IMG/VR virus record: IMGVR_UViG_3300046507_000282
Span: 29,888 to 93,887 of that record
From: a virus
Reading direction: 5' to 3' (one strand)
Length of the DNA stretch: 64,000 nt
In this document: positions 1 through 64,000 of the stretch, piece after piece
Numbering within the stretch: position 1 is the first letter of the stretch
Layout of the letters: every line of letters begins with the position of its first letter
Position numbers and translations under genes: made by a program
The notes under the pieces: model-generated
What the model was told of the DNA's origin: nothing
Databases searched by the model: none
What the model saw: the letters and a program-made list of their open reading frames with translations, nothing else

Positions 1-138
1 GAACGCCTCGAAGGCGTCGTTGAGATGCGCCCGGCGCGCAGCAGCACTCAAGCGCCGCATCCCGGACCGGCTCACTTCAATGCCGGTAGCGGTCAGTTCC
101 CCGCGCCGATCATGCGCGACCGCAGCGCGACCGCCTAA
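1..138 (+). CDS. C-terminal end of an unidentified protein (partial)
   Basis: Frame 1 is open from the first base to TAA at 136-138, giving 45 residues that end in RDRSATA. The real start lies outside the window. It lies 22 bases before the next gene on the same strand, as expected in an operon. The Pro/Ala/Arg-rich tail matches no family I recognise, so no function is proposed. Confidence 0.5.
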   Translation, partial: ERLEGVVEMRPARSSTQAPHPGPAHFNAGSGQFPAPIMRDRSATA

Positions 139-160
139 CCACGCACAAGGGAGCGCGACC

Positions 161-445
161 ATGAATGGACGCCGCAGAGAACAATTCAAGGGCATCTATC
201 CCGGCCCATACCGCGCACGGGAGCGCACCAAGTCGGATATCGCCGTGACGGCGGAAGGCCCGGAAGGTCCGGTTGTCGTTGGCCGCTTCTACGCGACCAA
301 GTCGATTGACGCAGAGGCACAGGCGCGGGCGTACGCAGCGCTGCCTGACCTTCTCAATGCGCTTCGTGCCGTCCACTTGGCAATGCATCCTGACGTGCGC
401 CTGCGCGAACAGGTTTGGGATGCACTCGAAAAGGCGGGGCTCTAA
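161..445 (+). CDS. Hypothetical phage protein, 94 aa
   Basis: The ATG at 161 is chosen because AAGGGAG sits about 7 bases upstream; the frame is open further up but without a site. The protein starts with MNGRRREQF and has a mixed alpha/beta composition with a helical C-terminus (LPDLLNALRAVHLAMH). Its stop overlaps the next start by one base (TAATG), so the two are translationally coupled. No known family recognised. Confidence 0.8.
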   Translation: MNGRRREQFKGIYPGPYRARERTKSDIAVTAEGPEGPVVVGRFYATKSIDAEAQARAYAALPDLLNALRAVHLAMHPDVRLREQVWDALEKAGL

Positions 446-666
446 TGGCGCTGCACGGCTGCCACAACTTGCCGCGCGAAGGAAAGCCGTTGCTCGTACA
501 GGACGGCTGGACTGTCGTAGGGAACAACTACAACTTCATGACGCATGAGCACTTCACCACGCGCAAGCCCGTCATGGTCGAAATCCCGTTCGTGAATTCA
601 ATCGATTGCAGGCACGACAAGCGTTTGACCGATCCCGGCTGTACCGATTGCACCCATGCAAAGTAA
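445..666 (+). CDS. Hypothetical protein with C-terminal cysteines, 73 aa
   Basis: It starts at the ATG fused to the upstream stop. The C-terminus contains Cys-Arg-His-Asp and then CTDCTHAK, with a C-x2-C pair that could bind zinc together with an upstream Cys/His. The same ending (DPGCxDCxHAK) is, from memory, common in small phage proteins of unknown function. Role unknown. Confidence 0.75.
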   Translation: MALHGCHNLPREGKPLLVQDGWTVVGNNYNFMTHEHFTTRKPVMVEIPFVNSIDCRHDKRLTDPGCTDCTHAK

Positions 667-682
667 TCAGCGAAGCATCTAC

Positions 683-1285
683 ATGCGCGGCCTGTTCGAC
701 GGGCTTCGCGAAGGAATGAGCAAGGAAATGACGCCGAAGAAGTTCAAGTTGACGCTCGACGGTATGAGCGCGATCTGCATCAAACTTTTCGATCACGTTC
801 CGATTCAGGAGGCGTGGACGGCTAATCAAATCACGACCGCCATGCGCCGCCAGGCTGGCACGTCGCCCGACCTGAAAACGGTCACCGGCTGCCTCAACAG
901 CCTGAAGGAAGCCGGGCTCGTCAAAGAGACTGAGCGCGGCCTGTTCCGCCAGGTAGTGCCTCGCGAGACGCCCGCGCCCATTGGCGAGCACATCGCCAGC
1001 CTGCCGAAGGTTCCGATCACGGCGTCACCGTCATTCACTGGCACTCTGACGACCACCGCAATCGCCGAGCGCCCCGAACCCCTCTGGACCCCGGCGCTGG
1101 CACGCGAAGCGAGCCCGGCGCAAACATTCGGCGTAATTGCCGATGGATTACGTATCCAAGCCGCAGGGCTCTTGAAGAAGGCGGATGAAATGGATGCTGC
1201 TGCGCTCGCGTTCGAGCAGCAGATCGAAGACGCGAACAAGCGCCTCGAACGCTTCAACCAACTGAAAGCGCTTCTCGCATCCTAA
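683..1285 (+). CDS. Putative winged-helix DNA-binding protein, 200 aa
   Basis: Residues about 40-95 read as a winged-helix module: a helix entered at WTANQITTAM, a second helix around VTGCLNSLKEAGLV, then a short strand GLFRQV. The middle is Pro/Thr-rich and the C-terminus (FEQQIEDANKRLERFNQLKAL) is a probable coiled coil. The start is uncertain: 656 lies inside the upstream gene without a ribosome site, 683 has a weak AGCGAAG, and 716 follows AAGGA with no spacer. Target and role are unknown. Confidence 0.7.
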   Translation: MRGLFDGLREGMSKEMTPKKFKLTLDGMSAICIKLFDHVPIQEAWTANQITTAMRRQAGTSPDLKTVTGCLNSLKEAGLVKETERGLFRQVVPRETPAPIGEHIASLPKVPITASPSFTGTLTTTAIAERPEPLWTPALAREASPAQTFGVIADGLRIQAAGLLKKADEMDAAALAFEQQIEDANKRLERFNQLKALLAS

Positions 1286-1310
1286 GCGCGTAGGGCTCCC
1301 CGGCCACTTA

Positions 1311-1335
1311 CCCATATTCAACAAGGATTTCAAGC
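1311..1335 (+). repeat. Duplicated 25-nt leader, copy 1
   Basis: The 25 bases immediately before the ATG at 1336, containing the ribosome site AAGGA, match 23 of 25 bases before the ATG at 2360. The shared core is ATTCAACAAGGA then TTCAAGC. Confidence 0.75.
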
Positions 1336-2070
1336 ATGACGAATGAACTGAAAGAAGCGAACCCGGCACCGTGGACGCGCATTCAAGAGCCGACTATCAC
1401 GCCCGGAAAATACGGCGGAGAGCGCGAAACGAAGTACGAACACCCCGCGTACGGCATGATCGGCGCGTCGCGCGTGAGCGGTGGAACGATGCTCTATGGA
1501 TCGGACTTCCAACACAACTCGTTCATTCGAATCACCGTGCGCGAGTCCTACCTGAAGCGCGGCCTTTCGACTGATTGGCCCCACGGCCATGACGAACTTA
1601 TCGAACTCGACGTGAGCGAGGCGCAGTGGGCCCAGTTCGTAAGCGCTATGAATGTCGGATTCGGCGTCCAATGCACGCTGCGCCATGTGCAAGGCGAGTT
1701 CCGCCCCGGTCTGCCAAAGCCAGCGAGCCGCGTCGATCAATTTGCAGGCGAAGCCAAGGCGAAGCTCACCCGCGCGCTTGACGAACTCACGGCGCTCCAC
1801 AGCGCGATTGACGAACTCAAACTGAGCGAGAAGCAGAAGAACGCGCTGAAGTCCCATGTTCAGCAGGCCCGCCAGCAGTTCACAAGCAATCTTCCATTCG
1901 TGTTGCAGCAGTTCAAGGAACACATGGAAGAAACGGTTCACAAGGCGCGCACAGAAGTGAATGCCTATGCGGTCCACGCTCTCATGAAAACCGGCCTAGC
2001 CGCGCTTCCTGACGGCGGACAAAGCCTCAAGATGCTGCACTCTGAATCGTCAGAAACCGATAAGGAATAA
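1336..2070 (+). CDS. Hypothetical phage protein with C-terminal coiled coil, 244 aa
   Basis: AAGGA lies 9 bases before the ATG. The N-terminal half has aromatic, strand-rich sequence including HPAYGMIGASRVSGG and a Trp-centred turn (SEAQWAQFVSAMN). Residues about 135-220 are strongly helical and charged and probably form a coiled coil. I believe this domain pair recurs in phages of Gram-negative hosts, but I know no function for it. It sits between two other uncharacterised genes in the same direction. Confidence 0.8.
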   Translation: MTNELKEANPAPWTRIQEPTITPGKYGGERETKYEHPAYGMIGASRVSGGTMLYGSDFQHNSFIRITVRESYLKRGLSTDWPHGHDELIELDVSEAQWAQFVSAMNVGFGVQCTLRHVQGEFRPGLPKPASRVDQFAGEAKAKLTRALDELTALHSAIDELKLSEKQKNALKSHVQQARQQFTSNLPFVLQQFKEHMEETVHKARTEVNAYAVHALMKTGLAALPDGGQSLKMLHSESSETDKE

Positions 2071-2077
2071 GGCTTTT

Positions 2078-2332
2078 ATGGCAACCCGCCTCGACCTCAC
2101 GAAATGCCCCATCGCCGGCATCAAGCGCAAGGCGCGCGAGATTCTCGACGCGGTCGCGGGCGGCACTCACCCGCTGAAACTCGGCGGCCAGACACTCGAA
2201 TCGACCGAGAGCACCGTGATATCGGTTCCGGTCGGCCTGCGGTTCCGGCTGCTGTTCAGAGCGCGCACGCTTGAACCGTTCGATTTCATGACTCACGAGC
2301 AGTACAACAAATTCATCCGCAGTCGTCGTTAA
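2078..2332 (+). CDS. Small basic hypothetical protein, 84 aa
   Basis: AAGG lies about 7 bases before the ATG, and the start is 8 bases after the upstream stop. The segment VISVPVGLRFRLLFRA faintly recalls the core strands of RelE/ParE-type proteins, but no full toxin motif or antitoxin partner is visible, so this is only a hint. The protein is basic (SRR at the end) and could contact nucleic acid. Confidence 0.75.
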   Translation: MATRLDLTKCPIAGIKRKAREILDAVAGGTHPLKLGGQTLESTESTVISVPVGLRFRLLFRARTLEPFDFMTHEQYNKFIRSRR

Positions 2333-2334
2333 AA

Positions 2335-2359
2335 CCCTTATTCAACAAGGAATTCAAGC
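2335..2359 (+). repeat. Duplicated 25-nt leader, copy 2
   Basis: This is the second copy of the leader found at 1311-1335, again ending one base before a start codon and containing AAGGA. The two copies differ at two positions. They probably set equal translation rates, or reflect duplication of an expression module. Confidence 0.75.
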
Positions 2360-2932
2360 ATGTCCAACATCATCGATCTGTCCGCAGCAACGCCCGCGAC
2401 GCGCAACGCCGTCGGCGAGGCCGCGCACGACGCGCAACTGCAGCAGACCGTGCTGGCGCAAATGCTCAGCCTCATCAACATGAGCAAGACGAGCCTGCCC
2501 GCGCTTCAACTGCAGGCCATCGAGCTTCTGCAAACGGAAGGGATCGCCGTGGCCGTCGAATTCCTGGCGCAGAAATGCGACCTCGAAGGAAACGAATGGG
2601 TCAAGCTGATCCGCTCGCAGATCGTGGCCGCTCACGCCAAGGGCGCGGCGGATGCAGAGGCCGCCTACCAGGCGCAGCAGGAAGCCGCTGCAGCCGCTCC
2701 TGCGCCCGCGCCGAGTACCGATGGATACCTCAACGTTTCCGTTGGCTTCGCACCGACTGCAACCGCCGAGAACGCAGGCGCGATCCGCACGGCTCTGCTT
2801 CTGGCGTTTGTACAGGTCTCTCAGCAGTTCCCCGATAGCGTCATCGAACCGGAAACGGCGCGCATCGCGGAGACATGGCTGCCGACTGAAGACGAGGGCG
2901 ACGATTGCGAGGAAGGCAGCCGCCCGGCGTAA
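2360..2932 (+). CDS. Hypothetical Ala-rich protein, 190 aa
   Basis: AAGGA in the duplicated leader lies 9-10 bases before the ATG. The first 100 residues are helical. A low-complexity linker of Ala, Pro and Gln at about residues 97-120 separates them from a C-terminal domain containing GYLNVSVGFAP and ending very acidic (EDEGDDCEE). It is the last gene before a strong terminator. Function unknown. Confidence 0.8.
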   Translation: MSNIIDLSAATPATRNAVGEAAHDAQLQQTVLAQMLSLINMSKTSLPALQLQAIELLQTEGIAVAVEFLAQKCDLEGNEWVKLIRSQIVAAHAKGAADAEAAYQAQQEAAAAAPAPAPSTDGYLNVSVGFAPTATAENAGAIRTALLLAFVQVSQQFPDSVIEPETARIAETWLPTEDEGDDCEEGSRPA

Positions 2933-2954
2933 CCCGACCGCTCCCCAGCACCAC

Positions 2955-2975
2955 CCCGCTTAGGCGGGTTTTTTT
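2955..2975 (+). terminator. Rho-independent terminator
   Basis: CCCGC and GCGGG (2955-2968) form a GC stem followed by seven T. It closes the 161-2932 gene block. Confidence 0.9.
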
Positions 2976-3000
2976 GCGTCCGCTTGTCTGTAAATTTCTC

Positions 3001-3029
3001 TTGTCTTCTGCGCTACACGCAGATACTAT
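3001..3029 (+). promoter_or_regulatory. Sigma70-type promoter with operator-like inverted repeat
   Basis: TTGTCT (3001-3006) and TACTAT (3024-3029) are spaced by 17 bases. The spacer is itself an inverted repeat, TCTGCG-CTACA-CGCAGA (3007-3023), and a GCAGATT half-site follows at 3042-3048. The same half-site recurs at other promoters in the window, so this is probably repressor-controlled. It drives the 3074-8290 operon. Confidence 0.75.
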
Positions 3030-3073
3030 TCTTTCGTTGCAGCAGATTCCCTTTACCTACCGAGGTTTTCGCC

Positions 3074-3244
3074 ATGAGCACCAGCAGACAGAACTACCGC
3101 ATCACCTTCGCGTCCCAAAATTTCGACGCGATGGCAGCCGTGGATGTGAAGGCTTACGACGAAGCCCATGCGATCCGTCTGGCGGAATCTGCGCTGCATC
3201 CCGACTTCAACCCCCAACTTCACCATATCGAATTGCTCGCCTGA
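3074..3244 (+). CDS. Hypothetical protein, 56 aa
   Basis: It begins MSTSRQNYRITFAS at the first ATG after the promoter, with GAGG about 9 bases upstream. The pattern of strand (YRITFAS), then AHAIRLAESAL helix, suggests a small alpha/beta fold. First gene of a long overlapping operon. Function unknown. Confidence 0.7.
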   Translation: MSTSRQNYRITFASQNFDAMAAVDVKAYDEAHAIRLAESALHPDFNPQLHHIELLA

Positions 3245-3245
3245 C

Positions 3246-4250
3246 ATGAAAGACTCAGACATCCAAGCCGTGGCGCTTAAGCACGGCCTGCCCATGACTC
3301 ACGCATATGACCACCCGTGGGCGTACACCGACCAGGTTATGGCCTTTGGCCGAGAACTCGCTGGCGATACGCCGCCGCGCCGCGTGTTTCCGCCGCTCCC
3401 CCTGTCCGTGTTCGAGCATCCGAAGCTCGGCGAAATGTGGATGCGCTTTGACCTGCACTCGTATGCCGAGCGCCACGCGCGCAATGTGCAGGACGAACTC
3501 GACGCACTGAAGAACGCCGCGCGCACCGTGCTCGCAAACGGCACGCAGCACGACGTTGGCGGCGGAGACGTATTCCTTAGCACGTGTGACTCGACGGAAG
3601 CGCTACAGCGCGCGTGCGACTGTGCCGAGGGCAAGATTTTCAGCGACGTGGAACCCGATGGCTCGACGTGCCCGGCATGCACAGCTATTCACGAGATCGG
3701 CGGTCGCATGGTCTCCCGCATCGAAGCGCCGAAAGGCTTCAGGGTCCGCACCGTATCGGAAGGTCTCGGCGTCACGCTCGTTATCGTTGAGCCATCAGTG
3801 CCAGCCATTGAGTGCGCGGCACGCAAGCAAGGCACCGCAGGCGGCAACGCGCCCGCCGATTGCGACTGGCCCGGCTGCGACTGCGATCCGGAAGCAGGAA
3901 AGGTTATCGAAGCGTTGCTCGAACAGCACAACGTCGCCACGACGTTCGCGCAGCGTGACGTGTTGCGTGAGCGCAGCGAGCAAGGCACTCGCGAGGGATT
4001 CGGCCCGGCGCATGACGACGCGCACCGCCCCGGCGTTCTCTCCAAGGCTGCGGCAGCGTACGCGCTCGCTGCGAGCGACGAACTGACGGGCGGCGCTGGT
4101 GGGTTCTTCCGGATGCCGTCCCGCATGTGGCCTTTCTCCATGACCTGGTGGAAGCCGAAGAACCCGCGCACAGCGATGGTGAAGGCTGCCGCACTCCTGA
4201 TCGCCGAAATCGAGAAGATCGACCGCGCAGACGCGCAAAGGACCAAGTAA
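3246..4250 (+). CDS. Phage protein with Cys-rich middle and conserved C-terminal domain, 334 aa
   Basis: The start at 3246 follows the upstream stop by one base. Residues about 120-155 hold CDC and CPAC pairs that could bind metal, and a second Cys cluster (CDWPGCDCD) follows near residue 235. The C-terminal 90 residues (HDDAHRPGVLSKAAAAYA, then WPFSMTWWKP and ALLIAEIEKIDR) match a domain often seen in phage early regions, whose usual ending is KAGALILAEIERLDR. No enzymatic role is established for it to my knowledge. Confidence 0.8.
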   Translation: MKDSDIQAVALKHGLPMTHAYDHPWAYTDQVMAFGRELAGDTPPRRVFPPLPLSVFEHPKLGEMWMRFDLHSYAERHARNVQDELDALKNAARTVLANGTQHDVGGGDVFLSTCDSTEALQRACDCAEGKIFSDVEPDGSTCPACTAIHEIGGRMVSRIEAPKGFRVRTVSEGLGVTLVIVEPSVPAIECAARKQGTAGGNAPADCDWPGCDCDPEAGKVIEALLEQHNVATTFAQRDVLRERSEQGTREGFGPAHDDAHRPGVLSKAAAAYALAASDELTGGAGGFFRMPSRMWPFSMTWWKPKNPRTAMVKAAALLIAEIEKIDRADAQRTK

Positions 4251-5011
4251 TGAACACTGAAAAATATTTCGATGAATGGCTGCACCGCGAATACGGACTC
4301 ACGCCGAATTCAGCCAAGCGCGCGTCGTTTGGCCTGAGCGGGCTTATGGCCGCATGGCATGCCGCGCCCGGCGAGCGGTTCCAAGCGCGCGTCGCGCCGT
4401 GGATGCTTGCGTGCTTCGGCGAAATAATCGCGGGCGACCGCGAGGAGCGAAATCACCGCTTCATTGAAGAGGCGCTCGAACTGATTCAGGCATGCGGATG
4501 CAGCGCGAGCGAGGCGCATCAGCTTGTCGATTACGTGTTCAATCGTCCGGTCGGCGAGCCGCACCAGGAAGTCGGCGGCGTCATGGTCACGCTGGCCGCG
4601 CTGTGCCTCGCGAATGATCTTGATATGCACGCGCATGCCGAAACCGAACTGGCCCGCGTGTGGACGAAGGTCGAAGCCATCCGTGCCAAGCAGGCAGCGA
4701 AGCCGAAGTATTCCGCGCTCCCGATTGCGCCACCGAAGTTCCTGTTCGTTGCAATGGACGACGACAAGCGCGGCCATCAGACCTACTGCGCCGACGAAGC
4801 CGCCGTGCGTGTAGCCGTGCGCAATGCGATCTATTTCGGCGACGCCGAGCTTACGCCAGAAGGCAATGAGGAAGTGGCCGGCATCACTGACGACCTGATC
4901 GAATGCGGCGCGCATCACTTCGAAGGCGACGCGCCTCTCTACCTGTTCCGCCTGCCCGATCCGGTCGGCGACGAATCGCACCACTCGAACCTGAATGGGG
5001 GATCGCTGTGA
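4250..5011 (+). CDS. MazG-like nucleotide pyrophosphohydrolase homologue, 253 aa
   Basis: AAAGGA precedes the ATG, which overlaps the previous stop (TAATG). Residues about 65-150 (RNHRFIEEALELIQ, then PHQEVGGVMVTLAAL) resemble the helical MazG-like fold found in phages, in which acidic residues bind magnesium. The EEALE motif is present. The C-terminal 90 residues are an extra domain. Members of this group may clear nucleotides or alarmones; the substrate here is inferred, not shown. Confidence 0.75.
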   Translation: MNTEKYFDEWLHREYGLTPNSAKRASFGLSGLMAAWHAAPGERFQARVAPWMLACFGEIIAGDREERNHRFIEEALELIQACGCSASEAHQLVDYVFNRPVGEPHQEVGGVMVTLAALCLANDLDMHAHAETELARVWTKVEAIRAKQAAKPKYSALPIAPPKFLFVAMDDDKRGHQTYCADEAAVRVAVRNAIYFGDAELTPEGNEEVAGITDDLIECGAHHFEGDAPLYLFRLPDPVGDESHHSNLNGGSL

Positions 5012-5451
5012 GCGAACTGATCCCTGAACGCGTGCTCGACAAGCTCTGGCAGGGCGCGTTCCTGTCCTCGTATCACCCTGAAGGCGACCAGCGCTTCAAG
5101 CTGCTGAATTATGGTCGCGCCGTGGTCGCCGAGACCATCGCGCGCATTCCTAGCGGCTGGCATACCGGCAACCCCGACATCCCGAAGGGCACCGAGTGCG
5201 AATTCATCGTGGCCGTGCTCCGCAAGCATCGCAGCAAGCCGTTCGTGTTCTCCGCTCAATACGCGAATGAGTACACCGACGACGACAGCATTGAAGACCG
5301 CGACGGCAAAGCGCTCACGTTGAGCGGCTGGTATCTCTGCGGTCTCGACATGAGCGGCGAGTTCAATAACGTGTACGAAAAACTGACGATCAACGAAGGC
5401 GACGAGATCGTTGGCTGGCAGCCGCTCCCGACATGGGGCGAACCAGCATGA
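5008..5451 (+). CDS. Hypothetical protein with DUF551-like ending, 147 aa
   Basis: The GTG start overlaps the previous stop (GTGA) and is preceded by GGGGGA. The end of the protein, GDEIVGWQPLP, resembles the short DUF551 signature of phage early proteins. No function is known for that family. Confidence 0.75.
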   Translation: MSELIPERVLDKLWQGAFLSSYHPEGDQRFKLLNYGRAVVAETIARIPSGWHTGNPDIPKGTECEFIVAVLRKHRSKPFVFSAQYANEYTDDDSIEDRDGKALTLSGWYLCGLDMSGEFNNVYEKLTINEGDEIVGWQPLPTWGEPA

Positions 5452-5813
5452 GCAAGTTCGCAGTCCTCTTCCGCTGCAAGGAAGTACTCGTGCATGAGTC
5501 TCTGCGCAACTCCCGCGTCGATCCCGTAATGACGAAGGCTGGCATGCTCGCCTGGCTTGTCGATAGCGAAGGTTACTGGTGTGGCGAAACTTTCAGCGAG
5601 TACGGACGCAGGACGGACAGGAAAAATATCCCGCACAACGTCGTCACGTTCGAGTCGCGTGAGAAGGCCGAAAAGAAGTGGCCGCCGTTCATGCGAGGAG
5701 AAAGCCACGGAACCATCGGCCCGTGGTGGATCGACCCCGATGGCTGGTACGAGATTGTCGAAATTAAACCGAAGTTCAAACAAGTCCCCGACGGATACGA
5801 GGAAGTGAAATGA
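5448..5813 (+). CDS. Hypothetical protein, 121 aa
   Basis: The ATGA overlap with the upstream stop indicates coupled translation. The protein is rich in aromatic residues (WPPFM, GPWWIDPDGWYEIVEIKP) and Lys/Glu. No recognised domain. Confidence 0.75.
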   Translation: MSKFAVLFRCKEVLVHESLRNSRVDPVMTKAGMLAWLVDSEGYWCGETFSEYGRRTDRKNIPHNVVTFESREKAEKKWPPFMRGESHGTIGPWWIDPDGWYEIVEIKPKFKQVPDGYEEVK

Positions 5814-6106
5814 ACGTCGAAATGCCGAAGTTTCTCGGCTGCCCGTTTTGCGGGAATCAGCCAAAGATCGAGATTCAAGAGCCCGTTGAATACGACACGC
5901 GCGGCGTATGGGTATGGCTTCGCTGCAACTGCTTCGAAGTCCCGCAGCACAAGGGCGTCAATCGCTCGACGCATCGCCGCGAGAACTATCCGCACGGCGA
6001 AGAGACCCGCTACCGCACCAACGAAGCGGCGGCGCAGGATGCACTTAACGACATGGCGCGCTATTGGAACACCCGCGCGCCGATCAACAACGAGGCAGCG
6101 AAGTGA
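5810..6106 (+). CDS. Lar-like restriction-alleviation family protein, 98 aa
   Basis: The N-terminal CPFCGNQPKI knuckle and the C-terminal DALNDMARYWNTRAP segment are the two hallmarks of the Lar family (Rac prophage restriction alleviation protein). The middle holds a second Cys pair (RCNCF), so a zinc ribbon is likely. Lar itself modulates type I restriction-modification; the same role here is inference from family. ATGA overlaps join it to its neighbours. Confidence 0.8.
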   Translation: MNVEMPKFLGCPFCGNQPKIEIQEPVEYDTRGVWVWLRCNCFEVPQHKGVNRSTHRRENYPHGEETRYRTNEAAAQDALNDMARYWNTRAPINNEAAK

Positions 6107-6522
6107 GCGACACCCTGAAGAAACCGAACAGCATCCCGGCAGCAATCGCGGCCATCCGCACGCTTGAGGCAGCGGGCTACACCTACAACGAAGGCGCGAG
6201 CCTTTGGAGGCCGCCGCTTGGCAAGCGTCCGGACTTCACGAAAAGCCTGCTCGCGCGCCAGGTTGAGAACGGCAATTACTGGGTCTACCAAGGCGACGGA
6301 GAAGACCACCTTGAAAGCCTGACGTGCCCCGTGATCATCAATCCGATGCGCCTGAAGGGCGCAATCGACAACTGCAATGCGTACGGAATTGCGCTGCAGA
6401 AGATCGGCTCGGCGCTGGACATCATGCCCGGCGAGGACATTGGTGAAGTAGCACTGAAGGCCGTCCTGAAAATTAAGTCCGCGCGCCACAACGCAACGCT
6501 CGCCGACGCAGGGGGCGTTTGA
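6103..6522 (+). CDS. Hypothetical protein, 139 aa
   Basis: It starts at GTG in a GTGA overlap. The N-terminus (IPAAIAAIRTLEAAGYTY) is helical and is followed by WRPPLG. The C-terminal 40 residues form two helices. No recognised family. Confidence 0.75.
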   Translation: MSDTLKKPNSIPAAIAAIRTLEAAGYTYNEGASLWRPPLGKRPDFTKSLLARQVENGNYWVYQGDGEDHLESLTCPVIINPMRLKGAIDNCNAYGIALQKIGSALDIMPGEDIGEVALKAVLKIKSARHNATLADAGGV

Positions 6523-6779
6523 TGAAATACATCGTCGCCTCCCTAAAAGGCAAGGAAATGATGTTCGTGTTTCCGCGCAGCATCGACCACGACAAAATGT
6601 ATGAGGCTATCGGCGCGATCCGCGTGGGCACAGATCGCGACTGGTCCCGCGACTTCCGCGGCGGCGAAGCAGTCTCGGCCGGCTTCATCGATGGCGGCGT
6701 GTGCCATGGCCGCAGCGAAACCCTTAACCTCGATTCGCGCGGCGCTGCAGATGCCGCGCTGCTGCGTGGAGTTCAGTAA
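6522..6779 (+). CDS. Hypothetical protein, 85 aa
   Basis: The ATG shares its A with the upstream TGA. The sequence MKYIVASLKGKEMMFVFP followed by FIDGGVCHGRSETL is strand-rich. I recall similar small phage proteins with the GRSETL-like ending but no function. Confidence 0.7.
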   Translation: MKYIVASLKGKEMMFVFPRSIDHDKMYEAIGAIRVGTDRDWSRDFRGGEAVSAGFIDGGVCHGRSETLNLDSRGAADAALLRGVQ

Positions 6780-7195
6780 TGCAAATCCGCACGGCAACGC
6801 AGGCCGATTACGAAGGCTGGACGCAAATGGTCTCCGACTACGTGCCCGCCGCCGCGAGTAGCTGCCCGCGCGCCTGGGCCCGCTTCAATGCGCCGAACCC
6901 GAAAGATTTCTGCGTGGTGGCGATTGAAGACGGCCAGCCGGTCGCGTTCATGCAGTACACGTTCCACGACTTCCCGTTTGCCACCAAGCCGATCTGCTAC
7001 ATGGATTCGCTCTACACGCGCCCCGAGTATCGCGGTCAGGGCATCGCGAGCGCGCTGCTCGGCTATCTGACGAGCATGGCGGCCATGAATGGCTGGGGTC
7101 GTGTGTACTGGGTAACCGAGACAAACAACCCGGCCCGCCCGCTCTACGACAAGATCGCGGCGAGCGGTTTCGTCCGCTATAACGTGGATCTCTAA
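6779..7195 (+). CDS. GNAT-family N-acetyltransferase, 138 aa
   Basis: The protein is the length of a single GNAT domain. Motif A, RPEYRGQGIASALL (about residues 80-93), has the R-G-Q-G-I-A acetyl-CoA loop, and motif B is represented by NNPARPLYDKIAASGFVRY. The likely reaction is transfer of acetyl from acetyl-CoA to an amine. Phage GNATs can modify host proteins or toxins, but the substrate cannot be read from sequence. It is coupled to both neighbours by TAATG overlaps. Confidence 0.9.
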   Translation: MQIRTATQADYEGWTQMVSDYVPAAASSCPRAWARFNAPNPKDFCVVAIEDGQPVAFMQYTFHDFPFATKPICYMDSLYTRPEYRGQGIASALLGYLTSMAAMNGWGRVYWVTETNNPARPLYDKIAASGFVRYNVDL

Positions 7196-7425
7196 TGCGC
7201 ATCCACATTTCATACGGCCCGGCGCGCAAAAAGCCCATGGTCGGCGACCGCAGGACCACGAAGAAACACGGTGAGCAAATTCGTGTGTTCGAGCGGTCGC
7301 AAGGCTGCTACGTCGTGAGCAACGGACGCCCCTGCTATCAGTGGGTCCCGATCTCCGAAGCAAAGCAGCACATGGCAGACCACCACTGGACGAAAGAGGA
7401 GCGCGAGAAGTATGCCGGTACATGA
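7195..7425 (+). CDS. Hypothetical basic protein, 76 aa
   Basis: One-base overlap with the GNAT gene. The basic N-terminus (ARKKPMVGDRRTTKKHG) could bind nucleic acid, and the C-terminus is helical (EAKQHMADHHWTKEEREKY). Similar proteins with a YQWVP motif occur in phage early regions. Function unknown. Confidence 0.75.
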   Translation: MRIHISYGPARKKPMVGDRRTTKKHGEQIRVFERSQGCYVVSNGRPCYQWVPISEAKQHMADHHWTKEEREKYAGT

Positions 7426-7573
7426 GGACCTGCCTCGTTATAAGGACGTGGCAGCGGCGAAGGGCTCCGAGCTATACGAAGCCCTCGCCATGAATGACCA
7501 AGGCCGTGCAGAGGCCATTTATCAACGCTGTGAGCGTGAATCCGCAGAACTGCTGAAGGACAAGAAGAAATGA
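7412..7573 (+). CDS. Small hypothetical protein, 53 aa
   Basis: It begins with ATG at 7412 inside the end of the previous gene and ends in TGA at 7571-7573. The product MPVHEDLPRYKDVAAAK... is all-helical with a charged Lys-rich end (LLKDKKK). Position between two overlapping genes, with ATGA coupling to the next, supports it being real. Confidence 0.6.
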   Translation: MPVHEDLPRYKDVAAAKGSELYEALAMNDQGRAEAIYQRCERESAELLKDKKK

Positions 7574-7746
7574 TGACCGCGAAAGAACACGCATACCATG
7601 TGAAGCTGCTGAAGCTCATCAACGAGGCCAGCGCCGACGGCGTGACGCTCACGATTGATCTCGAACCGCGCTACCCGCTGGCGGCCGGCCACTACGACAT
7701 GAAGCCCGGCGTCCGCACCCGAGACTACCGCAAGGAAGCGAAGTAA
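7570..7746 (+). CDS. Small hypothetical protein, 58 aa
   Basis: ATG at 7570 overlaps the previous stop (ATGA) and the gene ends in TAA at 7744-7746, which overlaps the next ATG. The sequence MMTAKEHAYHVKLLK... then LTIDLEPRYPLAAGHY suggests a helix followed by strands. It fills an otherwise empty slot in a tight operon. Confidence 0.6.
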   Translation: MMTAKEHAYHVKLLKLINEASADGVTLTIDLEPRYPLAAGHYDMKPGVRTRDYRKEAK

Positions 7747-8093
7747 TGCGCAAGCCGCCACACAATCGCCGTACCGACGAAGAGATTCAGGCCGCGCTGC
7801 TTGCGGCGCTCGAAAAGGAGCCCGGCACGCGTAGCGGTCTCGAAACCCGCGTCAATAGCGGCGGCGATATCGTACTGCGCTCGCTCACTGCCATGCAGGA
7901 TGAAGGCTTAGTCGAAACGTACCGCGCGAGCGTGCAAGGAAGGACGTACGACTTCTATTGCCTCACCGGGCGCTCACCGAAGCCCGTGACGGCCCGCTTT
8001 GACTCGACGTGGGCCGATACACTCGCCGGGTTCCGTAAGGCCGTCCAAGAGGCTGTAAGCGCGGGACGCGATCCGTTCAAGGTGGCGGCGTGA
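7746..8093 (+). CDS. Putative winged-helix regulator, 115 aa
   Basis: Residues 12-75 follow a winged-helix plan: EIQAALLAALEKEPGT, then a recognition-helix candidate (DIVLRSLTAMQDEGLVE), then a basic wing (TYRASVQGRTYDFYCL). The phage uses several such proteins. DNA target unknown. Confidence 0.7.
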   Translation: MRKPPHNRRTDEEIQAALLAALEKEPGTRSGLETRVNSGGDIVLRSLTAMQDEGLVETYRASVQGRTYDFYCLTGRSPKPVTARFDSTWADTLAGFRKAVQEAVSAGRDPFKVAA

Positions 8094-8290
8094 ATAAAAC
8101 CAGCGAACGCATGCTCACTGCAATCGCGATGATCCGCGCCGGCGAGAAGGTCACCGCCGCGGCGAAGTTCTCCAAGCTCACGCACGTCGCGATCTACGTT
8201 TCCCCGCTCTACGCTGAGATTTGCGCCGAGCGCCGCGCTGCTGGTATCCCAGTGCGCCACGCGAAACACCGCAAGCGCCCCGCGCCATAA
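8090..8290 (+). CDS. Small helix-turn-helix-like protein, 66 aa
   Basis: The GTG start forms a GTGA overlap. The sequence MLTAIAMIRAGEKVTAAAKFSKLTHVAIYVS resembles a resolvase-type helix-turn-helix, with a basic tail (RHAKHRKRP) suited to DNA contact. It is the last gene of the operon and is followed by a terminator. Confidence 0.65.
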   Translation: MNKTSERMLTAIAMIRAGEKVTAAAKFSKLTHVAIYVSPLYAEICAERRAAGIPVRHAKHRKRPAP

Positions 8291-8297
8291 AGCAAAA

Positions 8298-8321
8298 AGC
8301 CCGGTCTCCCCGGGCTTTTTT
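8298..8321. terminator. Bidirectional terminator between convergent genes
   Basis: AGCCCGG (8298-8304) and CCGGGCT (8310-8316) form a stem with T6 on the plus side and an A-run on the other, so it can stop both the 8290 gene and the dUTPase transcript. Confidence 0.9.
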
Positions 8322-8764
8322 CATACTCCTGTACTTCCGAACCCGCCAGACCCGCGCGCCGTTTCCGAAAGATCGATGACCTCCTCGAACTCGATGCTCG
8401 GAATGGGCACGATCATCGCCTGAGCGATGCGATCACCCCCGCTCAACTTTGCGCCGGGCGCATCGCCATCAGCACGCAGCGAGACATGGACTTCGCCGCG
8501 ATAATCGGAGTCGATCACCCCTACCGCATTGGATAGCCGCGTAGCATCCTTGAATCCGTGGCCCGAGCGGCTGAATATCAGCATCACATGGCCGCGCGGA
8601 ACCTCGAACGCCAGACCCGTGCGAAAGATGATCGCGCGCAGGTCGGTAGGATGCGTCTTGAACGGCTCGCCGGGCAACGCGACCAAGTCGAAGCAGCCCG
8701 AGCCATCCGTTGCATACTGCGGCACGACGGCGTGCTCGTTCAGCTTTTTGACTTTGAGCTTCAT
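8321..8764 (-). CDS. dut: dUTP diphosphatase (dUTPase), 147 aa
   Basis: All five trimeric dUTPase motifs are present: motif 1 at residues 18-27 (ATDGSGCFDL), motif 2 at 65-68 (SRSG), motif 3 at 81-90 (GVIDSDYRG), motif 4 at 111-116 (DRIAQA) and motif 5 at 137-146 (RGSGGFGSTG). The enzyme hydrolyses dUTP to dUMP and pyrophosphate, keeping uracil out of phage DNA and supplying dTMP synthesis. The ATG at 8764 is chosen because GAGGAC lies 8 bases upstream and the length matches the family. Confidence 0.95.
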   Translation of the reverse strand: MKLKVKKLNEHAVVPQYATDGSGCFDLVALPGEPFKTHPTDLRAIIFRTGLAFEVPRGHVMLIFSRSGHGFKDATRLSNAVGVIDSDYRGEVHVSLRADGDAPGAKLSGGDRIAQAMIVPIPSIEFEEVIDLSETARGSGGFGSTGV

Positions 8765-8780
8765 TTTCGTCCTCAGAATG

Positions 8781-8804
8781 AAAAACGCCCGGAATATCCG
8801 GGCG
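8781..8804 (-). terminator. Terminator at the end of the tRNA island
   Basis: CGCCCGGA (8786-8793) and TCCGGGCG (8797-8804) form an 8-bp stem with a 3-base loop, followed on the minus strand by five T (8785-8781). It separates the tRNA transcript from dut. Confidence 0.9.
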
Positions 8805-9005
8805 GTGTTTGAAAGCAATCGTTTCTGGTGGCGGCGGGTCGCATGTCCGCATATTTCCACAAGTGGGCTGATCCTTTCGGACGCAACCACCAGCAATCAC
8901 ATGCCGCCTTCGTCCTCAGAATGCGAGAGAGGCTGAGTACCCATCAGCGTAGGGTCGGATGGACCGGACTAGCACAAAACTTCCGCCTAGTACCACGGTT
9001 GAATC

Positions 9006-9107
9006 CACCCTCACAGATAGGCCAGGGTGACCATCTGAGCTAGGACGGACCATTACCCGTTTCCCGGCCTCCAGGAATCGAACCCGGCTGGCCCATCTGT
9101 GAGGGTG
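9006..9107 (-). ncRNA. tRNA-like module with T-arm upstream of a D-arm-like segment
   Basis: Read on the minus strand, a good T-arm (9071-9087, loop TTCGATT) is followed by AGGCCGG (9070-9064), a short linker, CCGTCCT (9048-9042) that can pair with it except at one position, and then TAGCTCAGATGG, which resembles the start of a tRNA D-arm. The whole unit is enclosed by 13-bp perfectly complementary arms (9095-9107 and 9006-9018). The order is 3-prime half then 5-prime half. The D-stem does not close convincingly. It may be a permuted or decayed tRNA. Confidence 0.4.
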
Positions 9108-9186
9108 CTGGTTACTTTCCACCAGCAAGTCAGGTGCGTCTCACGACGTTACCGGGCGGCTGCGACCGCCTTACACACTACGGGTA

Positions 9187-9260
9187 TGGAGCGGGATGCG
9201 CGAATCGAACGCGCCTAAGCGGATTGGAAATCCACGACCTAACCTCTCGGCCAATCCCGC
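9187..9260 (-). tRNA. tRNA-Gly (anticodon TCC)
   Basis: A 74-nt cloverleaf with encoded CCA. The acceptor GCGGGAT pairs with ATCCCGC. The anticodon arm GTGGA/TCCGC closes the loop TTTCCAA. The T-arm is GCGCG-TTCGATT-CGCGC and the discriminator is T. It reads GGA and probably other GGN codons. Confidence 0.95.
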
Positions 9261-9267
9261 GAAATTC

Positions 9268-9342
9268 TGGCTCCAGGGATAGGGATTGAACCTATCTCGC
9301 ACGGATTAACAGTCCGTTGCCACGCCCTGCGGCTCCCCTGGA
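9268..9342 (-). tRNA. tRNA-Asn (anticodon GTT)
   Basis: A 75-nt cloverleaf with encoded CCA and discriminator G, typical of Asn. TCCAGGG pairs with CCCTGGA. The anticodon stem ACGGA/TCCGT closes CTGTTAA. It lies 7 bases upstream of tRNA-Gly in the same transcript. Confidence 0.95.
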
Positions 9343-9913
9343 ATCGACGGCGCGCACCGGGAACTCCCAATACGCGCCGCAGAGCTATTGACGGTGCTAT
9401 CCGGTACGTTAGATGCGGAACGTACACCGCAGGAACTTGCGCATCCACTTGCGTATGATTCAGCGACGTTCTGAGTCGTCCGGAACCATCAACTGACCCA
9501 CTCGATAAGCACACGCACCGCATGCGCTTATCGGGTAAGTCTACGGCCCGCGTAGGCCGCATACCCGATCACCCCTGTTACACCCGTATTTTCGAGCCCG
9601 TCGATTGCACGCGACTGCAAGACGTTCGTTTCACGATTACGTGCCACCGGTTAAGGTAGGAGTGAACCACCATCAATTCGTTGTCCCGTATCGCCGGGAC
9701 CACGCGATGTCTCTTATGTTCGAAGGAACTTCAAATCGAACCTCACCGACACGGCATAACACAAGGCGATTCGCCAAGTGGGCTATTTTCAAGGCGCTGC
9801 TTGAGGCTTACCACAGCCTCACTGTTTGACGGCGCTTGTCTCTGTGCCTTGCACCCGAGCGACACAGCTATATCCCCAATTTGTTGTCAACCGGAGCGGG
9901 CATATCAAAACCT
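9343..9913 (-). ncRNA. Hairpin-rich stretch between tRNA genes, no coding sequence
   Basis: No credible gene was found in 571 bases. Clear hairpins include CGGCGCG/CGCGCCG (9348-9379), GTACGTT/AACGTAC with an 8-base loop (9404-9425), an 11-bp stem with one GU (9500-9536), GTCCCG/CGGGAC (9683-9700) and TGAGGCT/AGCCTCA (9802-9821). Several have the size of a tRNA anticodon arm, but I could not complete a cloverleaf. It may be part of a longer processed RNA or hold decayed tRNAs. Confidence 0.45.
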
Positions 9914-9998
9914 TGGTGCATGCGGAAGGATTCGAACCTTCGAAGCCAGAGGCGGCGTATTTACAATCCACTGGTTTTAGCCACTCACCCACACATAC
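9914..9998 (-). tRNA. tRNA-Tyr (anticodon GTA)
   Basis: An 85-nt class II tRNA with a long variable arm, as expected for bacterial Tyr. GTATGTG pairs with CGCATGC (two GU). The anticodon loop TTGTAAA is standard, although the stem has one G-A mismatch. The T-arm GAAGG-TTCGAAT-CCTTC is perfect and CCA is encoded. Confidence 0.88.
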
Positions 9999-10010
9999 AC
10001 TGCGAAATCT

Positions 10011-10088
10011 TGGAGTAGGGTACGAGATTCGAACTCGCATCTAGCGGGATGAAAACCCGCTGTTCTAGGCCAATTAAACTAACCCTAC
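10011..10088 (-). tRNA. tRNA-Glu (anticodon TTC)
   Basis: A 78-nt cloverleaf with every stem paired: acceptor GTAGGGT/ACCCTAC, anticodon GCGGG/CCCGC with loop TTTTCAT, T-arm GCGAG/CTCGT (one GU) and CCA encoded. It lies 12 bases upstream of tRNA-Tyr. Confidence 0.93.
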
Positions 10089-10328
10089 ATCGCGGCCCTT
10101 TAACGTCGGGCAGACGGCTGTACTTGTTCCCGGTCACGTGGGGCTCAGTCAGCTTCGAGCGACCCCGTTACTACCGCAATTCAGAGGGCCGTTTCGTGGA
10201 CCCTTACGCCGCTTATCGTCTCGGATGACATGCTCCGCCCTCTCTGTTCTTCGCATTACGAGCGCGGCATCGCCACAACAGCGACCGGACACCCTTCTCA
10301 GCTTCTCATACCAGCGGCTTACGCATTC

Positions 10329-10407
10329 TGGCTCCCAGTCAAGGATTCGAACCTTGCGCCGCGACTACCCGGAGAGATATCGCGACCCCGCCCAAATCGG
10401 CCCGGGA
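10329..10407 (-). ncRNA. tRNA-like element with an oversized anticodon loop
   Basis: The 3-prime half is textbook: T-arm CAAGG-TTCGAAT-CCTTG, then ACTGGGA, discriminator G and CCA. The 5-prime strand TCCCGGG pairs at six of seven positions (one GU). The centre does not form a 7-base anticodon loop: GCGA/TCGC closes about 15 bases. No anticodon can be assigned. It could be a decayed tRNA, a tRNA needing internal processing, or a tRNA mimic. Confidence 0.5.
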
Positions 10408-10818
10408 ATTGATCGTTGTGCGTATTTACTGCGGCGCACCCCGCAGCGGACTCCCCAGACCATCCTGAGCACTTCCGTGCAATTCTTTCGATCATCAAGA
10501 AAGAGCGAACTTCGCGGGTTACTCGCCCCTACCTGACATTAGGACTGCTTAGCGGACCCCCTCATCGTTTTTCAGTGGTCAGCCGCTCTTTCTTCATGAT
10601 CGAAAATCCAGTTCTCTCCACTGGCAAGTCACGCCCAACGAGTATCGCAGCAGCTTCTACTAGGATACAGCGGCAGCTTCTACCGCCCTACCGTCAGCCC
10701 AAATCCTCGGCCTTGACGTTTAGCCCATCTTTACGAGTTAGGCCCTCGGACGCGGCTAGATGGCTCACCGCGACAGCATCGTTTTTACGACAGTAGGTTG
10801 TCAGCCCATCGACGGAAC
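10408..10818 (-). ncRNA. Structured non-coding stretch with a 22-bp inverted repeat
   Basis: No gene is supported. The striking element is a near-perfect inverted repeat (10486-10507 with 10584-10605, 21 of 22 pairs) around a 76-base interior. A direct repeat GCAGCTTCTAC occurs at 10650-10660 and 10673-10683. The arms flank an interior of exactly the same length as those of the module at 9006-9107. Confidence 0.45.
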
Positions 10819-10923
10819 TGGTTGCGAGGCCGGATTCGAACCGGCGTCACCGCAGAGTTTCAGGACCAGGGTAAATCCGATCCCTACTAAGCCGCAGAGT
10901 CCTAGGCCACTAGACGACTCGCC
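10819..10923 (-). ncRNA. Atypical 105-nt tRNA-like element
   Basis: It has a Glu-like beginning (GTC-TAG...GAC D-arm), a perfect T-stem core (CCGG-TTCGAAT-CCGG) and an encoded CCA, with acceptor GGCGAG/CTCGCA carrying an initiator-like G-A at the end. The centre is about 29 bases too long and contains a direct repeat ACTCTGCGG. One hairpin there has a 7-base loop ATTTACC whose middle would read UAA, but I do not accept that without data. It could be a rec-generated chimera or an intron-like insertion. Confidence 0.45.
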
Positions 10924-10927
10924 ACAC

Positions 10928-11004
10928 TGGTTGCGAGGGATGGATTCGAACCATCGACAAAGGGCGTATGAAACCCCCGCTCTACCGGACTGAGCTACCT
11001 CGCC
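10928..11004 (-). tRNA. tRNA-Met (anticodon CAT), initiator-like acceptor end
   Basis: A 77-nt cloverleaf: D-arm GCTC/GAGC, anticodon arm GGGGT/GCCCT closing TTCATAC, T-arm GATGG-TTCGAAT-CCATC, CCA encoded. Position 1-72 is G-A and unpaired, with A73, reminiscent of bacterial initiator tRNA ends (CGCAACCA). The D-stem is elongator-like. A CAT anticodon could also be a lysidine-modified tRNA-Ile. Confidence 0.88.
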
Positions 11005-11220
11005 AAATCATGGACCGCTTACGGCGGTCAATCGAGCGAATGTTCATCGGCTTCTTGGTTGTACGCTGTTCCGCCAAGATACCCCGTGCCGACTTGGGGG
11101 CCAGTCCTATCCGGATACTACTGGCGTTCACAGGGATATGGCTCACCACAAGGAATGATGTCCGCACCGTGCCGGAAGAATTATTCTGCTTGCTACGCTG
11201 TTTCGTGTCGCGTTGGAAGA
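11005..11220 (-). other. Leader of the tRNA transcript
   Basis: About 210 bases lie between the promoter and the first tRNA. The hairpin GACCGC/GCGGTC (11013-11029) sits directly before tRNA-Met and could mark an RNase processing site. A 61-codon frame from a GTG runs through this region into the tRNA and is not accepted as a gene. Confidence 0.4.
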
Positions 11221-11249
11221 ACTATAGCGCAGCGTTTTCTGCTGTGCAA
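11221..11249 (-). promoter_or_regulatory. Sigma70-type promoter for the tRNA island
   Basis: On the minus strand TTGCAC (11249-11244) and TATAGT (11226-11221) are 17 bases apart, a strong match. The operator half-site GCAGATT lies just upstream (11271-11265) and the spacer contains AGCAGAAA. Confidence 0.8.
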
Positions 11250-11271
11250 GCATTTTTCCGCGTAAATCTGC

Positions 11272-11475
11272 GGTACATGCAGGGAATCAGGAATTAGGCG
11301 GCCCGTTGACGGGGGCCAGGCGGCTATGGCCTACCCTTACGCGATCTGCTGCGTAGAGGAATGCAGTGACGACGCATGACCGCCAGACCCACCACACGGG
11401 CACCCATAGCTGGGGAAGGTTACTGTACAGCGGCGCGACCACTACCCCAAACGCGCCAGGCATCACCTGCGGAAA
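11272..11475. other. Non-coding gap between the HU-like gene and the tRNA promoter
   Basis: No gene is supported here. A GC hairpin (GGCCCCCGT/ACGGGCC region, about 11300-11317) may act as a transcription terminator or processing site for the upstream minus-strand operon, but it lacks a T-run. Confidence 0.35.
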
Positions 11476-11757
11476 CTATTTTTCGCCCTTCACGCGGCGA
11501 GCAAAGATCGGCACCGGCTTTGCGGTAACGCGTGTGCTCTGCGGTTCGAGCCACTCCGCGCCCGTCTTCGGATTGCGTACGATGCGCTCCGATACCGGCG
11601 TGATCTTGATGTCACAAAGCTGGGGAATCCGGGTCTCACCCGTTGCGGCGATCTCGGTGTGGCAGGTTACGCGGATGCCCTTGAGGCACGCCATTACCTG
11701 CGGAACCGTAAGCCGCGAGTTTGCGGCGACCGTCTTGATGAAATCACGCGCGAGCAT
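11476..11757 (-). CDS. HU/IHF-like DNA-binding protein, 93 aa
   Basis: The length and the signature RNPKTGAEWLEP (residues 61-72), followed by a final basic segment (PIFARRVKG), match the HU/IHF fold, whose beta arm carries RNPxTG. The N-terminal half is the helical dimer body. Such proteins bend DNA and may assist replication, recombination or packaging. GGGGAG lies about 7 bases before ATG, and the TCGTGACGCCA motif lies about 50 bases upstream. Confidence 0.8.
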   Translation of the reverse strand: MLARDFIKTVAANSRLTVPQVMACLKGIRVTCHTEIAATGETRIPQLCDIKITPVSERIVRNPKTGAEWLEPQSTRVTAKPVPIFARRVKGEK

Positions 11758-11802
11758 GATTGAACTCCCCTTGCTATGTCGTTGAATCGTTAGCCTTCAG
11801 AT

Positions 11803-11815
11803 TGGCGTCACGAAT
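11803..11815 (-). promoter_or_regulatory. TCGTGACGCCA intergenic motif (HU-like gene)
   Basis: Minus-strand TTCGTGACGCCAA occurs about 50 bases before the HU-like start. It is one of at least eleven similar copies in gaps before genes of the structural, lysis and this operon. Function unknown; promoter or control site suspected. Confidence 0.55.
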
Positions 11816-11845
11816 CTTTCGGCACAACAAAGGGAATAGGATGGG

Positions 11846-12598
11846 CTAGACGAGTTCGGTCTGACGTACCTGGTGTTTGGCCCACTCACCGGCAACCCAC
11901 GAAATTCCTTTCGGCGTGAACTTCGCGGTGTTGTAGGCGTGATCGCTCGTGCGACTCACTCCCGCCTTGATTACGAAGCGGCCCGTGTGGCGTTGGTTCG
12001 CCATCGGCGTTAAGTTGCCCTCCAAGCGGTACATGAAACCCGATTCGATCAGCCATTCAACGAAAGCGCGCTCGTTAGGAACGTTGAGCAACTGCGCCAC
12101 CTGGCGAACGCCCTTGTTTCCATCGGCGGCGACGTAGCGCTCAACGAACTCGACGGCAGGCTTCTGCGCTTCGAGTTGCATAGCCTTCTGAATCAGTTCC
12201 TCGGCTTGGTCAGCGGCAAGGCGCAGCGCCTCGGCGTAAGTCTTTGGAATCGCCGGGGCTGCAGCACTATACGAACCCGTCTTGCGAATCGACGGCAAAA
12301 CCTCGCCGACAACCCACTCTTCGAAACGCTCAGCAGCCGGGAGCTTCGAGCGCATGACAAGGCGATACACGTCGCGCTCAGGAATGGTGGATACGGCCTG
12401 AACGCCGCCCGGCGTAGGGGTATCGCGTTTCACGACCCCCTTGCAATGCCTGCCGATTGCATCGGCTGCATTTGAATAGCCGAGAGTCTTTGCAACATCG
12501 AAGGCGACGAACCACGGCTCGCCATCGACATCGATGACGCGAACCGCATCCTCGCGTCCTTCATCCTGCTTAAACCAAAATGGGACCAATTTGCTCAT
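11846..12598 (-). CDS. Antirepressor with Bro-N and KilAC domains, 250 aa
   Basis: Residues about 15-115 form a Bro-N domain (VDGEPWFVAFDVAKTLGY, then RFEEWVVGEVLPSIRKTGSY). Residues about 160-245 match the KilAC/ANT C-terminus (KGVRQVAQLLNVP, then TPKGISWVAGEW). Such proteins bind and inactivate phage repressors. The resident repressor appears non-cleavable, so this protein is a good candidate for the induction trigger. ATG at 12598 has GAGGAG upstream. Its promoter carries the best palindromic operator in the window. Confidence 0.88.
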   Translation of the reverse strand: MSKLVPFWFKQDEGREDAVRVIDVDGEPWFVAFDVAKTLGYSNAADAIGRHCKGVVKRDTPTPGGVQAVSTIPERDVYRLVMRSKLPAAERFEEWVVGEVLPSIRKTGSYSAAAPAIPKTYAEALRLAADQAEELIQKAMQLEAQKPAVEFVERYVAADGNKGVRQVAQLLNVPNERAFVEWLIESGFMYRLEGNLTPMANQRHTGRFVIKAGVSRTSDHAYNTAKFTPKGISWVAGEWAKHQVRQTELV

Positions 12599-12645
12599 TG
12601 CTCTGCTCCTCACATAGATTGAAAGGCGCATTTCTGCGTAGTTAG

Positions 12646-12680
12646 ATCGTACACGGGTTAATCTGCCCGTCAAGCAGATT
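12646..12680 (-). promoter_or_regulatory. Antirepressor promoter overlapped by a 21-bp palindromic operator
   Basis: TTGACG (12673-12668), 16-base spacer, TACGAT (12651-12646) on the minus strand. AATCTGC (12660-12666) and GCAGATT (12674-12680) form a perfect inverted repeat with a 7-base spacer, covering the -35 region. Repressor binding here would silence the antirepressor. Confidence 0.8.
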
Positions 12681-13058
12681 TTAGAAGTCACCTAAGCGAA
12701 CGGTCTTTTGCACGCTGCGCTCGCGCTCCTGTGCCTCGCGCGGGACCTCGCGAATTAGGACCTCGTGCGGGTTTTCCTTCGTCACGTTCGGATTGCGCAC
12801 GCACCTCAAAACAAATCCGATATCGCCACAGTCCGCGCCGCATGCGCAGATTTCATCCACTGGGCCCTGCGCATGCTCGCCGCACTCTGCGCAGCGCGCC
12901 TCCACTACCACACCGCTGATAGAGCGCGTCAGGACGCGACCAAAGCAGAATTTGCAGCAGTGCATGGCAAGCTGCCAGCCGGGCGCGCTGCGGCGCTTCT
13001 TAAGCGCGACATTCAGCGGTACGCCAGACTCTTCGCCAAACAGGTCCATTTGATCCAT
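12681..13058 (-). CDS. Zinc-ribbon protein with N-terminal clamp-binding-like motif, 125 aa
   Basis: It starts MDQMDLFGEE with GGGGA upstream. QMDLF fits the beta sliding-clamp binding motif QLxLF. Cys pairs (CCKFCFG, CAECG, CACGADCG) suggest two zinc knuckles. The position in the replication operon agrees with a clamp- or DNA-associated role, which is inference. Confidence 0.75.
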   Translation of the reverse strand: MDQMDLFGEESGVPLNVALKKRRSAPGWQLAMHCCKFCFGRVLTRSISGVVVEARCAECGEHAQGPVDEICACGADCGDIGFVLRCVRNPNVTKENPHEVLIREVPREAQERERSVQKTVRLGDF

Positions 13059-13060
13059 GT

Positions 13061-13642
13061 TTATTCCCCGCGCGCGACTGCAGGACGCGCCCACGCGACC
13101 GACTTGTGGCCGCGGCGAATCATCGTCAGCGCGACCTCGATGCGGTCGATCACCGGGTCCGTCAGATCGACAATGATGGCTTTGCCGTCGGCGACGTACG
13201 CGGCGCGCGTGAAAAACAGGCCGCCCCACTTCTTCGGCTTTGCGCCCTTCGAGTTGCGGCCGGCGATCACTTCCTTTTCGCGGTTGAAGCATGAAACGCA
13301 GATCGTGTGAGCGCGCACCAGGCGCAAGCGGCCAATGAGGCGGGTTCCCTGCGTCGTGCCGTCGCGGCGGCAGCGCACGCACACCGGGCGATACTGCAAA
13401 GACTGTTGAGCCTTCGGCGCGGCCTCGATCTTCGGTGCGCCAGCGTGAATACGGCCATGCTCGCAGCCGATGCACTTCTGCAGGCGGCCAGCGCGGGCTT
13501 GCTCAGGCGCTTCCGTGAAGTTGCGCGCACACGATCCGAGCGACAGCAGGCCATAGCCGCTCGGGCACGTGAAGTATTTCCCGGGAATCCCTTCGAGCGT
13601 CACGTATTGCAGGCTCTTGTCTTCATTTTTCGCCACGGTCAT
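13061..13642 (-). CDS. Cysteine-rich hypothetical protein, 193 aa
   Basis: Cys pairs occur at CIGC (about residue 57), CVRC (about 88) and CVSC (about 115), spaced like zinc-binding modules. GAGGAA abuts the ATG at 13642, so a GTG six bases downstream may be the true start. It lies between two other small genes of the replication operon. Function unknown. Confidence 0.75.
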   Translation of the reverse strand: MTVAKNEDKSLQYVTLEGIPGKYFTCPSGYGLLSLGSCARNFTEAPEQARAGRLQKCIGCEHGRIHAGAPKIEAAPKAQQSLQYRPVCVRCRRDGTTQGTRLIGRLRLVRAHTICVSCFNREKEVIAGRNSKGAKPKKWGGLFFTRAAYVADGKAIIVDLTDPVIDRIEVALTMIRRGHKSVAWARPAVARGE

Positions 13643-13651
13643 TTCCTCGGT

Positions 13652-13861
13652 TCAGTGATAGGTCGGGTCGGGGAGGACCGTGATACGCACTCGCATGCTC
13701 ACTGCTACTTCGTCAAACAATTCCATCGTTTCGTCTTCGTCAAGATCGAAAATTTCGCCGTAGTGCTTGAACGGGATATGGCCGCCATCCTTGATGAAAG
13801 CCTGCACCGCGTAGAAGGCGCGCATCCAGCGCCAGTCGCGTTTCATTTCGCGCGCACTCAT
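13652..13861 (-). CDS. Hypothetical protein, 69 aa
   Basis: ATGA overlap with the upstream nuclease gene. The sequence is helical with an acidic segment (DLDEDETMELFDEV). No family recognised. Confidence 0.75.
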   Translation of the reverse strand: MSAREMKRDWRWMRAFYAVQAFIKDGGHIPFKHYGEIFDLDEDETMELFDEVAVSMRVRITVLPDPTYH

Positions 13862-14337
13862 TTCCAGAAGTCCTCGATGTCCCAGCCGCCGCCATCCTTC
13901 TTCGACTTCTTCCGGATCGCAATGAAGCGCAGTGGGAACGTGCCCTGCGCGATCTTTATTTTCTGGCGAGCGTCGTCAACCCAGTGCCCTTTTACTTCGT
14001 GCGCTTCCAGCTCACCATTCGCGAGTTGAACGATGAAGTCGGGCGTATAGCGAACGCCGCCTGGCAGCACGAACGTAATCGCCTCGAACGCGTACCACAC
14101 GATCTCACCACGGTAACGGCGCTCGTTAAGCAGCGCGTCGTATGCCTTTTCCGTCCCGTTCATTTCGCCTTGCTTCAGGCGACCGAGCGCTTGCATGCGT
14201 TGCAGCGGCGTTTGCGGCTCCTCTGCAGGCTTCGCGGCCTTCGGCGACACCTTCACAACCGGCGCGGGCGCGGCGGCCTTCTGGCGAGCCAAATGCGCCT
14301 CAAATTGTTCGGGCGTCCAGCGAAGGGTATTGCTCAT
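13858..14337 (-). CDS. PD-(D/E)XK nuclease, DUF1064 type, 159 aa
   Basis: Residues about 60-140 match DUF1064: MNGTEKAYDALL, then GEIVWYAFEAITFVL, YTPDFIVQL and HEVKGHWVDDARQKIKIA. The D of YTPDF and the E-V-K form a PD-(D/E)XK catalytic core, and the family is likened to Holliday junction resolvases. It overlaps both neighbours by 4 bases in a replication operon, so cleavage of branched replication intermediates is plausible. Confidence 0.85.
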   Translation of the reverse strand: MSNTLRWTPEQFEAHLARQKAAAPAPVVKVSPKAAKPAEEPQTPLQRMQALGRLKQGEMNGTEKAYDALLNERRYRGEIVWYAFEAITFVLPGGVRYTPDFIVQLANGELEAHEVKGHWVDDARQKIKIAQGTFPLRFIAIRKKSKKDGGGWDIEDFWK

Positions 14338-14993
14338 TTGCCGCCCGTCAGTTTCTTCGTCACGCTCGCTGTCAGCGCCTTGACGTTGGAGCTAGTCACG
14401 CGAAGCGCGGTAGAGCCGTTGCCGTTGTGCATAATCTTCGCGGCAGCCATCGGGTCACCGATCAACGCAGGCGGATCGACTTGCATGCCCTCGACGGCGT
14501 TGTGCGATTCAGCCGCGCCGGGCAGATAAGGCGGATAGTCCGTGCCCACGCCGCCCGTTTGCATGAGCCCGGTGTAGCGCTTCTGGAATTCGAGCCCGCG
14601 AAACTTCAGATCCTCGACGGTCTCAGTGCTCGCCAGCTTCACCCAGCCGCCCATGTCGTCAATGAGCTTGTTGATGATCGGGTCATCGAAGCACACCGAG
14701 CGATAGTGGCCCACCACGCGTACCGCCTTCTCGACCTTCGTCCATGCGCGCAGCGAGCGCGTCGCCGAGCCGCCGGCCAGGTGCAGAACAATATCGGCAG
14801 GCTTCGGCTGAAACTTGCCTTGGTCCGGATCGAACACATGGCGATTCAGCGCCGTCGCAATGTCTTCGAGCGGGAACTGCATCAAGCCTTCGAACCAGAG
14901 TTCGATCACGTCGGGCGTCATCGCCGCACCAGGGTACAGCTTCAGGGTGCGCGTCAGCACCTTGCCAAAAGCGACTGCGTCTTGCGGTTGCAT
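14334..14993 (-). CDS. DUF6475-like protein, possible helicase loader, 219 aa
   Basis: Segments FPLEDIATALNRHVFDPDQG, KPADIVLHLAGG and VCFDDPIINKLIDDMGGW match the DUF6475 pattern common in proteobacterial prophages. The gene follows the replication initiator as P follows O in lambda, so a primosome role is inferred from position. Length is typical. Confidence 0.8.
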   Translation of the reverse strand: MQPQDAVAFGKVLTRTLKLYPGAAMTPDVIELWFEGLMQFPLEDIATALNRHVFDPDQGKFQPKPADIVLHLAGGSATRSLRAWTKVEKAVRVVGHYRSVCFDDPIINKLIDDMGGWVKLASTETVEDLKFRGLEFQKRYTGLMQTGGVGTDYPPYLPGAAESHNAVEGMQVDPPALIGDPMAAAKIMHNGNGSTALRVTSSNVKALTASVTKKLTGGK

Positions 14994-14998
14994 CCCCG

Positions 14999-15949
14999 TT
15001 ACTCCATTTCAAACGTGTTGCCGTCATCGGGCGGCACATAACCGGCTTCCGGCGCGGCGGCGGGCGTCCCGTATTTCGCCGCCATGTTCGCCGCGAACTC
15101 GGCGGCAGCAGCGTCTAGCTGCTCGCCCTGCACCTGCGCCTTGTTCTTTGGTCCCTTGGTATTGCCCGTAGTGGCCGGGGCCGTCACCGCGCCGTTACGC
15201 GGGCCGTAGTGGCCCGTATCGCCATCGTTCTCGACCCACTTCGCCATGAAGCCGCCCCAGCCCTTGCCAGCCGCGTAGGCGATTGCTTCAGGGAAGGTCC
15301 AGCCGAGTTTTGCAGCCTCGCTGGCCGCCTGTTCGAACGCCGTTGTCGTAGCAACGAGGTTCTTTGCTTTGCGGGCCTTCAGCCAGTCGGCGGCGTGTTG
15401 CGGATCGACACCCATGCCTTCGAGTTCTTTTTGCTCGGCGCTAACCTTCTGAGCCGAAGGCGAAGAAGGTTTAGGTTTACTCTTCTTCTTATTCTTATCT
15501 TTATCTAGCTCCGACTTTTGGCTCTTTTCGTCCTCGCCTTGTCCTGAATTTTGCGGACATTCTGCGGACGGATCGGGGAAAAGCTGCGCCGTTTCTCCGA
15601 CAGCACCGCGCGCCAATGCTTTGCGCTTCGCGTCTTCGGCACGCTTTTTAGCGGACGCTCCGTTATGTTCCTCGAATTTCAGGATGGTCAGGCCGGTTGA
15701 GTCGGCGTAAAGCCAGCCGATTGAAACTAGCGCATCGCCGAAACCAGGGATTCCCGTCTTGCGGTCTACCGTCTTCAGATTCATGCCGGGCAGTTCGCCC
15801 TTTGCAGAATGCGAGTCTGCGGTTGCCCACAGCCAGTACAGGCCGCCGACAACCGTTGCCTCACCTACACCCGCCTTATCGCAGAGCGCACCAATCCGAG
15901 GGTCGTCCCACAAATTCGTGCGCACCTTAATCCAGTCTGTTGCCGCCAT
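14999..15949 (-). CDS. Replication initiation protein, lambda O-like, 316 aa
   Basis: The N-terminal 115 residues (MAATDWIKVRTNLWDDPR, then GIPGFGDALVSIGWL) look like the winged-helix domain of phage replisome organisers. A charged Lys/Ser linker (about 135-175) leads to a C-terminal domain. ATG at 15949 is chosen because AGGA lies 8 bases upstream. It is directly downstream of the Cro-like gene, the usual place for O-type genes. An origin may lie inside or near this gene, but I saw no clear iterons. Confidence 0.78.
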   Translation of the reverse strand: MAATDWIKVRTNLWDDPRIGALCDKAGVGEATVVGGLYWLWATADSHSAKGELPGMNLKTVDRKTGIPGFGDALVSIGWLYADSTGLTILKFEEHNGASAKKRAEDAKRKALARGAVGETAQLFPDPSAECPQNSGQGEDEKSQKSELDKDKNKKKSKPKPSSPSAQKVSAEQKELEGMGVDPQHAADWLKARKAKNLVATTTAFEQAASEAAKLGWTFPEAIAYAAGKGWGGFMAKWVENDGDTGHYGPRNGAVTAPATTGNTKGPKNKAQVQGEQLDAAAAEFAANMAAKYGTPAAAPEAGYVPPDDGNTFEME

Positions 15950-16048
15950 TCTGTTTGTCCTACAGGTCTTGTGTTGCTTGCCGCACACATCCGGCACTAT
16001 TTAGAGGGAGTCTGTAGATTTTCTGATTGCAGAAAGTACCGATTCTGA

Positions 16049-16372
16049 TTAATGTGCAGATTCGGTGGTAGGATTCTCAGGTGCGGAGTCCTTCAGGTGC
16101 GCAAGTTTGAGGACTTGAGACTGTGTCGGCTCCCAGCCTTTGTAACGCTCCGGATAGATCAGGTGCATTTCGGTCAGTTCGCTGCGGAACAGGGCGGAGA
16201 TTTTTTCGGCGGCGAGCGGAGACGGGCGATTCAGGCCGTTCTCCAGCTTGGAAATCCAGCCGTTGTCCATGCCGACCATGGCACCGAGTTCTACTGTTGT
16301 GAGGCCGATGGCACGGCGCAGCTTGCCGAGCGGCGTCTGAAACGAAAGGGGGTTTTCTGCTTTGCGCGCCAT
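16049..16372 (-). CDS. Cro-like XRE-family regulator, 107 aa
   Basis: Residues 14-65 are an XRE helix-turn-helix: PLGKLRRAIGLTTVELGAMV, then DNGWISKLENGLNRPS. It is the first gene leftwards from the switch and diverges from the repressor, so a Cro role is inferred. The C-terminal 40 residues are an extra segment. ATG at 16372 fits the XRE domain start. Confidence 0.82.
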   Translation of the reverse strand: MARKAENPLSFQTPLGKLRRAIGLTTVELGAMVGMDNGWISKLENGLNRPSPLAAEKISALFRSELTEMHLIYPERYKGWEPTQSQVLKLAHLKDSAPENPTTESAH

Positions 16373-16403
16373 AAAATTCTCTGAAAATGGTTGTTGAGCC
16401 GCA

Positions 16404-16432
16404 ATTATGCTGGGCAAGCAGATTTAAGGCAA
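16404..16432 (-). promoter_or_regulatory. Early leftward promoter with operator half-site
   Basis: Minus strand TTGCCT (16432-16427), 17-base spacer, CATAAT (16409-16404). The spacer contains AAGCAGATT on the plus strand (GCAGATT 16418-16424), so repressor bound here would block Cro and replication genes. Confidence 0.8.
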
Positions 16433-16565
16433 GGCAGTACGGTCTGACCCCGTGAAATAGCGGAGAAATGAAACTTGTATCTGAGTTGCATCAAAGCAAC
16501 AATTTAGCGACTGCTTATTGAAATCTAATTGAAAGTTTTACTGAATGTTACAGGGGAGTCTCTAA
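16433..16565 (+). promoter_or_regulatory. Switch region and probable repressor promoter
   Basis: The AT-rich stretch upstream of the repressor contains TTGAAA (16519-16524) with CTGAAT 16 bases on, a weak candidate promoter. A GTTGCATCAAAGCAAC hairpin lies around 16486-16501, and GGGGAG precedes the repressor ATG. Confidence 0.5.
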
Positions 16566-17294
16566 ATGAACCAGGAAATCGGCAGCATCATCAAACATCA
16601 TCGCAAGCGGCTGGGCCTTACGCTGCTTGAGTTGCAGAAGAGGACGGGCATAAACAACGGCAATCTGTCGAAGATCGAGCGCGGGCAACAATCCCTTACA
16701 AATGACTCTATGAAGTCGATTGCGTCTGCCCTCGGAATGTCGTTGTCGGATCTTTTTTCTGCGCAACAAGCACAACCCGTAATTTTGGGACACAATAGCG
16801 CCGCGGCGAAGGTGCAACATCTGGTGCGGCTAGCCAGCGAGTTAGAAACATTTGACCAAATTTCTGAGGATGAAAACGTGGCAATCGGGATGGTTTCGCC
16901 TGTTGTGGACGCGGTTCGAGGTGGAATAAAAGTAGAGGTAGACGAGAAAAACGCCCATCTTTTTACGGGCAGCGAACTGAAGGAGATTACAAGCGCTCCG
17001 TCGCATGTTGGTGCATACGTGATCGGCGACGATTTGATGGAGCCGCGTCTGTACAAGGGCGATACCGTCCTGGTTGACCTGGCTGACACACAGATTCCTG
17101 CCGCTGGTGGCGTGTTCTGCGTGGTAATGGATGATGAGATCGGCGTGCGTCGTCTGCTGCCCTACCCGGGTCGCGGCATGCGCATAATTTGTGACAATTC
17201 GAAGTATCCGGAAGCGGTGCTCGACCAGCGTCAGGCGCTCGCTGTTCACATCGTCGGACGCCTCAAGATGGTCCGCAGCAAGCAGGGACTGTAA
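16566..17294 (+). CDS. CI-like repressor, XRE plus S24-like domain lacking catalytic residues, 242 aa
   Basis: Residues 5-65 form the DNA-binding XRE domain (LGLTLLELQKRTGINNGNLSKIERG). Residues about 145-235 form an S24/LexA-like domain. In active members the motif is GDSMEP; here residues 154-160 are GDDLMEP, with Leu157 where Ser belongs. The partner Lys (usually VKR) is Arg195 (VRRLL). It should fold and dimerise but not self-cleave, so RecA-driven cleavage is unlikely. GGGGAG precedes the start. It probably binds the GCAGATT sites. Confidence 0.88.
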   Translation: MNQEIGSIIKHHRKRLGLTLLELQKRTGINNGNLSKIERGQQSLTNDSMKSIASALGMSLSDLFSAQQAQPVILGHNSAAAKVQHLVRLASELETFDQISEDENVAIGMVSPVVDAVRGGIKVEVDEKNAHLFTGSELKEITSAPSHVGAYVIGDDLMEPRLYKGDTVLVDLADTQIPAAGGVFCVVMDDEIGVRRLLPYPGRGMRIICDNSKYPEAVLDQRQALAVHIVGRLKMVRSKQGL

Positions 17295-17316
17295 AGCCCT
17301 CGCCGCAGTAGAAATG

Positions 17317-17340
17317 AAGCCCGGTTCGCCGGGCTTTTTT
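17317..17340 (+). terminator. Repressor terminator
   Basis: AAGCCCGG-TTCG-CCGGGCTT (17317-17336) is an 8-bp stem with a stable TTCG loop followed by a T-run. Confidence 0.92.
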
Positions 17341-17350
17341 AATGCCCTCT

Positions 17351-17390
17351 GCAGATTCTGCTTGATTCTTCTTTTTAGGCAGAATAGAAT
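17351..17390 (+). promoter_or_regulatory. Promoter with GCAGATTCTGC palindrome
   Basis: TTGATT (17362-17367) and TAGAAT (17385-17390) are 17 bases apart. The 11-base palindrome GCAGATTCTGC (17351-17361) abuts the -35 box and a GCAGAAT half-site overlaps the -10. It drives 17431-18736. Confidence 0.8.
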
Positions 17391-17430
17391 GGTTTCCATC
17401 GCAGCAACGAACCCCGATGGAGACCAAGCC

Positions 17431-17763
17431 ATGAACCGAAATCAAGAAATCGCTCAAACCATCCTCTCGCAAATCGGCGGCCAGCGTCGCCTGGTTTTGA
17501 TGACCGGCGCAAAGCACTTCGTCGCCATCGAGTCTGGCCTGCAATTCAAGATCGGCGGTGGCGCGAAGGACGGCATCAACTGCGTGCGCATCACCCTGAC
17601 GCCGATGGATGAATACAAGGTCGAATTCATCCGGACGCGCGGCATGAAGGCCACGCCGGTAGCGACGCACGACGGCGCACACGCCGAAGACCTCGTAACC
17701 CTGTTCCAGAAAGAAACCGGCTTCACGCTCGCAATCCCGCGCATTCGCGGCATCAACGCCTAA
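17431..17763 (+). CDS. Conserved phage protein of unknown function, 110 aa
   Basis: The start ATG is the first after the promoter, with GGAG 9-10 bases upstream. The sequence ILSQIGGQRRLVLMTGAKHF, then VRITLTPMDEYKVEFIRTRG matches a family I recognise from many phages and mobile elements, always small and without known activity. Confidence 0.8.
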   Translation: MNRNQEIAQTILSQIGGQRRLVLMTGAKHFVAIESGLQFKIGGGAKDGINCVRITLTPMDEYKVEFIRTRGMKATPVATHDGAHAEDLVTLFQKETGFTLAIPRIRGINA

Positions 17764-17804
17764 GACAACCGTGCCCGGTTCGCCGGGCTCACCAGGAGAC
17801 CACC

Positions 17805-18131
17805 ATGAAAGCAGACCTCAAAGTTCTCACCGCAATCGTCGGCGCACTCAACGTCCTAATCCACATGCGCGACACGTCCCGCTACAACGAAGCGGGTAAG
17901 ATTGGCCCGGATCGTACCGCACGCGACCTCTGCCGCTCGGCTCGCAGCATCGCGCAGGAGGCTATTGTCTCGGCTATGCAAATCGACAATGATGGCAGCG
18001 ACAAGGCGCAGGAAATCCTCTCAAACGCACGTAAGCAGTGCATCGCCATAATCGCCGCACTGAAGGAAATGGATACCGATCCGTCGTTTCGGATTGCCGA
18101 AGTGTTTGACCTTATCGACTACTGCGCGTGA
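17805..18131 (+). CDS. Hypothetical helical protein, 108 aa
   Basis: AGGAG lies 7-8 bases before ATG. All predicted segments are helical (LKVLTAIVGALNVLIH, DLCRSARSIAQEAIVSAM). No family recognised. Confidence 0.75.
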   Translation: MKADLKVLTAIVGALNVLIHMRDTSRYNEAGKIGPDRTARDLCRSARSIAQEAIVSAMQIDNDGSDKAQEILSNARKQCIAIIAALKEMDTDPSFRIAEVFDLIDYCA

Positions 18132-18141
18132 GGAAAGCGAT

Positions 18142-18366
18142 ATGAAAGTCCTGACCCAATCTGAAGCGCAGTCGCTCTACACTGCGATGACGCACCTGAA
18201 TAATCTCGACGCAGAATTCACCTTCTCTGTGACGAACGCATTCGGCGACGTTACCGTGAAGTCCATTAGCAATGGCTGGGGCGTCGCTGTCCTGCTCGGC
18301 GATACGATCATCGCGCAGTATGACAACCAGGCTGAATTCGCAACCGACTACGGCGTGAGCATCTGA
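18142..18366 (+). CDS. Hypothetical protein, 74 aa
   Basis: AGGAAAG lies about 8 bases before the ATG at 18142. The strand-rich C-terminal half (VTVKSISNGWGVAVLLGDTIIAQY) resembles a small beta sheet. Function unknown. Confidence 0.7.
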   Translation: MKVLTQSEAQSLYTAMTHLNNLDAEFTFSVTNAFGDVTVKSISNGWGVAVLLGDTIIAQYDNQAEFATDYGVSI

Positions 18367-18367
18367 C

Positions 18368-18736
18368 ATGATCGAAACGAACAACGAAGCGCCCGTGAGC
18401 CTGACAGAGGCACTCAGCGCGCACCGCATCGGCCTGACCGCCGTCGCTGCGAACAAGGTATTGCACAGTGCGGGCATGACGGAACTGCGTTGGCGTGCGT
18501 CGTCCGTCGCCACACGCCCGCCGAAGTCGTACCGCGCAGCATCGCCGAAGGGCGAGCAATACGGCGCGATTAACGAGAAGAACTCAGTCCCCAGCGGCGA
18601 CCCGATCTTGCTGAAGTATCTGCCGTCGCGCTTCGCTGCGCTGTGGAACCATCCTGACGTGCAGGAAACGCTGGCCGCGATGGTCAAGGAAGGCGAGGTT
18701 CGCTACCGCGCTACGGATACCGCAGACGCTTTCTAG
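18368..18736 (+). CDS. Hypothetical protein, 122 aa
   Basis: It starts one base after the upstream stop. The N-terminal LTEALSAHRIGLTAVAANKVLHSAGM is helical, possibly DNA-binding; the C-terminus has a phage-protein-like WNHPDVQETLAAMVKEGEVRY. A terminator follows at once. Confidence 0.75.
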   Translation: MIETNNEAPVSLTEALSAHRIGLTAVAANKVLHSAGMTELRWRASSVATRPPKSYRAASPKGEQYGAINEKNSVPSGDPILLKYLPSRFAALWNHPDVQETLAAMVKEGEVRYRATDTADAF

Positions 18737-18743
18737 TCATCCG

Positions 18744-18767
18744 AGCCCGCCGAGAGCGGGCTTTTCT
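18744..18767 (+). terminator. Rho-independent terminator
   Basis: AGCCCGC (18744-18750) and GCGGGCT (18756-18762) with a 5-base loop, then a short T-run. Confidence 0.88.
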
Positions 18768-18783
18768 TCGCCTGAAAACCTTC

Positions 18784-18837
18784 TTCTGCCGCAGAAAATG
18801 CTTGCCGACAATCTGTGATCTGCGTATAGTACAGATT
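18784..18837 (+). promoter_or_regulatory. Recombination-operon promoter with palindromic operators
   Basis: TTGCCG (18802-18807) and TATAGT (18825-18830), spacer 17. The palindrome TTCTGCCGCAGAA (18784-18796) lies upstream, and AATCTGT (18810-18816) with ACAGATT (18831-18837) forms a second inverted repeat across the -10 box. Both fit the repressor half-site family. Confidence 0.82.
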
Positions 18838-18883
18838 CTAGTTTGTCGGGGGCTGGCTCCCGGTACGAATAAAGGTTATTGGG

Positions 18884-19711
18884 ATGTCCGAAGCATTCAA
18901 ACGTGTTATTGAAGTCCGCGCATCCTCATGGGGCGCGCTGTTCGACTGCAGCTACAAATGGCAGGGCGAACACCTTCTCGGAATGCGCCGCCCTTCTGGC
19001 ATCCGAGCACTTCTCGGCACCGCAGTTCATGCGGGAACCGCCGCATTCGATCAGGCAAAGATGGACCGCAGGCCGATCACGGCCATGGAAGCGGCAGACT
19101 ATCTGCTCGAAGCGCTTCACCAGCCTACCGACGATGTCGATTACAAGCAGGACACGTCAATCAACATGCGCCAGGCCGAACAGATCGGCCTCACGCTTCT
19201 GACTAAGTACTGCCACGAAATCAGCCCGCGCTACGAATTCCGCGCCATCGAAATGAAGATGGAGCCGATGGATATCGACTGCGGCGACGGCCTGATTATC
19301 CGCCTGAAGGGAACCATGGACCGTTCGCGCGTCGCGGAGTCGAACGACGGCGACGGCGATGTTATTCCGGACGTGAAAACGGGCGCTCGCCTGTTCGATT
19401 CTGAAGGTGGCGTTCTGCTGAAGGCGCGCTCTGCGCAGCTTGGCGCGTACTCGCTCATGTACGAGAACCAGACCGACCGCCATACCGTCGGCGGCCAGAT
19501 CATCGCACTCGAAACCGCGTCTCAAGCACGCGTCGGCGTGAGTCCAATTTTCAATGTCAAGCAGCCCATGACGGGAACGCCTACTCAGAAGGGTTTGATC
19601 GAGTACGCCGCTGGCATGTTCAAGTCCGGGGACTTTCTCCCCAATCCGCAAAGCGCGCTCTGTAGCGAGAAGTTCTGTGCGCGTTACAACACCTGCATTT
19701 TCCACGACTAA
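18884..19711 (+). CDS. Cas4/RecB-like PD-(D/E)XK exonuclease with Fe-S-type cysteines, 275 aa
   Basis: Motifs in order: Cys22, His49 (AVHAG), Asp146 (GTMDR), Asp163-x-Lys165 (PDVKTG) and Gln185 (SAQLGAY). These are the RecB-family nuclease core. Cys260, Cys265 and Cys271 near the end plus Cys22 form the four-cysteine pattern that binds an iron-sulphur cluster in Cas4 and AddB. It directly precedes recT, so it probably resects DNA ends for RecT annealing, as RecE or lambda Exo do. Confidence 0.88.
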   Translation: MSEAFKRVIEVRASSWGALFDCSYKWQGEHLLGMRRPSGIRALLGTAVHAGTAAFDQAKMDRRPITAMEAADYLLEALHQPTDDVDYKQDTSINMRQAEQIGLTLLTKYCHEISPRYEFRAIEMKMEPMDIDCGDGLIIRLKGTMDRSRVAESNDGDGDVIPDVKTGARLFDSEGGVLLKARSAQLGAYSLMYENQTDRHTVGGQIIALETASQARVGVSPIFNVKQPMTGTPTQKGLIEYAAGMFKSGDFLPNPQSALCSEKFCARYNTCIFHD

Positions 19712-19724
19712 GAGGACTCCTGAA

Positions 19725-20999
19725 GTGGCAACCGCAATTTCAGCACTGAAGCAGCCGGAACAACAGGCTGTAGCGAAGAAGCCGAAGACGATTTTCGATC
19801 TTCTCACTGAAGACAAGGCCCGTCGCGCGATTGCATCCGTGGCCGGTCAGTACATGACGCCTGAGCGCTTCCTGCGCCTGGCTATCAACTGCCTCAAAAA
19901 GACTCCGAAGCTCATGGAGTGCGACCCGCAAAGCGTTCTCGGCTCGTTCATGGCGAGCGCGGCGCTCGGGCTCGAACCGAACACGGTTCTGCAGCAGGCG
20001 TTTCTGATTCCCTACGGCGTGCGCGGCAAGATTCCCGGCACAAATGACTGGGGCATCACGCACTATGACTGCCAGTTTCAGATCGGCTATCGCGGCTTTA
20101 TCACGCTGGCGCACCGCTCGCCGCACATTACCACCATCGAAGCCGAAGCCATCCACTCGGGCGACCACTTCAAGCACCGCAAGGGCTCCGTATCCTTCCT
20201 CGAATACGAGAAGGCGCTTATCAATCGCGGCGACCTGATCGGCTCGTACGCTTACTCGAAGCTCGAAGGCGGCGGCGAGGCGGCAACCATTCTCCCGCTG
20301 GACGAAATCCACAAAATCCGCTCGCGCTCGGAAACGTATCAGGCGCTGATTCGCGGCGCGGACAAGCAGGGCTTGAAGGACTGGGAGAAAAAGAAGGCCG
20401 AAGAGAAGCTGGCCGGTACGCCGTGGGTTATGTGGGAAGACGATATGTCGGCGAAGTCAGCAATCAAAAAGCACTCGAAGCAGTTGCCGATGAATCCGGG
20501 CGACCCCATGGCCGCCGCAGTGTCGCTCGATGCCGACCGCGAAGACGGCAAGACGATTGACATGGCCGATCTCACCGACGTGGAAAAGATGCGCGCGGTC
20601 ATGGAAGACGGCGACGCACCGCCCGAAATGGCTGGCGATGCACCGGCAGCACTGACGAACGAACAAGGCGGCGAAACGCTGGACTTCGGCAGCGCGCAGC
20701 AAGGTGAGAAGGTGGACGTGGGCCACTTCAATGCGCAGCAGCGCGAGCAGGCTAAGCAGCAAGCGACGGACGTGGATTCTACGCCGAAGGGCAACGCACC
20801 AGAAGGTAGCGGTCTGGCGCAACTGGAGGCGGCGATCAAGTCGGAAACGAACACCGACGAACTCGACCTTCTGGCCGACCAAATCCGCTCGCTGGCAGCC
20901 GCAGACCAGCCGCGCATGAACAAGCTGTACCGCACTCGCCGCGCCGAACTCGCGAACGCAGGCAAGCCCGCTCAACAAGACGCTTTTTCGATGGACTAA
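19725..20999 (+). CDS. recT: RecT-family single-strand annealing protein, 424 aa
   Basis: The GTG at 19725 follows AGAGGA by about 8 bases. Residues about 45-245 hold RecT hallmarks: FLRLAINCLKKTPKL, SVLGSFMASAALGLEPN and CQFQIGYRGFITLAHRS. The C-terminal 150 residues are an acidic, Gln/Ala-rich extension ending DAFSMD. RecT coats ssDNA and anneals it to complement. Exonuclease, RecT, SMC-like ATPase and SSB together make a complete phage recombination cassette. Confidence 0.93.
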   Translation: MATAISALKQPEQQAVAKKPKTIFDLLTEDKARRAIASVAGQYMTPERFLRLAINCLKKTPKLMECDPQSVLGSFMASAALGLEPNTVLQQAFLIPYGVRGKIPGTNDWGITHYDCQFQIGYRGFITLAHRSPHITTIEAEAIHSGDHFKHRKGSVSFLEYEKALINRGDLIGSYAYSKLEGGGEAATILPLDEIHKIRSRSETYQALIRGADKQGLKDWEKKKAEEKLAGTPWVMWEDDMSAKSAIKKHSKQLPMNPGDPMAAAVSLDADREDGKTIDMADLTDVEKMRAVMEDGDAPPEMAGDAPAALTNEQGGETLDFGSAQQGEKVDVGHFNAQQREQAKQQATDVDSTPKGNAPEGSGLAQLEAAIKSETNTDELDLLADQIRSLAAADQPRMNKLYRTRRAELANAGKPAQQDAFSMD

Positions 21000-21002
21000 C
21001 AA

Positions 21003-22805
21003 ATGCGCTTCAACCATATCAAGATCAGCAATATCTTCGGCGCGCGCCATATCGACATGGAATTTACGACGCCGATCACCCTGTTTTGCGGCCCCAACGG
21101 GGCCTGCAAGTCCAGTATCCAAGAGGGCGTCCGGATGGCGTTCTCGGGCGACACGACGCGCGTCAATCTGAAGCGCGACTACCCGCTGATCGTCACCGAA
21201 GGCGCGAAGGCTGGCGGCGTGCGCGTGACGACTGACGAAGGATTCGCATCCATCGCCATGCCGAAGGGTCTGCATGCGCTCGGCGACGGGCTCGAAAAGG
21301 GATTACCTGACGCCCTGCCCTACGTCCTGAATGCGCAGCAGTTCGCCGGGATGAAAGAGGACGACCGCCGCACCTTCCTGTTCGGCCTGACGAATAGCCA
21401 GGTCACGGTTGAATCGCTCAAGCGCATGCTGAAAGAGGCGGAGTGCGATGACGCCCGCGTGGCGCAAGTTCTCCCGCTGCTGAAGTCGATCATCGGGTTC
21501 CCTGCGGCAGAAAAGTTCGCAGCCGGGAAGGCGACCGAAGCAAAAGGCGCGTGGCAGCAAGTCACGGGCGAGAAGTACGGTTCGGTAAAGGGCGAATCGT
21601 GGGAAGCCGATAAGCCGACGTTCGACGTGGACGCGCTGGAGTACTGGCAAGAGGAAGTCACGCACCGCCGTGAAGACCTCAATAAGGCTTCTCAGGCGCT
21701 CGGCAGCCTCAAGACGATGCACGCTCAGGCCGCGACCGAAGCGGGCCGCCGTGAGCTTCTTACGAACCGCGCAGGCCGCGTCGCGGAACTGACGGCCATC
21801 TTGAACAAGGAAACGTCGTCGCTGGTTGATCTCGAAGAGAAGGTCAAGGAACTCGAAGCGATGGCTGGCGAGGCCCCGAAGGTCGGTATCGAGCACGACT
21901 TCGCCCGCGCCATTGAATTTGCTCTCGATGCGCTCGGCGACGATCAGCGCGCAAGCGTCATGGCGACCGTCGAAAAGCTGAAGGTCCCGTTCAATGCATA
22001 CGTGGCAAAGAATGGCCTTCCGAGCAATAGCGGCGACGAGGCAGCGCGCGATGCGCTTCCGGAGGCACGCGCAAAGGTCACCGCGAAGAAAAACGCAGTA
22101 CAGACCAACACCCGCGCGCTGAAGGAATGCGAGACCGCGGCGGCGCAACTGGCCGACATGGGCGAGATCGAGACCGTCACCGACGAAGCGCTCACCGAAG
22201 GCGCGGCGATCATTGCCAAGCTGCAGGCGCACCTGGACGAAGCCAGCACGGAACTCGCCAAGATCGCGACGGTACGCGACGCCGCCGACGGCGCAGAGCA
22301 AAAGACGAAGGATGCGAAGGCCGCGCACGTCGAAGCAACCGAGTGGACGAAGCTCGCGAAGGCGCTCGGTGCGGACGGCATCCCGGCGCAGATTCTGGCG
22401 AACGCGCTCAAGCCGATCAATACGGAACTTCGCAAGTCGTCGCTGGCGACTGGCTGGCGTCAGGCGGCCATCAACGCCGACATGTCGATCACCGCCGAGG
22501 GCCGCATCTATAGCCTGCTGTGCGAGTCTGAAAAGTGGCGCGTGGACGCAATGATTGCCGAGGCTATCAGCGGCATCAGCGGGCTCGGCGTGCTCATGCT
22601 TGACCGTGTGGACGTGCTCGAACCGAAGGCCCGCCCGGAACTGATTCGCTGGCTCCATGGTCGCGCCACCGAAGGGGCGATCAACACCGCGATCCTCTGC
22701 GCGACCCTGAAGGAGCGCCCGAAGGGAATGCCCCCGACGATTCAGCCGGTATGGCTCGAAGAAGGCGAAGTCGTGGAAGCCGCAGAACTGGCGGCGGCAG
22801 CTTAA
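21003..22805 (+). CDS. SMC/Rad50-like ATPase, 600 aa
   Basis: The N-terminus (ISNIFGARHIDMEF, then GPNGACKSS at residues 30-38) is an SMC/RecF-type ATP-binding head; the usual Gly before Lys is Cys35. The centre (about 180-480) is a long coiled coil. Walker B lies near residue 534 (GVLMLDRVDVLEP). It is shorter than SbcC. It starts 3 bases after recT and probably acts on DNA ends with the neighbouring exonuclease. No SbcD partner is visible. Confidence 0.85.
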   Translation: MRFNHIKISNIFGARHIDMEFTTPITLFCGPNGACKSSIQEGVRMAFSGDTTRVNLKRDYPLIVTEGAKAGGVRVTTDEGFASIAMPKGLHALGDGLEKGLPDALPYVLNAQQFAGMKEDDRRTFLFGLTNSQVTVESLKRMLKEAECDDARVAQVLPLLKSIIGFPAAEKFAAGKATEAKGAWQQVTGEKYGSVKGESWEADKPTFDVDALEYWQEEVTHRREDLNKASQALGSLKTMHAQAATEAGRRELLTNRAGRVAELTAILNKETSSLVDLEEKVKELEAMAGEAPKVGIEHDFARAIEFALDALGDDQRASVMATVEKLKVPFNAYVAKNGLPSNSGDEAARDALPEARAKVTAKKNAVQTNTRALKECETAAAQLADMGEIETVTDEALTEGAAIIAKLQAHLDEASTELAKIATVRDAADGAEQKTKDAKAAHVEATEWTKLAKALGADGIPAQILANALKPINTELRKSSLATGWRQAAINADMSITAEGRIYSLLCESEKWRVDAMIAEAISGISGLGVLMLDRVDVLEPKARPELIRWLHGRATEGAINTAILCATLKERPKGMPPTIQPVWLEEGEVVEAAELAAAA

Positions 22806-22853
22806 AGAACCATGTCGCCCGGCCACGCGCCGGGCACTCACCGGGGAAACGAT

Positions 22854-23117
22854 ATGGCGGGCAAAAAGAAGGCCGCACTGAGTCCAGAAGAACTCGCGGC
22901 CATCGCAGAGGAAAAACAGAAGATCGAAGATATGCGCGAACAGATTTTGTGCGCGTGCGCATCGGTTCCTGACTACATCAAAGACAAGGCGGGCGTCGTC
23001 GCGGTTCGCAACTGGAAGGCGGCGATGCTGCGCGCACGACGCGCGGCAGCAAGGGGAACACTTCCTTCCATGACGAAGGCTTTCAACGCACTGAATGCAG
23101 CATCAATTAAATCCTAA
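22854..23117 (+). CDS. Hypothetical basic helical protein, 87 aa
   Basis: GGGGAAA lies about 6 bases before the ATG at 22854. The N-terminal Lys-rich stretch (MAGKKKAALSPEE) is followed by two helices, the last rich in Arg/Ala (MLRARRAAARG). Between the ATPase and ssb, so a recombination accessory role is possible. Confidence 0.72.
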   Translation: MAGKKKAALSPEELAAIAEEKQKIEDMREQILCACASVPDYIKDKAGVVAVRNWKAAMLRARRAAARGTLPSMTKAFNALNAASIKS

Positions 23118-23128
23118 GGATTATCACC

Positions 23129-23626
23129 GTGGCGAAAAGTAAGAACCTCTGCATTTTCATCGGGAACTTGGGGAAAGACCCGGAAGTGCGCTACATGCCG
23201 AGCGGCGACGCACTGTGCAGCTTCAGCATCGCCTGCACGGAAACGTGGAAGGACAAGCAGAGCGGCGATATTAAAGAGGCGACCGAGTGGATTCGCGTTA
23301 GCGCATTCGGGCGTCTCGCCGAGGTCTGCGGCGAGTACCTGAAGCAGGGCTCGCGCGTGTACATCGAGGGCAAGTTCAAGACGCGCAAATATCAGGCGGC
23401 GGATGGCACCGACCGCTACACGACCGAAATCAAGCTCGAAGAAATGATGATGCTCGATGGACGCCAGGCGGGAGAAGGTGGCGGCGAGCGCCCGGCGCGC
23501 AGCACGAACGCGGGCAACGGCAGCCAGCGGCAGCCGCAGGAACGCCAGGGCGCGAAGACGGGCAGCGCGGGCCGTGGTGGCGGATTGGGACCGGAAGATT
23601 ACGACGACTCGGACATTCCTTTCTAA
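23129..23626 (+). CDS. ssb: Single-stranded DNA-binding protein, 165 aa
   Basis: An OB-fold (residues 1-112: CIFIGNLGKDPEVRYMPSG, then EWIRVSAFGRLAEVCGEYLKQGS) is followed by a Gly/Gln-rich linker and the acidic tip DDSDIPF that recruits partner proteins. Start is GTG at 23129 with AAGGA 9 bases upstream. It protects ssDNA and may hand it to RecT. Confidence 0.95.
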   Translation: MAKSKNLCIFIGNLGKDPEVRYMPSGDALCSFSIACTETWKDKQSGDIKEATEWIRVSAFGRLAEVCGEYLKQGSRVYIEGKFKTRKYQAADGTDRYTTEIKLEEMMMLDGRQAGEGGGERPARSTNAGNGSQRQPQERQGAKTGSAGRGGGLGPEDYDDSDIPF

Positions 23627-23639
23627 TTTTTCGCCCTCT

Positions 23640-23646
23640 AATCTGC
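23640..23646 (-). promoter_or_regulatory. Isolated operator-like half-site
   Basis: AATCTGC (same half-site as at the switch) lies between ssb and the HNH gene, 13 bases before the ATG. No -10/-35 pair is obvious, so it may be fortuitous. Confidence 0.3.
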
Positions 23647-23658
23647 TTTAGAAGCATC

Positions 23659-24099
23659 ATGAAACTTTGCAAACTTTGCGACGAGCAGAAACCGCTCTCC
23701 GACTTCTATTCGCAGGTGGCTCGTTGCAAGGAATGCCACAAGGCAGCAATGGCAAAGCGGCGCGCAGAAAACCTTGACGCGATCAGAGCATACGACCGGG
23801 CGCGGGGGAGTCTCCCGCACCGGGTCGAAGCGCGCACCAAGTTCCAAAAAACGGACGCATACAAGCGCTCGCACAAGGACGCAACGGCGAAGTACGTAGC
23901 CAAGCATCCGAAGCGGCGCGCAGCACAAATCGCGGTCGGAAACGCGATCCGCGACGGGCGGCTCACTAAGAAGCCATGTCAGGTCTGCGGATGCGAGCGC
24001 ACCGAGGCGCATCACCCCGATTACGACGCACCGCTTGACGTTGTCTGGCTGTGCGTTCCGCACCACGTAGAAGTCCACCAACTTGTAGAGACACACTGA
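23659..24099 (+). CDS. HNH-type endonuclease, 146 aa
   Basis: An N-terminal zinc knuckle (CKLCDEQKP, then CKECH) and a basic middle lead to PCQVCGCERTEAHHPDYD and WLCVPHHVEVH. This C-x2-C...HH...C-x2-HH pattern is typical of phage HNH nucleases with a zinc-stabilised beta-beta-alpha-metal fold. It may nick DNA for recombination or be a homing-type nuclease. Confidence 0.82.
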   Translation: MKLCKLCDEQKPLSDFYSQVARCKECHKAAMAKRRAENLDAIRAYDRARGSLPHRVEARTKFQKTDAYKRSHKDATAKYVAKHPKRRAAQIAVGNAIRDGRLTKKPCQVCGCERTEAHHPDYDAPLDVVWLCVPHHVEVHQLVETH

Positions 24100-24100
24100 A

Positions 24101-25036
24101 ATGAACGAAGTAAAACTCCGCGACAGCACTATCACCTTCACGGACCCGGAGACCGGCGAGCAGCACACGCTTGATATCGCCGACGTACGCACCATGGTCG
24201 CAGGCATCGCAAAAGACGTTCCGGAACTCGGCGATATGCCGCCCGAATTGCGCCAACTGTTCGCCGACGGAAAGCACACCATCACGCTCGAAGCGCAGGA
24301 CATGAATTTCAACCCGGACGTGATCGAGGCGCTCGGGCTGAAGGATCAACTGGACGCGCAGCCGAAAACGCTGAAGCCAGACGTGCTTGAAGTCCAGGCC
24401 GCTCCCGCGCCGCGCGGAATGGTCTCGCCGAATCGCAAGCAGCGCCGCGCACAAGAGAAGCGCCGCCGCTCGAAGGTGTTTCAGAAGGCCGAAGCGAAGC
24501 GCCTGGAGCCGATCCGCAAGAAAATGCAGGCGCAGATTGACGCTGAGCGCGCCGCGAAGGAGCAAGAGGCGCTGCAGGACGTGGTTTTCGCCGACCCGCG
24601 CCATATCGGCAAGATCGTGAAGGTGTTCGAGCCTATCGAGAAGGCGCTGCATAACTTCGTGGATGGCGAAGTCGCCACCATGGACGACGGCACGACGCTC
24701 TTGTGGGCCACTGAAGACGGCTGCTGGTATCCCGCCGTCGCATGCCTGCGCAGCGTGCTCGAAACGTACGCGAAGCTCGGCGATACGTTCGGCTGGGCCA
24801 ACCACAACGCCGGGCTCGCTCGCGTTGCGACCCTGCTGGAGAACGGCGAGCCGATCCACAAGGCGGACGTAGACGAAGCGCTGAAGACGGTCGAATGGAT
24901 GAAGTACTGCACCCTGACGATCACGCCGCGCCAGTTCACGAAAGAGGCGGTCGAAATCCAGATCGCCAACGAACTGCGCGACGCCGGGCTCGCACCGGAG
25001 CCGACCGACGCGGACCTCACGCGCGATGTCGTTTAA
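24101..25036 (+). CDS. Hypothetical protein with basic central helix, 311 aa
   Basis: The start is one base after the HNH stop. Residues about 108-160 are a very basic helix (SPNRKQRRAQEKRRR, RLEPIRKKMQ). The C-terminal half has a compact domain with WATEDGCWYPAV and WANHNAGLARVATLL. The start of the next gene overlaps its end by 11 bases. No family recognised. Confidence 0.8.
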   Translation: MNEVKLRDSTITFTDPETGEQHTLDIADVRTMVAGIAKDVPELGDMPPELRQLFADGKHTITLEAQDMNFNPDVIEALGLKDQLDAQPKTLKPDVLEVQAAPAPRGMVSPNRKQRRAQEKRRRSKVFQKAEAKRLEPIRKKMQAQIDAERAAKEQEALQDVVFADPRHIGKIVKVFEPIEKALHNFVDGEVATMDDGTTLLWATEDGCWYPAVACLRSVLETYAKLGDTFGWANHNAGLARVATLLENGEPIHKADVDEALKTVEWMKYCTLTITPRQFTKEAVEIQIANELRDAGLAPEPTDADLTRDVV

Positions 25037-25481
25037 CTCGACGTTTAAGAGCCCCGGCAAGGGGCTCGCGCGCAGTAGCTTCAAGCGCAAGAGCCCCATG
25101 TCGAAGACGGCCATCGCCAAAGCAGCCGGCGAGCCCGTGAAGGCGAAGCCGCGCGCCGCGCTGAAGGCGACACGCCCGAAGGCCACGCCGATCCGTCAGA
25201 GCGCTCGGCACGAGCACTGCACCCTGCGCCTGTTCGGCGTATGCCGCGAGGAAGAGGGGAACGTCGTGTGGGCTCACTCGAACCGCGGCGAGCACGGGAA
25301 AGGCGGCGGCCTGAAGGCCGAAGACCAGTACGGCGCGTATGCCTGTTTCTTCTGCCATGGCGTTTATGACAGGCAGATCAAGCGCCCGGCAGGTATGACG
25401 CTGGAATACGTCGAAGACCGCTTCACGGCGGGCATGAATGAATCGCGCGAGAAGCTCCGCGCCAAAGGATTGTTGCGATGA
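25026..25481 (+). CDS. DUF1364/YbcO-like nuclease, 151 aa
   Basis: After a basic N-terminus, the segment HEHCTLRLFGVCREEEGNVV, then WAHSNRGEHGKGGGLKAED and YACFFCHGVYD follows the DUF1364 pattern (CTLR..GVC...AH....GKG.G.K..D...AC..CH). E. coli YbcO of this group is described as an HNH-like nuclease. Likely role in recombination or late processing. An internal ATG (MSKTAIAK) is an alternative start. Confidence 0.82.
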   Translation: MSFNSTFKSPGKGLARSSFKRKSPMSKTAIAKAAGEPVKAKPRAALKATRPKATPIRQSARHEHCTLRLFGVCREEEGNVVWAHSNRGEHGKGGGLKAEDQYGAYACFFCHGVYDRQIKRPAGMTLEYVEDRFTAGMNESREKLRAKGLLR

Positions 25482-25750
25482 ACACTGTCTTCCTTCTCAT
25501 GGCCCAGTACAACGGCCAGGCAATCGTGCCGGCAGAGCGCGTGTGCGAGGACTACTTCGCCCCACTGAAGCCGGTCAACTTCCTGCGCAAGATCGCCGCT
25601 GGCGAGATTCGCTTGCCGCTCGTTCGCATGGAAGAGTCACAGAAGGGCGCGAGGGGTGTCCACCTGAGCGACCTGGCCGCATATATCGACGCCAAGCGCG
25701 CGGCGGCGGTCAAGGAATGCGAGAAACTTTGCGGTGCAACAAACGGGTAA
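25478..25750 (+). CDS. PrtN-like (pyocin activator family) protein, 90 aa
   Basis: MNTVFLLMAQYNGQAIVPAE, then EIRLPLVRMEESQKGARGVH closely follows the PrtN family, DNA-binding proteins related to AlpA-type excisionases. It is placed directly before the integrase, as excisionases often are, so directionality control of excision is a reasonable inference; transcription activation is the alternative. ATGA overlap with the nuclease gene. Confidence 0.82.
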   Translation: MNTVFLLMAQYNGQAIVPAERVCEDYFAPLKPVNFLRKIAAGEIRLPLVRMEESQKGARGVHLSDLAAYIDAKRAAAVKECEKLCGATNG

Positions 25751-25880
25751 CATCAAATTCACTGAGGCCGGAATTCCTTTGCGTACCGGGCGTTCCGGAC
25801 AAGTGATCGTTCCCATCCATCATCGGGGCCACAGATACTCGTCTTGGCGTTGATTTCATTGAGAATCCAGATAATTCAAG

Positions 25881-25970
25881 GGTTTCAGCCCCACTCCATC
25901 GGTGCAACATTCATGCGGGTTTACGTGAGTTTTTGCAGGTTTCAGAGGACTGGGGTAACATTGTTGCACC
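25881..25970 (+). repeat. Candidate attP-like repeat cluster before the integrase
   Basis: A 9-bp inverted repeat GGTGCAACA (25901-25909) / TGTTGCACC (25962-25970) and direct repeats GGTTTCAG (25881-25888, 25938-25945) lie in a 250-base gap just upstream of the integrase start. Such arrays are typical of integrase arm and core sites, or of the integrase's own operator. Confidence 0.45.
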
Positions 25971-25998
25971 ACTCCCCACTCCTGTTACACCGAAAACC

Positions 25999-27081
25999 AT
26001 GGGCACAATCATGCAACGCGTCCGAAAGGACGGAAGCATAGGATACACCGCAGTCGTTCGCGTCAAGCGCGGCGGAAAGGTCATCCACACCGAGACTGAG
26101 ACCTTCGACCGCGAGCCGCCCGCGAAGGCATGGATCGCAAAGCGCGAAAAAGTGCTGGCCGCGCCGGGCGGAATCGAGAGCGTCGTGAAAGAGGACCCAA
26201 CCCTTTCCGAGGCGATAAAGCGCTATAAGAAAGAGTCGAAAAAGGACATTGGTCGGACGAAAGCCCAAGTCCTGCGCTGCATAGAAGAGGCTGAAATTGG
26301 CGCGCTGAAGTGCTCTGAGGTAACGAGCCAGACAATCGTCGCATTCGCCCACGAACTCAAGGTGAAGCCTCAGACCGTCAGTAACTATGTCTCTCACCTG
26401 GCCGCCGTCTTCACCGTCGCGAAACCGGCTTGGGGCTACCCGCTCGAAATGCAGCAGATAAACGATGCGCGAGTGGTCCTGAAGAAACTGGGCTCAAGCA
26501 GCCGATCACGGGAGCGCGACCGCCGCCCGACAGTCGGCGAAATGGACCATATCCTCGCCCACTACGCAGAAATGGAAAAGCGCGAGCGGGCCGAAATCCC
26601 GATGATCAAGATCATCCTGTTCGCGATGTTCTCGGCTCGCCGCCAGGAAGAAATCTGCCGACTCGCGTGGGCCGACTACGAGGGAGACCGCGCGCTGGTA
26701 CGCGACATGAAGCACCCGGGCCAGAAGATCGGGAACGATACTTGGGTTGACCTTCCGCCCGAAGCGCGGCGCATTATTGACTCGATGCCACGCACCGGGG
26801 CGCTGCTGTTCCCGTACAACCACCGGAGCGTCAGCGCGAGCTTCACAAAGGCTACCAGCTTCCTCTCAATAGACGACCTTCATTTCCACGATCTGAGGCA
26901 CGAGGGAGCCTCTAGGCTGTTCGAGCTAGGCTGGAACATCCCGCACGTCGCCGCAGTCACCGGGCACCGCTCATGGGCGTCCCTGAAGCGCTATTCGCAC
27001 CTGCGCCAGACCGGCGACAAGTGGGCGGGCTGGGAATGGATCGAAAATCTGCAAGACGCATCGCAAAACGTAGCCGCTTGA
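25999..27081 (+). CDS. int: Tyrosine recombinase (integrase), 360 aa
   Basis: Catalytic residues are in order: Arg214/215 (FSARRQEEICRL), Lys near 238, His297-x-x-Arg300 (HDLRHE), His323 (TGHRSW) and nucleophile Tyr332 (KRYSHL). Residues 70-160 form the core-binding SAM-like domain. It integrates the phage by site-specific recombination. The start is uncertain: no strong ribosome site precedes 25999, and a TTG at 25933 would add 22 residues reaching into the repeat cluster. Confidence 0.9.
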   Translation: MGTIMQRVRKDGSIGYTAVVRVKRGGKVIHTETETFDREPPAKAWIAKREKVLAAPGGIESVVKEDPTLSEAIKRYKKESKKDIGRTKAQVLRCIEEAEIGALKCSEVTSQTIVAFAHELKVKPQTVSNYVSHLAAVFTVAKPAWGYPLEMQQINDARVVLKKLGSSSRSRERDRRPTVGEMDHILAHYAEMEKRERAEIPMIKIILFAMFSARRQEEICRLAWADYEGDRALVRDMKHPGQKIGNDTWVDLPPEARRIIDSMPRTGALLFPYNHRSVSASFTKATSFLSIDDLHFHDLRHEGASRLFELGWNIPHVAAVTGHRSWASLKRYSHLRQTGDKWAGWEWIENLQDASQNVAA

Positions 27082-27123
27082 CCCTTCAATTTCGCACTAA
27101 ACTAGAACAAAGGAACCAACCCC

Positions 27124-27351
27124 ATGACGGTAGCCGTGATCGATACCCTAAAACTCGTCAAGCGCCTGCGCGAGACGATGGACCCCAAGCAGGCGGAAGC
27201 ATTCGCCGAAGCTCTCAATGAATCGCTCGGCGAGAAGGTCGCTACTAAAGCCGATATCGAAGCGTCCGAAGCTCGGCTCACCAACAAGCTGTACGCAGTC
27301 GGATTAACGGTCGTGCTTGCGACCGGCGTCATGCAGCACTTCCTCAAATGA
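27124..27351 (+). CDS. Membrane-anchored coiled-coil protein, DUF1640-like, 75 aa
   Basis: The pattern DTLKLVKRLRETMDPKQAEAFAEAL, then TKADIEASEARL and a C-terminal hydrophobic segment (YAVGLTVVLATGVM) matches short DUF1640/CCDC90-type proteins, which form coiled coils at membranes. AAGGAA precedes the ATG. Role in phages unknown. Confidence 0.8.
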   Translation: MTVAVIDTLKLVKRLRETMDPKQAEAFAEALNESLGEKVATKADIEASEARLTNKLYAVGLTVVLATGVMQHFLK

Positions 27352-27566
27352 TAGGCCCCGGAAAATACGACCGCCTCTGCACAATCGTCCGCGAGGAAGC
27401 TGGCGCGGCCGGCGCTCTAGTCCTGGTGATCGACGGCGAGAAAGGATCTGGCTTTTCGGTGCAAGCAGACATCGAAACGCAAATGCGGCTGCCCGATCTG
27501 CTTGAGGCGATGGCGCGGCAAATCCGGATGGATACAAGCGACCCCGCCAGCTTCGCGGGACAGTAA
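27348..27566 (+). CDS. Hypothetical protein, 72 aa
   Basis: ATGA overlap with the membrane protein. A core strand (ALVLVIDGEKGSGFSVQ) and helix (LPDLLEAMARQIRMD) recall small phage proteins often listed as conserved hypothetical. A terminator follows 15 bases after the stop. Confidence 0.75.
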   Translation: MIGPGKYDRLCTIVREEAGAAGALVLVIDGEKGSGFSVQADIETQMRLPDLLEAMARQIRMDTSDPASFAGQ

Positions 27567-27581
27567 AAAGAGCAAACGAAG

Positions 27582-27621
27582 ATGCACGCCGACGGCCCCG
27601 CGCCACGGCGTGCATTTTTTT
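27582..27621 (+). terminator. Strong terminator after the integrase block
   Basis: ATGCACGCCG (27582-27591) and CGGCGTGCAT (27606-27615) form a 10-bp stem with a 14-base loop and a run of T. Confidence 0.92.
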
Positions 27622-27632
27622 GTCTAATTTTC

Positions 27633-27662
27633 TTCCCTAAAAGCAGATTCGTGGGGTATTAT
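27633..27662 (+). promoter_or_regulatory. Probable promoter with operator half-site
   Basis: TATTAT (27657-27662) with a weak TTCCCT 18 bases upstream; GCAGATT (27643-27649) sits in the spacer and GCAGAAA follows at 27672. It drives the small-gene operon 27698-28866. Confidence 0.55.
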
Positions 27663-27697
27663 TCTTTTCAAGCAGAAACGAACCGGAGCAAACCCCT

Positions 27698-27919
27698 ATG
27701 ACCACCAAGATCGAAATTCAAGTAATCAGCGACGAAAACTTCACCGTCCTAGTTGACAGCGAACCCCAAGCACGCCGCGACAACGCATCGCAAGCAACCC
27801 TCTACGCTCTGCACCTGTTCTTCGGCTTCATGGAAGACGGCTTTCGCGCTCGAATCATCTACCCGGAAGCGGACCCGCGCTTCGGTCGCCTCACCCGCGT
27901 CTATCAGGAGTTCGCATGA
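27698..27919 (+). CDS. Hypothetical protein, 73 aa
   Basis: GGAG lies about 9 bases before the ATG. The sequence MTTKIEIQVISDENFTVLVD is strand-rich and followed by a helix (ASQATLYALHLFFGFM). No family recognised. Confidence 0.75.
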   Translation: MTTKIEIQVISDENFTVLVDSEPQARRDNASQATLYALHLFFGFMEDGFRARIIYPEADPRFGRLTRVYQEFA

Positions 27920-28110
27920 CGACTGCCTACGTCATCTCCTGCGCCCCTAAGGACCGCAAGCCATTCCGCATCGAGTGTCCGGACACGATGACGCGAGCCG
28001 ACGTGAGAAAGATTGCACTTGACCTGATCGGCATTTACACCCCGGAGCGCGTGGCAGTGAGCGCCGTTTCGTTCACCAACATTGACGAAGACCTTTTCGG
28101 CGACGCCTGA
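27916..28110 (+). CDS. Hypothetical protein, 64 aa
   Basis: ATGA overlap with the previous gene. Short alpha/beta sequence (AYVISCAPKDRKPFRIECPD). Function unknown. Confidence 0.72.
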   Translation: MTTAYVISCAPKDRKPFRIECPDTMTRADVRKIALDLIGIYTPERVAVSAVSFTNIDEDLFGDA

Positions 28111-28118
28111 GAATCCCC

Positions 28119-28400
28119 ATGACCACCAACACCAAACACGTCGAAATCATCAAGCACATGCTCGGCATGGGCAGCAGCCGCCGCCAATCGTGGGGCACGC
28201 GCAACTACTTCGCCACCTACAAAGACGGCACTGAATTTCAGACGCTACAGGACATGCAGCGCGCCGGTCTAGTCAAGGAAACGCAGGTATCGCCGAGCGG
28301 CATGCACTACTACGCTGCGACAGACAAGGGCCTGACTGCGGTCGGCATGCGCCGCGCTAACAACGGCTACCTTATTCCGACCGAGGAAGTGGTGGAATGA
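28119..28400 (+). CDS. Putative small winged-helix protein, 93 aa
   Basis: HVEIIKHMLGMGSSRRQSWG, then FQTLQDMQRAGLVKETQVSPSGMHYYAATDKG has helix-helix-wing order seen in small phage regulators, with the final TDKGLTAVGM typical of winged-helix ends. DNA target unknown. Confidence 0.72.
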   Translation: MTTNTKHVEIIKHMLGMGSSRRQSWGTRNYFATYKDGTEFQTLQDMQRAGLVKETQVSPSGMHYYAATDKGLTAVGMRRANNGYLIPTEEVVE

Positions 28401-28543
28401 TGGATGACTTCGGGAACACGTTCTACGACTGGTTGACGAAGCCAGAATCTGCGGCAGCGTTCATTCGGTTCACACTGAGCGACGAAGCGATTGCCGCACG
28501 CACCCGCGACGAAGACCTTCGGCAATACGGCGTGATCGCCTGA
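28397..28543 (+). CDS. Small hypothetical protein, 48 aa
   Basis: ATGATG at 28397 overlaps the previous stop and the frame closes at TGA 28541-28543. The product MMDDFGNTFYDWLTKPESAAAF is helical and acidic. Coupling to the upstream gene supports it. Confidence 0.55.
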   Translation: MMDDFGNTFYDWLTKPESAAAFIRFTLSDEAIAARTRDEDLRQYGVIA

Positions 28544-28602
28544 GTCGGGACCGCAAAATAAACGAGAGCCCCGCACCGGGGCCGTTAAACGGTAGAAAGA
28601 GA

Positions 28603-28866
28603 ATGAGTCAGGAAGATACCGCGCAAATCCATGAGGCTATGGATTGGGAGCGCAACAACCGCCCGCGCGAGGTCGCCGCGACGTTCGCACCAGCAGACAA
28701 GGGATACGGCCCAGCGACGTGCAACGGGCGCGAGAAGCGCACCGGGCCGGGCGTGCAATTGGAGGATGATTGCGGGGAAGAGTTGCCGCCCCTGCGTCGC
28801 GCAATGGGGCGGCATTTGTGCGTGGCCTGCCAGGAGTTGCTTGAGGCAGGAAGGCTGTTCGGCTAA
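28603..28866 (+). CDS. DksA/TraR-type zinc-finger protein, 87 aa
   Basis: Cysteines at about 40, 57, 72 and 75, with CGEELPPLRRAMGRHLCVACQE, follow the DksA/TraR zinc-finger signature (CGxxIPxxR...CxxCQ). The length is like TraR rather than DksA. TraR-type proteins bind the RNA polymerase secondary channel and alter promoter selection. Its stop overlaps the stop of the convergent lipase gene. Confidence 0.82.
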   Translation: MSQEDTAQIHEAMDWERNNRPREVAATFAPADKGYGPATCNGREKRTGPGVQLEDDCGEELPPLRRAMGRHLCVACQELLEAGRLFG

Positions 28867-29492
28867 GCGGTGGCGTGCGCTAGAGTGGCGGAAGCCGCGC
28901 GCACCGTCGATAGAGCAAGTGCGAGCGTGACGCGATCAAGCATATGATCGGTCACGTTTGGAATCGGCAGAAACGCATGGCCGATATCCGACACCTTTGC
29001 AGCATGATCCAAATGAAGCGGGACATCGGGAACCACGTCGTTCCCGTTTTTTGTCAGAAGGATCGGAACACCCTTCAGCAGCTTCGCAACGCGCGGACCA
29101 TCGCACACACGCGGCGGCTCGAAGCCGTAGACGGCAACAGGCGGATTCCCCGACGCCGTCATATCCGCCGCAGCCATCAGCGCAATAGCCGCGCCGAGAG
29201 AGTGCCCAACGAGCGTCACCGGCTGCCCGGCGATGGCCGCAAGAACCGGCACCCGGATAGCCTGCCACGCGTCCCAAAATCCCTCATGAACCTCACCCAC
29301 ACCCGGGACGTTGACCGTCAGGATATCCAGATCGGCGAGCCATGATGCGATGTTGTTCGTGCCTGGGAAGGCCACGACAAAGCCAGCGGGCGTATGCCGC
29401 AAGATCGCGCGAGAGGCGCTATCCGCAATACCGATATCCGGCACAGCGTCATATGCCTCCTGCGCGATCAGCGCAAAGTCGCGCGGCGTCAT
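28863..29492 (-). CDS. Lipase class 3-type alpha/beta hydrolase, 209 aa
   Basis: The nucleophile elbow GHSLGAA puts Ser98 in place. Likely partners are Asp152 or Asp156 (KNGNDVVPDVP) and His183 (DHMLD). No signal peptide is seen, so it would act in the cytoplasm unless released through the holin. It is the last gene of the lysis cassette; a role in membrane lipid cleavage during lysis, or in altering the lysogen, is inferred. Such a gene is unusual next to a lysozyme. Confidence 0.82.
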   Translation of the reverse strand: MTPRDFALIAQEAYDAVPDIGIADSASRAILRHTPAGFVVAFPGTNNIASWLADLDILTVNVPGVGEVHEGFWDAWQAIRVPVLAAIAGQPVTLVGHSLGAAIALMAAADMTASGNPPVAVYGFEPPRVCDGPRVAKLLKGVPILLTKNGNDVVPDVPLHLDHAAKVSDIGHAFLPIPNVTDHMLDRVTLALALSTVRAASATLAHATA

Positions 29493-29870
29493 TTACGACG
29501 AGGCCGCCGACGGCGCGGATGCGGCGACGGGAGCCGACGCGCCGGGCGACGCGGCAGCGGCGGGAGCCGAGGCACCGGGAACGGCAGAAGCCGGGGCGGT
29601 CGCCGCGATGGCCTTGTTCACGGCGCAAAACACGCCGTTACCAGCCGCGACAACGGACAACGTCGGGTCAGCTACAGCAGCGGCAGTGACAGCAGCCTGA
29701 CCGACCGGGCACGCTGCGTTCACTGCAGCGGCGGTAGTCTGGAGCGCGCCGACCGCTGCGCTGTTCACGGTTGCGACGTTGTTCGCCGCGGTCTGGATTT
29801 GCGTGGCCGAGCACGCGGCGAGCATTGCGATGCCCGCCAAAGCACAAGCCATCAAAAGACGCTTTTTCAT
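29493..29870 (-). CDS. Ala-rich outer-membrane lipoprotein candidate, 125 aa
   Basis: MKKRLLMACALAGIAMLAAC is a signal peptide with lipobox LAAC at residues 17-20, so the mature protein starts with lipidated Cys20. The rest is Ala-rich and ends in an Ala/Pro/Ser low-complexity tail (about 92-125). In a lysis cassette it could serve as an o-spanin-like protein, although it is longer than Rz1. Confidence 0.78.
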   Translation of the reverse strand: MKKRLLMACALAGIAMLAACSATQIQTAANNVATVNSAAVGALQTTAAAVNAACPVGQAAVTAAAVADPTLSVVAAGNGVFCAVNKAIAATAPASAVPGASAPAAAASPGASAPVAASAPSAASS

Positions 29871-29918
29871 ATCGATTCCTTTACCGATGGTTTTAAGAGA
29901 CGGTCTAGCCGACCGAAT

Positions 29919-30140
29919 TTATGCTGGCGTCACGTCCGTCTTGACAGCGACAGGAGCGTTGCGCGACAACCACTTCTGAATGAGCCAGTGGCCTGCAGTG
30001 ACGACGCCGATAGCAATGGATACCTGTTCCTGCGGATCGATTCCGAGCTTCCAGTGAGCATCGAGAACGCCGAGCGCGGCAACGAGGCCAGCGGTGATTG
30101 CGCCAGCCGCGCCGGTTGCAGCGGGAGAGGTTTGGTTCAT
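29919..30140 (-). CDS. Holin candidate, 73 aa
   Basis: AGGAG is 5-6 bases before the ATG at 30140. Two hydrophobic segments are visible (AAGAITAGLVAALGVLDAHW and VSIAIGVVTAGHWLIQKWL) joined by a short polar loop, matching small class II or III holins. It lies next to the lysozyme gene. It would form the inner-membrane lesions that release the endolysin. Confidence 0.75.
   Translation of the reverse strand: MNQTSPAATGAAGAITAGLVAALGVLDAHWKLGIDPQEQVSIAIGVVTAGHWLIQKWLSRNAPVAVKTDVTPA
29922..29933 (-). promoter_or_regulatory. CGTGACGCCAGCAT motif copy (lipoprotein gene)
   Basis: The motif copy falls in the last codons of the holin-candidate gene, about 50 bases before the lipoprotein start, so its conservation there is partly coding. 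Confidence 0.4.
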
Positions 30141-30157
30141 AAGTACTCCTATTCGAA

Positions 30158-30670
30158 TTAATGCGAGGTATGACAGAGAGAACAATGCGCACCCAGCCTG
30201 AAAAGTGCGGCTTCGGCACTGCGCCGCTTCACAAGCCCGGCCAGCACCTTTCCGCCTGCCTTATTCCACACCGAGAACTGCGCAATCGCGCCATCGATGT
30301 CGCCGGCATTCAAAAGGCGCAGAAGCGTCGATCCGTCGAAGTTGCCCGTACCGATGTTGAATGTCAGATCGCACAGCGCAATGAACTCGTCTTGCGTAAG
30401 CGGTATTTCCACCACTGCGCGGACATTCGCTTCGGCTACCGACATGTCCTTCAGAAGCTGCGCATCCGCTTGCTCCTGAGTCCATACAAGCCCTTCGTGG
30501 ACTTCGGGGCCGGTATGCCCCCAGCCGACAGTCCACGGAGCCCCTGAAGACCCCCTTCCTAGCGCGAGCGGAGAAGCTGGGTCCGGGTATGCCTTGAGCC
30601 TGCAGCTTTCGCTCTGCTTTGTGATGGTCAGGTCGCCAGCACCGAGCACAAGCCCGCTATTGACGCCCAT
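30158..30670 (-). CDS. Endolysin, T4/P22-type lysozyme (GH24), 170 aa
   Basis: The catalytic array is ESCRLKAYPD with Glu21 and Asp30, then WTVGWGHTG with Thr47, as in T4 lysozyme Glu-Asp-Thr, with an inserted loop (SPLALGRGSSG). The C-terminal half (TQDEFIALCDLTFNIGTGNF, then STLLRLLNAGD) is the usual helical lobe. It cleaves peptidoglycan glycan strands. No signal peptide, so release needs the holin. Confidence 0.93.
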   Translation of the reverse strand: MGVNSGLVLGAGDLTITKQSESCRLKAYPDPASPLALGRGSSGAPWTVGWGHTGPEVHEGLVWTQEQADAQLLKDMSVAEANVRAVVEIPLTQDEFIALCDLTFNIGTGNFDGSTLLRLLNAGDIDGAIAQFSVWNKAGGKVLAGLVKRRSAEAALFRLGAHCSLCHTSH

Positions 30671-31020
30671 TACTTGTCCTGCTTCGTGTCTACTTTCCCG
30701 TAGAGATCCTTGAACCCTTGGCGCGTCTCCTGCATGTTGTCTTTGACGGCCTGCACGAGAGAGCCAATGGTTACCTCAAGGTTTTTGATTGCCGTCGTCA
30801 GGCCCTCTTGCGTCACGTATGTGCGGGCGCAGTAGAGTTGATGGGCAGCAAGGGCTTCAGAAGCCCTCTTCGCGTCTTCTGAGGCCGCCTTCGCCGCATC
30901 AGCGCCAGCCGTAGCCTCCTGCTTCAGGTCCCGAATCATGTATGTGGCAAAGAAGCCGATGATCAGGAAGAGAACGTTGATAACCGCGAGGGCTACTTCA
31001 AAAATCTGTTTGCTATCCAT
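30670..31020 (-). CDS. Membrane-anchored coiled-coil protein of the lysis cassette, 116 aa
   Basis: A single N-terminal membrane segment (VALAVINVLFLIIGFFATYM) is followed by a long Ala/Lys/Glu coiled coil (DLKQEATAGADAAKAASED). This is the architecture of an i-spanin, here placed before the lysozyme. A holin accessory role is the alternative. The stop and the next start overlap by one base. Confidence 0.75.
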   Translation of the reverse strand: MDSKQIFEVALAVINVLFLIIGFFATYMIRDLKQEATAGADAAKAASEDAKRASEALAAHQLYCARTYVTQEGLTTAIKNLEVTIGSLVQAVKDNMQETRQGFKDLYGKVDTKQDK

Positions 31021-31079
31021 TAAAAATCCAATGAGTGAAAAGGGAAAAGTGAGGCCCTCTATGTGGCTCATTGGATTTC

Positions 31080-31092
31080 ATGTTGGCGTCAC
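31080..31092 (-). promoter_or_regulatory. TCGTGACGCCAACAT motif copy (lysis cassette)
   Basis: Minus-strand ATTCGTGACGCCAACAT lies about 60 bases before the lysis-cassette start and right after a terminator, the same arrangement seen at 45858 and 52415. Confidence 0.55.
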
Positions 31093-31102
31093 GAATACGC
31101 GT

Positions 31103-31126
31103 AAAAAAGCCGCCTCACAGGGCGGC
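31103..31126 (-). terminator. Terminator after the tail-fibre genes
   Basis: GCCGCC (31109-31114) and GGCGGC (31121-31126) with a 6-base loop; six T follow on the minus strand. Confidence 0.88.
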
Positions 31127-31150
31127 ATTTTCAAGCGCTACTGGCGCGTT

Positions 31151-31888
31151 TTACGGCCAGACAATTGCCTGTACGGCGGCGACAGTTTCAGCCTGCGAAA
31201 CCTGCGTTGATAACTGAACGTTCGTCGCCATGTTCGCGAGGATCGCCTGCTTGCCGTCCTGACCGACCTTCTGGATTTGCGGCGACGTGTGATTCACGAA
31301 TGCCCAGTTACCGCCGCTATCCGAGCACCAGAACGGCGTCACCCACAGTTCCCACTGAGCGCCGCCATCGCTGGCGATCTGACCGGACACAGTGGGCCAT
31401 ACGGGCTCTGTAGCGCCGCTTGGACCCGAAACTACGCACGTGTAAAGCTGGCCGCCAGCGGAGACGATATGGCCCGCTTCGAATGCCGTATCAGCAGTCC
31501 ACGGATACGCCTGACCTGCTGCGAGCAACGCCGCGATAACTGACGCGGACAGGTTCGCCTGGTCGGTCGCCTTCGACGGGTACGTGTAGGGCACGCCGAG
31601 CGCCGAGGATGTGAAGCCTGCCACGATAGCAGCCGCGCATGCCGAAGAAAGTGCTGCCAGTTGCGACGATTGCGCCGCGGCGAGAAGCTCTGCAGCCGTC
31701 GGCGGAAGCGGGGCGACGAGCGCGCCATTTGCTACCGTGAACGGCGGTTGCGAATTGATGCACACCAGCCATTGCGCCTGCGTGATCGCAATGACGCTGG
31801 TGACGCCAGCGGGAACCGGGCTATCGACGCTATCGTAGAAGCCGATGATCGCGCCTTGCGCGTTATATGCTGCGAATTTTTGACCCAT
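31151..31888 (-). CDS. Tail-fibre accessory protein, DUF4376-like, 245 aa
   Basis: The N-terminus MGQKFAAYNAQGAIIGFYD is paralogous to the protein encoded at 32667-33110. The middle (residues about 70-130, GVPYTYPSKATDQANL) fits the DUF4376 domain of tail-fibre assembly proteins. Residues about 145-195 (AGHIVSAGGQLYTCVVSG, then DGGAQWELW) look like a small carbohydrate-binding-type module. It probably chaperones or caps the fibre. Confidence 0.78.
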   Translation of the reverse strand: MGQKFAAYNAQGAIIGFYDSVDSPVPAGVTSVIAITQAQWLVCINSQPPFTVANGALVAPLPPTAAELLAAAQSSQLAALSSACAAAIVAGFTSSALGVPYTYPSKATDQANLSASVIAALLAAGQAYPWTADTAFEAGHIVSAGGQLYTCVVSGPSGATEPVWPTVSGQIASDGGAQWELWVTPFWCSDSGGNWAFVNHTSPQIQKVGQDGKQAILANMATNVQLSTQVSQAETVAAVQAIVWP

Positions 31889-31890
31889 GA

Positions 31891-32667
31891 TTAGTTTCCG
31901 ATTGCGATCCATGTACCCGTGGTTGCCAAACGAACCGTCGAACTAGCCCACGTAGACCCCGAGAAGCCAGTCAGAGACCCAGTCCCCGTAGTCGTTCCGA
32001 AAGAACCCGCACCGGACGCAGTCCATGAAGTGACATTCAGTGACAGAGCAGCATTAGGAAATGCGATAGGATAGGTTACGGGCGTATCAGCCGATCCACT
32101 CCCATTGAACCTACCCCACTGGAAAATCAGGCCGCTCGGCAGCTTTTGATAGCCGTTGGCAGCGAGGGATGCGCCGAACGATCCCGATCCCTTGAGTTGC
32201 CCCGCCCCGTCTACGGCCATCCAGACATTTGAGCCGTTCGAAACAAGGGTTACCGTGTCACCGGCCAGAAGCGGGTAGCTTGCGACCGACGCTGCACCAT
32301 TATTGATGACCCCGTTCCCGCCAGTCGCAGCAAGCGCGAGGGTTCCCGTACCGAAATTAAGAATCTCGATTCTGGCTCCGGCAGGAACCGACGACAATAC
32401 TGGAAGATTGAGCGTGCCAGCTCCCGCCACAGTGCTGATGACCGTCGAACCAATGGCCGCAAGCCCAGGGGTAAAAGATGCGGCACTGTTCGAGATGACC
32501 GACGCAGACTGCATGCCAAGTTGGCGGACAAACGACGTCGTCGCCACATTAAGCGAGTTGTCAAACTGCGGCGGCGACTGCGCAATCTGAATATTGCCGA
32601 GGCCGTCAGGCAGAAGCAGCGCGGCAACCGCCGCCAGAATTGCGGATTTAGTACCAGCGAACGCCAT
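31891..32667 (-). CDS. Tail fibre protein with gp53-like tip, 258 aa
   Basis: The first 50 residues (SPPQFDNSLNVATTSFVRQLG) carry the fibre repeat also found in the 645-aa fibre. The C-terminal 80 residues (NGYQKLPSGLIFQWG, then TYPIAFPNAALSLNV) form the receptor-binding gp53-like domain. A second fibre with the same tip type suggests alternative receptors. Confidence 0.85.
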   Translation of the reverse strand: MAFAGTKSAILAAVAALLLPDGLGNIQIAQSPPQFDNSLNVATTSFVRQLGMQSASVISNSAASFTPGLAAIGSTVISTVAGAGTLNLPVLSSVPAGARIEILNFGTGTLALAATGGNGVINNGAASVASYPLLAGDTVTLVSNGSNVWMAVDGAGQLKGSGSFGASLAANGYQKLPSGLIFQWGRFNGSGSADTPVTYPIAFPNAALSLNVTSWTASGAGSFGTTTGTGSLTGFSGSTWASSTVRLATTGTWIAIGN

Positions 32668-33110
32668 TATTTGGCTCCAATGAAATCAGGTGCAACCGGC
32701 AGCGCAACGTTCGGGAATCCCTTCGCCGACGGCAGATCGCGCAGCGCCTTGCGGTATGCGCCGAGCGCCTTTACTTGGTCTGGCGCGAGCGTCGTGGTCT
32801 GCATCGCCATTTGTTCGTCCATGTGGCGGCAGGCAAGCCAGTCCGTTGCGGCGAGAGCGGCATTGCGCTGTACGCGCAGGGATGCGGCGAGTTGATCGGC
32901 GGTCGGCGGCGCAGGGTCAACGAGAAGCGGCTTGCCCTTCTTATCGACCTTCATGCGCTTGCCCGATGCCTGACCTTCGATGAGCGCAATGTGATGCGCA
33001 TCGTCAATCGGAACCGCGCCAGCGGGAATTTGATGATCCGCATGGATGTCATCGGCATAGAAGCCAATGACAAATCCGGCGTCGTCAAGGTGTGCGTATT
33101 TTTGACCCAT
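32667..33110 (-). CDS. Tail-fibre assembly chaperone, Tfa-like, 147 aa
   Basis: MGQKYAHLDDAGFVIGFYAD starts a short beta domain; the C-terminal half (LRVQRNAALAATDWLACRHMDEQ, then YRKALRDLP) is a classic feature of phage tail-fibre assembly chaperones. It lies directly after the large fibre gene. It probably folds the fibre tip. Confidence 0.85.
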   Translation of the reverse strand: MGQKYAHLDDAGFVIGFYADDIHADHQIPAGAVPIDDAHHIALIEGQASGKRMKVDKKGKPLLVDPAPPTADQLAASLRVQRNAALAATDWLACRHMDEQMAMQTTTLAPDQVKALGAYRKALRDLPSAKGFPNVALPVAPDFIGAK

Positions 33111-33112
33111 GA

Positions 33113-35050
33113 TTAGAACCCCACCGCGAAATACCACATTTGAACCCCGCCAGCCGTCGAGCAGAGAACCGGCACTGAGCCACCTGCCGCTAAGAACGCA
33201 TTCCATGTAAAGTTGGTTGCGCTCTTGAAGTTGACGACGGCGTATGCCTGCGAATTACCGGATGCCTGGTTGCCGCTGCCGGCGACGTTAAGGCACGAAT
33301 TCGGGAAGGCAATAGGAAACGTCGTAGTAGTAGACGTGTTAGCCGCGCAAGGCGCTTGACCCCACTGAATAATCAGGCCGCTCGGCAGCTTCTGCCATCC
33401 ACCGCTTCCGATGAGGGATGCAGAGCCGACGCCACTAATGACGAGCCAGTTTGATCCATCGCTCACCATGTCGAACGCGCAGCCTGATGGGATGGATACC
33501 GACGTGGAGCCCGTCAACGCATTGAAGATCACGCCGCTTGGCGTAGCAATAGTTCCAACCGCCGTAGATGCGTTGTAGAAGGTGAAGCGGAGGTTTTGCG
33601 TGGTAGGCGGCGGCAGCGTGGCCGTAATAGCCGATGAGCCAGACAGTTCAATGAGCGACCCCGTCTGAGACGACGAGAGAACACCCGATGCGGCCAAAAT
33701 GGTATGCGCCTGGAAATTACCGAGCGCACGCTGCACAAACGCAGTCGTCGCCAGCGACAAATCGTTATCGAACTGCGCAGGCGTAACGCCCGTATCTCCG
33801 CCGAACAGTTGCAGCGCACCCTGCATCGTGCCGCCCGCCCACGTCACGGCATTCGATACCGTGAACGATGAGAACGCGAGCACCTGAATTTCGTCGTTGA
33901 GCGGAGCGGCGATATCCAGAATGACGTTCGCGCCGTCGGTCGCCGTATAGTTCGCCGAGGCGAGCACCGCACCATCCTGGATAACCATGATGTTGCCGGG
34001 CGTGTACGAGCACGGGAAAGTGGTCTGCCCTGCCGTCGCCGTGAACGTGTGATACGAGAACGACGAGGATGCGGCAGCGCCCGCCAGAATGACGTTGACG
34101 CCGTCCGAGTAGACGATGACAGACTGACCCTGCGGAATCGTCGCCGTCTTGCCAGCGGACCCCAAAACGGCCATTGTGAGGCCGAATGCGCCGGTCGTTT
34201 GGTTTGCAACGATCCACTGCCCGCTTTGCGAGGGAAGTTGGACCGAAATCTGCGCCGTCAGAGCGCCCTGCAGCAGCAGAATGCCGTTGCCGTACTGCGC
34301 CGGGGTCAGCGTGACATTCGAGCCGCCGCCGACGGGCACATTCACAGCGCCGTCCACGAACTGCCACACGAAGTTCGTGTTCGCGATCTTCAGCGATTGG
34401 TCACCAATCGGCGGCGTCGGCGTCGTCGGCTGCCCGCTCAGGACAAGATTCGAGAAGTCGTTCGACGCGAGGAAAACGTTCGTGCCATCGCCAGCGATGC
34501 TCTGAACTTTTCCTTGCGAGACAGCCACGCCAGTGCCAGCCGCCGTCTTGACAGTCAGCGTGAATGCGCCGGTCGTATTGTTCTTTACGATCCACTTGCC
34601 GGGCGTGCTCGGCACGATCACGGCGATGTTTGCCGTCAGTGCGCCCGTGAAGTTAAGCGTACCGTTGCCTGCCTGCACGGCGCTCAGGGAGACGTTCGAG
34701 CCCCCAGCTACGCTCAGCGACAGCACACCAGAAATCGTGCCCTGCACGAATGCGGTGTTTGCCAGCTTTAGCGAGTTGTCGCCGAGCGGCGGGGTCGGCG
34801 TAGTCGGCGTCCCTTCGAACGCGGGCGACAGCAGCGGCGCGACCGTGCCGGGGATCGTCTCGCCCGAGATCAGCAGATTCAGGTTCGTGTAGAGCCAGTT
34901 CGTGCGGTTCGCGAGGTTCAGCGCAGCCTGGTTCGAAATGCCGACGTTCGCCGCCGTGTTCGGATTGGCCGGGTTATAGCCTTCTACCGCATCGGAAATT
35001 AGGATTTCGTAAACGGTCGGATCATAGTTGCTAATTTCGGGCAGAGCCAT
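33113..35050 (-). CDS. Large tail fibre protein, 645 aa
   Basis: The N-terminus (MALPEISNYDPTVYEILIS) attaches to the baseplate. The shaft contains repeats with the core TPTPPLGDNSLKLANTAFV near residues 84-104, again near 209-230, and diverged near 420-445. A tip (GGWQKLPSGLIIQWG, then TFPIAFPNSCLNV) is a gp53-like receptor-binding domain. Length and repeats fit a trimeric fibre. Confidence 0.88.
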   Translation of the reverse strand: MALPEISNYDPTVYEILISDAVEGYNPANPNTAANVGISNQAALNLANRTNWLYTNLNLLISGETIPGTVAPLLSPAFEGTPTTPTPPLGDNSLKLANTAFVQGTISGVLSLSVAGGSNVSLSAVQAGNGTLNFTGALTANIAVIVPSTPGKWIVKNNTTGAFTLTVKTAAGTGVAVSQGKVQSIAGDGTNVFLASNDFSNLVLSGQPTTPTPPIGDQSLKIANTNFVWQFVDGAVNVPVGGGSNVTLTPAQYGNGILLLQGALTAQISVQLPSQSGQWIVANQTTGAFGLTMAVLGSAGKTATIPQGQSVIVYSDGVNVILAGAAASSSFSYHTFTATAGQTTFPCSYTPGNIMVIQDGAVLASANYTATDGANVILDIAAPLNDEIQVLAFSSFTVSNAVTWAGGTMQGALQLFGGDTGVTPAQFDNDLSLATTAFVQRALGNFQAHTILAASGVLSSSQTGSLIELSGSSAITATLPPPTTQNLRFTFYNASTAVGTIATPSGVIFNALTGSTSVSIPSGCAFDMVSDGSNWLVISGVGSASLIGSGGWQKLPSGLIIQWGQAPCAANTSTTTTFPIAFPNSCLNVAGSGNQASGNSQAYAVVNFKSATNFTWNAFLAAGGSVPVLCSTAGGVQMWYFAVGF

Positions 35051-35060
35051 TCCTTACCCC

Positions 35061-35576
35061 TTAAAAAGTGATCGTCCACGTCCCTTGAAGGGAAATGTCA
35101 GATGCGAAGTTGAGGGGAGTCGTACGCGTCTTGCGGGCGTACAGAAGGCCGGTCGGCGTCAGCAGGCCGAACTCACCAATCGCCATGCCGTAGGCCGCAG
35201 CGTCAGCGTTTCCGAGGCCGAACGCGAACTGCACGCCGTCTCCGTTCGCGCCGTTCGGGTAGCTCACACCTTGGATAGCGTTCGTGTACTGGCCCGTGAG
35301 GGACGTATTGCCGAAGACCGGAGGCGTCAGGTTCGTGCCGACGCCAAATTTCGCGACGTTGTTGCCCGTGAAGTTGCCGCCGAGCAGTTGCGAATGAATC
35401 GGCTGCGAGGAAATGACGATCAGGTTGTGTTCGTCAACGCGCTCGATGAGTTTGCCCGCGCGGCGCACTTCGTACTTGACGTGGCCGGTCGGCTTATTCA
35501 GTTGATCGTGAAGCGCGAAACCGGCTGCAGCGCCTGCACAAGCGCGCAGCAGTCGTTCGATAATGTGCATTTGCAT
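35061..35576 (-). CDS. Tail/baseplate-associated protein, 171 aa
   Basis: The sequence VDEHNLIVISSQPIHSQLLGG, then KFGVGTNLTPPVFGNTSLTGQY recalls proteins that lie between baseplate and fibre genes of many phages. Function probably fibre attachment. Two close ATG codons (35576 and 35570) are possible starts. Confidence 0.72.
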   Translation of the reverse strand: MQMHIIERLLRACAGAAAGFALHDQLNKPTGHVKYEVRRAGKLIERVDEHNLIVISSQPIHSQLLGGNFTGNNVAKFGVGTNLTPPVFGNTSLTGQYTNAIQGVSYPNGANGDGVQFAFGLGNADAAAYGMAIGEFGLLTPTGLLYARKTRTTPLNFASDISLQGTWTITF

Positions 35577-35605
35577 GGTCAGACTGACCCCTCTAGTGGA
35601 TGGTC

Positions 35606-35618
35606 TTAGCCTGAAATC
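35606..35618 (-). promoter_or_regulatory. TCGTGAT motif copy
   Basis: AAAGTCGTGATTTCA on the minus strand about 30 bases before the 35576 start is a diverged member of the TCGTGACGCCA family and very like the copy at 55985. Confidence 0.4.
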
Positions 35619-35680
35619 ACGACTTTTTCCCGCGACCACGCTTTCGCGTGTGCGGGTCCATTTAGTGCGGAGTTGTCGAT

Positions 35681-36796
35681 TTATAGCGTATCTACTTCGG
35701 TTTGCCCGCTTTCGTGCAGGATTACTCCGTTGTATGAGCGAATTCCGTTGTACGTATAGTTGTACTGGATTGTTAGTTCCATGCCACCCGCATCTTGAGG
35801 AGGCGTGAGCGTGTCCGTCATCGCGGCAGCCTTGACGGCGATAACCGACATCGCATCAACCGGATTGACGAGCGTGTCTGCGAACGGCGCGATCACTTCG
35901 ATGACCGAGAATTGGTCCGTCGGAGGAATGAGCGAGTCAGTCAGGTTTGAACCGACAAGTTCGAGATTGCGCAGGTGCGTGCCCGCGGCGCGCAGCGTGT
36001 TGATAAGCGCCGAGACAGTGGTTGCGAACGAAGTCGGGTCCTGCCCGTTGATCAGGTCGTACCCATACTGCACATCGAACAGGCCATATACGGGCGTGTT
36101 GGCGGAATTGTGGTCAATGGTCCCGTCGTACACGTGGACCCCGTTATACGCGTTGCCAGTGACGCCCGGCAGCACCACGTCGGTAACGGTCGTGTCCTGC
36201 CCAGTGAATGTCGAGATTGCGATCTCCATCGCGACGTTATTCGACATCGGGCGCAACACGGACGAAATGATGCGAGGACCGTAAGACGAGTCGGCTTCAT
36301 TCGGATTGCGCGGGACTTTGTAGTAGGTCCCCAGCGTGTCAAGCCAGATCGTGTCTGCCGTGGTCGTGCTCATTTCCGCAGGCAGGTTTTTAATCTGCTG
36401 CGATGCGAGTTCGAGTTCTGCGGCGTTAGCGTCCAGGTACGCCCATAGAATGCTTGTGAAGGCGTATAGCGGCTGCGGCGGATCGTCGGGCGTCACACTT
36501 CCGGTCGCATCGAGGAGGGCTACTGCGCCGATATTAGCCATAGACGGAGCGAGGTACGGCGTCACGTACCCAGGCTGCGCCGCAATGTAGTTGACCAGTT
36601 CCGCGAAGGTGTAATCAGCCAGGTTGATCGTCAGATTGCCGGTCGGCCCAGTGTTCTGCACGACGGTCGTAAGAATCCCGTCCTTCACCTGCCACGTCAT
36701 CGGATAGACGTGGTTGAACTGCATCGCGAGCACCTGCGCCGGGCTCTTGTTAAAGACCCGGTTCAGAAACCCGAGAAGGGTTTGAGTCAGCAGCAT
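35681..36796 (-). CDS. Baseplate tail protein I-like, 371 aa
   Basis: The N-terminal half (LLGFLNRVFNKSP, then LGTYYKVPRNPNEADSSYGPRIISSVLRP) resembles P2 gpI-type and related baseplate proteins. The C-terminus has repeated PP(T/Q)D-type short modules (LIPPTDQFSVIEVIAP, LVNPVDAMSVIAVKA) . It follows the gpJ-like gene directly, the canonical J-I order. Confidence 0.75.
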   Translation of the reverse strand: MLLTQTLLGFLNRVFNKSPAQVLAMQFNHVYPMTWQVKDGILTTVVQNTGPTGNLTINLADYTFAELVNYIAAQPGYVTPYLAPSMANIGAVALLDATGSVTPDDPPQPLYAFTSILWAYLDANAAELELASQQIKNLPAEMSTTTADTIWLDTLGTYYKVPRNPNEADSSYGPRIISSVLRPMSNNVAMEIAISTFTGQDTTVTDVVLPGVTGNAYNGVHVYDGTIDHNSANTPVYGLFDVQYGYDLINGQDPTSFATTVSALINTLRAAGTHLRNLELVGSNLTDSLIPPTDQFSVIEVIAPFADTLVNPVDAMSVIAVKAAAMTDTLTPPQDAGGMELTIQYNYTYNGIRSYNGVILHESGQTEVDTL

Positions 36797-37954
36797 TTAG
36801 GCCCCCTGCGTCAGGGTGATCGTTCCCGGCATGTTCTTCGTGCCCGTGGCGGCCAGCGTATCGGTGAACGTCGAGACGTAGTTCGTCACGCCCGGAATCG
36901 ACATGGCGGCCAGAGAAATCTGTGCGGCCACGGCGGTTCCTACCGGGTCTGTTCCGGGGTCCTGGCTTCCCGAGTTGCCGATAGTGAGGCCCTGCAGATA
37001 CGAGAAGATCGCAGCTTGCACGAGCGGCTGAACGTTGTCCCACACGAAGCCCGGCGCGATGGTCACCGTGGCCGTCACGGCGAGCGGTTCTTCGGTCGCG
37101 ATAAAGACGTTCGTTTTGACGCCAGCAGCCTTGTATCCGGGGACCTTCTGCCCCTGCGGATTCACATAGCCAGCAATGACGTTCTGAGCCTGCGTGAGCA
37201 GCGCCTGCGACGTGTCGCCTACCCCGTTGTGGATGTAGCAGTTGACCAGCGCAATCGGCGCGGTCGGGTTAGTTAGGTACGGCTCAACGACGAGGTTGAG
37301 CGCGACCTTTTCCTTGATATTTCCCATCGAGTCCGTCAGGTTGACGGTCGATAGGCCGTACTGCAGCGCGGCGACAGTAGCGCGCGAGAGCGTAGAAATG
37401 TACGCCTGGAAGCGGATAAGTTGCTGCGCAGGCGTCTCGGCATCCTGCCCATTCACGAACGCATTCGCATTGGTCGCGCTCACGAATCCGGTCGGCTGCG
37501 GCGATACCGAGAACGACTGGTTCTGCGGCAGGTTGCCGACCGTGCCAGTCAGCGTGCATGCGACCTGAATATTGACCGTCGTGCTGCCAGCCGGGATAAC
37601 CACGTCGGCAGCCGATTGATAGACGCTTGAGGTCGCGCCGTTCGGCGTGAAGGTCGTACCAGCGGCCACCAGCACAGCCGTCGGCTGGGAAGCAATCGAC
37701 AATTGGGCCAATCCAGACGCACTCTGAGCGGCCAGCGGCGGGAAGTTGAACGAATTGAATACGGAGACAGGGATAGCCTCCTGCAACCCGTTGAACATTT
37801 GCTGGTAAAGCTCGTCAAGCTCGGCGGCCGGCGATTCGAGCATCGTGCGAATGACAGCGCCAACATTGAAGTCGGTCACCTTCTTCTGCGTCATGCTCAT
37901 CCGATTGATCATCGAATTTACGATGGACGCAAAGTTTTTAAGCTGAAATGCCAC
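36797..37954 (-). CDS. Baseplate J-like protein, 385 aa
   Basis: The plan of N-terminal helix (VGAVIRTMLESPAAELDELYQQM), beta domain (LVAAGTTFTPNG, TTVNIQVACTLTGTVGNLP), and helical middle (TPAQQLIRFQAYISTLSRAT) is that of gpJ/Baseplate_J proteins, which form the baseplate wedge. It lies between the gp25-like gene and the tail-I-like gene. Confidence 0.9.
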   Translation of the reverse strand: MAFQLKNFASIVNSMINRMSMTQKKVTDFNVGAVIRTMLESPAAELDELYQQMFNGLQEAIPVSVFNSFNFPPLAAQSASGLAQLSIASQPTAVLVAAGTTFTPNGATSSVYQSAADVVIPAGSTTVNIQVACTLTGTVGNLPQNQSFSVSPQPTGFVSATNANAFVNGQDAETPAQQLIRFQAYISTLSRATVAALQYGLSTVNLTDSMGNIKEKVALNLVVEPYLTNPTAPIALVNCYIHNGVGDTSQALLTQAQNVIAGYVNPQGQKVPGYKAAGVKTNVFIATEEPLAVTATVTIAPGFVWDNVQPLVQAAIFSYLQGLTIGNSGSQDPGTDPVGTAVAAQISLAAMSIPGVTNYVSTFTDTLAATGTKNMPGTITLTQGA

Positions 37955-37966
37955 GGCGGTCCTTTT

Positions 37967-38602
37967 TTAGTTGAGCGCGCTGTTCGAGACAGTCGTGTTG
38001 ATCGGAACCTTCGTTCCCGCGATGGTCTCGGCCTGCACCACGGTTGCAATCGCATCGCCGACGATGGTTGCGGTCGAGTCGTCAACCTGCGCGATGCGCG
38101 AGTCGGCTGCCACGGTTTGCTTCGCATAGCGCGCGGCGAGCATCCCCGTCGTGGGCCCGTTTTGCTTGCCCAGCAGGCGGCGTCCGAGGTATCCGTAGCT
38201 CAAGTGGTAGAGAAGCTCGCCTTGGTCCGTATCGAGCGCGTTTTCGAGCGCCTGATTGAGGTTCGCGATACCCGAGACAGTCCCGATGTCGCCGTCATCA
38301 GTGACGTTCAGGGTCCCGTCCGGATTCAGTAGCCCATCCGTCTTGAAAACGTCGTTCGGGTCTGTTGATGTGGCCGCACTTGACGCCGGGATCGTCAGAA
38401 ACGAGCCATTCAGCAGGACGCCCGGCACAACCGAATCGGGGTCGTCCGTCAGGTACGGCGGAATCAGGCCATTCATCCCGATCAGGATGGCCCATTGCGA
38501 CGTGTCGCCGAGCACGCGCGCAGCGAACGTCTGCAGCGTGTCACCGTATTGCGTCTGGACGTGGCGGAATCCAGTAAGCGGGGTATCAAAGATCGATGGC
38601 AT
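37967..38602 (-). CDS. Baseplate gp25/gpW-like protein with LysM-like N-terminus, 211 aa
   Basis: Residues 10-50 (RHVQTQYGDTLQTFAARVLGD, then WAILIGMNGL) look like a LysM fold. Residues about 105-145 (GIANLNQALENALDTDQGEL) match the gp25/gpW wedge family. This pair suggests binding to peptidoglycan or the hub. Confidence 0.8.
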   Translation of the reverse strand: MPSIFDTPLTGFRHVQTQYGDTLQTFAARVLGDTSQWAILIGMNGLIPPYLTDDPDSVVPGVLLNGSFLTIPASSAATSTDPNDVFKTDGLLNPDGTLNVTDDGDIGTVSGIANLNQALENALDTDQGELLYHLSYGYLGRRLLGKQNGPTTGMLAARYAKQTVAADSRIAQVDDSTATIVGDAIATVVQAETIAGTKVPINTTVSNSALN

Positions 38603-39807
38603 CAGGTCAGCGAAATACCGTTAGTGATCGTCGCCGCGAGCGACGCGAGTTGCGCGGGCGTAAGGGGAGCCAACACCGGGTCCGTGTAAAGGATCGTGTT
38701 GATAGCCTGCTGCGCTGCCTGACTCACCTGAATGGGCGGCGGCATGCTGGTTCCCATAACGTCGTAGAACGGGTTAGCTCCATTCAGCGTGTACTGAGAC
38801 TGCGGCGTCGAGCCGGGGACCGTTGAGGAGCAGTTAGACGCGCCGTAGAGACCCGTATAGACGGGATATGTCTGCGCCTGCGCGATGGCATTGGCGAAAG
38901 CGCATGCCACGTCTGAAAAAGCCGCCTGCACCTGCATAAGCGGGCCGGTCACGTTGGCCGCGTTGCTCGCCACCGAGCCGAGCGTCGCGAACATGTTGAA
39001 ACCGCACTGCGCGACGGACTGCGCGACGCCAGTAACCAGGCTCACCAGTGCGGCAGGGGTCTCAACAATAGCCATAGCCTCGTTGAACACCGATACCGCC
39101 GTCTGCATGAAAGACGTGATCGGGCCGATGATGTTCGACTCAACAAAATTGACGGCTGACTTTACGGCGCTCACGATCTGTTTAACAGCGGCCACGATGC
39201 TCTGAAGACCCAGTTTCTGAATGAGACCAGACAGCCATCCGTCAGAGCCTGACGAAGGCGGCGGCACGTCGCCAAGACCGATCATCGAGATTTGGTACAT
39301 GCACAGCAGCGGACGCGAGCGCGAGCGGCGCAGCGTGAAGCTCATCGGAATGACGAGATCGAGCGTCGAGTTGAGCGCGTCCGTGAAAATCAGTTGAACG
39401 AGGTCGGGACTGAGGCCCTTGATCGCGGCATTGTTACGTGCGATATGCCAGTTCGTGAAACTCGCCGCACGAAGCGCCTGAAAAAACGCCATGCCGTCCA
39501 CGCCATTGAATCCGCGCCAGCCGGTATTTCCGCTGATATTGATTTGCGTCAGGCCAGCTCCGAAGTCGTCCGCGAATGCGCCGCCGAGAGTCTGCTGCAC
39601 CGTCACGCGTGACACTTCCGTCCGCGTCAATTCTTCAGGGCGGATGTTGAGCGGCAGCACCACGGGGGCCGCGCCCGTGGCGTAGTCGTCCAGCGTGAAG
39701 CTGATAGGGCAACTTCCCGGCTTCTGCGATGGAGGCGAATTCAGCGCCTGCAACGCAGCCGGGATTTGCGGCGCAGCGAACGAGAGGGGGACGAATGGAG
39801 TGCTCAT
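38602..39807 (-). CDS. Baseplate-associated structural protein, 401 aa
   Basis: Residues about 30-100 (FTLDDYATGAAPVVLPLNIRPEELTR, in pieces) followed by VSRVTVQQTLGGAFADDFG and ISGNTGWRG resemble the N-terminal domains of phage proteins encoded near the tape measure and hub. The middle (190-310) is a long helical, hydrophobic region. The exact role is unknown. Confidence 0.7.
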   Translation of the reverse strand: MSTPFVPLSFAAPQIPAALQALNSPPSQKPGSCPISFTLDDYATGAAPVVLPLNIRPEELTRTEVSRVTVQQTLGGAFADDFGAGLTQINISGNTGWRGFNGVDGMAFFQALRAASFTNWHIARNNAAIKGLSPDLVQLIFTDALNSTLDLVIPMSFTLRRSRSRPLLCMYQISMIGLGDVPPPSSGSDGWLSGLIQKLGLQSIVAAVKQIVSAVKSAVNFVESNIIGPITSFMQTAVSVFNEAMAIVETPAALVSLVTGVAQSVAQCGFNMFATLGSVASNAANVTGPLMQVQAAFSDVACAFANAIAQAQTYPVYTGLYGASNCSSTVPGSTPQSQYTLNGANPFYDVMGTSMPPPIQVSQAAQQAINTILYTDPVLAPLTPAQLASLAATITNGISLT

Positions 39808-39817
39808 GACGCCAAAG

Positions 39818-39830
39818 ATGGCGTCACGAA
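39818..39830 (-). promoter_or_regulatory. TCGTGACGCCAT motif copy
   Basis: AGTTCGTGACGCCATCT lies only about 10 bases before the 39807 start, close to the ribosome-site region, which argues against a simple -35 box. Confidence 0.5.
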
Positions 39831-39835
39831 CTCAT

Positions 39836-40393
39836 TTAGTCGTCGTGGTGGATGACTTCGGTCGGCGTCATCCGGTAGCCTTCGACGGCGTACTTCTGGA
39901 TGATCCAGTCGGGGAACGTCGTCATGTGGATTCCCTGGTCCTTCTGCGTGTGGAACTGCTTTCCGATCAGCAGCCCATTCACTGTCATGTCATCCACGAA
40001 AAGGTACGGGTCCTTCGGAACAAGCCGCGTAACGTCGCTGTGCAGCGGAGTCTCTGCAGGCTTCACGACTACATGCTCTGCGCCTTCGAAAAACTTGACC
40101 CAGTCGAATGCCTGAGCATGCGGGCCCCAGTGACCCGCTTTGCAATCCTTCGCGAAGCGCTCCCAATCTACGATCTCTGCGAAGCAGCGTTCGATAGGAT
40201 GATGGTGCGCTTCCAGCGGATGGCCGAGTTCCTCTGCCGTCATGTTCGAAATGAAGCAGCGACCGCCCTCGCGCTCAATCAGCTTTTCGCGGGAGTGCCT
40301 GAAAAGAGGCGTTTCCTTGCGCGCCGCGTGGCCGGGAATCAGGATATCGATAGACAGCGTTTCTTTTTGTTCGTGGACTTGCTCAACAGACAT
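39836..40393 (-). CDS. Putative HNH-type protein within the baseplate cluster, 185 aa
   Basis: Residues 35-70 (REKLIEREGGRCFISNMTAEE, in part, then HPLEAHHHPIERC) recall the HNH motif layout, with HH in the first strand position. The rest has no nuclease signature. AGGAGG lies 8 bases before ATG. A free-standing nuclease between baseplate genes would be an accessory insertion. Confidence 0.6.
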   Translation of the reverse strand: MSVEQVHEQKETLSIDILIPGHAARKETPLFRHSREKLIEREGGRCFISNMTAEELGHPLEAHHHPIERCFAEIVDWERFAKDCKAGHWGPHAQAFDWVKFFEGAEHVVVKPAETPLHSDVTRLVPKDPYLFVDDMTVNGLLIGKQFHTQKDQGIHMTTFPDWIIQKYAVEGYRMTPTEVIHHDD

Positions 40394-40420
40394 GGTTCCT
40401 CCTAAAGGTGTCTGTTGAGC

Positions 40421-40433
40421 TTCGCTTCACGAC
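40421..40433 (-). promoter_or_regulatory. TCGTGAAGC motif copy
   Basis: TAGTCGTGAAGCGAAGC is a diverged motif copy about 35 bases before the 40393 start and at the very end of the spike gene. Confidence 0.4.
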
Positions 40434-41371
40434 TAGCTGTTTGACGGAGGATCGGTTTCGGAGCCGCCAGACTGCACGCCAGGGTGTTTGTGGCCCTTGC
40501 CGCTGATCGTGCCAGCGATAACATCGGTTTGACCAGTAACCGTGCCGGTCACTGTCGCGTCGCCGGTAATCGTCATTGCAGGGCCGCCTCCTGAGCCCGC
40601 TGTGCCGCTCGCACCCGCTTCGAATGCCAGCGGACCTTGGACGGTCAGCGCGCCCGTACAAGTGGTTTGCGGCGAATCAATGGTCACTGTCGGCGCTTTC
40701 AGGTCTGCCGCGCCGGTAGAGGTAACCGTCGTCGTGCCCTGCACCGTCACCGCAGCGTTGCCCTTCGTGTTGACCGTCAGGTTGCCGTTGTGCGTGATGG
40801 TGATGTTGCCGCTCGGATCGACTTCGATTTGCGCCATCTGCGCGCCCGCGTTCGCCACCACCAGGTTGACGTACGGCGCGGCAGCCGTGTTCTGCTTGAC
40901 GGCCCACGACTTGTCAACGTCCTGCGCAGTCAGGTCCTCATGTGCCGGGCTCGCGGCTACGCGAAGGAATGTCCCGCTTGGGTGATACCACTCATGATCG
41001 CCGTTTTCGTTTGTCGTGCTGTACACGTCAGAGGCATGGCGACTCACGCGGAAGTTGTTGCGCTGAAAAGTAAGCTGCGTTACCTGCGGCAGCACGAAGC
41101 CCATGCAGATCGGCATGCCGTCCACGCTCGCGATAATCGCACGCACGTAGCGCGGCGCGCTCGCTACAACCACCATGGTCCAGCGCGTGTCGTCCACCGG
41201 CAGACCGATTTCAGGCAAGTCCATAATGCCCGTGTCAGAGCTTCCCGTGTGTGCGGCGCACTGCACGTTTGCAAGGCGGTCGCCAGACTTCGGCATGAGA
41301 ACATCGATGCTGTTCCCTTCCGGATAGACTGCGACAACGATGCCTAGTTTGAGCCCTTTCTGACTCCACAT
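40433..41371 (-). CDS. Baseplate spike protein, gpV-like, 312 aa
   Basis: The N-terminal OB-like domain (VVAVYPEGNSIDVLMPKSGD) precedes a long beta-helix with short repeats (GNITITHNGNLTVNTKGNAAVTV, in pieces; GDATVTGTVTGQTDVI). The tip contains GKGHKHPGV, the His-x-His metal-binding motif of gpV-type spikes. It pierces the outer membrane. Confidence 0.88.
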   Translation of the reverse strand: MWSQKGLKLGIVVAVYPEGNSIDVLMPKSGDRLANVQCAAHTGSSDTGIMDLPEIGLPVDDTRWTMVVVASAPRYVRAIIASVDGMPICMGFVLPQVTQLTFQRNNFRVSRHASDVYSTTNENGDHEWYHPSGTFLRVAASPAHEDLTAQDVDKSWAVKQNTAAAPYVNLVVANAGAQMAQIEVDPSGNITITHNGNLTVNTKGNAAVTVQGTTTVTSTGAADLKAPTVTIDSPQTTCTGALTVQGPLAFEAGASGTAGSGGGPAMTITGDATVTGTVTGQTDVIAGTISGKGHKHPGVQSGGSETDPPSNS

Positions 41372-43026
41372 TACGAGTTACTCCACGAAATCATTTCAGA
41401 GTAGTAGGGAGAAACGCCGCCCTTCGCCTGCGTGATGCGGTCGGCGAAGTTGGTCCCGCGGTCGTAATCCACTTCCGTGAAGTAGTTTCCGAACGGCTCA
41501 TAGACGTGCGTAACTGAGTGCGCGTAATAGAGCGACTGCAAATTGCCCTTCGGATTGCTCGGCGTAGCGCCCCAGCGAATCTTTACGTAGACGCCAGCCT
41601 TGATGCGCTCATTTCCTTCCATGTGCATAGCGCCATCCTCAAAGATGACGTTATCCTTATTGAGCGCGATCAGTAGATTGCGACGGTCGTCAATCCAGCC
41701 GACGAATGCGGTCTGATTGTTCCAGCGCGTATCGTCGGCGGGCTGCCCATTGCCATTGTTCGTTTCCGTCGAGCCGCCCTGCTGCGTCGAGACTTCCATC
41801 TTGCGCAGGCCATAGAGCGCCGGGTTGACGTTCTGAACGTCAGTTAGGTAGTACGGGACCGCGCCCTGCTGCGTCGCATAGGACGCGTACATTTTCGTCA
41901 GGTCCTGATAGTTCATGTTGAACCGCGGCGCATCGCACCAGTAATAGTTCGCCAGGTTCGCGTCAGAGCGGCGCTGCGAAATCGAAATGATCGGGTCCGA
42001 GGTAATCGATACGAGGTTCGCCGTCGGGGAAAGTTGGCTATCCTGGCTAACTCCCGTCGTCACCGATGTCTGAATGGGCTGAATAGGGGCATTCGAGGCC
42101 GCAGCAAGGAACGGCGCAGGGCGATATACCGCATACGGGCCAGCAGGACCCCAGGCGCCTGCATCGCGGTCCTCAACAAAGAATTCATTGAACGGGCCGA
42201 TGTCGAGATACTCGCGCAGGAGGTCCTGGACCGTCCCGCTATTGAACGCGCCAAGCTGCACCGACACGAGCGCATCCGGAACCTGAATGTCGGTCGCGAT
42301 CTCGGCGAGCGCGGTGCCCGAGGTTGCGCCCGCCGCCTGCATACCCGCGATATATGGATTGACGATCAGGTCAAATACGGCCTGAAAGAATGCGGTCGAT
42401 TTTTGGACGTTGAGGTCCTCGCCGTACTTCGAAAACAGCGGGAAACTCGAAATCAGGTTTGCAACATCCGGCGTACACGGCATGTTGAAAATCTGAATCA
42501 TCTGCAAAATCTTGTGGTAGTCGTGGCCGACCACGTGGATCGTGCGCGTCGGCTTTCCATCCGCGCTCATACCTTGGAAGCGCTCGATATTGCCAATGAA
42601 ACCGCGCATCATGATCGGCAGCTTCTGGCCGTTCGTGCCGGCATACGTGTAGGCGTCTCCAGCGAAGCGGATCTCAACCATGTCCATCGGCTCAAGCAGC
42701 GTATGGAGCGTGTCCTGCAGGCCCGCCATTACCTGGTCAACGAACGTGATAGAGAACGCCCCGGCGTCGTCGCGAACAGACTTCTGCACGCGCACAACAG
42801 ACCCGTCTCCGAGCCATGGCGTGAGGTCGTAAATGTTCGACGGCGAATCGGATTGACTCGGCGGCCCGGCGAGCGCGGACGGCGAATTAGACGGCGTGGA
42901 CGACGACGAAAACGAGTTAGGCGCACCGCTTCCCGTGGTGGCCGAAACGTTCCCCGTCGCGCTGGTGCGCGTCACCACCTTGTGCAGCAGAATCTGAATA
43001 TTCGGCTTGCGAACCTTTGCGAACAT
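41371..43026 (-). CDS. Baseplate hub protein, gpD/gp27-like, 551 aa
   Basis: Position between the tape measure and spike, plus beta-rich domains (VRVQKSVRDDAGAFSITFVD, then GFIGNIERF and IHVVGHDYHKILQM), fits the hub that holds the spike. The Ser/Pro-rich linker at residues 30-65 is unusual. Stop and spike start overlap by one base. Confidence 0.82.
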   Translation of the reverse strand: MFAKVRKPNIQILLHKVVTRTSATGNVSATTGSGAPNSFSSSSTPSNSPSALAGPPSQSDSPSNIYDLTPWLGDGSVVRVQKSVRDDAGAFSITFVDQVMAGLQDTLHTLLEPMDMVEIRFAGDAYTYAGTNGQKLPIMMRGFIGNIERFQGMSADGKPTRTIHVVGHDYHKILQMIQIFNMPCTPDVANLISSFPLFSKYGEDLNVQKSTAFFQAVFDLIVNPYIAGMQAAGATSGTALAEIATDIQVPDALVSVQLGAFNSGTVQDLLREYLDIGPFNEFFVEDRDAGAWGPAGPYAVYRPAPFLAAASNAPIQPIQTSVTTGVSQDSQLSPTANLVSITSDPIISISQRRSDANLANYYWCDAPRFNMNYQDLTKMYASYATQQGAVPYYLTDVQNVNPALYGLRKMEVSTQQGGSTETNNGNGQPADDTRWNNQTAFVGWIDDRRNLLIALNKDNVIFEDGAMHMEGNERIKAGVYVKIRWGATPSNPKGNLQSLYYAHSVTHVYEPFGNYFTEVDYDRGTNFADRITQAKGGVSPYYSEMISWSNS

Positions 43027-43028
43027 GC

Positions 43029-45830
43029 TTATTTTCCAGGGGGTAGTTCAATGATCGTGCCGAAGCCAGACGCCGACGGCGTTGGGACCTTCGTGCTCAG
43101 TTTCTGCGTCCTCTTCTGGCCGCTCGGCGTGGTCACCGTCTGATTCAGGGTGATATGGATGTTGCTATCGTTCAGCGCACCCGCGATGCCGCTGCGAATG
43201 TCGCCCTCTTTGCTCGTTTCCTTCGGGCGTTCAATCTTGTCGCTAAAGACGCGCGCCGCATCCTTACCGTTCGATGCCCAAAACGCTGCGCCGGGACCGG
43301 CCTCTTCGCCGCCCTTCTGCATTGACTTCATCATGTAGTCGATTTGGTCGCGCTGGCTCGAACCGTAGAGGCTCTTTCCCATGACATTCTGGAAGTCGCC
43401 CGCGCGAGCCTTGTCGAACTGGAATAGGCCATACGATCCGACGTGACCAGCAGCCGGGTCCATAGACGATTCGCGGATTGCGCTCGCCATGATCGCGGAC
43501 GCATGCGCCTTATCGACGCCCATCCCCATAAGCTGGCCCATGCCGTCAACGACGTTCTGATTGACCGAGTAAGCCCCGCCGACCATCGAGCCATACGTGC
43601 CGTTAGCCCATCCCGCGACTGTGTCCTGACCGGATTCGTAATACTGCGGATTTCCTGCGGCCTGCCGGCGAGGCATGCGAGCGTCGCCCGGGCCGCCCAC
43701 CGTTGAGCCGCCCGGCGCAGCCGTTGAGCCGCCAGGCTGTACGACAATTCCCTTGCCGCCAGCGACCGGGACAGGGCCAGACCCAAAGCCGTACGGCGCA
43801 CCGCTACCGCTCACCGCCGCATCCGGGCTACCGAGACCGGCCATCTTGATAATGCCCTGCATCATCGTGTTGGTCATCGGCAGCAGGCCGTCGCCGATCT
43901 TCGTCTTGATGTCAGATAGCGTTGCGTCGATAGAGCGCTGCGTCGTTGCCTGGTCGTCCTCCTGACCCTTCCCGGCGAGCACGCGGACAAGCTCGTTTTG
44001 GAACTCCTGAAAGTCGCCGCCCTTCTCAGCCTTGTCGAGCGTATTCAGGTCGGCTGGGCTCATGTCGCCGCGGCTGCGAATGCTGTTTTTGTACAGGCTA
44101 TCGAGGCCGCCAAACGAGGTAGCCTTCGAGATGCTGGCGATAGCCTGCAGGCCGCCCTCGCGCACGTCGCCCAGCTTGAGACCGGCGTTCTTCAAAACGG
44201 TCGCAATGCCGTTGTGATCGGAGTCGCTCATGTTCATGAATGACGACGTATCCGCGTACGAGCGAAGGCCGAAGTAGTTCTTCTCGGCGTCAAGCTCCAT
44301 TTCCGCGCCGTACTGGCCGCGCCCGGCGTAAGCGCGATCGAACGCGTCGCGCATGACGCCGAAGTTGGTCCCGGCAGGCCCCTTGCCCTGACTGTCCCAG
44401 TCCTTCACGCCATGCTGCGACATGTAACTTGTGATAGCCGGGCTGTCCAGGCCGTTGCCGAACAGGCCGCCCTCTGCGCGCATCGCTGCGCGGATCGGGT
44501 CAAGGTTGCCGAACGCCTGAAGCGTGAAGTTCTTCGACGCCTCAGTGCCGCCCATTTGCTGCATGGCGGAGTTGGCCTGCCCGAGGATCGAGGATGCATG
44601 GTCCGCTGTCATGCCGTCGCCGCGCAGCATGGAGCCGTAGGCGTTGCCGAAGCGGTCGAGATCAACCGAGCCTGAATTGAACCGATTCTGCGAGGCTGCA
44701 AAGCCCTGCATGGCCTGCATGACTTCGCCAGGCGTCGCCTTACCCTGCGCATTGACGATGGCTTCCGCAAGCTGCGTGGCGAGTTCCTTGTTGTTCTGGC
44801 GCGAGTTGATGCGCTGCATGCCAGAAACGAAGCCGACACCCTGCGACGGGTCGAGTCCGTACGCGCGAGAGAGATCGACGCCCGAGCGCGTTGCGCGAGA
44901 GAGTTCGCCGGGAGTGCTGTATGCGCCGCCGCTCGCCGAGTTCGCCTGTTGCTCCAGCTTGACGAATTCGCCATTCGCCATGCCGAGGCCCTGCGCTGCC
45001 TTGTACGATTCATCGCTCAGGCCACGGAATGAAACGCCGAGGTCGCCCATCGAGCGCTTCAGCGAGTCAAGGTCGAGGTTGCGGGCCTTAGCCTGATCCA
45101 TGCCCTGCCCAGCCCACTCCATGCCCTTGCCAATGACCGACGTGACGCCAGCGAGGATCGCGCCCATGGGGCCGCCAGCGATGCCCGCCGTCAGCACGTT
45201 GCCCATGGAGCCGCCGATACCATTGCCGACGGCCAGCGCAGTCGCCGTGCCCATATCGCGCGGGCGACGCCGCCACCACGAGCCGCCTTCCTCGCCCTCA
45301 CTTGAGCCGCCAGAGCCTCCGCCACCACCGCCGCGCGGGCGACGACCACCACCGCCCCCGCCAGCGCCACCGGGGCCGCCAGCACCGCCGCCAGACCCGC
45401 CAGCGCCACCGCCACCACCACCGGGCGCGGCAGGTGGAACGATGTTGCCGTTCGCATCGGTCTCGTTATAGGCGGTCGGGTCGAGTGCCGTGCCGCGCAC
45501 GGAATGGAGGAAGGCGCGATCACGAAGCCGCTGCGCCACACGCGGGTCAGCGGATAGCTTCGAGAAGTCGATTTGCGACAGGTGCGAGCCGGTCTGGCCG
45601 GTCGCCTTCAGAGCGGAGCGGAGCTGCGCAGAGAGCGCGAGCGTCTGCTGAAACTGCTTGTTGACCAGCGCGAGATCGCGGGCCATCAGCTTCACGTCGG
45701 TCGGCTCGAACTTCATCTTCTGATTCTGTGCGACCGCAGAGCCCAGCTTATTCATGCTGGCCGTTATTTTCTGAATCGCTGCGTCAACGCCGCCGACGTT
45801 TGCGCCAACGCCAATTTTGACTTCTGCCAT
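43029..45830 (-). CDS. Tail tape-measure protein with C-terminal lysozyme domain, 933 aa
   Basis: It is the longest tail gene, after the frameshifted chaperones. A Gly-rich low-complexity segment with Arg (about residues 135-185) splits two helical regions with short hydrophobic stretches. Residues about 760-830 (GVDKAHASAIMASAIRESSM, then GSYGLFQFDKARA) match the phage tail lysozyme (Phage_lysozyme2) domain, which cuts peptidoglycan during DNA entry. Its length sets the tail length. Confidence 0.93.
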   Translation of the reverse strand: MAEVKIGVGANVGGVDAAIQKITASMNKLGSAVAQNQKMKFEPTDVKLMARDLALVNKQFQQTLALSAQLRSALKATGQTGSHLSQIDFSKLSADPRVAQRLRDRAFLHSVRGTALDPTAYNETDANGNIVPPAAPGGGGGGAGGSGGGAGGPGGAGGGGGGRRPRGGGGGGSGGSSEGEEGGSWWRRRPRDMGTATALAVGNGIGGSMGNVLTAGIAGGPMGAILAGVTSVIGKGMEWAGQGMDQAKARNLDLDSLKRSMGDLGVSFRGLSDESYKAAQGLGMANGEFVKLEQQANSASGGAYSTPGELSRATRSGVDLSRAYGLDPSQGVGFVSGMQRINSRQNNKELATQLAEAIVNAQGKATPGEVMQAMQGFAASQNRFNSGSVDLDRFGNAYGSMLRGDGMTADHASSILGQANSAMQQMGGTEASKNFTLQAFGNLDPIRAAMRAEGGLFGNGLDSPAITSYMSQHGVKDWDSQGKGPAGTNFGVMRDAFDRAYAGRGQYGAEMELDAEKNYFGLRSYADTSSFMNMSDSDHNGIATVLKNAGLKLGDVREGGLQAIASISKATSFGGLDSLYKNSIRSRGDMSPADLNTLDKAEKGGDFQEFQNELVRVLAGKGQEDDQATTQRSIDATLSDIKTKIGDGLLPMTNTMMQGIIKMAGLGSPDAAVSGSGAPYGFGSGPVPVAGGKGIVVQPGGSTAAPGGSTVGGPGDARMPRRQAAGNPQYYESGQDTVAGWANGTYGSMVGGAYSVNQNVVDGMGQLMGMGVDKAHASAIMASAIRESSMDPAAGHVGSYGLFQFDKARAGDFQNVMGKSLYGSSQRDQIDYMMKSMQKGGEEAGPGAAFWASNGKDAARVFSDKIERPKETSKEGDIRSGIAGALNDSNIHITLNQTVTTPSGQKRTQKLSTKVPTPSASGFGTIIELPPGK

Positions 45831-45857
45831 GCTCGCTCCTTTGATTCATGAATGGTC

Positions 45858-45867
45858 GCGTCACGAA
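45858..45867 (-). promoter_or_regulatory. TCGTGACGCGACCAT motif copy (tape measure)
   Basis: GTTCGTGACGCGACCATTC lies right after the terminator at 45870-45893 and about 30 bases before the tape-measure start. Nearly identical to the copy before the portal gene. Confidence 0.55.
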
Positions 45868-45869
45868 CG

Positions 45870-45893
45870 AAAAAGCCCCGGCGAACCGGGGCC
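45870..45893 (-). terminator. Terminator before the tape-measure gene
   Basis: GGCCCCGG-TTCG-CCGGGGCTT on the minus strand followed by T5. Confidence 0.9.
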
Positions 45894-45896
45894 TTC

Positions 45897-46205
45897 TCAC
45901 TCTTCGGGGCCCCAGTCTTCGGGGTTTGCTTCTGGCCCATCAGTGCCGCCAGCCGCCTCTGCAGCTTCCGCCTCTGCGTTGATCTGCGCGAGGTAGTCAC
46001 TGGCCGCGTTCTCGTCGTCGTCATCAAATTCGACGCTCGCCTTCGATTCCTGGTAGTGGTACGCCCACCACTCGGATTCGATATCCTCCTCAGTCATCGC
46101 GAGGAAGCGCGGGTCAGTCGGAGCGAGACTGTACTTTTCGCGGAACCAAAGCTCGTAAGTGTTCGCGAGCGCCTTGCCGCGTGCTTTAGCTTCCTTGCGC
46201 CGGTT
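45897..46205 (-). CDS. Tail assembly chaperone, frameshift extension (T part)
   Basis: The frame continues ANTYELWFREKYSLAPTDPRF then LAMTEEDIESEWWAYHY, the typical C-terminal part of tail chaperone fusion proteins. No start codon or ribosome site fits its upstream end, and it runs open from a TGA beyond the end of the G gene, so it is read as a fusion. The fusion would have 105 residues from G and 102 from this frame (207). The downstream ATG at 46097 could give a 66-aa independent product. Confidence 0.75.
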   Translation of the reverse strand, partial: NRRKEAKARGKALANTYELWFREKYSLAPTDPRFLAMTEEDIESEWWAYHYQESKASVEFDDDDENAASDYLAQINAEAEAAEAAGGTDGPEANPEDWGPEE

Positions 46206-46521
46206 GGGGACGAAAGGACTGCTCCTTTGCGGACAGCGCGGTAAAGACCTTCATGATCTTTTTGTCGAAATCGTCGTCCATCAGCGGGTCGAGCGCTTCG
46301 AAATTGAACGTTTCCGGGCAGCTAACCAACATCGTTTGCAGAACGACATAGCCGAGCGCGGAGATATCGGAGCAATTGCCCTTCTCGTCGTACAGCCCTT
46401 CCGTCAGCACGTTGTAGCGCGAGCGGATTTTGAAGTGATCCTCGCGTGTGCGACGGCCAAAAACGAAGGTGCCGAAGCCTTCCACTTCGACGTTGAAATC
46501 TGTTTCTTTCGCGGTACGCAT
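46186..46521 (-). CDS. Tail assembly chaperone (G part), 111 aa
   Basis: The position between tail tube and tape measure, with an overlapping second frame, is the conserved layout of tail chaperones. The sequence ETDFNVEVEGFGTFVFGRRT, then DPLMDDDFDKKIMKVFTAL fits small tail chaperones of myoviruses. It binds the tape measure during assembly. Confidence 0.85.
   Translation of the reverse strand: MRTAKETDFNVEVEGFGTFVFGRRTREDHFKIRSRYNVLTEGLYDEKGNCSDISALGYVVLQTMLVSCPETFNFEALDPLMDDDFDKKIMKVFTALSAKEQSFRPQPAQGS
46206..46209 (-). other. Candidate programmed +1 frameshift site
   Basis: On the minus strand the G frame reads CGT-CCC-CAA. A tRNA-Pro on CCC can slip forward one base onto CCC (CCCC run) and continue AAC-CGG-CGC into the T frame. 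The overlap between the last stop in the T frame and the G stop is about 75 bases, with CCCC the best slippery run in it. A -2 shift, as in Mu, gives the same frame. Confidence 0.6.
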
Positions 46522-46539
46522 TCAATGGTCTCCAAAAGG

Positions 46540-46566
46540 AAAAACCCGCCACCCGAAGGCGGCGGG
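46540..46566 (-). terminator. Terminator after the tail-tube gene
   Basis: CCCGCCGCC-TTCG-GGTGGCGGG (9 bp with one GU) on the minus strand, followed by T5. Confidence 0.9.
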
Positions 46567-46577
46567 CGCAGTAACGC

Positions 46578-47024
46578 TTATGCGTTTGTGCCGGTACGGT
46601 CGAGAGCGAGCAGTTGACCTTGCTGCATGACAATCGCGTGCTTCGACACTTCGAGCGAGCCCGATGCGTACGAACAGCCGATGTAGTTTGCGAGCAAGAT
46701 ACCGTCGTCCTTCGAGTAGATTTCGACGTTGAACACGATGCCGAGAAGCACCGCGTCGCCGTTCTCAGGCGCGATACCAGCCTTCACCATCGCACCCTTG
46801 TTCATAACCATCGCGGACACTGCGAGCGAGTGACGTGCGATAGTCGGCACGTTCTCCTGCACGTGAATATCGCCGATGCCGCTAGCAGGTTCCGGCGCAT
46901 AATCGTCCGAGGCCGTCACCGACTGCAGCATGCCGATTTGCACGCCGCCGAAGGTAATGATGATCCGGTTACCGGAGCGGGTTTGCAGGTTCGTTTGACC
47001 CTGCACAGTGTTCGTGTTTGCCAT
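46578..47024 (-). CDS. Tail tube protein, 148 aa
   Basis: Directly downstream of the sheath with a beta-rich sequence (IIITFGGVQIGMLQSVTASDD) and the size of XkdM/P2 FII-type tubes. It forms the inner tail tube inside the contractile sheath. Confidence 0.87.
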   Translation of the reverse strand: MANTNTVQGQTNLQTRSGNRIIITFGGVQIGMLQSVTASDDYAPEPASGIGDIHVQENVPTIARHSLAVSAMVMNKGAMVKAGIAPENGDAVLLGIVFNVEIYSKDDGILLANYIGCSYASGSLEVSKHAIVMQQGQLLALDRTGTNA

Positions 47025-47038
47025 GTTCGGCTACTCCC

Positions 47039-48787
47039 TTATGCCGACGCAGTGCCAGAGAACGGCACAGCGTAGACAGTCACAGAAACGTAGTTGGCCG
47101 GCAGAACAGGCGAGCACTGGAACGACACTGCGACAGCCGTTCCGACCGCGCTCGCGGTGATGTTCTGATACGGCGGATTCGTCGCGTCGCCAGCCAGCAC
47201 ACCCGGGCCTTGCGGATCGGGAACGGCAAGCTCCTTCAGGTTCGATTCGACCAGCGTGACGGCACGACCCAGGAGGATCGGGGTGATCTTCTGGCCGCGC
47301 AGCGGGTCGAGCGCCTCGCGCGACGTGCGGCAGGTGTAGTCCAGCGCCCAGCCCACCGACTGTTCGACCTTGTCGTAGTTTTTGTCCACGAGCCACGTCG
47401 AGATCGACTGAATGACCATGTAGCCAGTCGTCTGCTTCGCCAGCGGGATAACGCCGCCCTGAATCAGCGGGTCGGTATCCGTCGGCACATTCAGCAGGCG
47501 TTCGAGACCGGAGAAGGTCATTGCCTTGTTGGTCATGGCGGTGCCCGGCGAGACGCCCGAGAACGCGCCCGCAATCGCGGCAGCCGTCAGGTACGGCGGG
47601 TAAAGCTGCAGGCCCGCTTGCACGCCGGTCAGGTCGAAGCCGTAGTAACCCAGGTGGACCAGCGAAGTGCGGTTCGAATTCAGGTTGAACGCGAACGCGA
47701 TTGCTTGAGCGTCCGTGGTGCCGATGTTCGGACCCACGATTGCGCGGCGCTCGCGCCCGCCTACCGTGCTCATGAACTGCACGTGCGCGTCCACCATTGC
47801 CCATACGTCAGGCAGCGGCGAAATCGGCGTGATCCACTGAACGTCGCTGTTTTGCAGAACGGTCAGCGCCGCGTCGTAACTGGCCGGCGAAGTCTGGCCG
47901 TCCGATCCGCCCGCGAGGTACGTGAACGGGATGTGCGCCAGCGGCAGGCCCGAATAACCTGCCGCGTACGACGCGACGATCAGCGGCTGGCTGAGCGGCG
48001 CTACCGAGTTGAACCACGCCATCAGTTGATTCAGGTTCGCGGTAACCGCGACCGTATCGCCGGTTTCAGCCGGGATAAGGCTCACCGCCGTAACCGTGTC
48101 GAGACCATTGAGCGACGGCGCATTGATCGAGCCGCCATTCACGTCCGCTTCGAAGCCCGGCAGCGTGTTGATGAAGTCAACAAGCTGGCCGACCGTCGGG
48201 TACGTCGCCAACGAGATCGTCGCAACCGTAGTTCCGCCAGCCGTCAGAACCAACGTGGTCGGCGTGATCGACAGGGTCGCAGCGGTCTGAGCGCCAACGT
48301 ACGTGATGTTGAACGGGTTCGCCGTCAGGTTGTCGATGCTGTACGACGCCTTGCCGTAGGCACAGGTCGCTGCATAGCCAACGCCACCGCTCGCCGCTTC
48401 CACCGTCAGCTTGATTTGAGCCGTGTAAGCGCCCCAGTCAGCCGATGCGATGTTCACGGCAGCAGCGCTGTTCGTGTCGTTCAAGGTGAGCAGCGATTGC
48501 GTGGCCGGATTGACGCGAACAACGTCCACGCTGGCCGGGCCGCCCGTTTCGTTCGAGGCGCTGAAAGCCTTCATTGCAGCCGTCAGCAGTTCGCCAGAAA
48601 TCAGGGTTGCCTGAGCCTCATTCGGGCTCCCGAACGTCAGGACGACGCCGGGCTCACCGCCAACGGACTCGCCGAGAAAGCAGGCGACATTGCCCACGCT
48701 CTGGCTTTGCGGTGCCAACGCGCTATCGTTGACAGCCGACATGGTGGCCGGAGTAATCCACTCGCGGCCATTGAAAAAGTAACTCAT
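47039..48787 (-). CDS. Tail sheath protein, 582 aa
   Basis: Size, position before the tube gene and motifs NVACFLGESVGGEPGV, then LNSDVQWITPISPLPDV-like central segment (QNSDVQWITPIS) and the C-terminal DYTCRTSREALDPLRGQKITP fit contractile tail sheaths. This makes the particle a myovirus. GGAGCG precedes the ATG. Confidence 0.92.
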   Translation of the reverse strand: MSYFFNGREWITPATMSAVNDSALAPQSQSVGNVACFLGESVGGEPGVVLTFGSPNEAQATLISGELLTAAMKAFSASNETGGPASVDVVRVNPATQSLLTLNDTNSAAAVNIASADWGAYTAQIKLTVEAASGGVGYAATCAYGKASYSIDNLTANPFNITYVGAQTAATLSITPTTLVLTAGGTTVATISLATYPTVGQLVDFINTLPGFEADVNGGSINAPSLNGLDTVTAVSLIPAETGDTVAVTANLNQLMAWFNSVAPLSQPLIVASYAAGYSGLPLAHIPFTYLAGGSDGQTSPASYDAALTVLQNSDVQWITPISPLPDVWAMVDAHVQFMSTVGGRERRAIVGPNIGTTDAQAIAFAFNLNSNRTSLVHLGYYGFDLTGVQAGLQLYPPYLTAAAIAGAFSGVSPGTAMTNKAMTFSGLERLLNVPTDTDPLIQGGVIPLAKQTTGYMVIQSISTWLVDKNYDKVEQSVGWALDYTCRTSREALDPLRGQKITPILLGRAVTLVESNLKELAVPDPQGPGVLAGDATNPPYQNITASAVGTAVAVSFQCSPVLPANYVSVTVYAVPFSGTASA

Positions 48788-48806
48788 GACGCTCCTTTTT
48801 TACGGG

Positions 48807-49088
48807 TTACTTCGTGTTTGCCGCGGTCGCGGTATTGGCCGCCTTGCGATGGCTGAACGGCGTGTGCGTGTATTCAGCGAAAGCGGCGTGGTAGTTCGCC
48901 GGGAAGTCGCGGAATTTCTTCGCAGCCTTCATCGTGTGAACGAAGCCGTGGATCAGCGCGACGCGCTTATCCGTACCGGACAGACGCGTGGCGAAGTGCT
49001 CCAGCGAGACCTTGTGAGCGGTATGCGGCTTGTGGGCGGCAGCGTCTGGCGCTGCTGCGGTTTCGGTGCTCGGCGTGTCGATAGCCAT
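48807..49088 (-). CDS. Hypothetical basic protein, 93 aa
   Basis: AAGGAA lies 7 bases before the ATG at 49088. Many His/Ala/Lys residues and a helical centre (VALIHGFVHTMKAAKKF). Located between sheath and tail-completion genes; possibly virion-associated. Confidence 0.7.
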   Translation of the reverse strand: MAIDTPSTETAAAPDAAAHKPHTAHKVSLEHFATRLSGTDKRVALIHGFVHTMKAAKKFRDFPANYHAAFAEYTHTPFSHRKAANTATAANTK

Positions 49089-49122
49089 GTCGAATTCCTT
49101 TTCGGTTGATTGATTTGGCGAT

Positions 49123-49989
49123 TCACGCCGTTTCGTTTTGTGCTGCTGAAAAAACTGCCACGCCATCCAAAGTGACTTCCGTAACAACCGGGACTTCGTC
49201 CGTGACGTATGCGGGCGCGAGGCATGAGAAGCTGCACACCGTCGAGAAGATCGGAGCCGGGTATTCGCCTGATACGTAGTCCTGATCGGACTGGGAGATA
49301 TCAATGCGGATCATTCCGAGGCCATCGAATACCGGCAGGTTGGCGATAATCAGGCGGCGCATAGCCTTGCGAAGCGCAATGCGCTCGTCGGCGTTTTTCG
49401 ACCAGCCGACGATGGCGAGGACGGTGTTAGCCATCCATCCCTCACCTTCTTTCCACATGCCGCTATCCGGGTCCCAGTCATCCGATCCAATCGACTCGCC
49501 GATGCCTCGCTCTGCAGGACCATCGCTAGTCACGTGGACGCTCACCATCGGCCAGCGCGTGTCGTCAAAAGCGGGCGGCGCATTGAGAACGGGGATTTGC
49601 TTCGTTACCGGCGTCAGCGTGCCGCGCGATACCTCAACGGCCACGCCATCAGCCAGGCGGTCGCGAACAATCGTGAGCGCGTCCACCGACTGATCGCCGT
49701 AGATGGCATTCGGGACTCCCGTGAACACGGGGCTAGGCGTCCAGTTCTCACCATCGATGGTCGAGAACAGGCAATACGAGTAGGTCGTGCCGTTCACCAA
49801 CTTCCGAACGTCCACTACGTAGGTCGCCTGATCGCCCGCATAGATCAGCATCGAGAGCGGGTCAACCGGGCCAATGAATACGCCCGTCGTGTTACGCATC
49901 AGTGCCCATTGGATAGCGCCCTCAGAAGGTTCCATAAAGACCTTGAAGGCGTTCCCGACTGGCAGTGGAAGTGCTTGGTTTCCGTACAT
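49123..49989 (-). CDS. Tail completion or neck protein candidate, 288 aa
   Basis: Located just before the sheath on the minus strand. The C-terminal half (VGWSKNADERIALRKAMRRLI) has the helix typical of tail-terminator proteins, and the N-terminal half is beta-rich (GVFIGPVDPLSMLIYAGDQ). Function inferred only from place and size. Confidence 0.7.
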   Translation of the reverse strand: MYGNQALPLPVGNAFKVFMEPSEGAIQWALMRNTTGVFIGPVDPLSMLIYAGDQATYVVDVRKLVNGTTYSYCLFSTIDGENWTPSPVFTGVPNAIYGDQSVDALTIVRDRLADGVAVEVSRGTLTPVTKQIPVLNAPPAFDDTRWPMVSVHVTSDGPAERGIGESIGSDDWDPDSGMWKEGEGWMANTVLAIVGWSKNADERIALRKAMRRLIIANLPVFDGLGMIRIDISQSDQDYVSGEYPAPIFSTVCSFSCLAPAYVTDEVPVVTEVTLDGVAVFSAAQNETA

Positions 49990-49997
49990 GCAACCAT

Positions 49998-50010
49998 GCT
50001 GGCGTCACGA
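49998..50010 (-). promoter_or_regulatory. TCGTGACGCCAGCAT motif copy
   Basis: TTGTCGTGACGCCAGCAT on the minus strand lies 8-20 bases before the 49989 start. A related sequence in the opposite orientation, CGTGACACGACGATT (50017-50031), faces the plus-strand gene at 50039. Confidence 0.55.
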
Positions 50011-50038
50011 CAACGGGACGTGACACGACGATTCAGCT

Positions 50039-50896
50039 ATGGCCGATACCCAATTCAATATCTCGCTTCAAATGCCGTCCGTTGACCAGTTGGTTCGGGT
50101 CATTAACGGCGCGACATTCCCGCTCGCCGCGAAGGCCGTTGCAGCCATCGCGAGCGAGACTTCGTTCCGATGGAAAGAGTCGGTTGCGCGTGCGCGCCTA
50201 TGGCAAGGCGAGAAAACGCCATATATCCAGTCGATCAAGGTCCGCGTTCTGAACGACTTGAACATGGAGGTCTATAGCGACTACCAATACGCGCAGGAAA
50301 TTGAAGAGGGCCGCCCGCCGCGCGATCTGAAATTGATGCTCAACACGAGCACGAAGACCCGCGTGTCGCAGAAGGGTCGCCGCTTCCTCGTGATTCCGAT
50401 GCGCAAAAATAGCCCCGGCAACGAGGCGCTCGCGCCACCGATGCCCCTGAGCGTCTATGAGTTGGCGAAGGAAATGATCCCGACTGAAGTGACGGGAATG
50501 GGTCAGCGCTATTCCGGCGAGGAGGTCAGCTTGTCGCCCACGTCAGGCATGACGCACAGCGGACAGAATCCGAACTTCCTATCGAATCCAGCGACGAAAA
50601 GCGCCTACATGGTTCCGAAGGCGAACTATCAGTGGGGCGGTAAGTTGTCGCGCGGCGCGCTACTGGCGGCAGGCGTATCGAAGGCGGATGCGAAGCTGTA
50701 CGCGGGCATGGTGCGCATGAAGGAATCGACGGGCGGCAGCGCATACCTGACGTTCCGCGTGATGGCCGAAGGAAGTCCGGGCTGGGTTACCAAGCCCGTA
50801 CCCGGCAAGCACATTGCACAGAAGGTCGCGCAGGGAATGCAGCCGCTGGCGACGGCTGCGATCAACGAGGCTATGAAGCGGATGTCGCAGACCTAG
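50039..50896 (+). CDS. Structural-region protein on the opposite strand, 285 aa
   Basis: The only plus-strand gene among about 30 kb of minus-strand virion genes. Coding quality is good and two segments (PSVDQLVRVINGATFPLAAKA, then WKESVARARLWQGEKTPYIQS) are unlike its neighbours. Its stop shares the CTAG with the convergent gene's stop. It may be a neck or minor head protein, or an accessory insertion. Not recognised. Confidence 0.78.
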   Translation: MADTQFNISLQMPSVDQLVRVINGATFPLAAKAVAAIASETSFRWKESVARARLWQGEKTPYIQSIKVRVLNDLNMEVYSDYQYAQEIEEGRPPRDLKLMLNTSTKTRVSQKGRRFLVIPMRKNSPGNEALAPPMPLSVYELAKEMIPTEVTGMGQRYSGEEVSLSPTSGMTHSGQNPNFLSNPATKSAYMVPKANYQWGGKLSRGALLAAGVSKADAKLYAGMVRMKESTGGSAYLTFRVMAEGSPGWVTKPVPGKHIAQKVAQGMQPLATAAINEAMKRMSQT

Positions 50897-51552
50897 CGGC
50901 TGAACAGGTCCCAATCGCGCAGCACCACCTTGCGGGGCAGTTGCAGGCCCTGCTGAAAATTCCGGTTCGTCGGATACATGCCCCAGCAGTAGTAATCGAG
51001 CATCTTGACGCCCGTGATCGTGTACTGGGTTCCTTCCGTCGGGGCCGCGCCAGAAACGCCCCAGTTGATCGAGCCGTCAGGATTCAGAGTCGGAAGGTCG
51101 CCATAGATAATCCCCGTACCGTCAGGCGTGCGCCAGAATACCTGCGTGAGACTCAGCACGCTTGTCCACAGCTTCTCCAGCGGGCTCCCGGCAGTCAGTA
51201 CTAGGCTGAATACCTGCTGCGTGTTCAGAGCCGTCACGCGGTCCCACTGGCCCATGCCGTAGATGGTTGCGGCCTGCGGAATGGTAAGCACCAAGTCGCC
51301 CATTTCGTACTGGCCGAACGTCGCCCATGCCTTCTGTGAGTTCTGGCCGGCGAGCGCGGCGACGCCTTGCACTGGCGTGGCCGGATAAATCTTGCCCTTG
51401 CCGAGGCAAAGCGGACATGCCGGATCGGCCTGCCCCGAGTTCGGGTCGGCACACGGGCACGCGTTCGATTGATACCAGGCATACTGCTGCCCGATCTGAC
51501 CGTACTGTCCGAGGAACTGGTTGAACGCACCGGGGCTGAATGGCATACCCAT
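50893..51552 (-). CDS. Structural protein with Cys-rich segment, 219 aa
   Basis: Residues 30-55 (ACPCADPNSGQADPACPLC) contain five cysteines and could bind metal, unusual for a head-tail protein. The C-terminal half is beta-rich (GTQYTITGVKMLDYYCWG). Located between capsid and tail genes, possibly a head-tail joining protein. Confidence 0.72.
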   Translation of the reverse strand: MGMPFSPGAFNQFLGQYGQIGQQYAWYQSNACPCADPNSGQADPACPLCLGKGKIYPATPVQGVAALAGQNSQKAWATFGQYEMGDLVLTIPQAATIYGMGQWDRVTALNTQQVFSLVLTAGSPLEKLWTSVLSLTQVFWRTPDGTGIIYGDLPTLNPDGSINWGVSGAAPTEGTQYTITGVKMLDYYCWGMYPTNRNFQQGLQLPRKVVLRDWDLFSR

Positions 51553-51555
51553 GGC

Positions 51556-52386
51556 TTACCCCAAAATCTGCGAGTTGATGCCGTGGATCGACGTGAAGAG
51601 GCCGCCGTTCGAGCCCTTCGGCCCGAAGAGAGTCTCGTTGATGTCGTCTTGCCACGCCTTGTAATTGAACGAGTTCGATTGCGACAGACCATCCGCCGAG
51701 ATCGACGCCGACTGCGGCAACATCATCATCTTGAAAATCTTCGCGATGGCGATGCGCTTCACCACGTCAACGAGGTCATCCCACTCCTGCGCGAAGCTCG
51801 TTGCCACCTTGCCGCTGGCGTTCTTCAGGCCGCACGTGTAGCGGATTTGGATGGCCTGCGGATACGTGATCGAGCCAGCCATCGCGACGAGCGCGAATGC
51901 GCCTACCGGCGTAGTGGCCGCCGAGGTCGTGGGCACGAGGTTCAAATCGCCATTCCTGCGGTCAATGCGAATCCACTCGCCCGGCACGGTGTAGTTCTGC
52001 AGGAACGGCGCGGGGAAGGAGATAATCACCGACTCCACCGACTGAACCGGGCGATACGGCAGGCGGCACAAGCCCCAGCGCTCACCCGAGAACATAGCCG
52101 GGTCGTAATCGAATCCTGAGATCGTGATGTAGCGCGTATTCGCCTGTTCGAGCGCATCAATCTCACTCTGCGGTGCCATGTCCGGAATGACCACCACCGC
52201 ATCAAAGAACGTCTTCAGCAGACGCTCGCATTCGGTCTCCGCGGCGACGAGCTTGTCCCAAATCATCGAGTCCGTCAGCGCACCCATGTTGATGTAGTTC
52301 GCCGGGCCGAGCGCGAGCTGCGTGCGCAAGTCAAGCACAGCGTCATCTTGATCGGGGAATAGTGCGGTCGTTTGTTGCGAGGCCAT
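51556..52386 (-). CDS. Head-tail connector candidate, 276 aa
   Basis: A strongly helical C-terminus (WDDLVDVVKRIAIAKIFKMM) and beta-rich middle (AFALVAMAGSITYPQAIQIRY) fit phage head-closure or connector proteins. Its place directly after the capsid genes supports it, but no exact family is recognised. Confidence 0.7.
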   Translation of the reverse strand: MASQQTTALFPDQDDAVLDLRTQLALGPANYINMGALTDSMIWDKLVAAETECERLLKTFFDAVVVIPDMAPQSEIDALEQANTRYITISGFDYDPAMFSGERWGLCRLPYRPVQSVESVIISFPAPFLQNYTVPGEWIRIDRRNGDLNLVPTTSAATTPVGAFALVAMAGSITYPQAIQIRYTCGLKNASGKVATSFAQEWDDLVDVVKRIAIAKIFKMMMLPQSASISADGLSQSNSFNYKAWQDDINETLFGPKGSNGGLFTSIHGINSQILG

Positions 52387-52410
52387 GAGTGCTCCTATGA
52401 TGCTTCGATC

Positions 52411-52422
52411 ATCCGGTCACGA
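52411..52422 (-). promoter_or_regulatory. TCGTGACC motif copy
   Basis: GTTCGTGACCGGATGATCG lies directly after the terminator at 52425-52450 and about 25 bases before the next start, the same terminator-plus-motif arrangement seen at 45858. Confidence 0.45.
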
Positions 52423-52424
52423 AC

Positions 52425-52455
52425 GAAAAAAGCCCCGGCGAACCGAGGCTTTTTG
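52425..52455. terminator. Bidirectional terminator after the capsid gene block
   Basis: AGCCTCGG-TTCG-CCGGGGCT on the minus strand (one GU) followed by T6; T5 follows on the plus strand as well. Confidence 0.88.
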
Positions 52456-52476
52456 TGGGGCGAGAGGCGCTTAGGC

Positions 52477-52782
52477 TTATTGCTTTTGATCTTGCTTCGC
52501 AGCAGCAGCGGCAGCGGCTTCTTCGGCGGTCTGGCGCTCCGCCGCGGCAGCAGCTTCGGCGGCAGCCGTGTCGTCCTGCGGCGGCGTGTTCGGCGCGGGC
52601 GGCGTAGCCGGTTGCTTCGGCTGCGACGCTGCCTTCACGACGACGTAGTTCGGAATCTTCAGGAAGTAATCAGCCTGCTCTTGCGTGATTTCCTCCGAGA
52701 TCGCACCCTTCGGGCCGGGCGTGAACTTGATGCCGTTGATAAGGCTGCTTGCGTTTTTGCTGCGATTCAAAACTTGAGGCAT
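52477..52782 (-). CDS. Pro/Ala-rich head-associated protein, 101 aa
   Basis: Residues 1-55 (SLINGIKFTPGPKGAISEEITQ, in part, and ADYFLKIPNYVVVK) form a small domain with homologues downstream of major capsid genes. The last 45 residues are Ala/Pro/Gln low complexity. Possibly a minor head or decoration protein. Confidence 0.72.
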   Translation of the reverse strand: MPQVLNRSKNASSLINGIKFTPGPKGAISEEITQEQADYFLKIPNYVVVKAASQPKQPATPPAPNTPPQDDTAAAEAAAAAERQTAEEAAAAAAAKQDQKQ

Positions 52783-52809
52783 GTCGATTCTCCGTGGTTT
52801 CCTGCTTAT

Positions 52810-52837
52810 GAAGAAGGAGGCCTAGGCCCCCTTCTTC
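52810..52837 (-). terminator. Long hairpin after the capsid gene
   Basis: GAAGAAGGGGGCC and GGCCTCCTTCTTC form a 13-bp stem with a two-base turn on the minus strand. No T-run, so attenuation or RNA stability control is as likely as full termination. Confidence 0.6.
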
Positions 52838-52864
52838 TCTACGCGCAGAACTTAGCGCGAACGA

Positions 52865-54352
52865 TTAGCCCAGCGAGCCATTCGCGCCGAACGGCTGCCA
52901 TGCCTGGCTGTTCGTCACGATGTTCTTCACGAGCACGTGCTGATTGCGCTTCGTCATCCGCAGGTAACCGCAAATCATCTGCAGCCACGGGATGATCGGC
53001 GACATGACCGCTGCCATCGGAATCTTCATCATCGGCAAGTACTGACGCCAGGCGATGGCGTGGTCCGTCTCCGACAGATTCAGGATGTACGCGTTGGTCG
53101 AACCAGGGATATCCTGGTTGTAGTCCACGTACGTCGTGGTCGCGTTGGCCGGGCCAGCGTACGGGATGCGGACCATTTCACGCAGGTCGGTCAATGCGCT
53201 CGTACCGTTCAAGCGACCACGGTAGATCACGTAACCAGTTTCCGAGCGCGAAGCCGATGCGCCGATGGCGATGGAGGCTGCGCCGCCGGCGACGATTGCT
53301 GCTTGTGCCGACACGGTGATCAGCGATTCGCCGCCTTGAGCGATACCCGTCACGCCCCAGTAGTAGTCGCCGGCCTGGCCTGCCGCGAACAGCGAGCCCG
53401 GCTGAACAGCTACCGGCGTAACGACGACGGTTTGCGGCGCGTAGTTGTTCGCAGCAGCAATCGGTTGGAACCACGGCGTACGAACTTGGAACGGAACCTT
53501 CAGGCGCTCGTCGCGAATGAAAACGTCCGTGTTCGTGTTGATCTTGCCGTACGAGGTCTGGATGCCGGTCACTGCCGTACCGCGAACCGTGGTGCTCGCC
53601 TGGCCATCCTGAATCACGCGGAATGCCGGATCGAGGTCGGTGTTCAGGTCGGTCTGCACGCTCGGCGGCAGATAGATATCCGTCGCGCGACCGAAGTTGC
53701 CGAAGCCGAAAATCACTTCAGCGGCAGCAGCAATCGGGTCCACGCTCGTCAGTGCCGCGCCGCGCATGTCGATCACGTGGTCGGTCGAGCCGAGCGATTC
53801 GATCTGCACTGCGATACCGTTGAACGACAGCGGCAGAACTGCGTCGTTGCCTTCGAAGAGACCGACTTCGATGTCCGTCAGCAATTGCTTCGTGCCGTTG
53901 GTCGTCTCGATGGTCACCGCGTCAACGATGTTGTTCTGTTGCTGCAGCACGACCGGGATGGAACGGTACGTGGTCATGTACTTGACCTGACCGACCATGC
54001 GCTGGTATTGACCAGCGGTTTGCATCGCGTTGCCGTCCTGGGTGTTGAACGTCGAACCGAAAAAGCCGCCGATGCTGTGCTGTTCCGTCCATTCGTCAAG
54101 CACAGCCGTCGCGCGGGGCTTCGGCAGCTTGTTGAACAGGGCGAAGTGACGGTTTTCCTGCACGGTAGCCTGCAGCGCCAAGTCGAGCGACTGGATGCGC
54201 AGAGCGGAACCGCCAGTAAGCGTCGAAACGTCGGTGCCGTAACCGGCTTCGAGCGGCACTTCGAGCGCCTTTTGCAGCGCGGCCAGATCGCCCTGGCTCA
54301 TCGAGCCGGTCGTCGTCGCGCCATTCGGGTTGAAACTTTGCAGAAAATTCAT
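52865..54352 (-). CDS. Major capsid protein, 495 aa
   Basis: Position after scaffold and protease genes, size and the HK97-type ending (AAVMSPIIPWLQMICGYL) make it the major capsid protein. Residues about 320-405 look like an inserted Ig-like or sugar-binding domain (YYWGVTGIAQGGESLI, TTYVDYNQ). Residues 34-60 share 20 of 27 positions with the prohead protease end. Not all HK97 motifs can be confirmed by eye. Confidence 0.88.
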   Translation of the reverse strand: MNFLQSFNPNGATTTGSMSQGDLAALQKALEVPLEAGYGTDVSTLTGGSALRIQSLDLALQATVQENRHFALFNKLPKPRATAVLDEWTEQHSIGGFFGSTFNTQDGNAMQTAGQYQRMVGQVKYMTTYRSIPVVLQQQNNIVDAVTIETTNGTKQLLTDIEVGLFEGNDAVLPLSFNGIAVQIESLGSTDHVIDMRGAALTSVDPIAAAAEVIFGFGNFGRATDIYLPPSVQTDLNTDLDPAFRVIQDGQASTTVRGTAVTGIQTSYGKINTNTDVFIRDERLKVPFQVRTPWFQPIAAANNYAPQTVVVTPVAVQPGSLFAAGQAGDYYWGVTGIAQGGESLITVSAQAAIVAGGAASIAIGASASRSETGYVIYRGRLNGTSALTDLREMVRIPYAGPANATTTYVDYNQDIPGSTNAYILNLSETDHAIAWRQYLPMMKIPMAAVMSPIIPWLQMICGYLRMTKRNQHVLVKNIVTNSQAWQPFGANGSLG

Positions 54353-54387
54353 GTTTTACGGGCTCCGAAATTTGCCGTGGTTGATGC

Positions 54388-55077
54388 TTACTTGCTGAAA
54401 AGGCGGTCCAGAATTGCCTGTTCGGGTTGAACGCCCATGTTCAGAGCGCTCTGGATACGGACAGCTTCCGTTGCCGTAATTTGGTGAGCCGCGAGCGCGC
54501 CTTCAGCCTTCGCCAGAATTTCCGACGGGGTGTGCTTCACTTCGGCAGCGCCGCCGCCATTCAGGTTCGGACGTGCGCCGAGCGTGACGCTGCGAACGCC
54601 GCGGCCTTGGTTGCCGATGCCGCCGAGTGCCTTGGTCAGCAACGAATTCGACTTCTGAAGATCGTCGCCGCGCTGCGCCAGCTTGAGCACGTCTTCGCGG
54701 GTCTGCTTCAAGCCTTCCGACAGGTCGCCGATCACGCCCATTGCGTCGCCGAGCGCCTTCGTCAGTTCTTCGACTTGCGCGCCAGCGGCGGCCTTGACGG
54801 TTTCGACTTCGCCGACCAGGCACTTCAGCATTTCGGTCGCGTCTTGCGCTTCCATTTCCGTGCCGTCTTCGAGCACCAGTTTGAACGACTTGACGAGCGG
54901 CGCGCCATCGGTGATGTCTTCCTCGCCTTCGCCGGCAGCGCCGGTAGCGGCAACGTCAGCAGCGCCAGCGGCGGCTGCCACGGCAGCGTTGCCCTTTGCA
55001 TCCACCTGAGCGGCAGACAGCGACTTGGCGAGGGTTGCCTGAGCGGCGATTGCCTCTTTCAGTTCTGCAAAATTCAT
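54388..55077 (-). CDS. Scaffold-like coiled-coil protein, 229 aa
   Basis: It lies between the protease and the capsid gene, and is almost entirely helical with acidic and Ala-rich coiled coils (LVGEVETVKAAAGAQVEEL, then KLAQRGDDLQKSNSLL). This is the composition and place of an internal scaffold. A capsid decoration role is the alternative. Confidence 0.8.
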   Translation of the reverse strand: MNFAELKEAIAAQATLAKSLSAAQVDAKGNAAVAAAAGAADVAATGAAGEGEEDITDGAPLVKSFKLVLEDGTEMEAQDATEMLKCLVGEVETVKAAAGAQVEELTKALGDAMGVIGDLSEGLKQTREDVLKLAQRGDDLQKSNSLLTKALGGIGNQGRGVRSVTLGARPNLNGGGAAEVKHTPSEILAKAEGALAAHQITATEAVRIQSALNMGVQPEQAILDRLFSK

Positions 55078-55091
55078 CTTTAAAGCTCCGT

Positions 55092-55970
55092 TTAACCGCG
55101 TTTAAGATCATCCAAAAACCGCTTGACATAGTCAGCAGCGACGGTCTTCGAAAGACCGAAACGCGCGCCGGCCTCCCTGACCATTTCCTTCAAACTACCC
55201 ATTGAGATTTCCTCGTTGCCGATGGCGTTGGCGAGGTCATCCCGAAAATTCCAGTACGAATAAAGCGCGTCATCGAGCGACTGTTCGCGGATGGCAGTGC
55301 CGCCCGTGAGCGTCGCGCTATCGGTGCCGTAGCCAGCCTGAAGCGACTTCAAAACGTCTAGGCCATACGCACCCCACGACTTTGCGAGCGGGCCGAATGG
55401 CACGGTCGAAGCGGGGCGAAGGTTGGCGTTGACGGGAGTCGCCGAGAAGGCGAGGTTTGACCAGCGGACGCGCTCAATAACCGGGACGCGGCTCTTTGAT
55501 GCGGGGTCGATCTGCATGCTCTTTTCGAGCACAGCGCCCCCGACCGACGTGAACCACTTCTTCGGCGGATTGATTTCGGTGAGCGAGGACCAAAACAGAT
55601 TGGCCTTCTCAGCCATCTTTCCGCTACCCTGATAAATCTCGCCCTTCACGAACGTTTCCGACTTCTGAATGCGCACGTCAACCGGCGTGCCGATCTCATA
55701 CGATTCGTGGTTCGGAATGCCTGCGCGTGCGCCGATCTGCGTGTAGTGCTCCAAGTCGAGATTGCCGAAGCGTTGGAAGTACTCCATGGAGTTTTCCAAC
55801 GCCTTGCACAGCACAATCTCGCCCTGCTGATCGACGGACTCATTCGATGCTTCGACGTACACATACCGGCGATCCCCTTCGGTTGCGGGGGTCGCTTTCA
55901 GCATCGGCGAAATGCTCACGAATGACGGCAGCGCGTCTAGTTGAGCTTGGTCGAGTACGTCGTTTTCCAT
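55092..55970 (-). CDS. Prohead protease-like protein with capsid-like C-terminal peptide, 292 aa
   Basis: Residues 35-135 follow the prohead protease plan: YVYVEASNESVDQQGEIV, then His75 (DLEHYTQIG) and a downstream Ser (LFWSSLTE). Start ATG at 55970 is the first after the upstream gene. The segment 210-236 (QAGYGTD, TLTGG, QSLD) is nearly identical to residues 35-60 of the capsid protein. It may target the protease into the shell or be a shared cleavage site. Confidence 0.78.
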   Translation of the reverse strand: MENDVLDQAQLDALPSFVSISPMLKATPATEGDRRYVYVEASNESVDQQGEIVLCKALENSMEYFQRFGNLDLEHYTQIGARAGIPNHESYEIGTPVDVRIQKSETFVKGEIYQGSGKMAEKANLFWSSLTEINPPKKWFTSVGGAVLEKSMQIDPASKSRVPVIERVRWSNLAFSATPVNANLRPASTVPFGPLAKSWGAYGLDVLKSLQAGYGTDSATLTGGTAIREQSLDDALYSYWNFRDDLANAIGNEEISMGSLKEMVREAGARFGLSKTVAADYVKRFLDDLKRG

Positions 55971-55984
55971 GACTGCTATCGTGT

Positions 55985-55995
55985 TATCACGACTT
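55985..55995 (-). promoter_or_regulatory. TCGTGAT motif copy (protease gene)
   Basis: AAAGTCGTGATAACACG overlaps the end of the upstream gene, 15-25 bases before the protease start; closest to the copy at 35606. Confidence 0.4.
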
Positions 55996-57198
55996 TTTTG
56001 CGGCAACGTCGTCATCGAACGTTTGAGGGTTCGCAGCAAAGAGGTCCTGCAGCCATTTATCGAAACTCGGATCGGGAGATGGGCCGCCGTCGTCAACGAC
56101 ATCCCACGTACCGCGGCAATGCGGATGCACCGTGCCAGCCGGGACCTTCCACATTTCCGCGTCTGTGCGGTCAACCATCCCTTCCGCCGTGCGCTTCTGC
56201 TTCGCGCTGCTGCGACCGATGTTCGTCTTGCCGACCCACACTTCCGTATCCCAGTTTTTGTCGCGCTTCGACGGATCGACAACCGTGAACACCATGCCGT
56301 GAATCTTTTTACAGAACGGACATGCTCCGTGGTATTGCTCGATACGGCGCACCTTCGTACCCGGCTTCAGCGAGGCGATCATCCCGTTGCCAGCCGCGTC
56401 GCCAACTTCTGTCGTGGCGATGCGCCGCCAGTCGCGATTCAGGTCCGCGAACGTGTCGAACAGGTTCTGCTGCAGCGCTTGCTTCGGCGGCGTCGCACCG
56501 AGGAGGCGCTGCTGTTCGTGCGCCATGATCTGCGTCTTCAGGCGATGGCGGATTGACTCAGAGATAGCCTGCACGTTGTCGGCGCAGCGGGCGCGCTCAT
56601 ATTCAAGCGTCTTTTTCATTACGTCGGTCGGATTGAACTTCGCGACGGCTGCCCTCGTGGTGTTCGGCATCGCGGCGAGCGCCAGTTCGGCCCCAGTGGC
56701 GCTCAGGCCCGCGATGTTGGCTTGCACCTTGCCCATGAACGTCGCCCGCACAGCGAGCCATTCAGCCTCTGTCTGAAGGGCGTAGTCGGGCATCCACCGC
56801 GCAACCAGGTAGTCAACCAGCAAAGCCCAGTCGTCAATTGAGAATTCCGACGGCGGGATGGCTTCGAGGTAGACCTTGACGAGCGCGAGTTCGGACGGCG
56901 ACGGGCCGAAGTGCGGCTTCGGTTTCTGAGGGCCGCCGTTCGCCTTCTTCCCTGCCATCCACGCGTCAAGCTCCTCTTTGACCTTCTCAATGCGCAGCAG
57001 GCCGCGCGACGAGAACAGTTCAACGAGCGCCTGCACATACGGACTTTCGTGCATCGCCCAAATGTCAGGCTTCTCGCCGTTCTCGCCGGAAAGCGCCTTA
57101 GCCATGGTCTCAATGACCTCTTCGGTGCAGTCGCACGAGAGGCCCGCGAGATTGAAGTAAAGCCCCTTGTGCAGGGGCGTGCCGTCACTTGCCTGCAT
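55987..57198 (-). CDS. MuF-like head morphogenesis protein, 403 aa
   Basis: The C-terminal third (TTEVGDAAGNGMIASL, then CPFCKKIHG and HPHCRGTWDV) is the SPP1 gp7/Mu F head-morphogenesis domain with its zinc-like cysteines. The N-terminal half is helical (ALVKVYLEAIPPSEFS). Such proteins sit near the portal and are injected or guide assembly. Confidence 0.88.
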   Translation of the reverse strand: MQASDGTPLHKGLYFNLAGLSCDCTEEVIETMAKALSGENGEKPDIWAMHESPYVQALVELFSSRGLLRIEKVKEELDAWMAGKKANGGPQKPKPHFGPSPSELALVKVYLEAIPPSEFSIDDWALLVDYLVARWMPDYALQTEAEWLAVRATFMGKVQANIAGLSATGAELALAAMPNTTRAAVAKFNPTDVMKKTLEYERARCADNVQAISESIRHRLKTQIMAHEQQRLLGATPPKQALQQNLFDTFADLNRDWRRIATTEVGDAAGNGMIASLKPGTKVRRIEQYHGACPFCKKIHGMVFTVVDPSKRDKNWDTEVWVGKTNIGRSSAKQKRTAEGMVDRTDAEMWKVPAGTVHPHCRGTWDVVDDGGPSPDPSFDKWLQDLFAANPQTFDDDVAAKKS

Positions 57199-57514
57199 TC
57201 TTTTTCGGCTTTTCGGTTTGGTGGCCGGTCACTTCATGCCAGTGGACGCGGTGATCGCGCCCGGTCGAGTCCTGGCACGTGCAGCCGTCTTTGCCGGTTG
57301 ACGTGACCTTCCCTTCGCCAGAGAACTCGCCAGCCTTGAACGAAATGTGGTGGCCCTTCTTCACGGTCTGTTCGTTCTTTACGCCGCCCGGGTTGTGCTC
57401 GGCGAGGCGCGCGAGCAAATCCTTGAATGGGCCCTTCGTCGGCTCGCCCTTCTGCGCAGGCTTCTTCTTCGGGTCGGGCTTTTTCAGCGCCTTGATAAAG
57501 ATCGGGGTCGTCAT
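57185..57514 (-). CDS. Hypothetical basic protein, 109 aa
   Basis: Lys-rich N-terminus (KKPDPKKKPAQKGEPTKG) followed by a beta-rich SH3-like core (KKGHHISFKAGEFSGEGKVT) and Cys pair (CTCQ). Its start overlaps the portal gene's stop by 4 bases. Possible minor head protein. Confidence 0.72.
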   Translation of the reverse strand: MTTPIFIKALKKPDPKKKPAQKGEPTKGPFKDLLARLAEHNPGGVKNEQTVKKGHHISFKAGEFSGEGKVTSTGKDGCTCQDSTGRDHRVHWHEVTGHQTEKPKKNAGK

Positions 57515-59247
57515 CCCATTAGCTCCTCAAAATTGAACACGGGCGGCAGGTTGAACGCCTTGCCGAAATCGACGGGCGCGCTGCCGTCGCCAAAATTCAT
57601 GTCGTCGCCAGGCACCGCGTCGTCGGCGGCGTCCGGAGTCGGATCGGTTTTCCCGTCGCCGCTCGCGCCCGCACCGCCCTCGCCGCCCTCGCCACCTTCG
57701 CCCTGCTGTTGGCCGATGCCGTTGATGACCATCCACGGGTTGATAAGCGACTGGTTGACCGGCGCATCGCCGAGCGGGCCGGGCATCGCCTGCTTGCCTT
57801 CTTCTGCGCGGATTTCGTTGACCGTCGAGACCAGCTTGCGCATCTCGTTTTTGATAGCGCGGTCTTCAGGATCGAGGCCGGTCCAGCGGAAGCAGAAGTT
57901 CGGCGAGAACTCGGCGACGACGAAGTCAGTGAGGGTGTTTTCGTAGGCAGCCAGCAGCGGGCGCAGGCCCGAGTCCTTCGAGGCGGCCAGCTTCTCGCCG
58001 GTATCGCCGCCAGACAGCGGGCTAGTGTTGCCGCCAGAGAATGAGTCGAAATTGATCTCGCTCGGCGACATGCCGTAAATCGCGCAAATGAGCGACGTGA
58101 GAAACGTCATCCATTTCGAGAAGTACATTTCATTGAATTCGACGCCGAACTTCTCAAACTGAGCCTTCGATTCCTGGTCCTTCGACACCATGACCGGCAG
58201 GTTCCACGCGTTCTGAACGCCCTTCACCATCGAATTCCAATAGCGCCGGAATGCCTTGATGTCGTTGTCGTCGTACTGTCCGGACAGGTGCAGCATCCCC
58301 TTCGGAATCGAGTTCGAATCGAAGCCCTTGATGTTGTACGTCATCGCGTTGATGTATCCGGTCACGACGCGAATCAGTAGCTCGGTCTCGGAAATGCCGT
58401 AGCCGGCAGCCGTCACGTCAGTGCGCGGGTTCCGGTTTTCATAGACCAGGTCGTCGTGGGTGTAGGCGGTCGTAATCATGCCCTCCACAACCTGCAGGGC
58501 GAAGATCGCGTCGTCGCCGTCGTAGCCGTCTTCGGTGCAAAGGCGGATCGTCGCGCCGTCCACGGCGTAGAAGCCGTCGAGCCCCTTGTCTTTGTTGTTT
58601 TTCCACTCAAGCTCGATGGGCGCGGAGTCCATAACCAGCGAGTCGCGCACGCTCTTGCTCATGAACTGCGCGAACGAATCGCGCTTGAGCATCTTGCGTT
58701 TGCGCGGCGTGAATTCCCAGCCGCAGTTCGAAATGAAGCGGTTGAGCAACGCAATCGACTTACCTTCGGCAGCCGTCAACTGGTGGCCGCGGTCGATATG
58801 ACGGATTTCGAAGCCGGGCATGTCGTTGCCCTTCTCGGCAACGCGGCAGAAGCGCTGCACCTGGCGCTGGCGGGTCATGATCACCGCATTGAGCACCGGG
58901 GTTTGCTGCACCATCATGCGCAGGCCGTCGAACGGGATGCCGCCCGGACGGTCCCACCAGTCGCCGTTCACGTTGATCTGCCACTGATCGATGATTACCG
59001 ACTTCATCCCCGGCTTATTCAGCTTGTTGTTGCGGGACGGGAACGGCACGACGTTGTTGTGGATGTTCTTCAGAAGGTCGTCTTCGAGCTGCGCCTCTGC
59101 AATCGACATGATCGCGCGCACCGTGTCATTCGGCATCAGGTCAGACGCCGTCGGCATATGCGATTTCTGAAGCTCAGCAAGCGCTTCCGTGCGCTCGGCT
59201 TCAGGTGCGCGCGGGTCAAATGCGACGCTTGCGGCTTGACTGGTCAT
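57511..59247 (-). CDS. Portal protein, 578 aa
   Basis: Segments WWDRPGGIPFDGLRMMVQQTP, FISNCGWEFTPRKRKMLKRD and SPSEINFDSFSGGNTSP are characteristic of phage portal proteins, including the crown and stem region. ATG at 59247 is preceded by GGGGAAG (5 bases); a TTG four codons upstream is less likely. The acidic Gly-rich end (GEGGEGGEGGAG) precedes a short conserved tail. It forms the dodecameric DNA channel. Confidence 0.92.
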   Translation of the reverse strand: MTSQAASVAFDPRAPEAERTEALAELQKSHMPTASDLMPNDTVRAIMSIAEAQLEDDLLKNIHNNVVPFPSRNNKLNKPGMKSVIIDQWQINVNGDWWDRPGGIPFDGLRMMVQQTPVLNAVIMTRQRQVQRFCRVAEKGNDMPGFEIRHIDRGHQLTAAEGKSIALLNRFISNCGWEFTPRKRKMLKRDSFAQFMSKSVRDSLVMDSAPIELEWKNNKDKGLDGFYAVDGATIRLCTEDGYDGDDAIFALQVVEGMITTAYTHDDLVYENRNPRTDVTAAGYGISETELLIRVVTGYINAMTYNIKGFDSNSIPKGMLHLSGQYDDNDIKAFRRYWNSMVKGVQNAWNLPVMVSKDQESKAQFEKFGVEFNEMYFSKWMTFLTSLICAIYGMSPSEINFDSFSGGNTSPLSGGDTGEKLAASKDSGLRPLLAAYENTLTDFVVAEFSPNFCFRWTGLDPEDRAIKNEMRKLVSTVNEIRAEEGKQAMPGPLGDAPVNQSLINPWMVINGIGQQQGEGGEGGEGGAGASGDGKTDPTPDAADDAVPGDDMNFGDGSAPVDFGKAFNLPPVFNFEELMG

Positions 59248-59273
59248 TGGCTTCCCCAAAATTTACCCAATGG

Positions 59274-59286
59274 TCGCGTCACGACA
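59274..59286 (-). promoter_or_regulatory. TCGTGACGCGACCATT motif copy (portal gene)
   Basis: GTGTCGTGACGCGACCATT on the minus strand lies about 25-40 bases before the portal start and matches the tape-measure copy in 14 of 15 core positions. Confidence 0.55.
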
Positions 59287-59321
59287 CTCCGAAAATATTC
59301 TGCGTGTGCGGCATTTTCCGC

Positions 59322-59356
59322 TTGCATTGCTCCCGCATTGCGGTAATATTCTGCGT
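59322..59356 (+). promoter_or_regulatory. Promoter for the RtcB operon with repeated TTCTGCG
   Basis: TTGCAT (59322-59327), 16-base spacer, TAATAT (59344-59349). AATATTCTGCGT is repeated at 59294-59305 and 59345-59356; its CGCAGAAT complement resembles the switch half-sites, so phage control is likely. Confidence 0.75.
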
Positions 59357-59419
59357 TCGGCACAGACTAAAGGCCGCGATAGACCAAGGGAATCAACCCG
59401 AATCCAACTAGGAACCGTA

Positions 59420-59818
59420 ATGGTAAAGAAAGCAGTCGCAACGCCTGCCGCAGTCGCAGTGGTAGCACCGAAGGTCGAGCCGAAGAAGCTCGCCGCGATC
59501 CCGGCGACGGCGTCGCGCACAAAGAAACCCGCCGCGCCTTTCCGCAAGAGCTACCCGGTCGCCAAGACGAGCACGGCAAGCCTGTGCGGCAGCCTGTCGG
59601 CGATGCAGCAAGCGCACGGAATTCTCATGAATGCGCGCGGCATCGGTGAGGCACTCGATGCGCTGACCCGCCTTGAAGCGCAGGCGCGCGAGCAATTGAG
59701 CGCAGCCGTCATCGGTGAACTGAAGGCTCGCCGCGTCAAGACGACGGGCCTGAATGTGGGCACGGAAAGCAAGCCGGATGGCGTGCATATCGTCCTGACG
59801 AAGCCGGTTCAGCAATAA
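59420..59818 (+). CDS. Hypothetical protein with basic N-terminus, 132 aa
   Basis: AGGA lies 9 bases before the ATG at 59420. A Lys/Ala-rich tail (KKAVATPAAVAVVAPKVEPKK) like those of nucleic-acid-binding proteins precedes helices (LTRLEAQAREQLSAAVIGEL). First gene of the right-hand operon. Function unknown. Confidence 0.75.
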   Translation: MVKKAVATPAAVAVVAPKVEPKKLAAIPATASRTKKPAAPFRKSYPVAKTSTASLCGSLSAMQQAHGILMNARGIGEALDALTRLEAQAREQLSAAVIGELKARRVKTTGLNVGTESKPDGVHIVLTKPVQQ

Positions 59819-59860
59819 CCGCACGGAGCCCTTCGGGGCTCCATAACCCGGGGCCACAAA

Positions 59861-60205
59861 ATGAGTGTTTGCGATAGCTGCCCGAAGCCGGGATCGTGCT
59901 GCAAGGGCTTCACGCTGAACAACGGGCGCAATAGCCCGGGATTCCCCGAGCGGGATTGGATGGCGCGTGGCACAGAGTACGCGGCTCGTCATGGTCTCCC
60001 GTTCATTCCGCTCGAAACGTACGTCAGCGAGCACCCCGATCAGGTGGATGGATATGTCGGAATCCGTTGGACGTGCAAAAACCTGACGCCGGAAGGTCGT
60101 TGCGGCGACTACGAGAACCGCCCGAATCTTTGCCGCATCTATGAGCCGGGTCAGGACAAGCTCTGCGCCGTGTACGTCGAGCCGATTGTGAGGGATCAAC
60201 TGTGA
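59861..60205 (+). CDS. YkgJ-like cysteine-cluster protein, 114 aa
   Basis: MSVCDSCPKPGSCCKGF, then CKNLTPEGRCGDYENRPNLCRIYEP follows the YkgJ cluster family: C-x2-C...CC...C...C...C with the C-x-x-Y-x-x-R-P pattern. It probably binds zinc or iron-sulphur. Function in phages not established. Confidence 0.85.
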   Translation: MSVCDSCPKPGSCCKGFTLNNGRNSPGFPERDWMARGTEYAARHGLPFIPLETYVSEHPDQVDGYVGIRWTCKNLTPEGRCGDYENRPNLCRIYEPGQDKLCAVYVEPIVRDQL

Positions 60206-60747
60206 CATACCAATTCGACCGCTTTAACGTGAAGGCCCCCATGGGCGTCACGGCAAAGGAAATGATTGAGGAGAGTGACGACGGGCTTTGCGTCCTCGCG
60301 GAAGAGGCGATCCGTCGCGAGGCACGCAACGCCGAACGCATCGCCGATCTTCAAGAAAAGCTGAAGGCGGCTCGCCAGGTCGGCGCTAAAGTCGGCGGCG
60401 TTGATGCGAAAGAACTGTTCGCCAAGCTGCGCAAACTGGCCGATGACGCATGGCCGAAGGGCGATCTTCGCGCCGAGCGCAATCTGAATTGGGCGTATCC
60501 GCAAACCACCATTCGCGCGGATAACAACGGCTGGGAAACCACCGTAATGCGCTTCGTGCATGCGAAGCCGCAGTTCTCCTGCACCATCGGCAAGGCCGAA
60601 TACGAGTGGGCCAATGCAGATTTCTTCGCGGCAGCGAGTCCGGAAGTCGTGTTGTTCCTGCTTGACCATATCAACGCGCTCGGAGACAAGATCGAAAGGC
60701 TCCAAACTGCCTACCAAAACGTGGCCGTAACGAGGTTGAACGCATGA
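60202..60747 (+). CDS. Hypothetical protein with coiled coil, 181 aa
   Basis: GTG start overlapping the previous stop (GTGA). A central coiled coil (EEAIRREARNAERIADLQEKL) precedes a domain with WETTVMRFVH and FSCTIG. Similar organisation occurs in Ea22-type phage early proteins, but homology is not certain. Confidence 0.75.
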   Translation: MTYQFDRFNVKAPMGVTAKEMIEESDDGLCVLAEEAIRREARNAERIADLQEKLKAARQVGAKVGGVDAKELFAKLRKLADDAWPKGDLRAERNLNWAYPQTTIRADNNGWETTVMRFVHAKPQFSCTIGKAEYEWANADFFAAASPEVVLFLLDHINALGDKIERLQTAYQNVAVTRLNA

Positions 60748-61382
60748 GCAAGCGGTACGGGCGTAATCAGAAGCGTGCGCACCGCACGCGCATCGCGGAG
60801 TTGGAATCGCAGATTGAAAAGTTGCAGAAGAACCACGATTACCTGTGGCGCGCGAATCGCGACTTGGTCGAAGAAATCGACACAGCCAAGCGCATCGTCG
60901 GCGAATACTGCGTGGCGTTCAATCCGCACACGCAGACCATGCCGCTTAAGGCGACGGACTTCGCGACCATCATGCAGTACGAAATGGACCACCGCGTCAG
61001 CGTGTCGCGTTACGCTGATTTCAATCCGAGCAGCATGCAGCCGGTTCACATAAATCGCATTCACTTGCCGATCATGTGCGTGCTGTCTGACGTTGAAAAA
61101 CTGAGGCAGTCGCGCCACGTGATCGTTTCCTACGATGGCAAGGCGTACGGCTATGGGATTGACGCGGCGGCATGGCACATGGAGCGCTACCCGGAGGAGC
61201 TTTGCAGGCGTATTGCTGAGCGCATGGGCCACTTCATTTACGAGGAACTGACGAAGAACATGGGCAAGCGCCCCGCGCAGTTCCGCGACACGCCGCGCCG
61301 CACGAACACCCGCGACGAGCCCGAGCCACGCGTAACCCGTCCGCCGTTTTACTTTGCCCCACTTCCTGACTTTTTGAGGTAA
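60744..61382 (+). CDS. Hypothetical coiled-coil protein, 212 aa
   Basis: ATGA overlap with the previous gene. Basic N-terminus and coiled coil (KRYGRNQKRAHRTRIAELES), middle domain with VIVSYDGKAYGYGID, then a Pro/Arg-rich end. It lies immediately before rtcB, separated by two bases, so a related role is possible. Confidence 0.75.
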   Translation: MSKRYGRNQKRAHRTRIAELESQIEKLQKNHDYLWRANRDLVEEIDTAKRIVGEYCVAFNPHTQTMPLKATDFATIMQYEMDHRVSVSRYADFNPSSMQPVHINRIHLPIMCVLSDVEKLRQSRHVIVSYDGKAYGYGIDAAAWHMERYPEELCRRIAERMGHFIYEELTKNMGKRPAQFRDTPRRTNTRDEPEPRVTRPPFYFAPLPDFLR

Positions 61383-61384
61383 CC

Positions 61385-62599
61385 ATGAACCACGTAATCA
61401 ACGATGAGGGCTCGCGCCCGATCAAGGTATGGACGGACCACGTCGAGGACGCGGCGCTGCGCCAACTGAAGAATATCGCTCGCCTCCCGTTCGTCGCCGG
61501 CAATGGCCTGGCAGTCATGCCGGATGTCCACATGGGCAAGGGCGCGGCGGTCGGCAGCGTGATCGCTACCGACAAGGCGCTGATTCCGTCCGCTGTCGGC
61601 GTGGACATCGGCTGCGGCATGAACGCGGTTCGCTTGTCGCTGAAGGCGTCCGATCTTCCGGAAAGCCTGAAGGCCATCCGCAACCAAATCGAGCGCGATG
61701 TTCCGCTCGGCGCGGGCGGCAAGCACCGTGACGACTATGTACCTCCCGGCCACGGGCACGGCGTCGGATATCACCATCCGCTGTGGGCCGAATACCACCG
61801 CGTCAAGCCGTTCGGTGACGACGATCATACGCGCGGCTTCGAGCGCGCATGGTTTCAGCTTGGATCGCTCGGCAGTGGCAACCACTTCATCGAGTTGTGC
61901 ATCGATGAAAACGAGGACGTGTGGGTCATGCTTCACAGCGGCTCGCGTGGCACCGGAAACGAGATTGGCCGCCGCCATATCGAGAAGGCGAAGGAAAACA
62001 TGGAACGGTTTTTCATCAGCCTTCCGGATGCCGATCTCGCCTATATCCCCGAGGAAACCGAGGATTTCAACGCGTACGTCGAAGCGTTGAATTGGGCTCA
62101 GAACTGGGCGCTTGAGAATCGCCGCGTCATGATGGTTGCGACCATCGCTGCAATTCGCCGCCACATTGCGAAGCCGTTCGAGATCACGCACGAAGCCGTC
62201 AACTGCCACCACAACTACGTCGAGAAGGAAAATCACTTCGGGCGCAATTTGTGGGTGACGCGCAAGGGAGCGATCCGCGCTCGCAAGGGTGACTTGGGCA
62301 TCATCCCGGGCAGCATGGGAACGCGCAGCTATATCGTGCGCGGCAAGGGAAATCCGGAGTCGTATTGCTCATGCTCGCACGGCGCAGGCCGCCGCATGAG
62401 TCGCACGCAGGCAGAGAAGACCTTCACGGTTGACGACCTGAAGGCGCAGACCGAGGGCATCGAGTGCCGCAAGGATTCAGGCGTGCTTGACGAACTTCCG
62501 GCAGCCTACAAGGATATCGACGCCGTCATGGCGCACCAGCAGGACCTGGTTGAGGTCGTGCATACGCTGCGCCAAGTGCTTTGCGTTAAGGGGAACTAA
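61385..62599 (+). CDS. rtcB: RtcB-type RNA ligase, 404 aa
   Basis: Key residues are all present: Asp74/Cys77 (VGVDIGCGM), Asn166/His167 (GSGNHF), His184 (HSGSRG), His276 (CHHNYVE) and the guanylated His332 (SHGAGR). RtcB joins 2-prime,3-prime-cyclic phosphate or 3-prime-phosphate ends to 5-prime-OH ends using GTP and Mn. In phages it may repair tRNAs cut by host anticodon nucleases or ligate processed tRNA pieces; the tRNA island in this genome gives it likely substrates. Confidence 0.95.
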   Translation: MNHVINDEGSRPIKVWTDHVEDAALRQLKNIARLPFVAGNGLAVMPDVHMGKGAAVGSVIATDKALIPSAVGVDIGCGMNAVRLSLKASDLPESLKAIRNQIERDVPLGAGGKHRDDYVPPGHGHGVGYHHPLWAEYHRVKPFGDDDHTRGFERAWFQLGSLGSGNHFIELCIDENEDVWVMLHSGSRGTGNEIGRRHIEKAKENMERFFISLPDADLAYIPEETEDFNAYVEALNWAQNWALENRRVMMVATIAAIRRHIAKPFEITHEAVNCHHNYVEKENHFGRNLWVTRKGAIRARKGDLGIIPGSMGTRSYIVRGKGNPESYCSCSHGAGRRMSRTQAEKTFTVDDLKAQTEGIECRKDSGVLDELPAAYKDIDAVMAHQQDLVEVVHTLRQVLCVKGN

Positions 62600-62600
62600 G

Positions 62601-63020
62601 GTGACAGTGAAGGGCGGCACGGAATCAATGCGCAAAGAGCGCGAAATTTCCCGCCGCCTCTTCCTCGCGGCACTCGGCGAGGGAGAGGGGACGCGGGTCG
62701 AGATCATTGCGCGCAGCGGATTGAGCAGCAGCACATTCGTTCGCGTCATGAAGGAGTACCGCGCCGCGAAGACGGTTCGCGTGTGCAGGTGGATCAACCG
62801 CACGCACGAGATCAGCGGCGAGCGCATGGCGGGCCAGCCGTTCGCGGTTTATGCGCTCAATCCCTTGGGTCTGGACGACGCGCCGAAGAACAAGCGCATC
62901 CCGCCTAGCAAGGTAATGGCGAAGTACGCGAAAAACCATCATGTCGTACTTCGCGCGAAGAGGCATAAGCGCGAGGGGAAAGAGGCGAATATGTTCGATC
63001 AACTGAGGTACGCGGCATGA
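62601..63020 (+). CDS. Putative DNA-binding protein, 139 aa
   Basis: GTG at 62601 after AAGGGG is 2 bases past rtcB. The N-terminal half (LFLAALGEGEGTRVEIIARSG, then LSSSTFVRVMKEYRAAKTV) has a helix-turn-helix rhythm with a basic C-terminus (LRAKRHKREGKE). Regulator role inferred. Confidence 0.72.
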   Translation: MTVKGGTESMRKEREISRRLFLAALGEGEGTRVEIIARSGLSSSTFVRVMKEYRAAKTVRVCRWINRTHEISGERMAGQPFAVYALNPLGLDDAPKNKRIPPSKVMAKYAKNHHVVLRAKRHKREGKEANMFDQLRYAA

Positions 63021-63640
63021 TTGAACTCGATGCGGTCCCGGCAGTAGCGAATGAGCGCGCGGCGCGGGTTGCCGAGCGCTGCAGTTTCCGCGTGATCGGA
63101 TATGTCATGGAGCATACGGCGTTGCCGAAGCGCGCCATCGTCGCCGACGAAGCTGTGCGCTGGTTTCCGAACGACAGCGACTTCACGGCCATGATGGGAT
63201 GGAAGAAGCACAGCGCGGGGCCCGGCGTACCGGCTGAAGGCTGGCCGGCGGATGAAATGCCGCAGGTTGCCGCGCCGCAGGTTACCGCAGTGAAGGCCGC
63301 GCCGTCGCGCCCGATCCTCACCGCCCCGCCGACGGCTAGGCTGGTCGAGTCCGCAGAAGAGGCGCTCGCCTCTCTCGCCAAAGCGATCGGCTGCCACTGG
63401 AACGACATGATCCCGCATAACACGGGCTGGTTCGTCCCCGGCAAGGCCATCGCATACAGCAGCGCCTACGACGCCATACAGGAGCTTGTGAGGCGTCTGA
63501 GGGGCAATCCGGATGCGCTGGCCGTGGTGGATGCCATGGCGAGCGCAATGACACATGAACTACCCGCGCCCGAGCCCCGCGCGCCGCGCGCACCGAAGGC
63601 CACGAAGCCGGTCGATACCCGCCAGGAGGCGCTGTTTTGA
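63017..63640 (+). CDS. Hypothetical protein with C-terminal clamp-like motif, 207 aa
   Basis: ATGA overlap with the previous gene. Pro/Ala-rich middle (PSRPILTAPPTARLVES), then a helical part (AIGCHWNDMIPHNTGW) and C-terminal RQEALF, which resembles the QxxLF sliding-clamp motif. Function unknown. Confidence 0.75.
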   Translation: MIELDAVPAVANERAARVAERCSFRVIGYVMEHTALPKRAIVADEAVRWFPNDSDFTAMMGWKKHSAGPGVPAEGWPADEMPQVAAPQVTAVKAAPSRPILTAPPTARLVESAEEALASLAKAIGCHWNDMIPHNTGWFVPGKAIAYSSAYDAIQELVRRLRGNPDALAVVDAMASAMTHELPAPEPRAPRAPKATKPVDTRQEALF

Positions 63641-63969
63641 TTACTGCATTTTTCGACAGGTTCTTCGAGCGCCTGCTGCGCGACGCATTCGCTGGCGTGG
63701 AGCCTTTTAGCTTCGTGTGGGGCCCGGCACTGAGCCCTCTGAAAACCGAGTTGCTCGGACTGAAGCGCAACCATGCGCGAGACGAGATTAAACTGAGCCA
63801 TCTGTATGAGGCCTGGCACTTGACTGCCCAGTATTATTTCAGCGCGGCGCCGCGCAGGCTGCCCGATCCAATCATATGCATTGAGCGCGTGCAGCGCCGC
63901 CGCGAAATGCGCATGGCAGAGATCGAGGACAAGCTGAAGCGTGACAGCAGGATGGGTAAGTGCCAATAA
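63637..63969 (+). CDS. Hypothetical protein, TTG start, 110 aa
   Basis: TTGA overlaps the previous stop, and AGGAGG lies 8 bases upstream, a strong site that supports the rare start. The sequence has aromatic N-terminus (AFFDRFFERLL) and a basic helical end (RRREMRMAEIEDKLKRD). No family recognised. Confidence 0.72.
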   Translation: MITAFFDRFFERLLRDAFAGVEPFSFVWGPALSPLKTELLGLKRNHARDEIKLSHLYEAWHLTAQYYFSAAPRRLPDPIICIERVQRRREMRMAEIEDKLKRDSRMGKCQ

Positions 63970-64000
63970 CCACCGATGGGAGCATTTTGAATCTTCACCC

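What the first reader, a model, noticed from the sequence alone, without database searches (positions are those of the whole stretch)
52865..55970. Capsid protein and prohead protease share a near-identical 27-residue segment
Residues 34-60 of the major capsid protein and 210-236 of the protease match at 20 of 27 positions (AGYGTD, TLTGG, QSLD). The segment is near the start of one and near the end of the other. It could be a common scaffold-binding or cleavage/docking peptide, or the result of a partial duplication that lets the protease co-assemble with the shell.
Basis: seen in the sequence. Interest (0 to 1): 0.6.

Follow-up and report, generated by a model that had tools for sequence, protein, structure and literature searches.

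The report
Prohead protease mimics capsid-protein N-terminal arm
In a very wide group of tailed phages, the enzyme that trims the immature virus shell carries in its tail a copy of the shell protein's own N-terminal arm, and the two copies change together over evolution, which suggests that the enzyme uses it to plug into the growing shell.

Summary
It is not private to this phage. Of 191 distinct protease/MCP pairs, from 90-kb Gram-negative myophages, Thermus phages and Herelleviridae (SPO1, K-like, Listeria, Enterococcus, Lactobacillus phages), 188 share it. The copies co-evolve: own-genome identity is 66%, against 46% between different phages' protease and MCP copies and 45% protease-to-protease; the own-pair excess beats all 5000 permutations. 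Codons show no recent gene conversion. It is the most conserved stretch of both proteins, and no third gene has it. The shared unit starts at a near-invariant Lys-Ala/Ser. Deposited Kayvirus mature MCP chains begin exactly there, and the SPO1 capsid model's residue count fits the same cut, so the copied part is the mature MCP N-arm. Best explanation: a cleavable shell-docking tail. The protease is recruited into the prohead by mimicking the MCP N-arm, then cuts itself free at Lys-Ser. Docking and self-cleavage are inferred, not shown. A few lineages lack the protease copy.

The parts
52865..54352 (-). Major capsid protein gene, 495 aa, HK97 fold
   Evidence: phrog_752 major head protein E 7.4e-76; predicted model matches the SPO1 capsid 9vel, Foldseek E 6e-32
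54173..54253 (-). Shared segment in the MCP, residues 34-60, start of the mature N-arm
   Evidence: 20/27 identity to protease 210-236; most conserved part of the MCP; low pLDDT (about 45-52 per 10-residue block) in the monomer model
54266..54271 (-). Predicted maturation site K28|A29 of the MCP
   Evidence: K28 invariant in 84 MCPs; deposited Kayvirus mature MCP chains 9row/9rox/9roz start at the equivalent K24|S25
54388..55077 (-). Scaffold-like protein gene, 229 aa, rich in K-A/S motifs, no copy of the segment
   Evidence: position between protease and MCP; 40.5% of Lys followed by A/S against 18.9% background in 86 homologues; SPO1 equivalent annotated head scaffolding protein
55092..55970 (-). 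Prohead protease gene, 292 aa; catalytic domain about residues 30-196, invariant H75 and S142
   Evidence: phrog_1028 head maturation protease E 1.6e-32; invariant columns; herpesvirus and T4 gp21 protease fold
55263..55343 (-). Shared segment in the protease, residues 210-236
   Evidence: BLASTP E 9.5e-9 to the MCP; pLDDT about 50-60 in the model; 188 of 191 relatives have it
55344..55349 (-). Predicted self-cleavage site K208|S209 directly upstream of the segment
   Evidence: Lys at this column in 85 of 88 representative proteases and 86 of 88 MCPs
55377..55382 (-). Second predicted self-cleavage site K197|S198 at the end of the catalytic domain
   Evidence: K197 invariant in 99 proteases
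55098..55256 (-). C-terminal three-helix domain of the protease, residues 239-291
   Evidence: helices 239-251, 260-271, 275-291, pLDDT about 86-96; less conserved than the segment

Best explanation
The protease has a three-part tail after its catalytic domain: one or two K|S/A cleavage sites, a copy of the first ~30 residues of the mature MCP N-arm, and a small helical domain. During prohead assembly the N-arm copy binds the site that the MCP's own N-arm uses (most likely the neighbouring MCP subunit, possibly with scaffold), which puts the protease inside the shell. When the protease becomes active it cuts the MCP at K28|A29, shreds the scaffold at its many K|A/S sites, and cuts its own tail at K197|S and/or K208|S. 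The catalytic domain is thereby untethered and can leave before DNA packaging. Shown here: the shared segment, its spread, co-evolution, extra conservation, its position at the mature MCP N-terminus, and absence of a third copy. Inferred: docking, partner, self-cleavage, release.
For: 188 of 191 distinct pairs share the segment beyond all 200 shuffles. Own-pair similarity exceeds swapped-partner similarity in about 92-93% of phage pairs, 0 of 5000 permutations, and also inside the 90-kb clade and inside the Herelleviridae/other set; composition shuffles mostly remove the effect. Own protease-MCP identity of 66% exceeds protease-protease (45%) and MCP-MCP (51%) across phages. Codons at matched residues are near codon-usage expectation, 779 against 716 of 1531. 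The segment is the most conserved stretch of each protein: in the 90-kb clade 58% against 54% (catalytic), 42% (linker) and 39% (C-terminal) in the protease; 69% against 53% (body) in the MCP. PHROG profiles cross-hit: 36 of 99 proteases match phrog_752 major head protein (in four that were inspected the matched stretch is the segment) and 24 of 84 MCPs match phrog_1028 protease. Deposited mature Kayvirus MCP chains begin at the K|S that opens the segment. One SPO1 capsid chain has 445 modelled residues, equal to 468 minus 23, so the segment is probably ordered in the mature shell. K-A/S motifs are enriched in the scaffold, not in the MCP body, yet the scaffold lacks the segment. In SPN3US a self-cleaved C-terminal propeptide of the protease was proposed to target it into the prohead (PMC7411985; PMC10052503).
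Against: Some phages lack a recognisable protease copy while keeping the MCP one: L049/L050, Bacteroides phage DAC16, gut contig L025; it is weak in L292-L296 and Lalka27b. So it is not universally needed, and the C-terminal helical domain could also target the protease. No structure of a prohead of this group with protease was available. No cleavage of the protease itself was measured.
Confidence: 0.55

Rival explanations
1. The segment is a substrate-recognition element read by the protease itself (an exosite ligand downstream of the scissile Lys). The MCP carries it as substrate and the protease carries it as its own self-cleavage substrate or as an autoinhibitory plug.
For: In both proteins the segment lies directly after K|A/S. 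Binding one groove on the protease would also make the two copies co-evolve. Prohead proteases are known to self-cleave a C-terminal propeptide.
Against: The scaffold is rich in K|A/S but lacks the segment, so it is not needed for cleavage as such. About 30 residues on the P' side is long for a protease subsite. The protease model does not place the segment against the catalytic domain with confidence (pLDDT about 50-60). A site used only for cleavage need not stay ordered in the mature shell as the SPO1 count suggests.
Confidence: 0.22
2. The segment binds the scaffold (or portal) rather than the shell: a shared targeting peptide that brings both MCP and protease to the scaffold core.
For: T4 internal proteins use short capsid targeting sequences that bind the prohead core (PMC7411985). 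The same co-evolution and conservation data fit. The scaffold gene lies between the two genes in all loci inspected.
Against: The segment stays on the mature MCP after scaffold loss, and in the MCP it is more conserved than the shell body, which fits a lasting shell contact better.
Confidence: 0.16
3. A partial gene duplication kept alike by recombination between the copies (gene conversion), with no role in the protease.
For: A partial duplication is the simplest origin. A slight excess of identical codons (779 against 716 expected).
Against: Codon identity is close to random usage and third positions differ most in the window. The segment is the best conserved part of the protease, flanked by poorly conserved stretches. 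Retained across Herelleviridae, Thermus phages and Gram-negative phages.
Confidence: 0.05

Closest known systems
C-terminal propeptide of the giant-phage SPN3US prohead protease gp245
   Same: C-terminal extension of a prohead protease, removed by self-cleavage and proposed to target the protease into the prohead (PMC7411985, PMC10052503)
   Different: Cleaves after AXE, not K; no copy of its own MCP N-arm is described in those papers; not tested here
HK97 gp4 protease and gp5 MCP
   Same: Protease encapsidated in the prohead (about 60 copies, PMC12749128) and lost after cleavage; HK97-fold MCP
   Different: No protease-MCP shared segment beyond chance; the scaffold is a domain of the MCP
T4 capsid targeting sequence (IPI-III, Alt) and gp21
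   Same: Short cleavable peptide that carries a protein into the prohead (PMC7411985)
   Different: N-terminal and core-binding, whereas this one is C-terminal and copies the mature MCP; T4 gp21 shows no match to gp23 or gp24
Lambda C/Nu3 and herpesvirus UL26/UL26.5 protease-scaffold pairs (from general knowledge)
   Same: Protease shares sequence with another head protein, which co-assembles it
   Different: There the shared part is scaffold; here it is the capsid protein's own N-arm; lambda C against E shows nothing
SPO1 / Herelleviridae head module (gp3.2 protease, gp3.3 scaffold, gp6.1 MCP)
   Same: Same gene order and homologous proteins; the shared segment is present in both proteins
   Different: No description of the shared segment was found in the papers searched; subscription literature was not available

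Membership tests
SPO1-type (Herelleviridae-like) head module | MCP homologous to SPO1 gp6.1 / Kayvirus MCP, HK97 fold | tested here: met
   phrog_752 E 7.4e-76; phmmer 9vel E 7e-22; Foldseek 9vel E 6e-32
SPO1-type (Herelleviridae-like) head module | Portal - protease - scaffold - MCP gene order | tested here: met
   window portal 57511-59259, protease, scaffold-like, MCP, with two small genes between portal and protease; SPO1 the same
Caudoviricetes/herpesvirus prohead serine protease | Assemblin-like fold with conserved His and Ser | tested here: met
   H75 and S142 invariant in 99 sequences; fold matches pUL26N and T4 gp21 at modest scores (TM about 0.3-0.5)
Cleavable C-terminal targeting propeptide (SPN3US gp245 type) | C-terminal extension beyond the catalytic domain with a motif that fits the phage's own protease | tested here: met
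   K197|S and K208|S match the K|A/S rule inferred from MCP and scaffold
Cleavable C-terminal targeting propeptide (SPN3US gp245 type) | Extension is actually removed by self-cleavage | not testable with these tools
   needs mass spectrometry of proheads or recombinant protease
Cleavable C-terminal targeting propeptide (SPN3US gp245 type) | Extension needed for incorporation into the prohead | not testable with these tools
   needs deletion mutants
Family Herelleviridae (taxonomic) | Genome of roughly 125-170 kb and a Bacillota host | tested here: not met
   record of 93,887 bases; closest relatives are 86-96-kb phages of Gram-negative hosts

The most novel reading that the evidence does not exclude
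A general recruitment device: across a very large phage lineage the maturation protease enters the prohead by posing as a capsid subunit, with a cleavable copy of the mature MCP N-arm that occupies an N-arm site in the shell lattice and is released by self-cleavage at the same K|A/S rule used on the MCP. Protease copy number and timing would then be set by the lattice itself.
Probability: 0.45. Interest if true: 0.78.

Novelty: new variant of a known kind. Interest (0 to 1): 0.64.

Why it matters
How maturation proteases are placed inside proheads is known in few phages. This gives a concrete, short, genetically testable element in a lineage that includes SPO1 and phages used in therapy (K-like, Listeria phages), with solved capsids to map the site. 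The strong co-evolution also offers a quick sequence test for protease-capsid docking in other phages.

Tried and rejected
Chance match: rejected. Private to this phage: rejected. Recent DNA duplication or conversion: not supported. A third head protein with the segment: none; the four extra hits were truncated MCPs at contig ends. The same in HK97, T4 or lambda: not seen. Wide mixed alignments (A1, A2) could not seed a contig search; narrower ones worked. phrog_617 'major head protein' hits to proteases looked like a second cross-hit but fall in the catalytic domain, so they were discarded. The protease has no sequence homologue in the PDB. The papers for 9row, 9vel and the HK97 protease-domain study were not in the library.

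Full report
Observation. The MCP (52865-54352, minus) and the protease (55092-55970, minus) share an ungapped 27-residue segment with 20 identities at exactly the stated residues. The BLASTP E-value of the pair is 9.5e-9, and no shuffle of 500 comes near. The same test on HK97, T4 and lambda protease/MCP pairs gives nothing. In the whole 93,887-base virus record the protease finds only itself and the MCP copy.

What the genes are. The MCP is phrog_752 and its predicted fold matches the SPO1 capsid best. The protease is phrog_1028, with invariant H75 and S142 and a herpesvirus/T4 gp21-like fold at modest scores. Between them lies a scaffold-like gene in the SPO1 order. The closest relatives are 86-96-kb myophages of Gram-negative bacteria such as PHB04, Touem01, ST4 and Mecenats66.

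Spread. In 284 loci with both genes (191 distinct pairs), found with profiles that left the segment out of both proteins, 188 pairs share the segment beyond nearly all or all of 200 shuffles each. They include SPO1-, Twort/K-, Listeria-, Enterococcus- and Lactobacillus-phage types and Thermus phage Cumys. The Cumys version is very different from the others but nearly the same in its two proteins (TAGDPHALD..GLTGVPAIRRESLE against TAGDPHALD..GLSGVPAIRLESLE). PHROG profiles confirm this independently: 36 of 99 proteases match the MCP family phrog_752 and 24 of 84 MCPs match the protease family phrog_1028. In the four individually inspected proteases with a significant phrog_752 hit, the matched stretch is the segment.

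Co-evolution. If the two copies had drifted apart independently after one old duplication, a protease copy should be no closer to its own MCP copy than to another phage's. It is closer: own identity 66%, cross protease-MCP 46%, protease-protease 45%, MCP-MCP 51% (88 representatives). The own-pair excess is positive in 92-93% of phage pairs, beats all 5000 permutations, and holds inside each of the two large clades. Shuffling residues inside each segment mostly removes it, with a small remainder from composition. Identical amino acids do not use identical codons much more than codon usage predicts, 779 of 1531 against 716, so this is selection on protein sequence rather than recent gene conversion; a small contribution of old conversion is not excluded. 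The segment is the most conserved part of both proteins.

Where it sits. In both proteins the unit opens with a near-invariant Lys followed mostly by Ala or Ser. Deposited Kayvirus mature MCP chains (9row, 9rox, 9roz) lack 24 residues and begin exactly at that Ser. In the SPO1 capsid model one chain has 445 residues, which is 468 minus 23, the count expected for cleavage at K23|A24 with the segment ordered; this is an inference from counts, since coordinates were not read. Lys followed by A/S is strongly enriched in the scaffold (40.5% against 18.9%) but not in the MCP body (14.4% against 17.1%). This fits a K|A/S cleavage rule. The scaffold does not have the segment. So the segment is the start of the mature N-arm, and cleavage alone does not require it. 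In the single-chain models the segment is poorly ordered in both proteins, as expected for an arm that orders on binding.

Mechanism. The best explanation is a cleavable docking tail that mimics the MCP N-arm. The protease enters the prohead by binding an N-arm site, then cuts itself free at K197|S or K208|S. The SPN3US protease offers a precedent: its C-terminal propeptide is self-cleaved and was proposed to target it to the prohead (PMC7411985; PMC10052503). In a Listeria Herelleviridae phage the protease is detected in virions (PMC12282133), which fits but does not say which part remains. Docking, partner and self-cleavage are not shown. Rivals are substrate recognition or autoinhibition by the segment, and scaffold targeting.

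Exceptions. L049/L050 keep the tail and its helices but have lost the motif; Bacteroides phage DAC16 and gut contig L025 lack it; L292-L296 and Lalka27b are weak. The protease copy is therefore replaceable in some lineages.

Novelty. The papers searched gave no description of a capsid-protein copy in a prohead protease. Subscription papers were not available, so novelty is provisional. It is a new variant of a known kind, the targeting propeptide, with an unexpected source.

Noticed in passing
54235-54271 (MCP N-arm): The window MCP and its closest relatives (L027, L068) have extra residues (K28-ALEVP-LEAGYG) between the predicted cleavage Lys and the segment, absent from the protease copy and from other MCPs.
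   Followed up: partly
54388-55077: Scaffold-like proteins of the group are strewn with K-A/S motifs (LAKS, LIKS, MTKS), a likely map of the protease's cleavage sites.
   Followed up: partly
L049/L050 protease tail: The protease has lost the shared motif while the K-S site and the C-terminal helices remain and the MCP copy is intact: a natural deletion experiment.
   Followed up: partly
L013 (Bacteroides phage DAC16), L025: SPO1-type MCPs with a diverged N-arm and a protease without the copy; may show the state before the duplication or after its loss.
   Followed up: partly
window 55098-55256: A well-predicted three-helix domain ends the protease after the segment; its partner is unknown.
   Followed up: no
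L008:9216-9585: Thermus phage Lalka27b has an annotated CRISPR array and a TnpB-family gene next to its head genes.
   Followed up: no
L303, L305, L307, L308 (genome contigs): Head genes of this 90-kb group lie in large contigs of bacterial genomes (Neoroseomonas, Geminicoccus, Rhodovarius, Microvirga), so some may be prophages.
   Followed up: no
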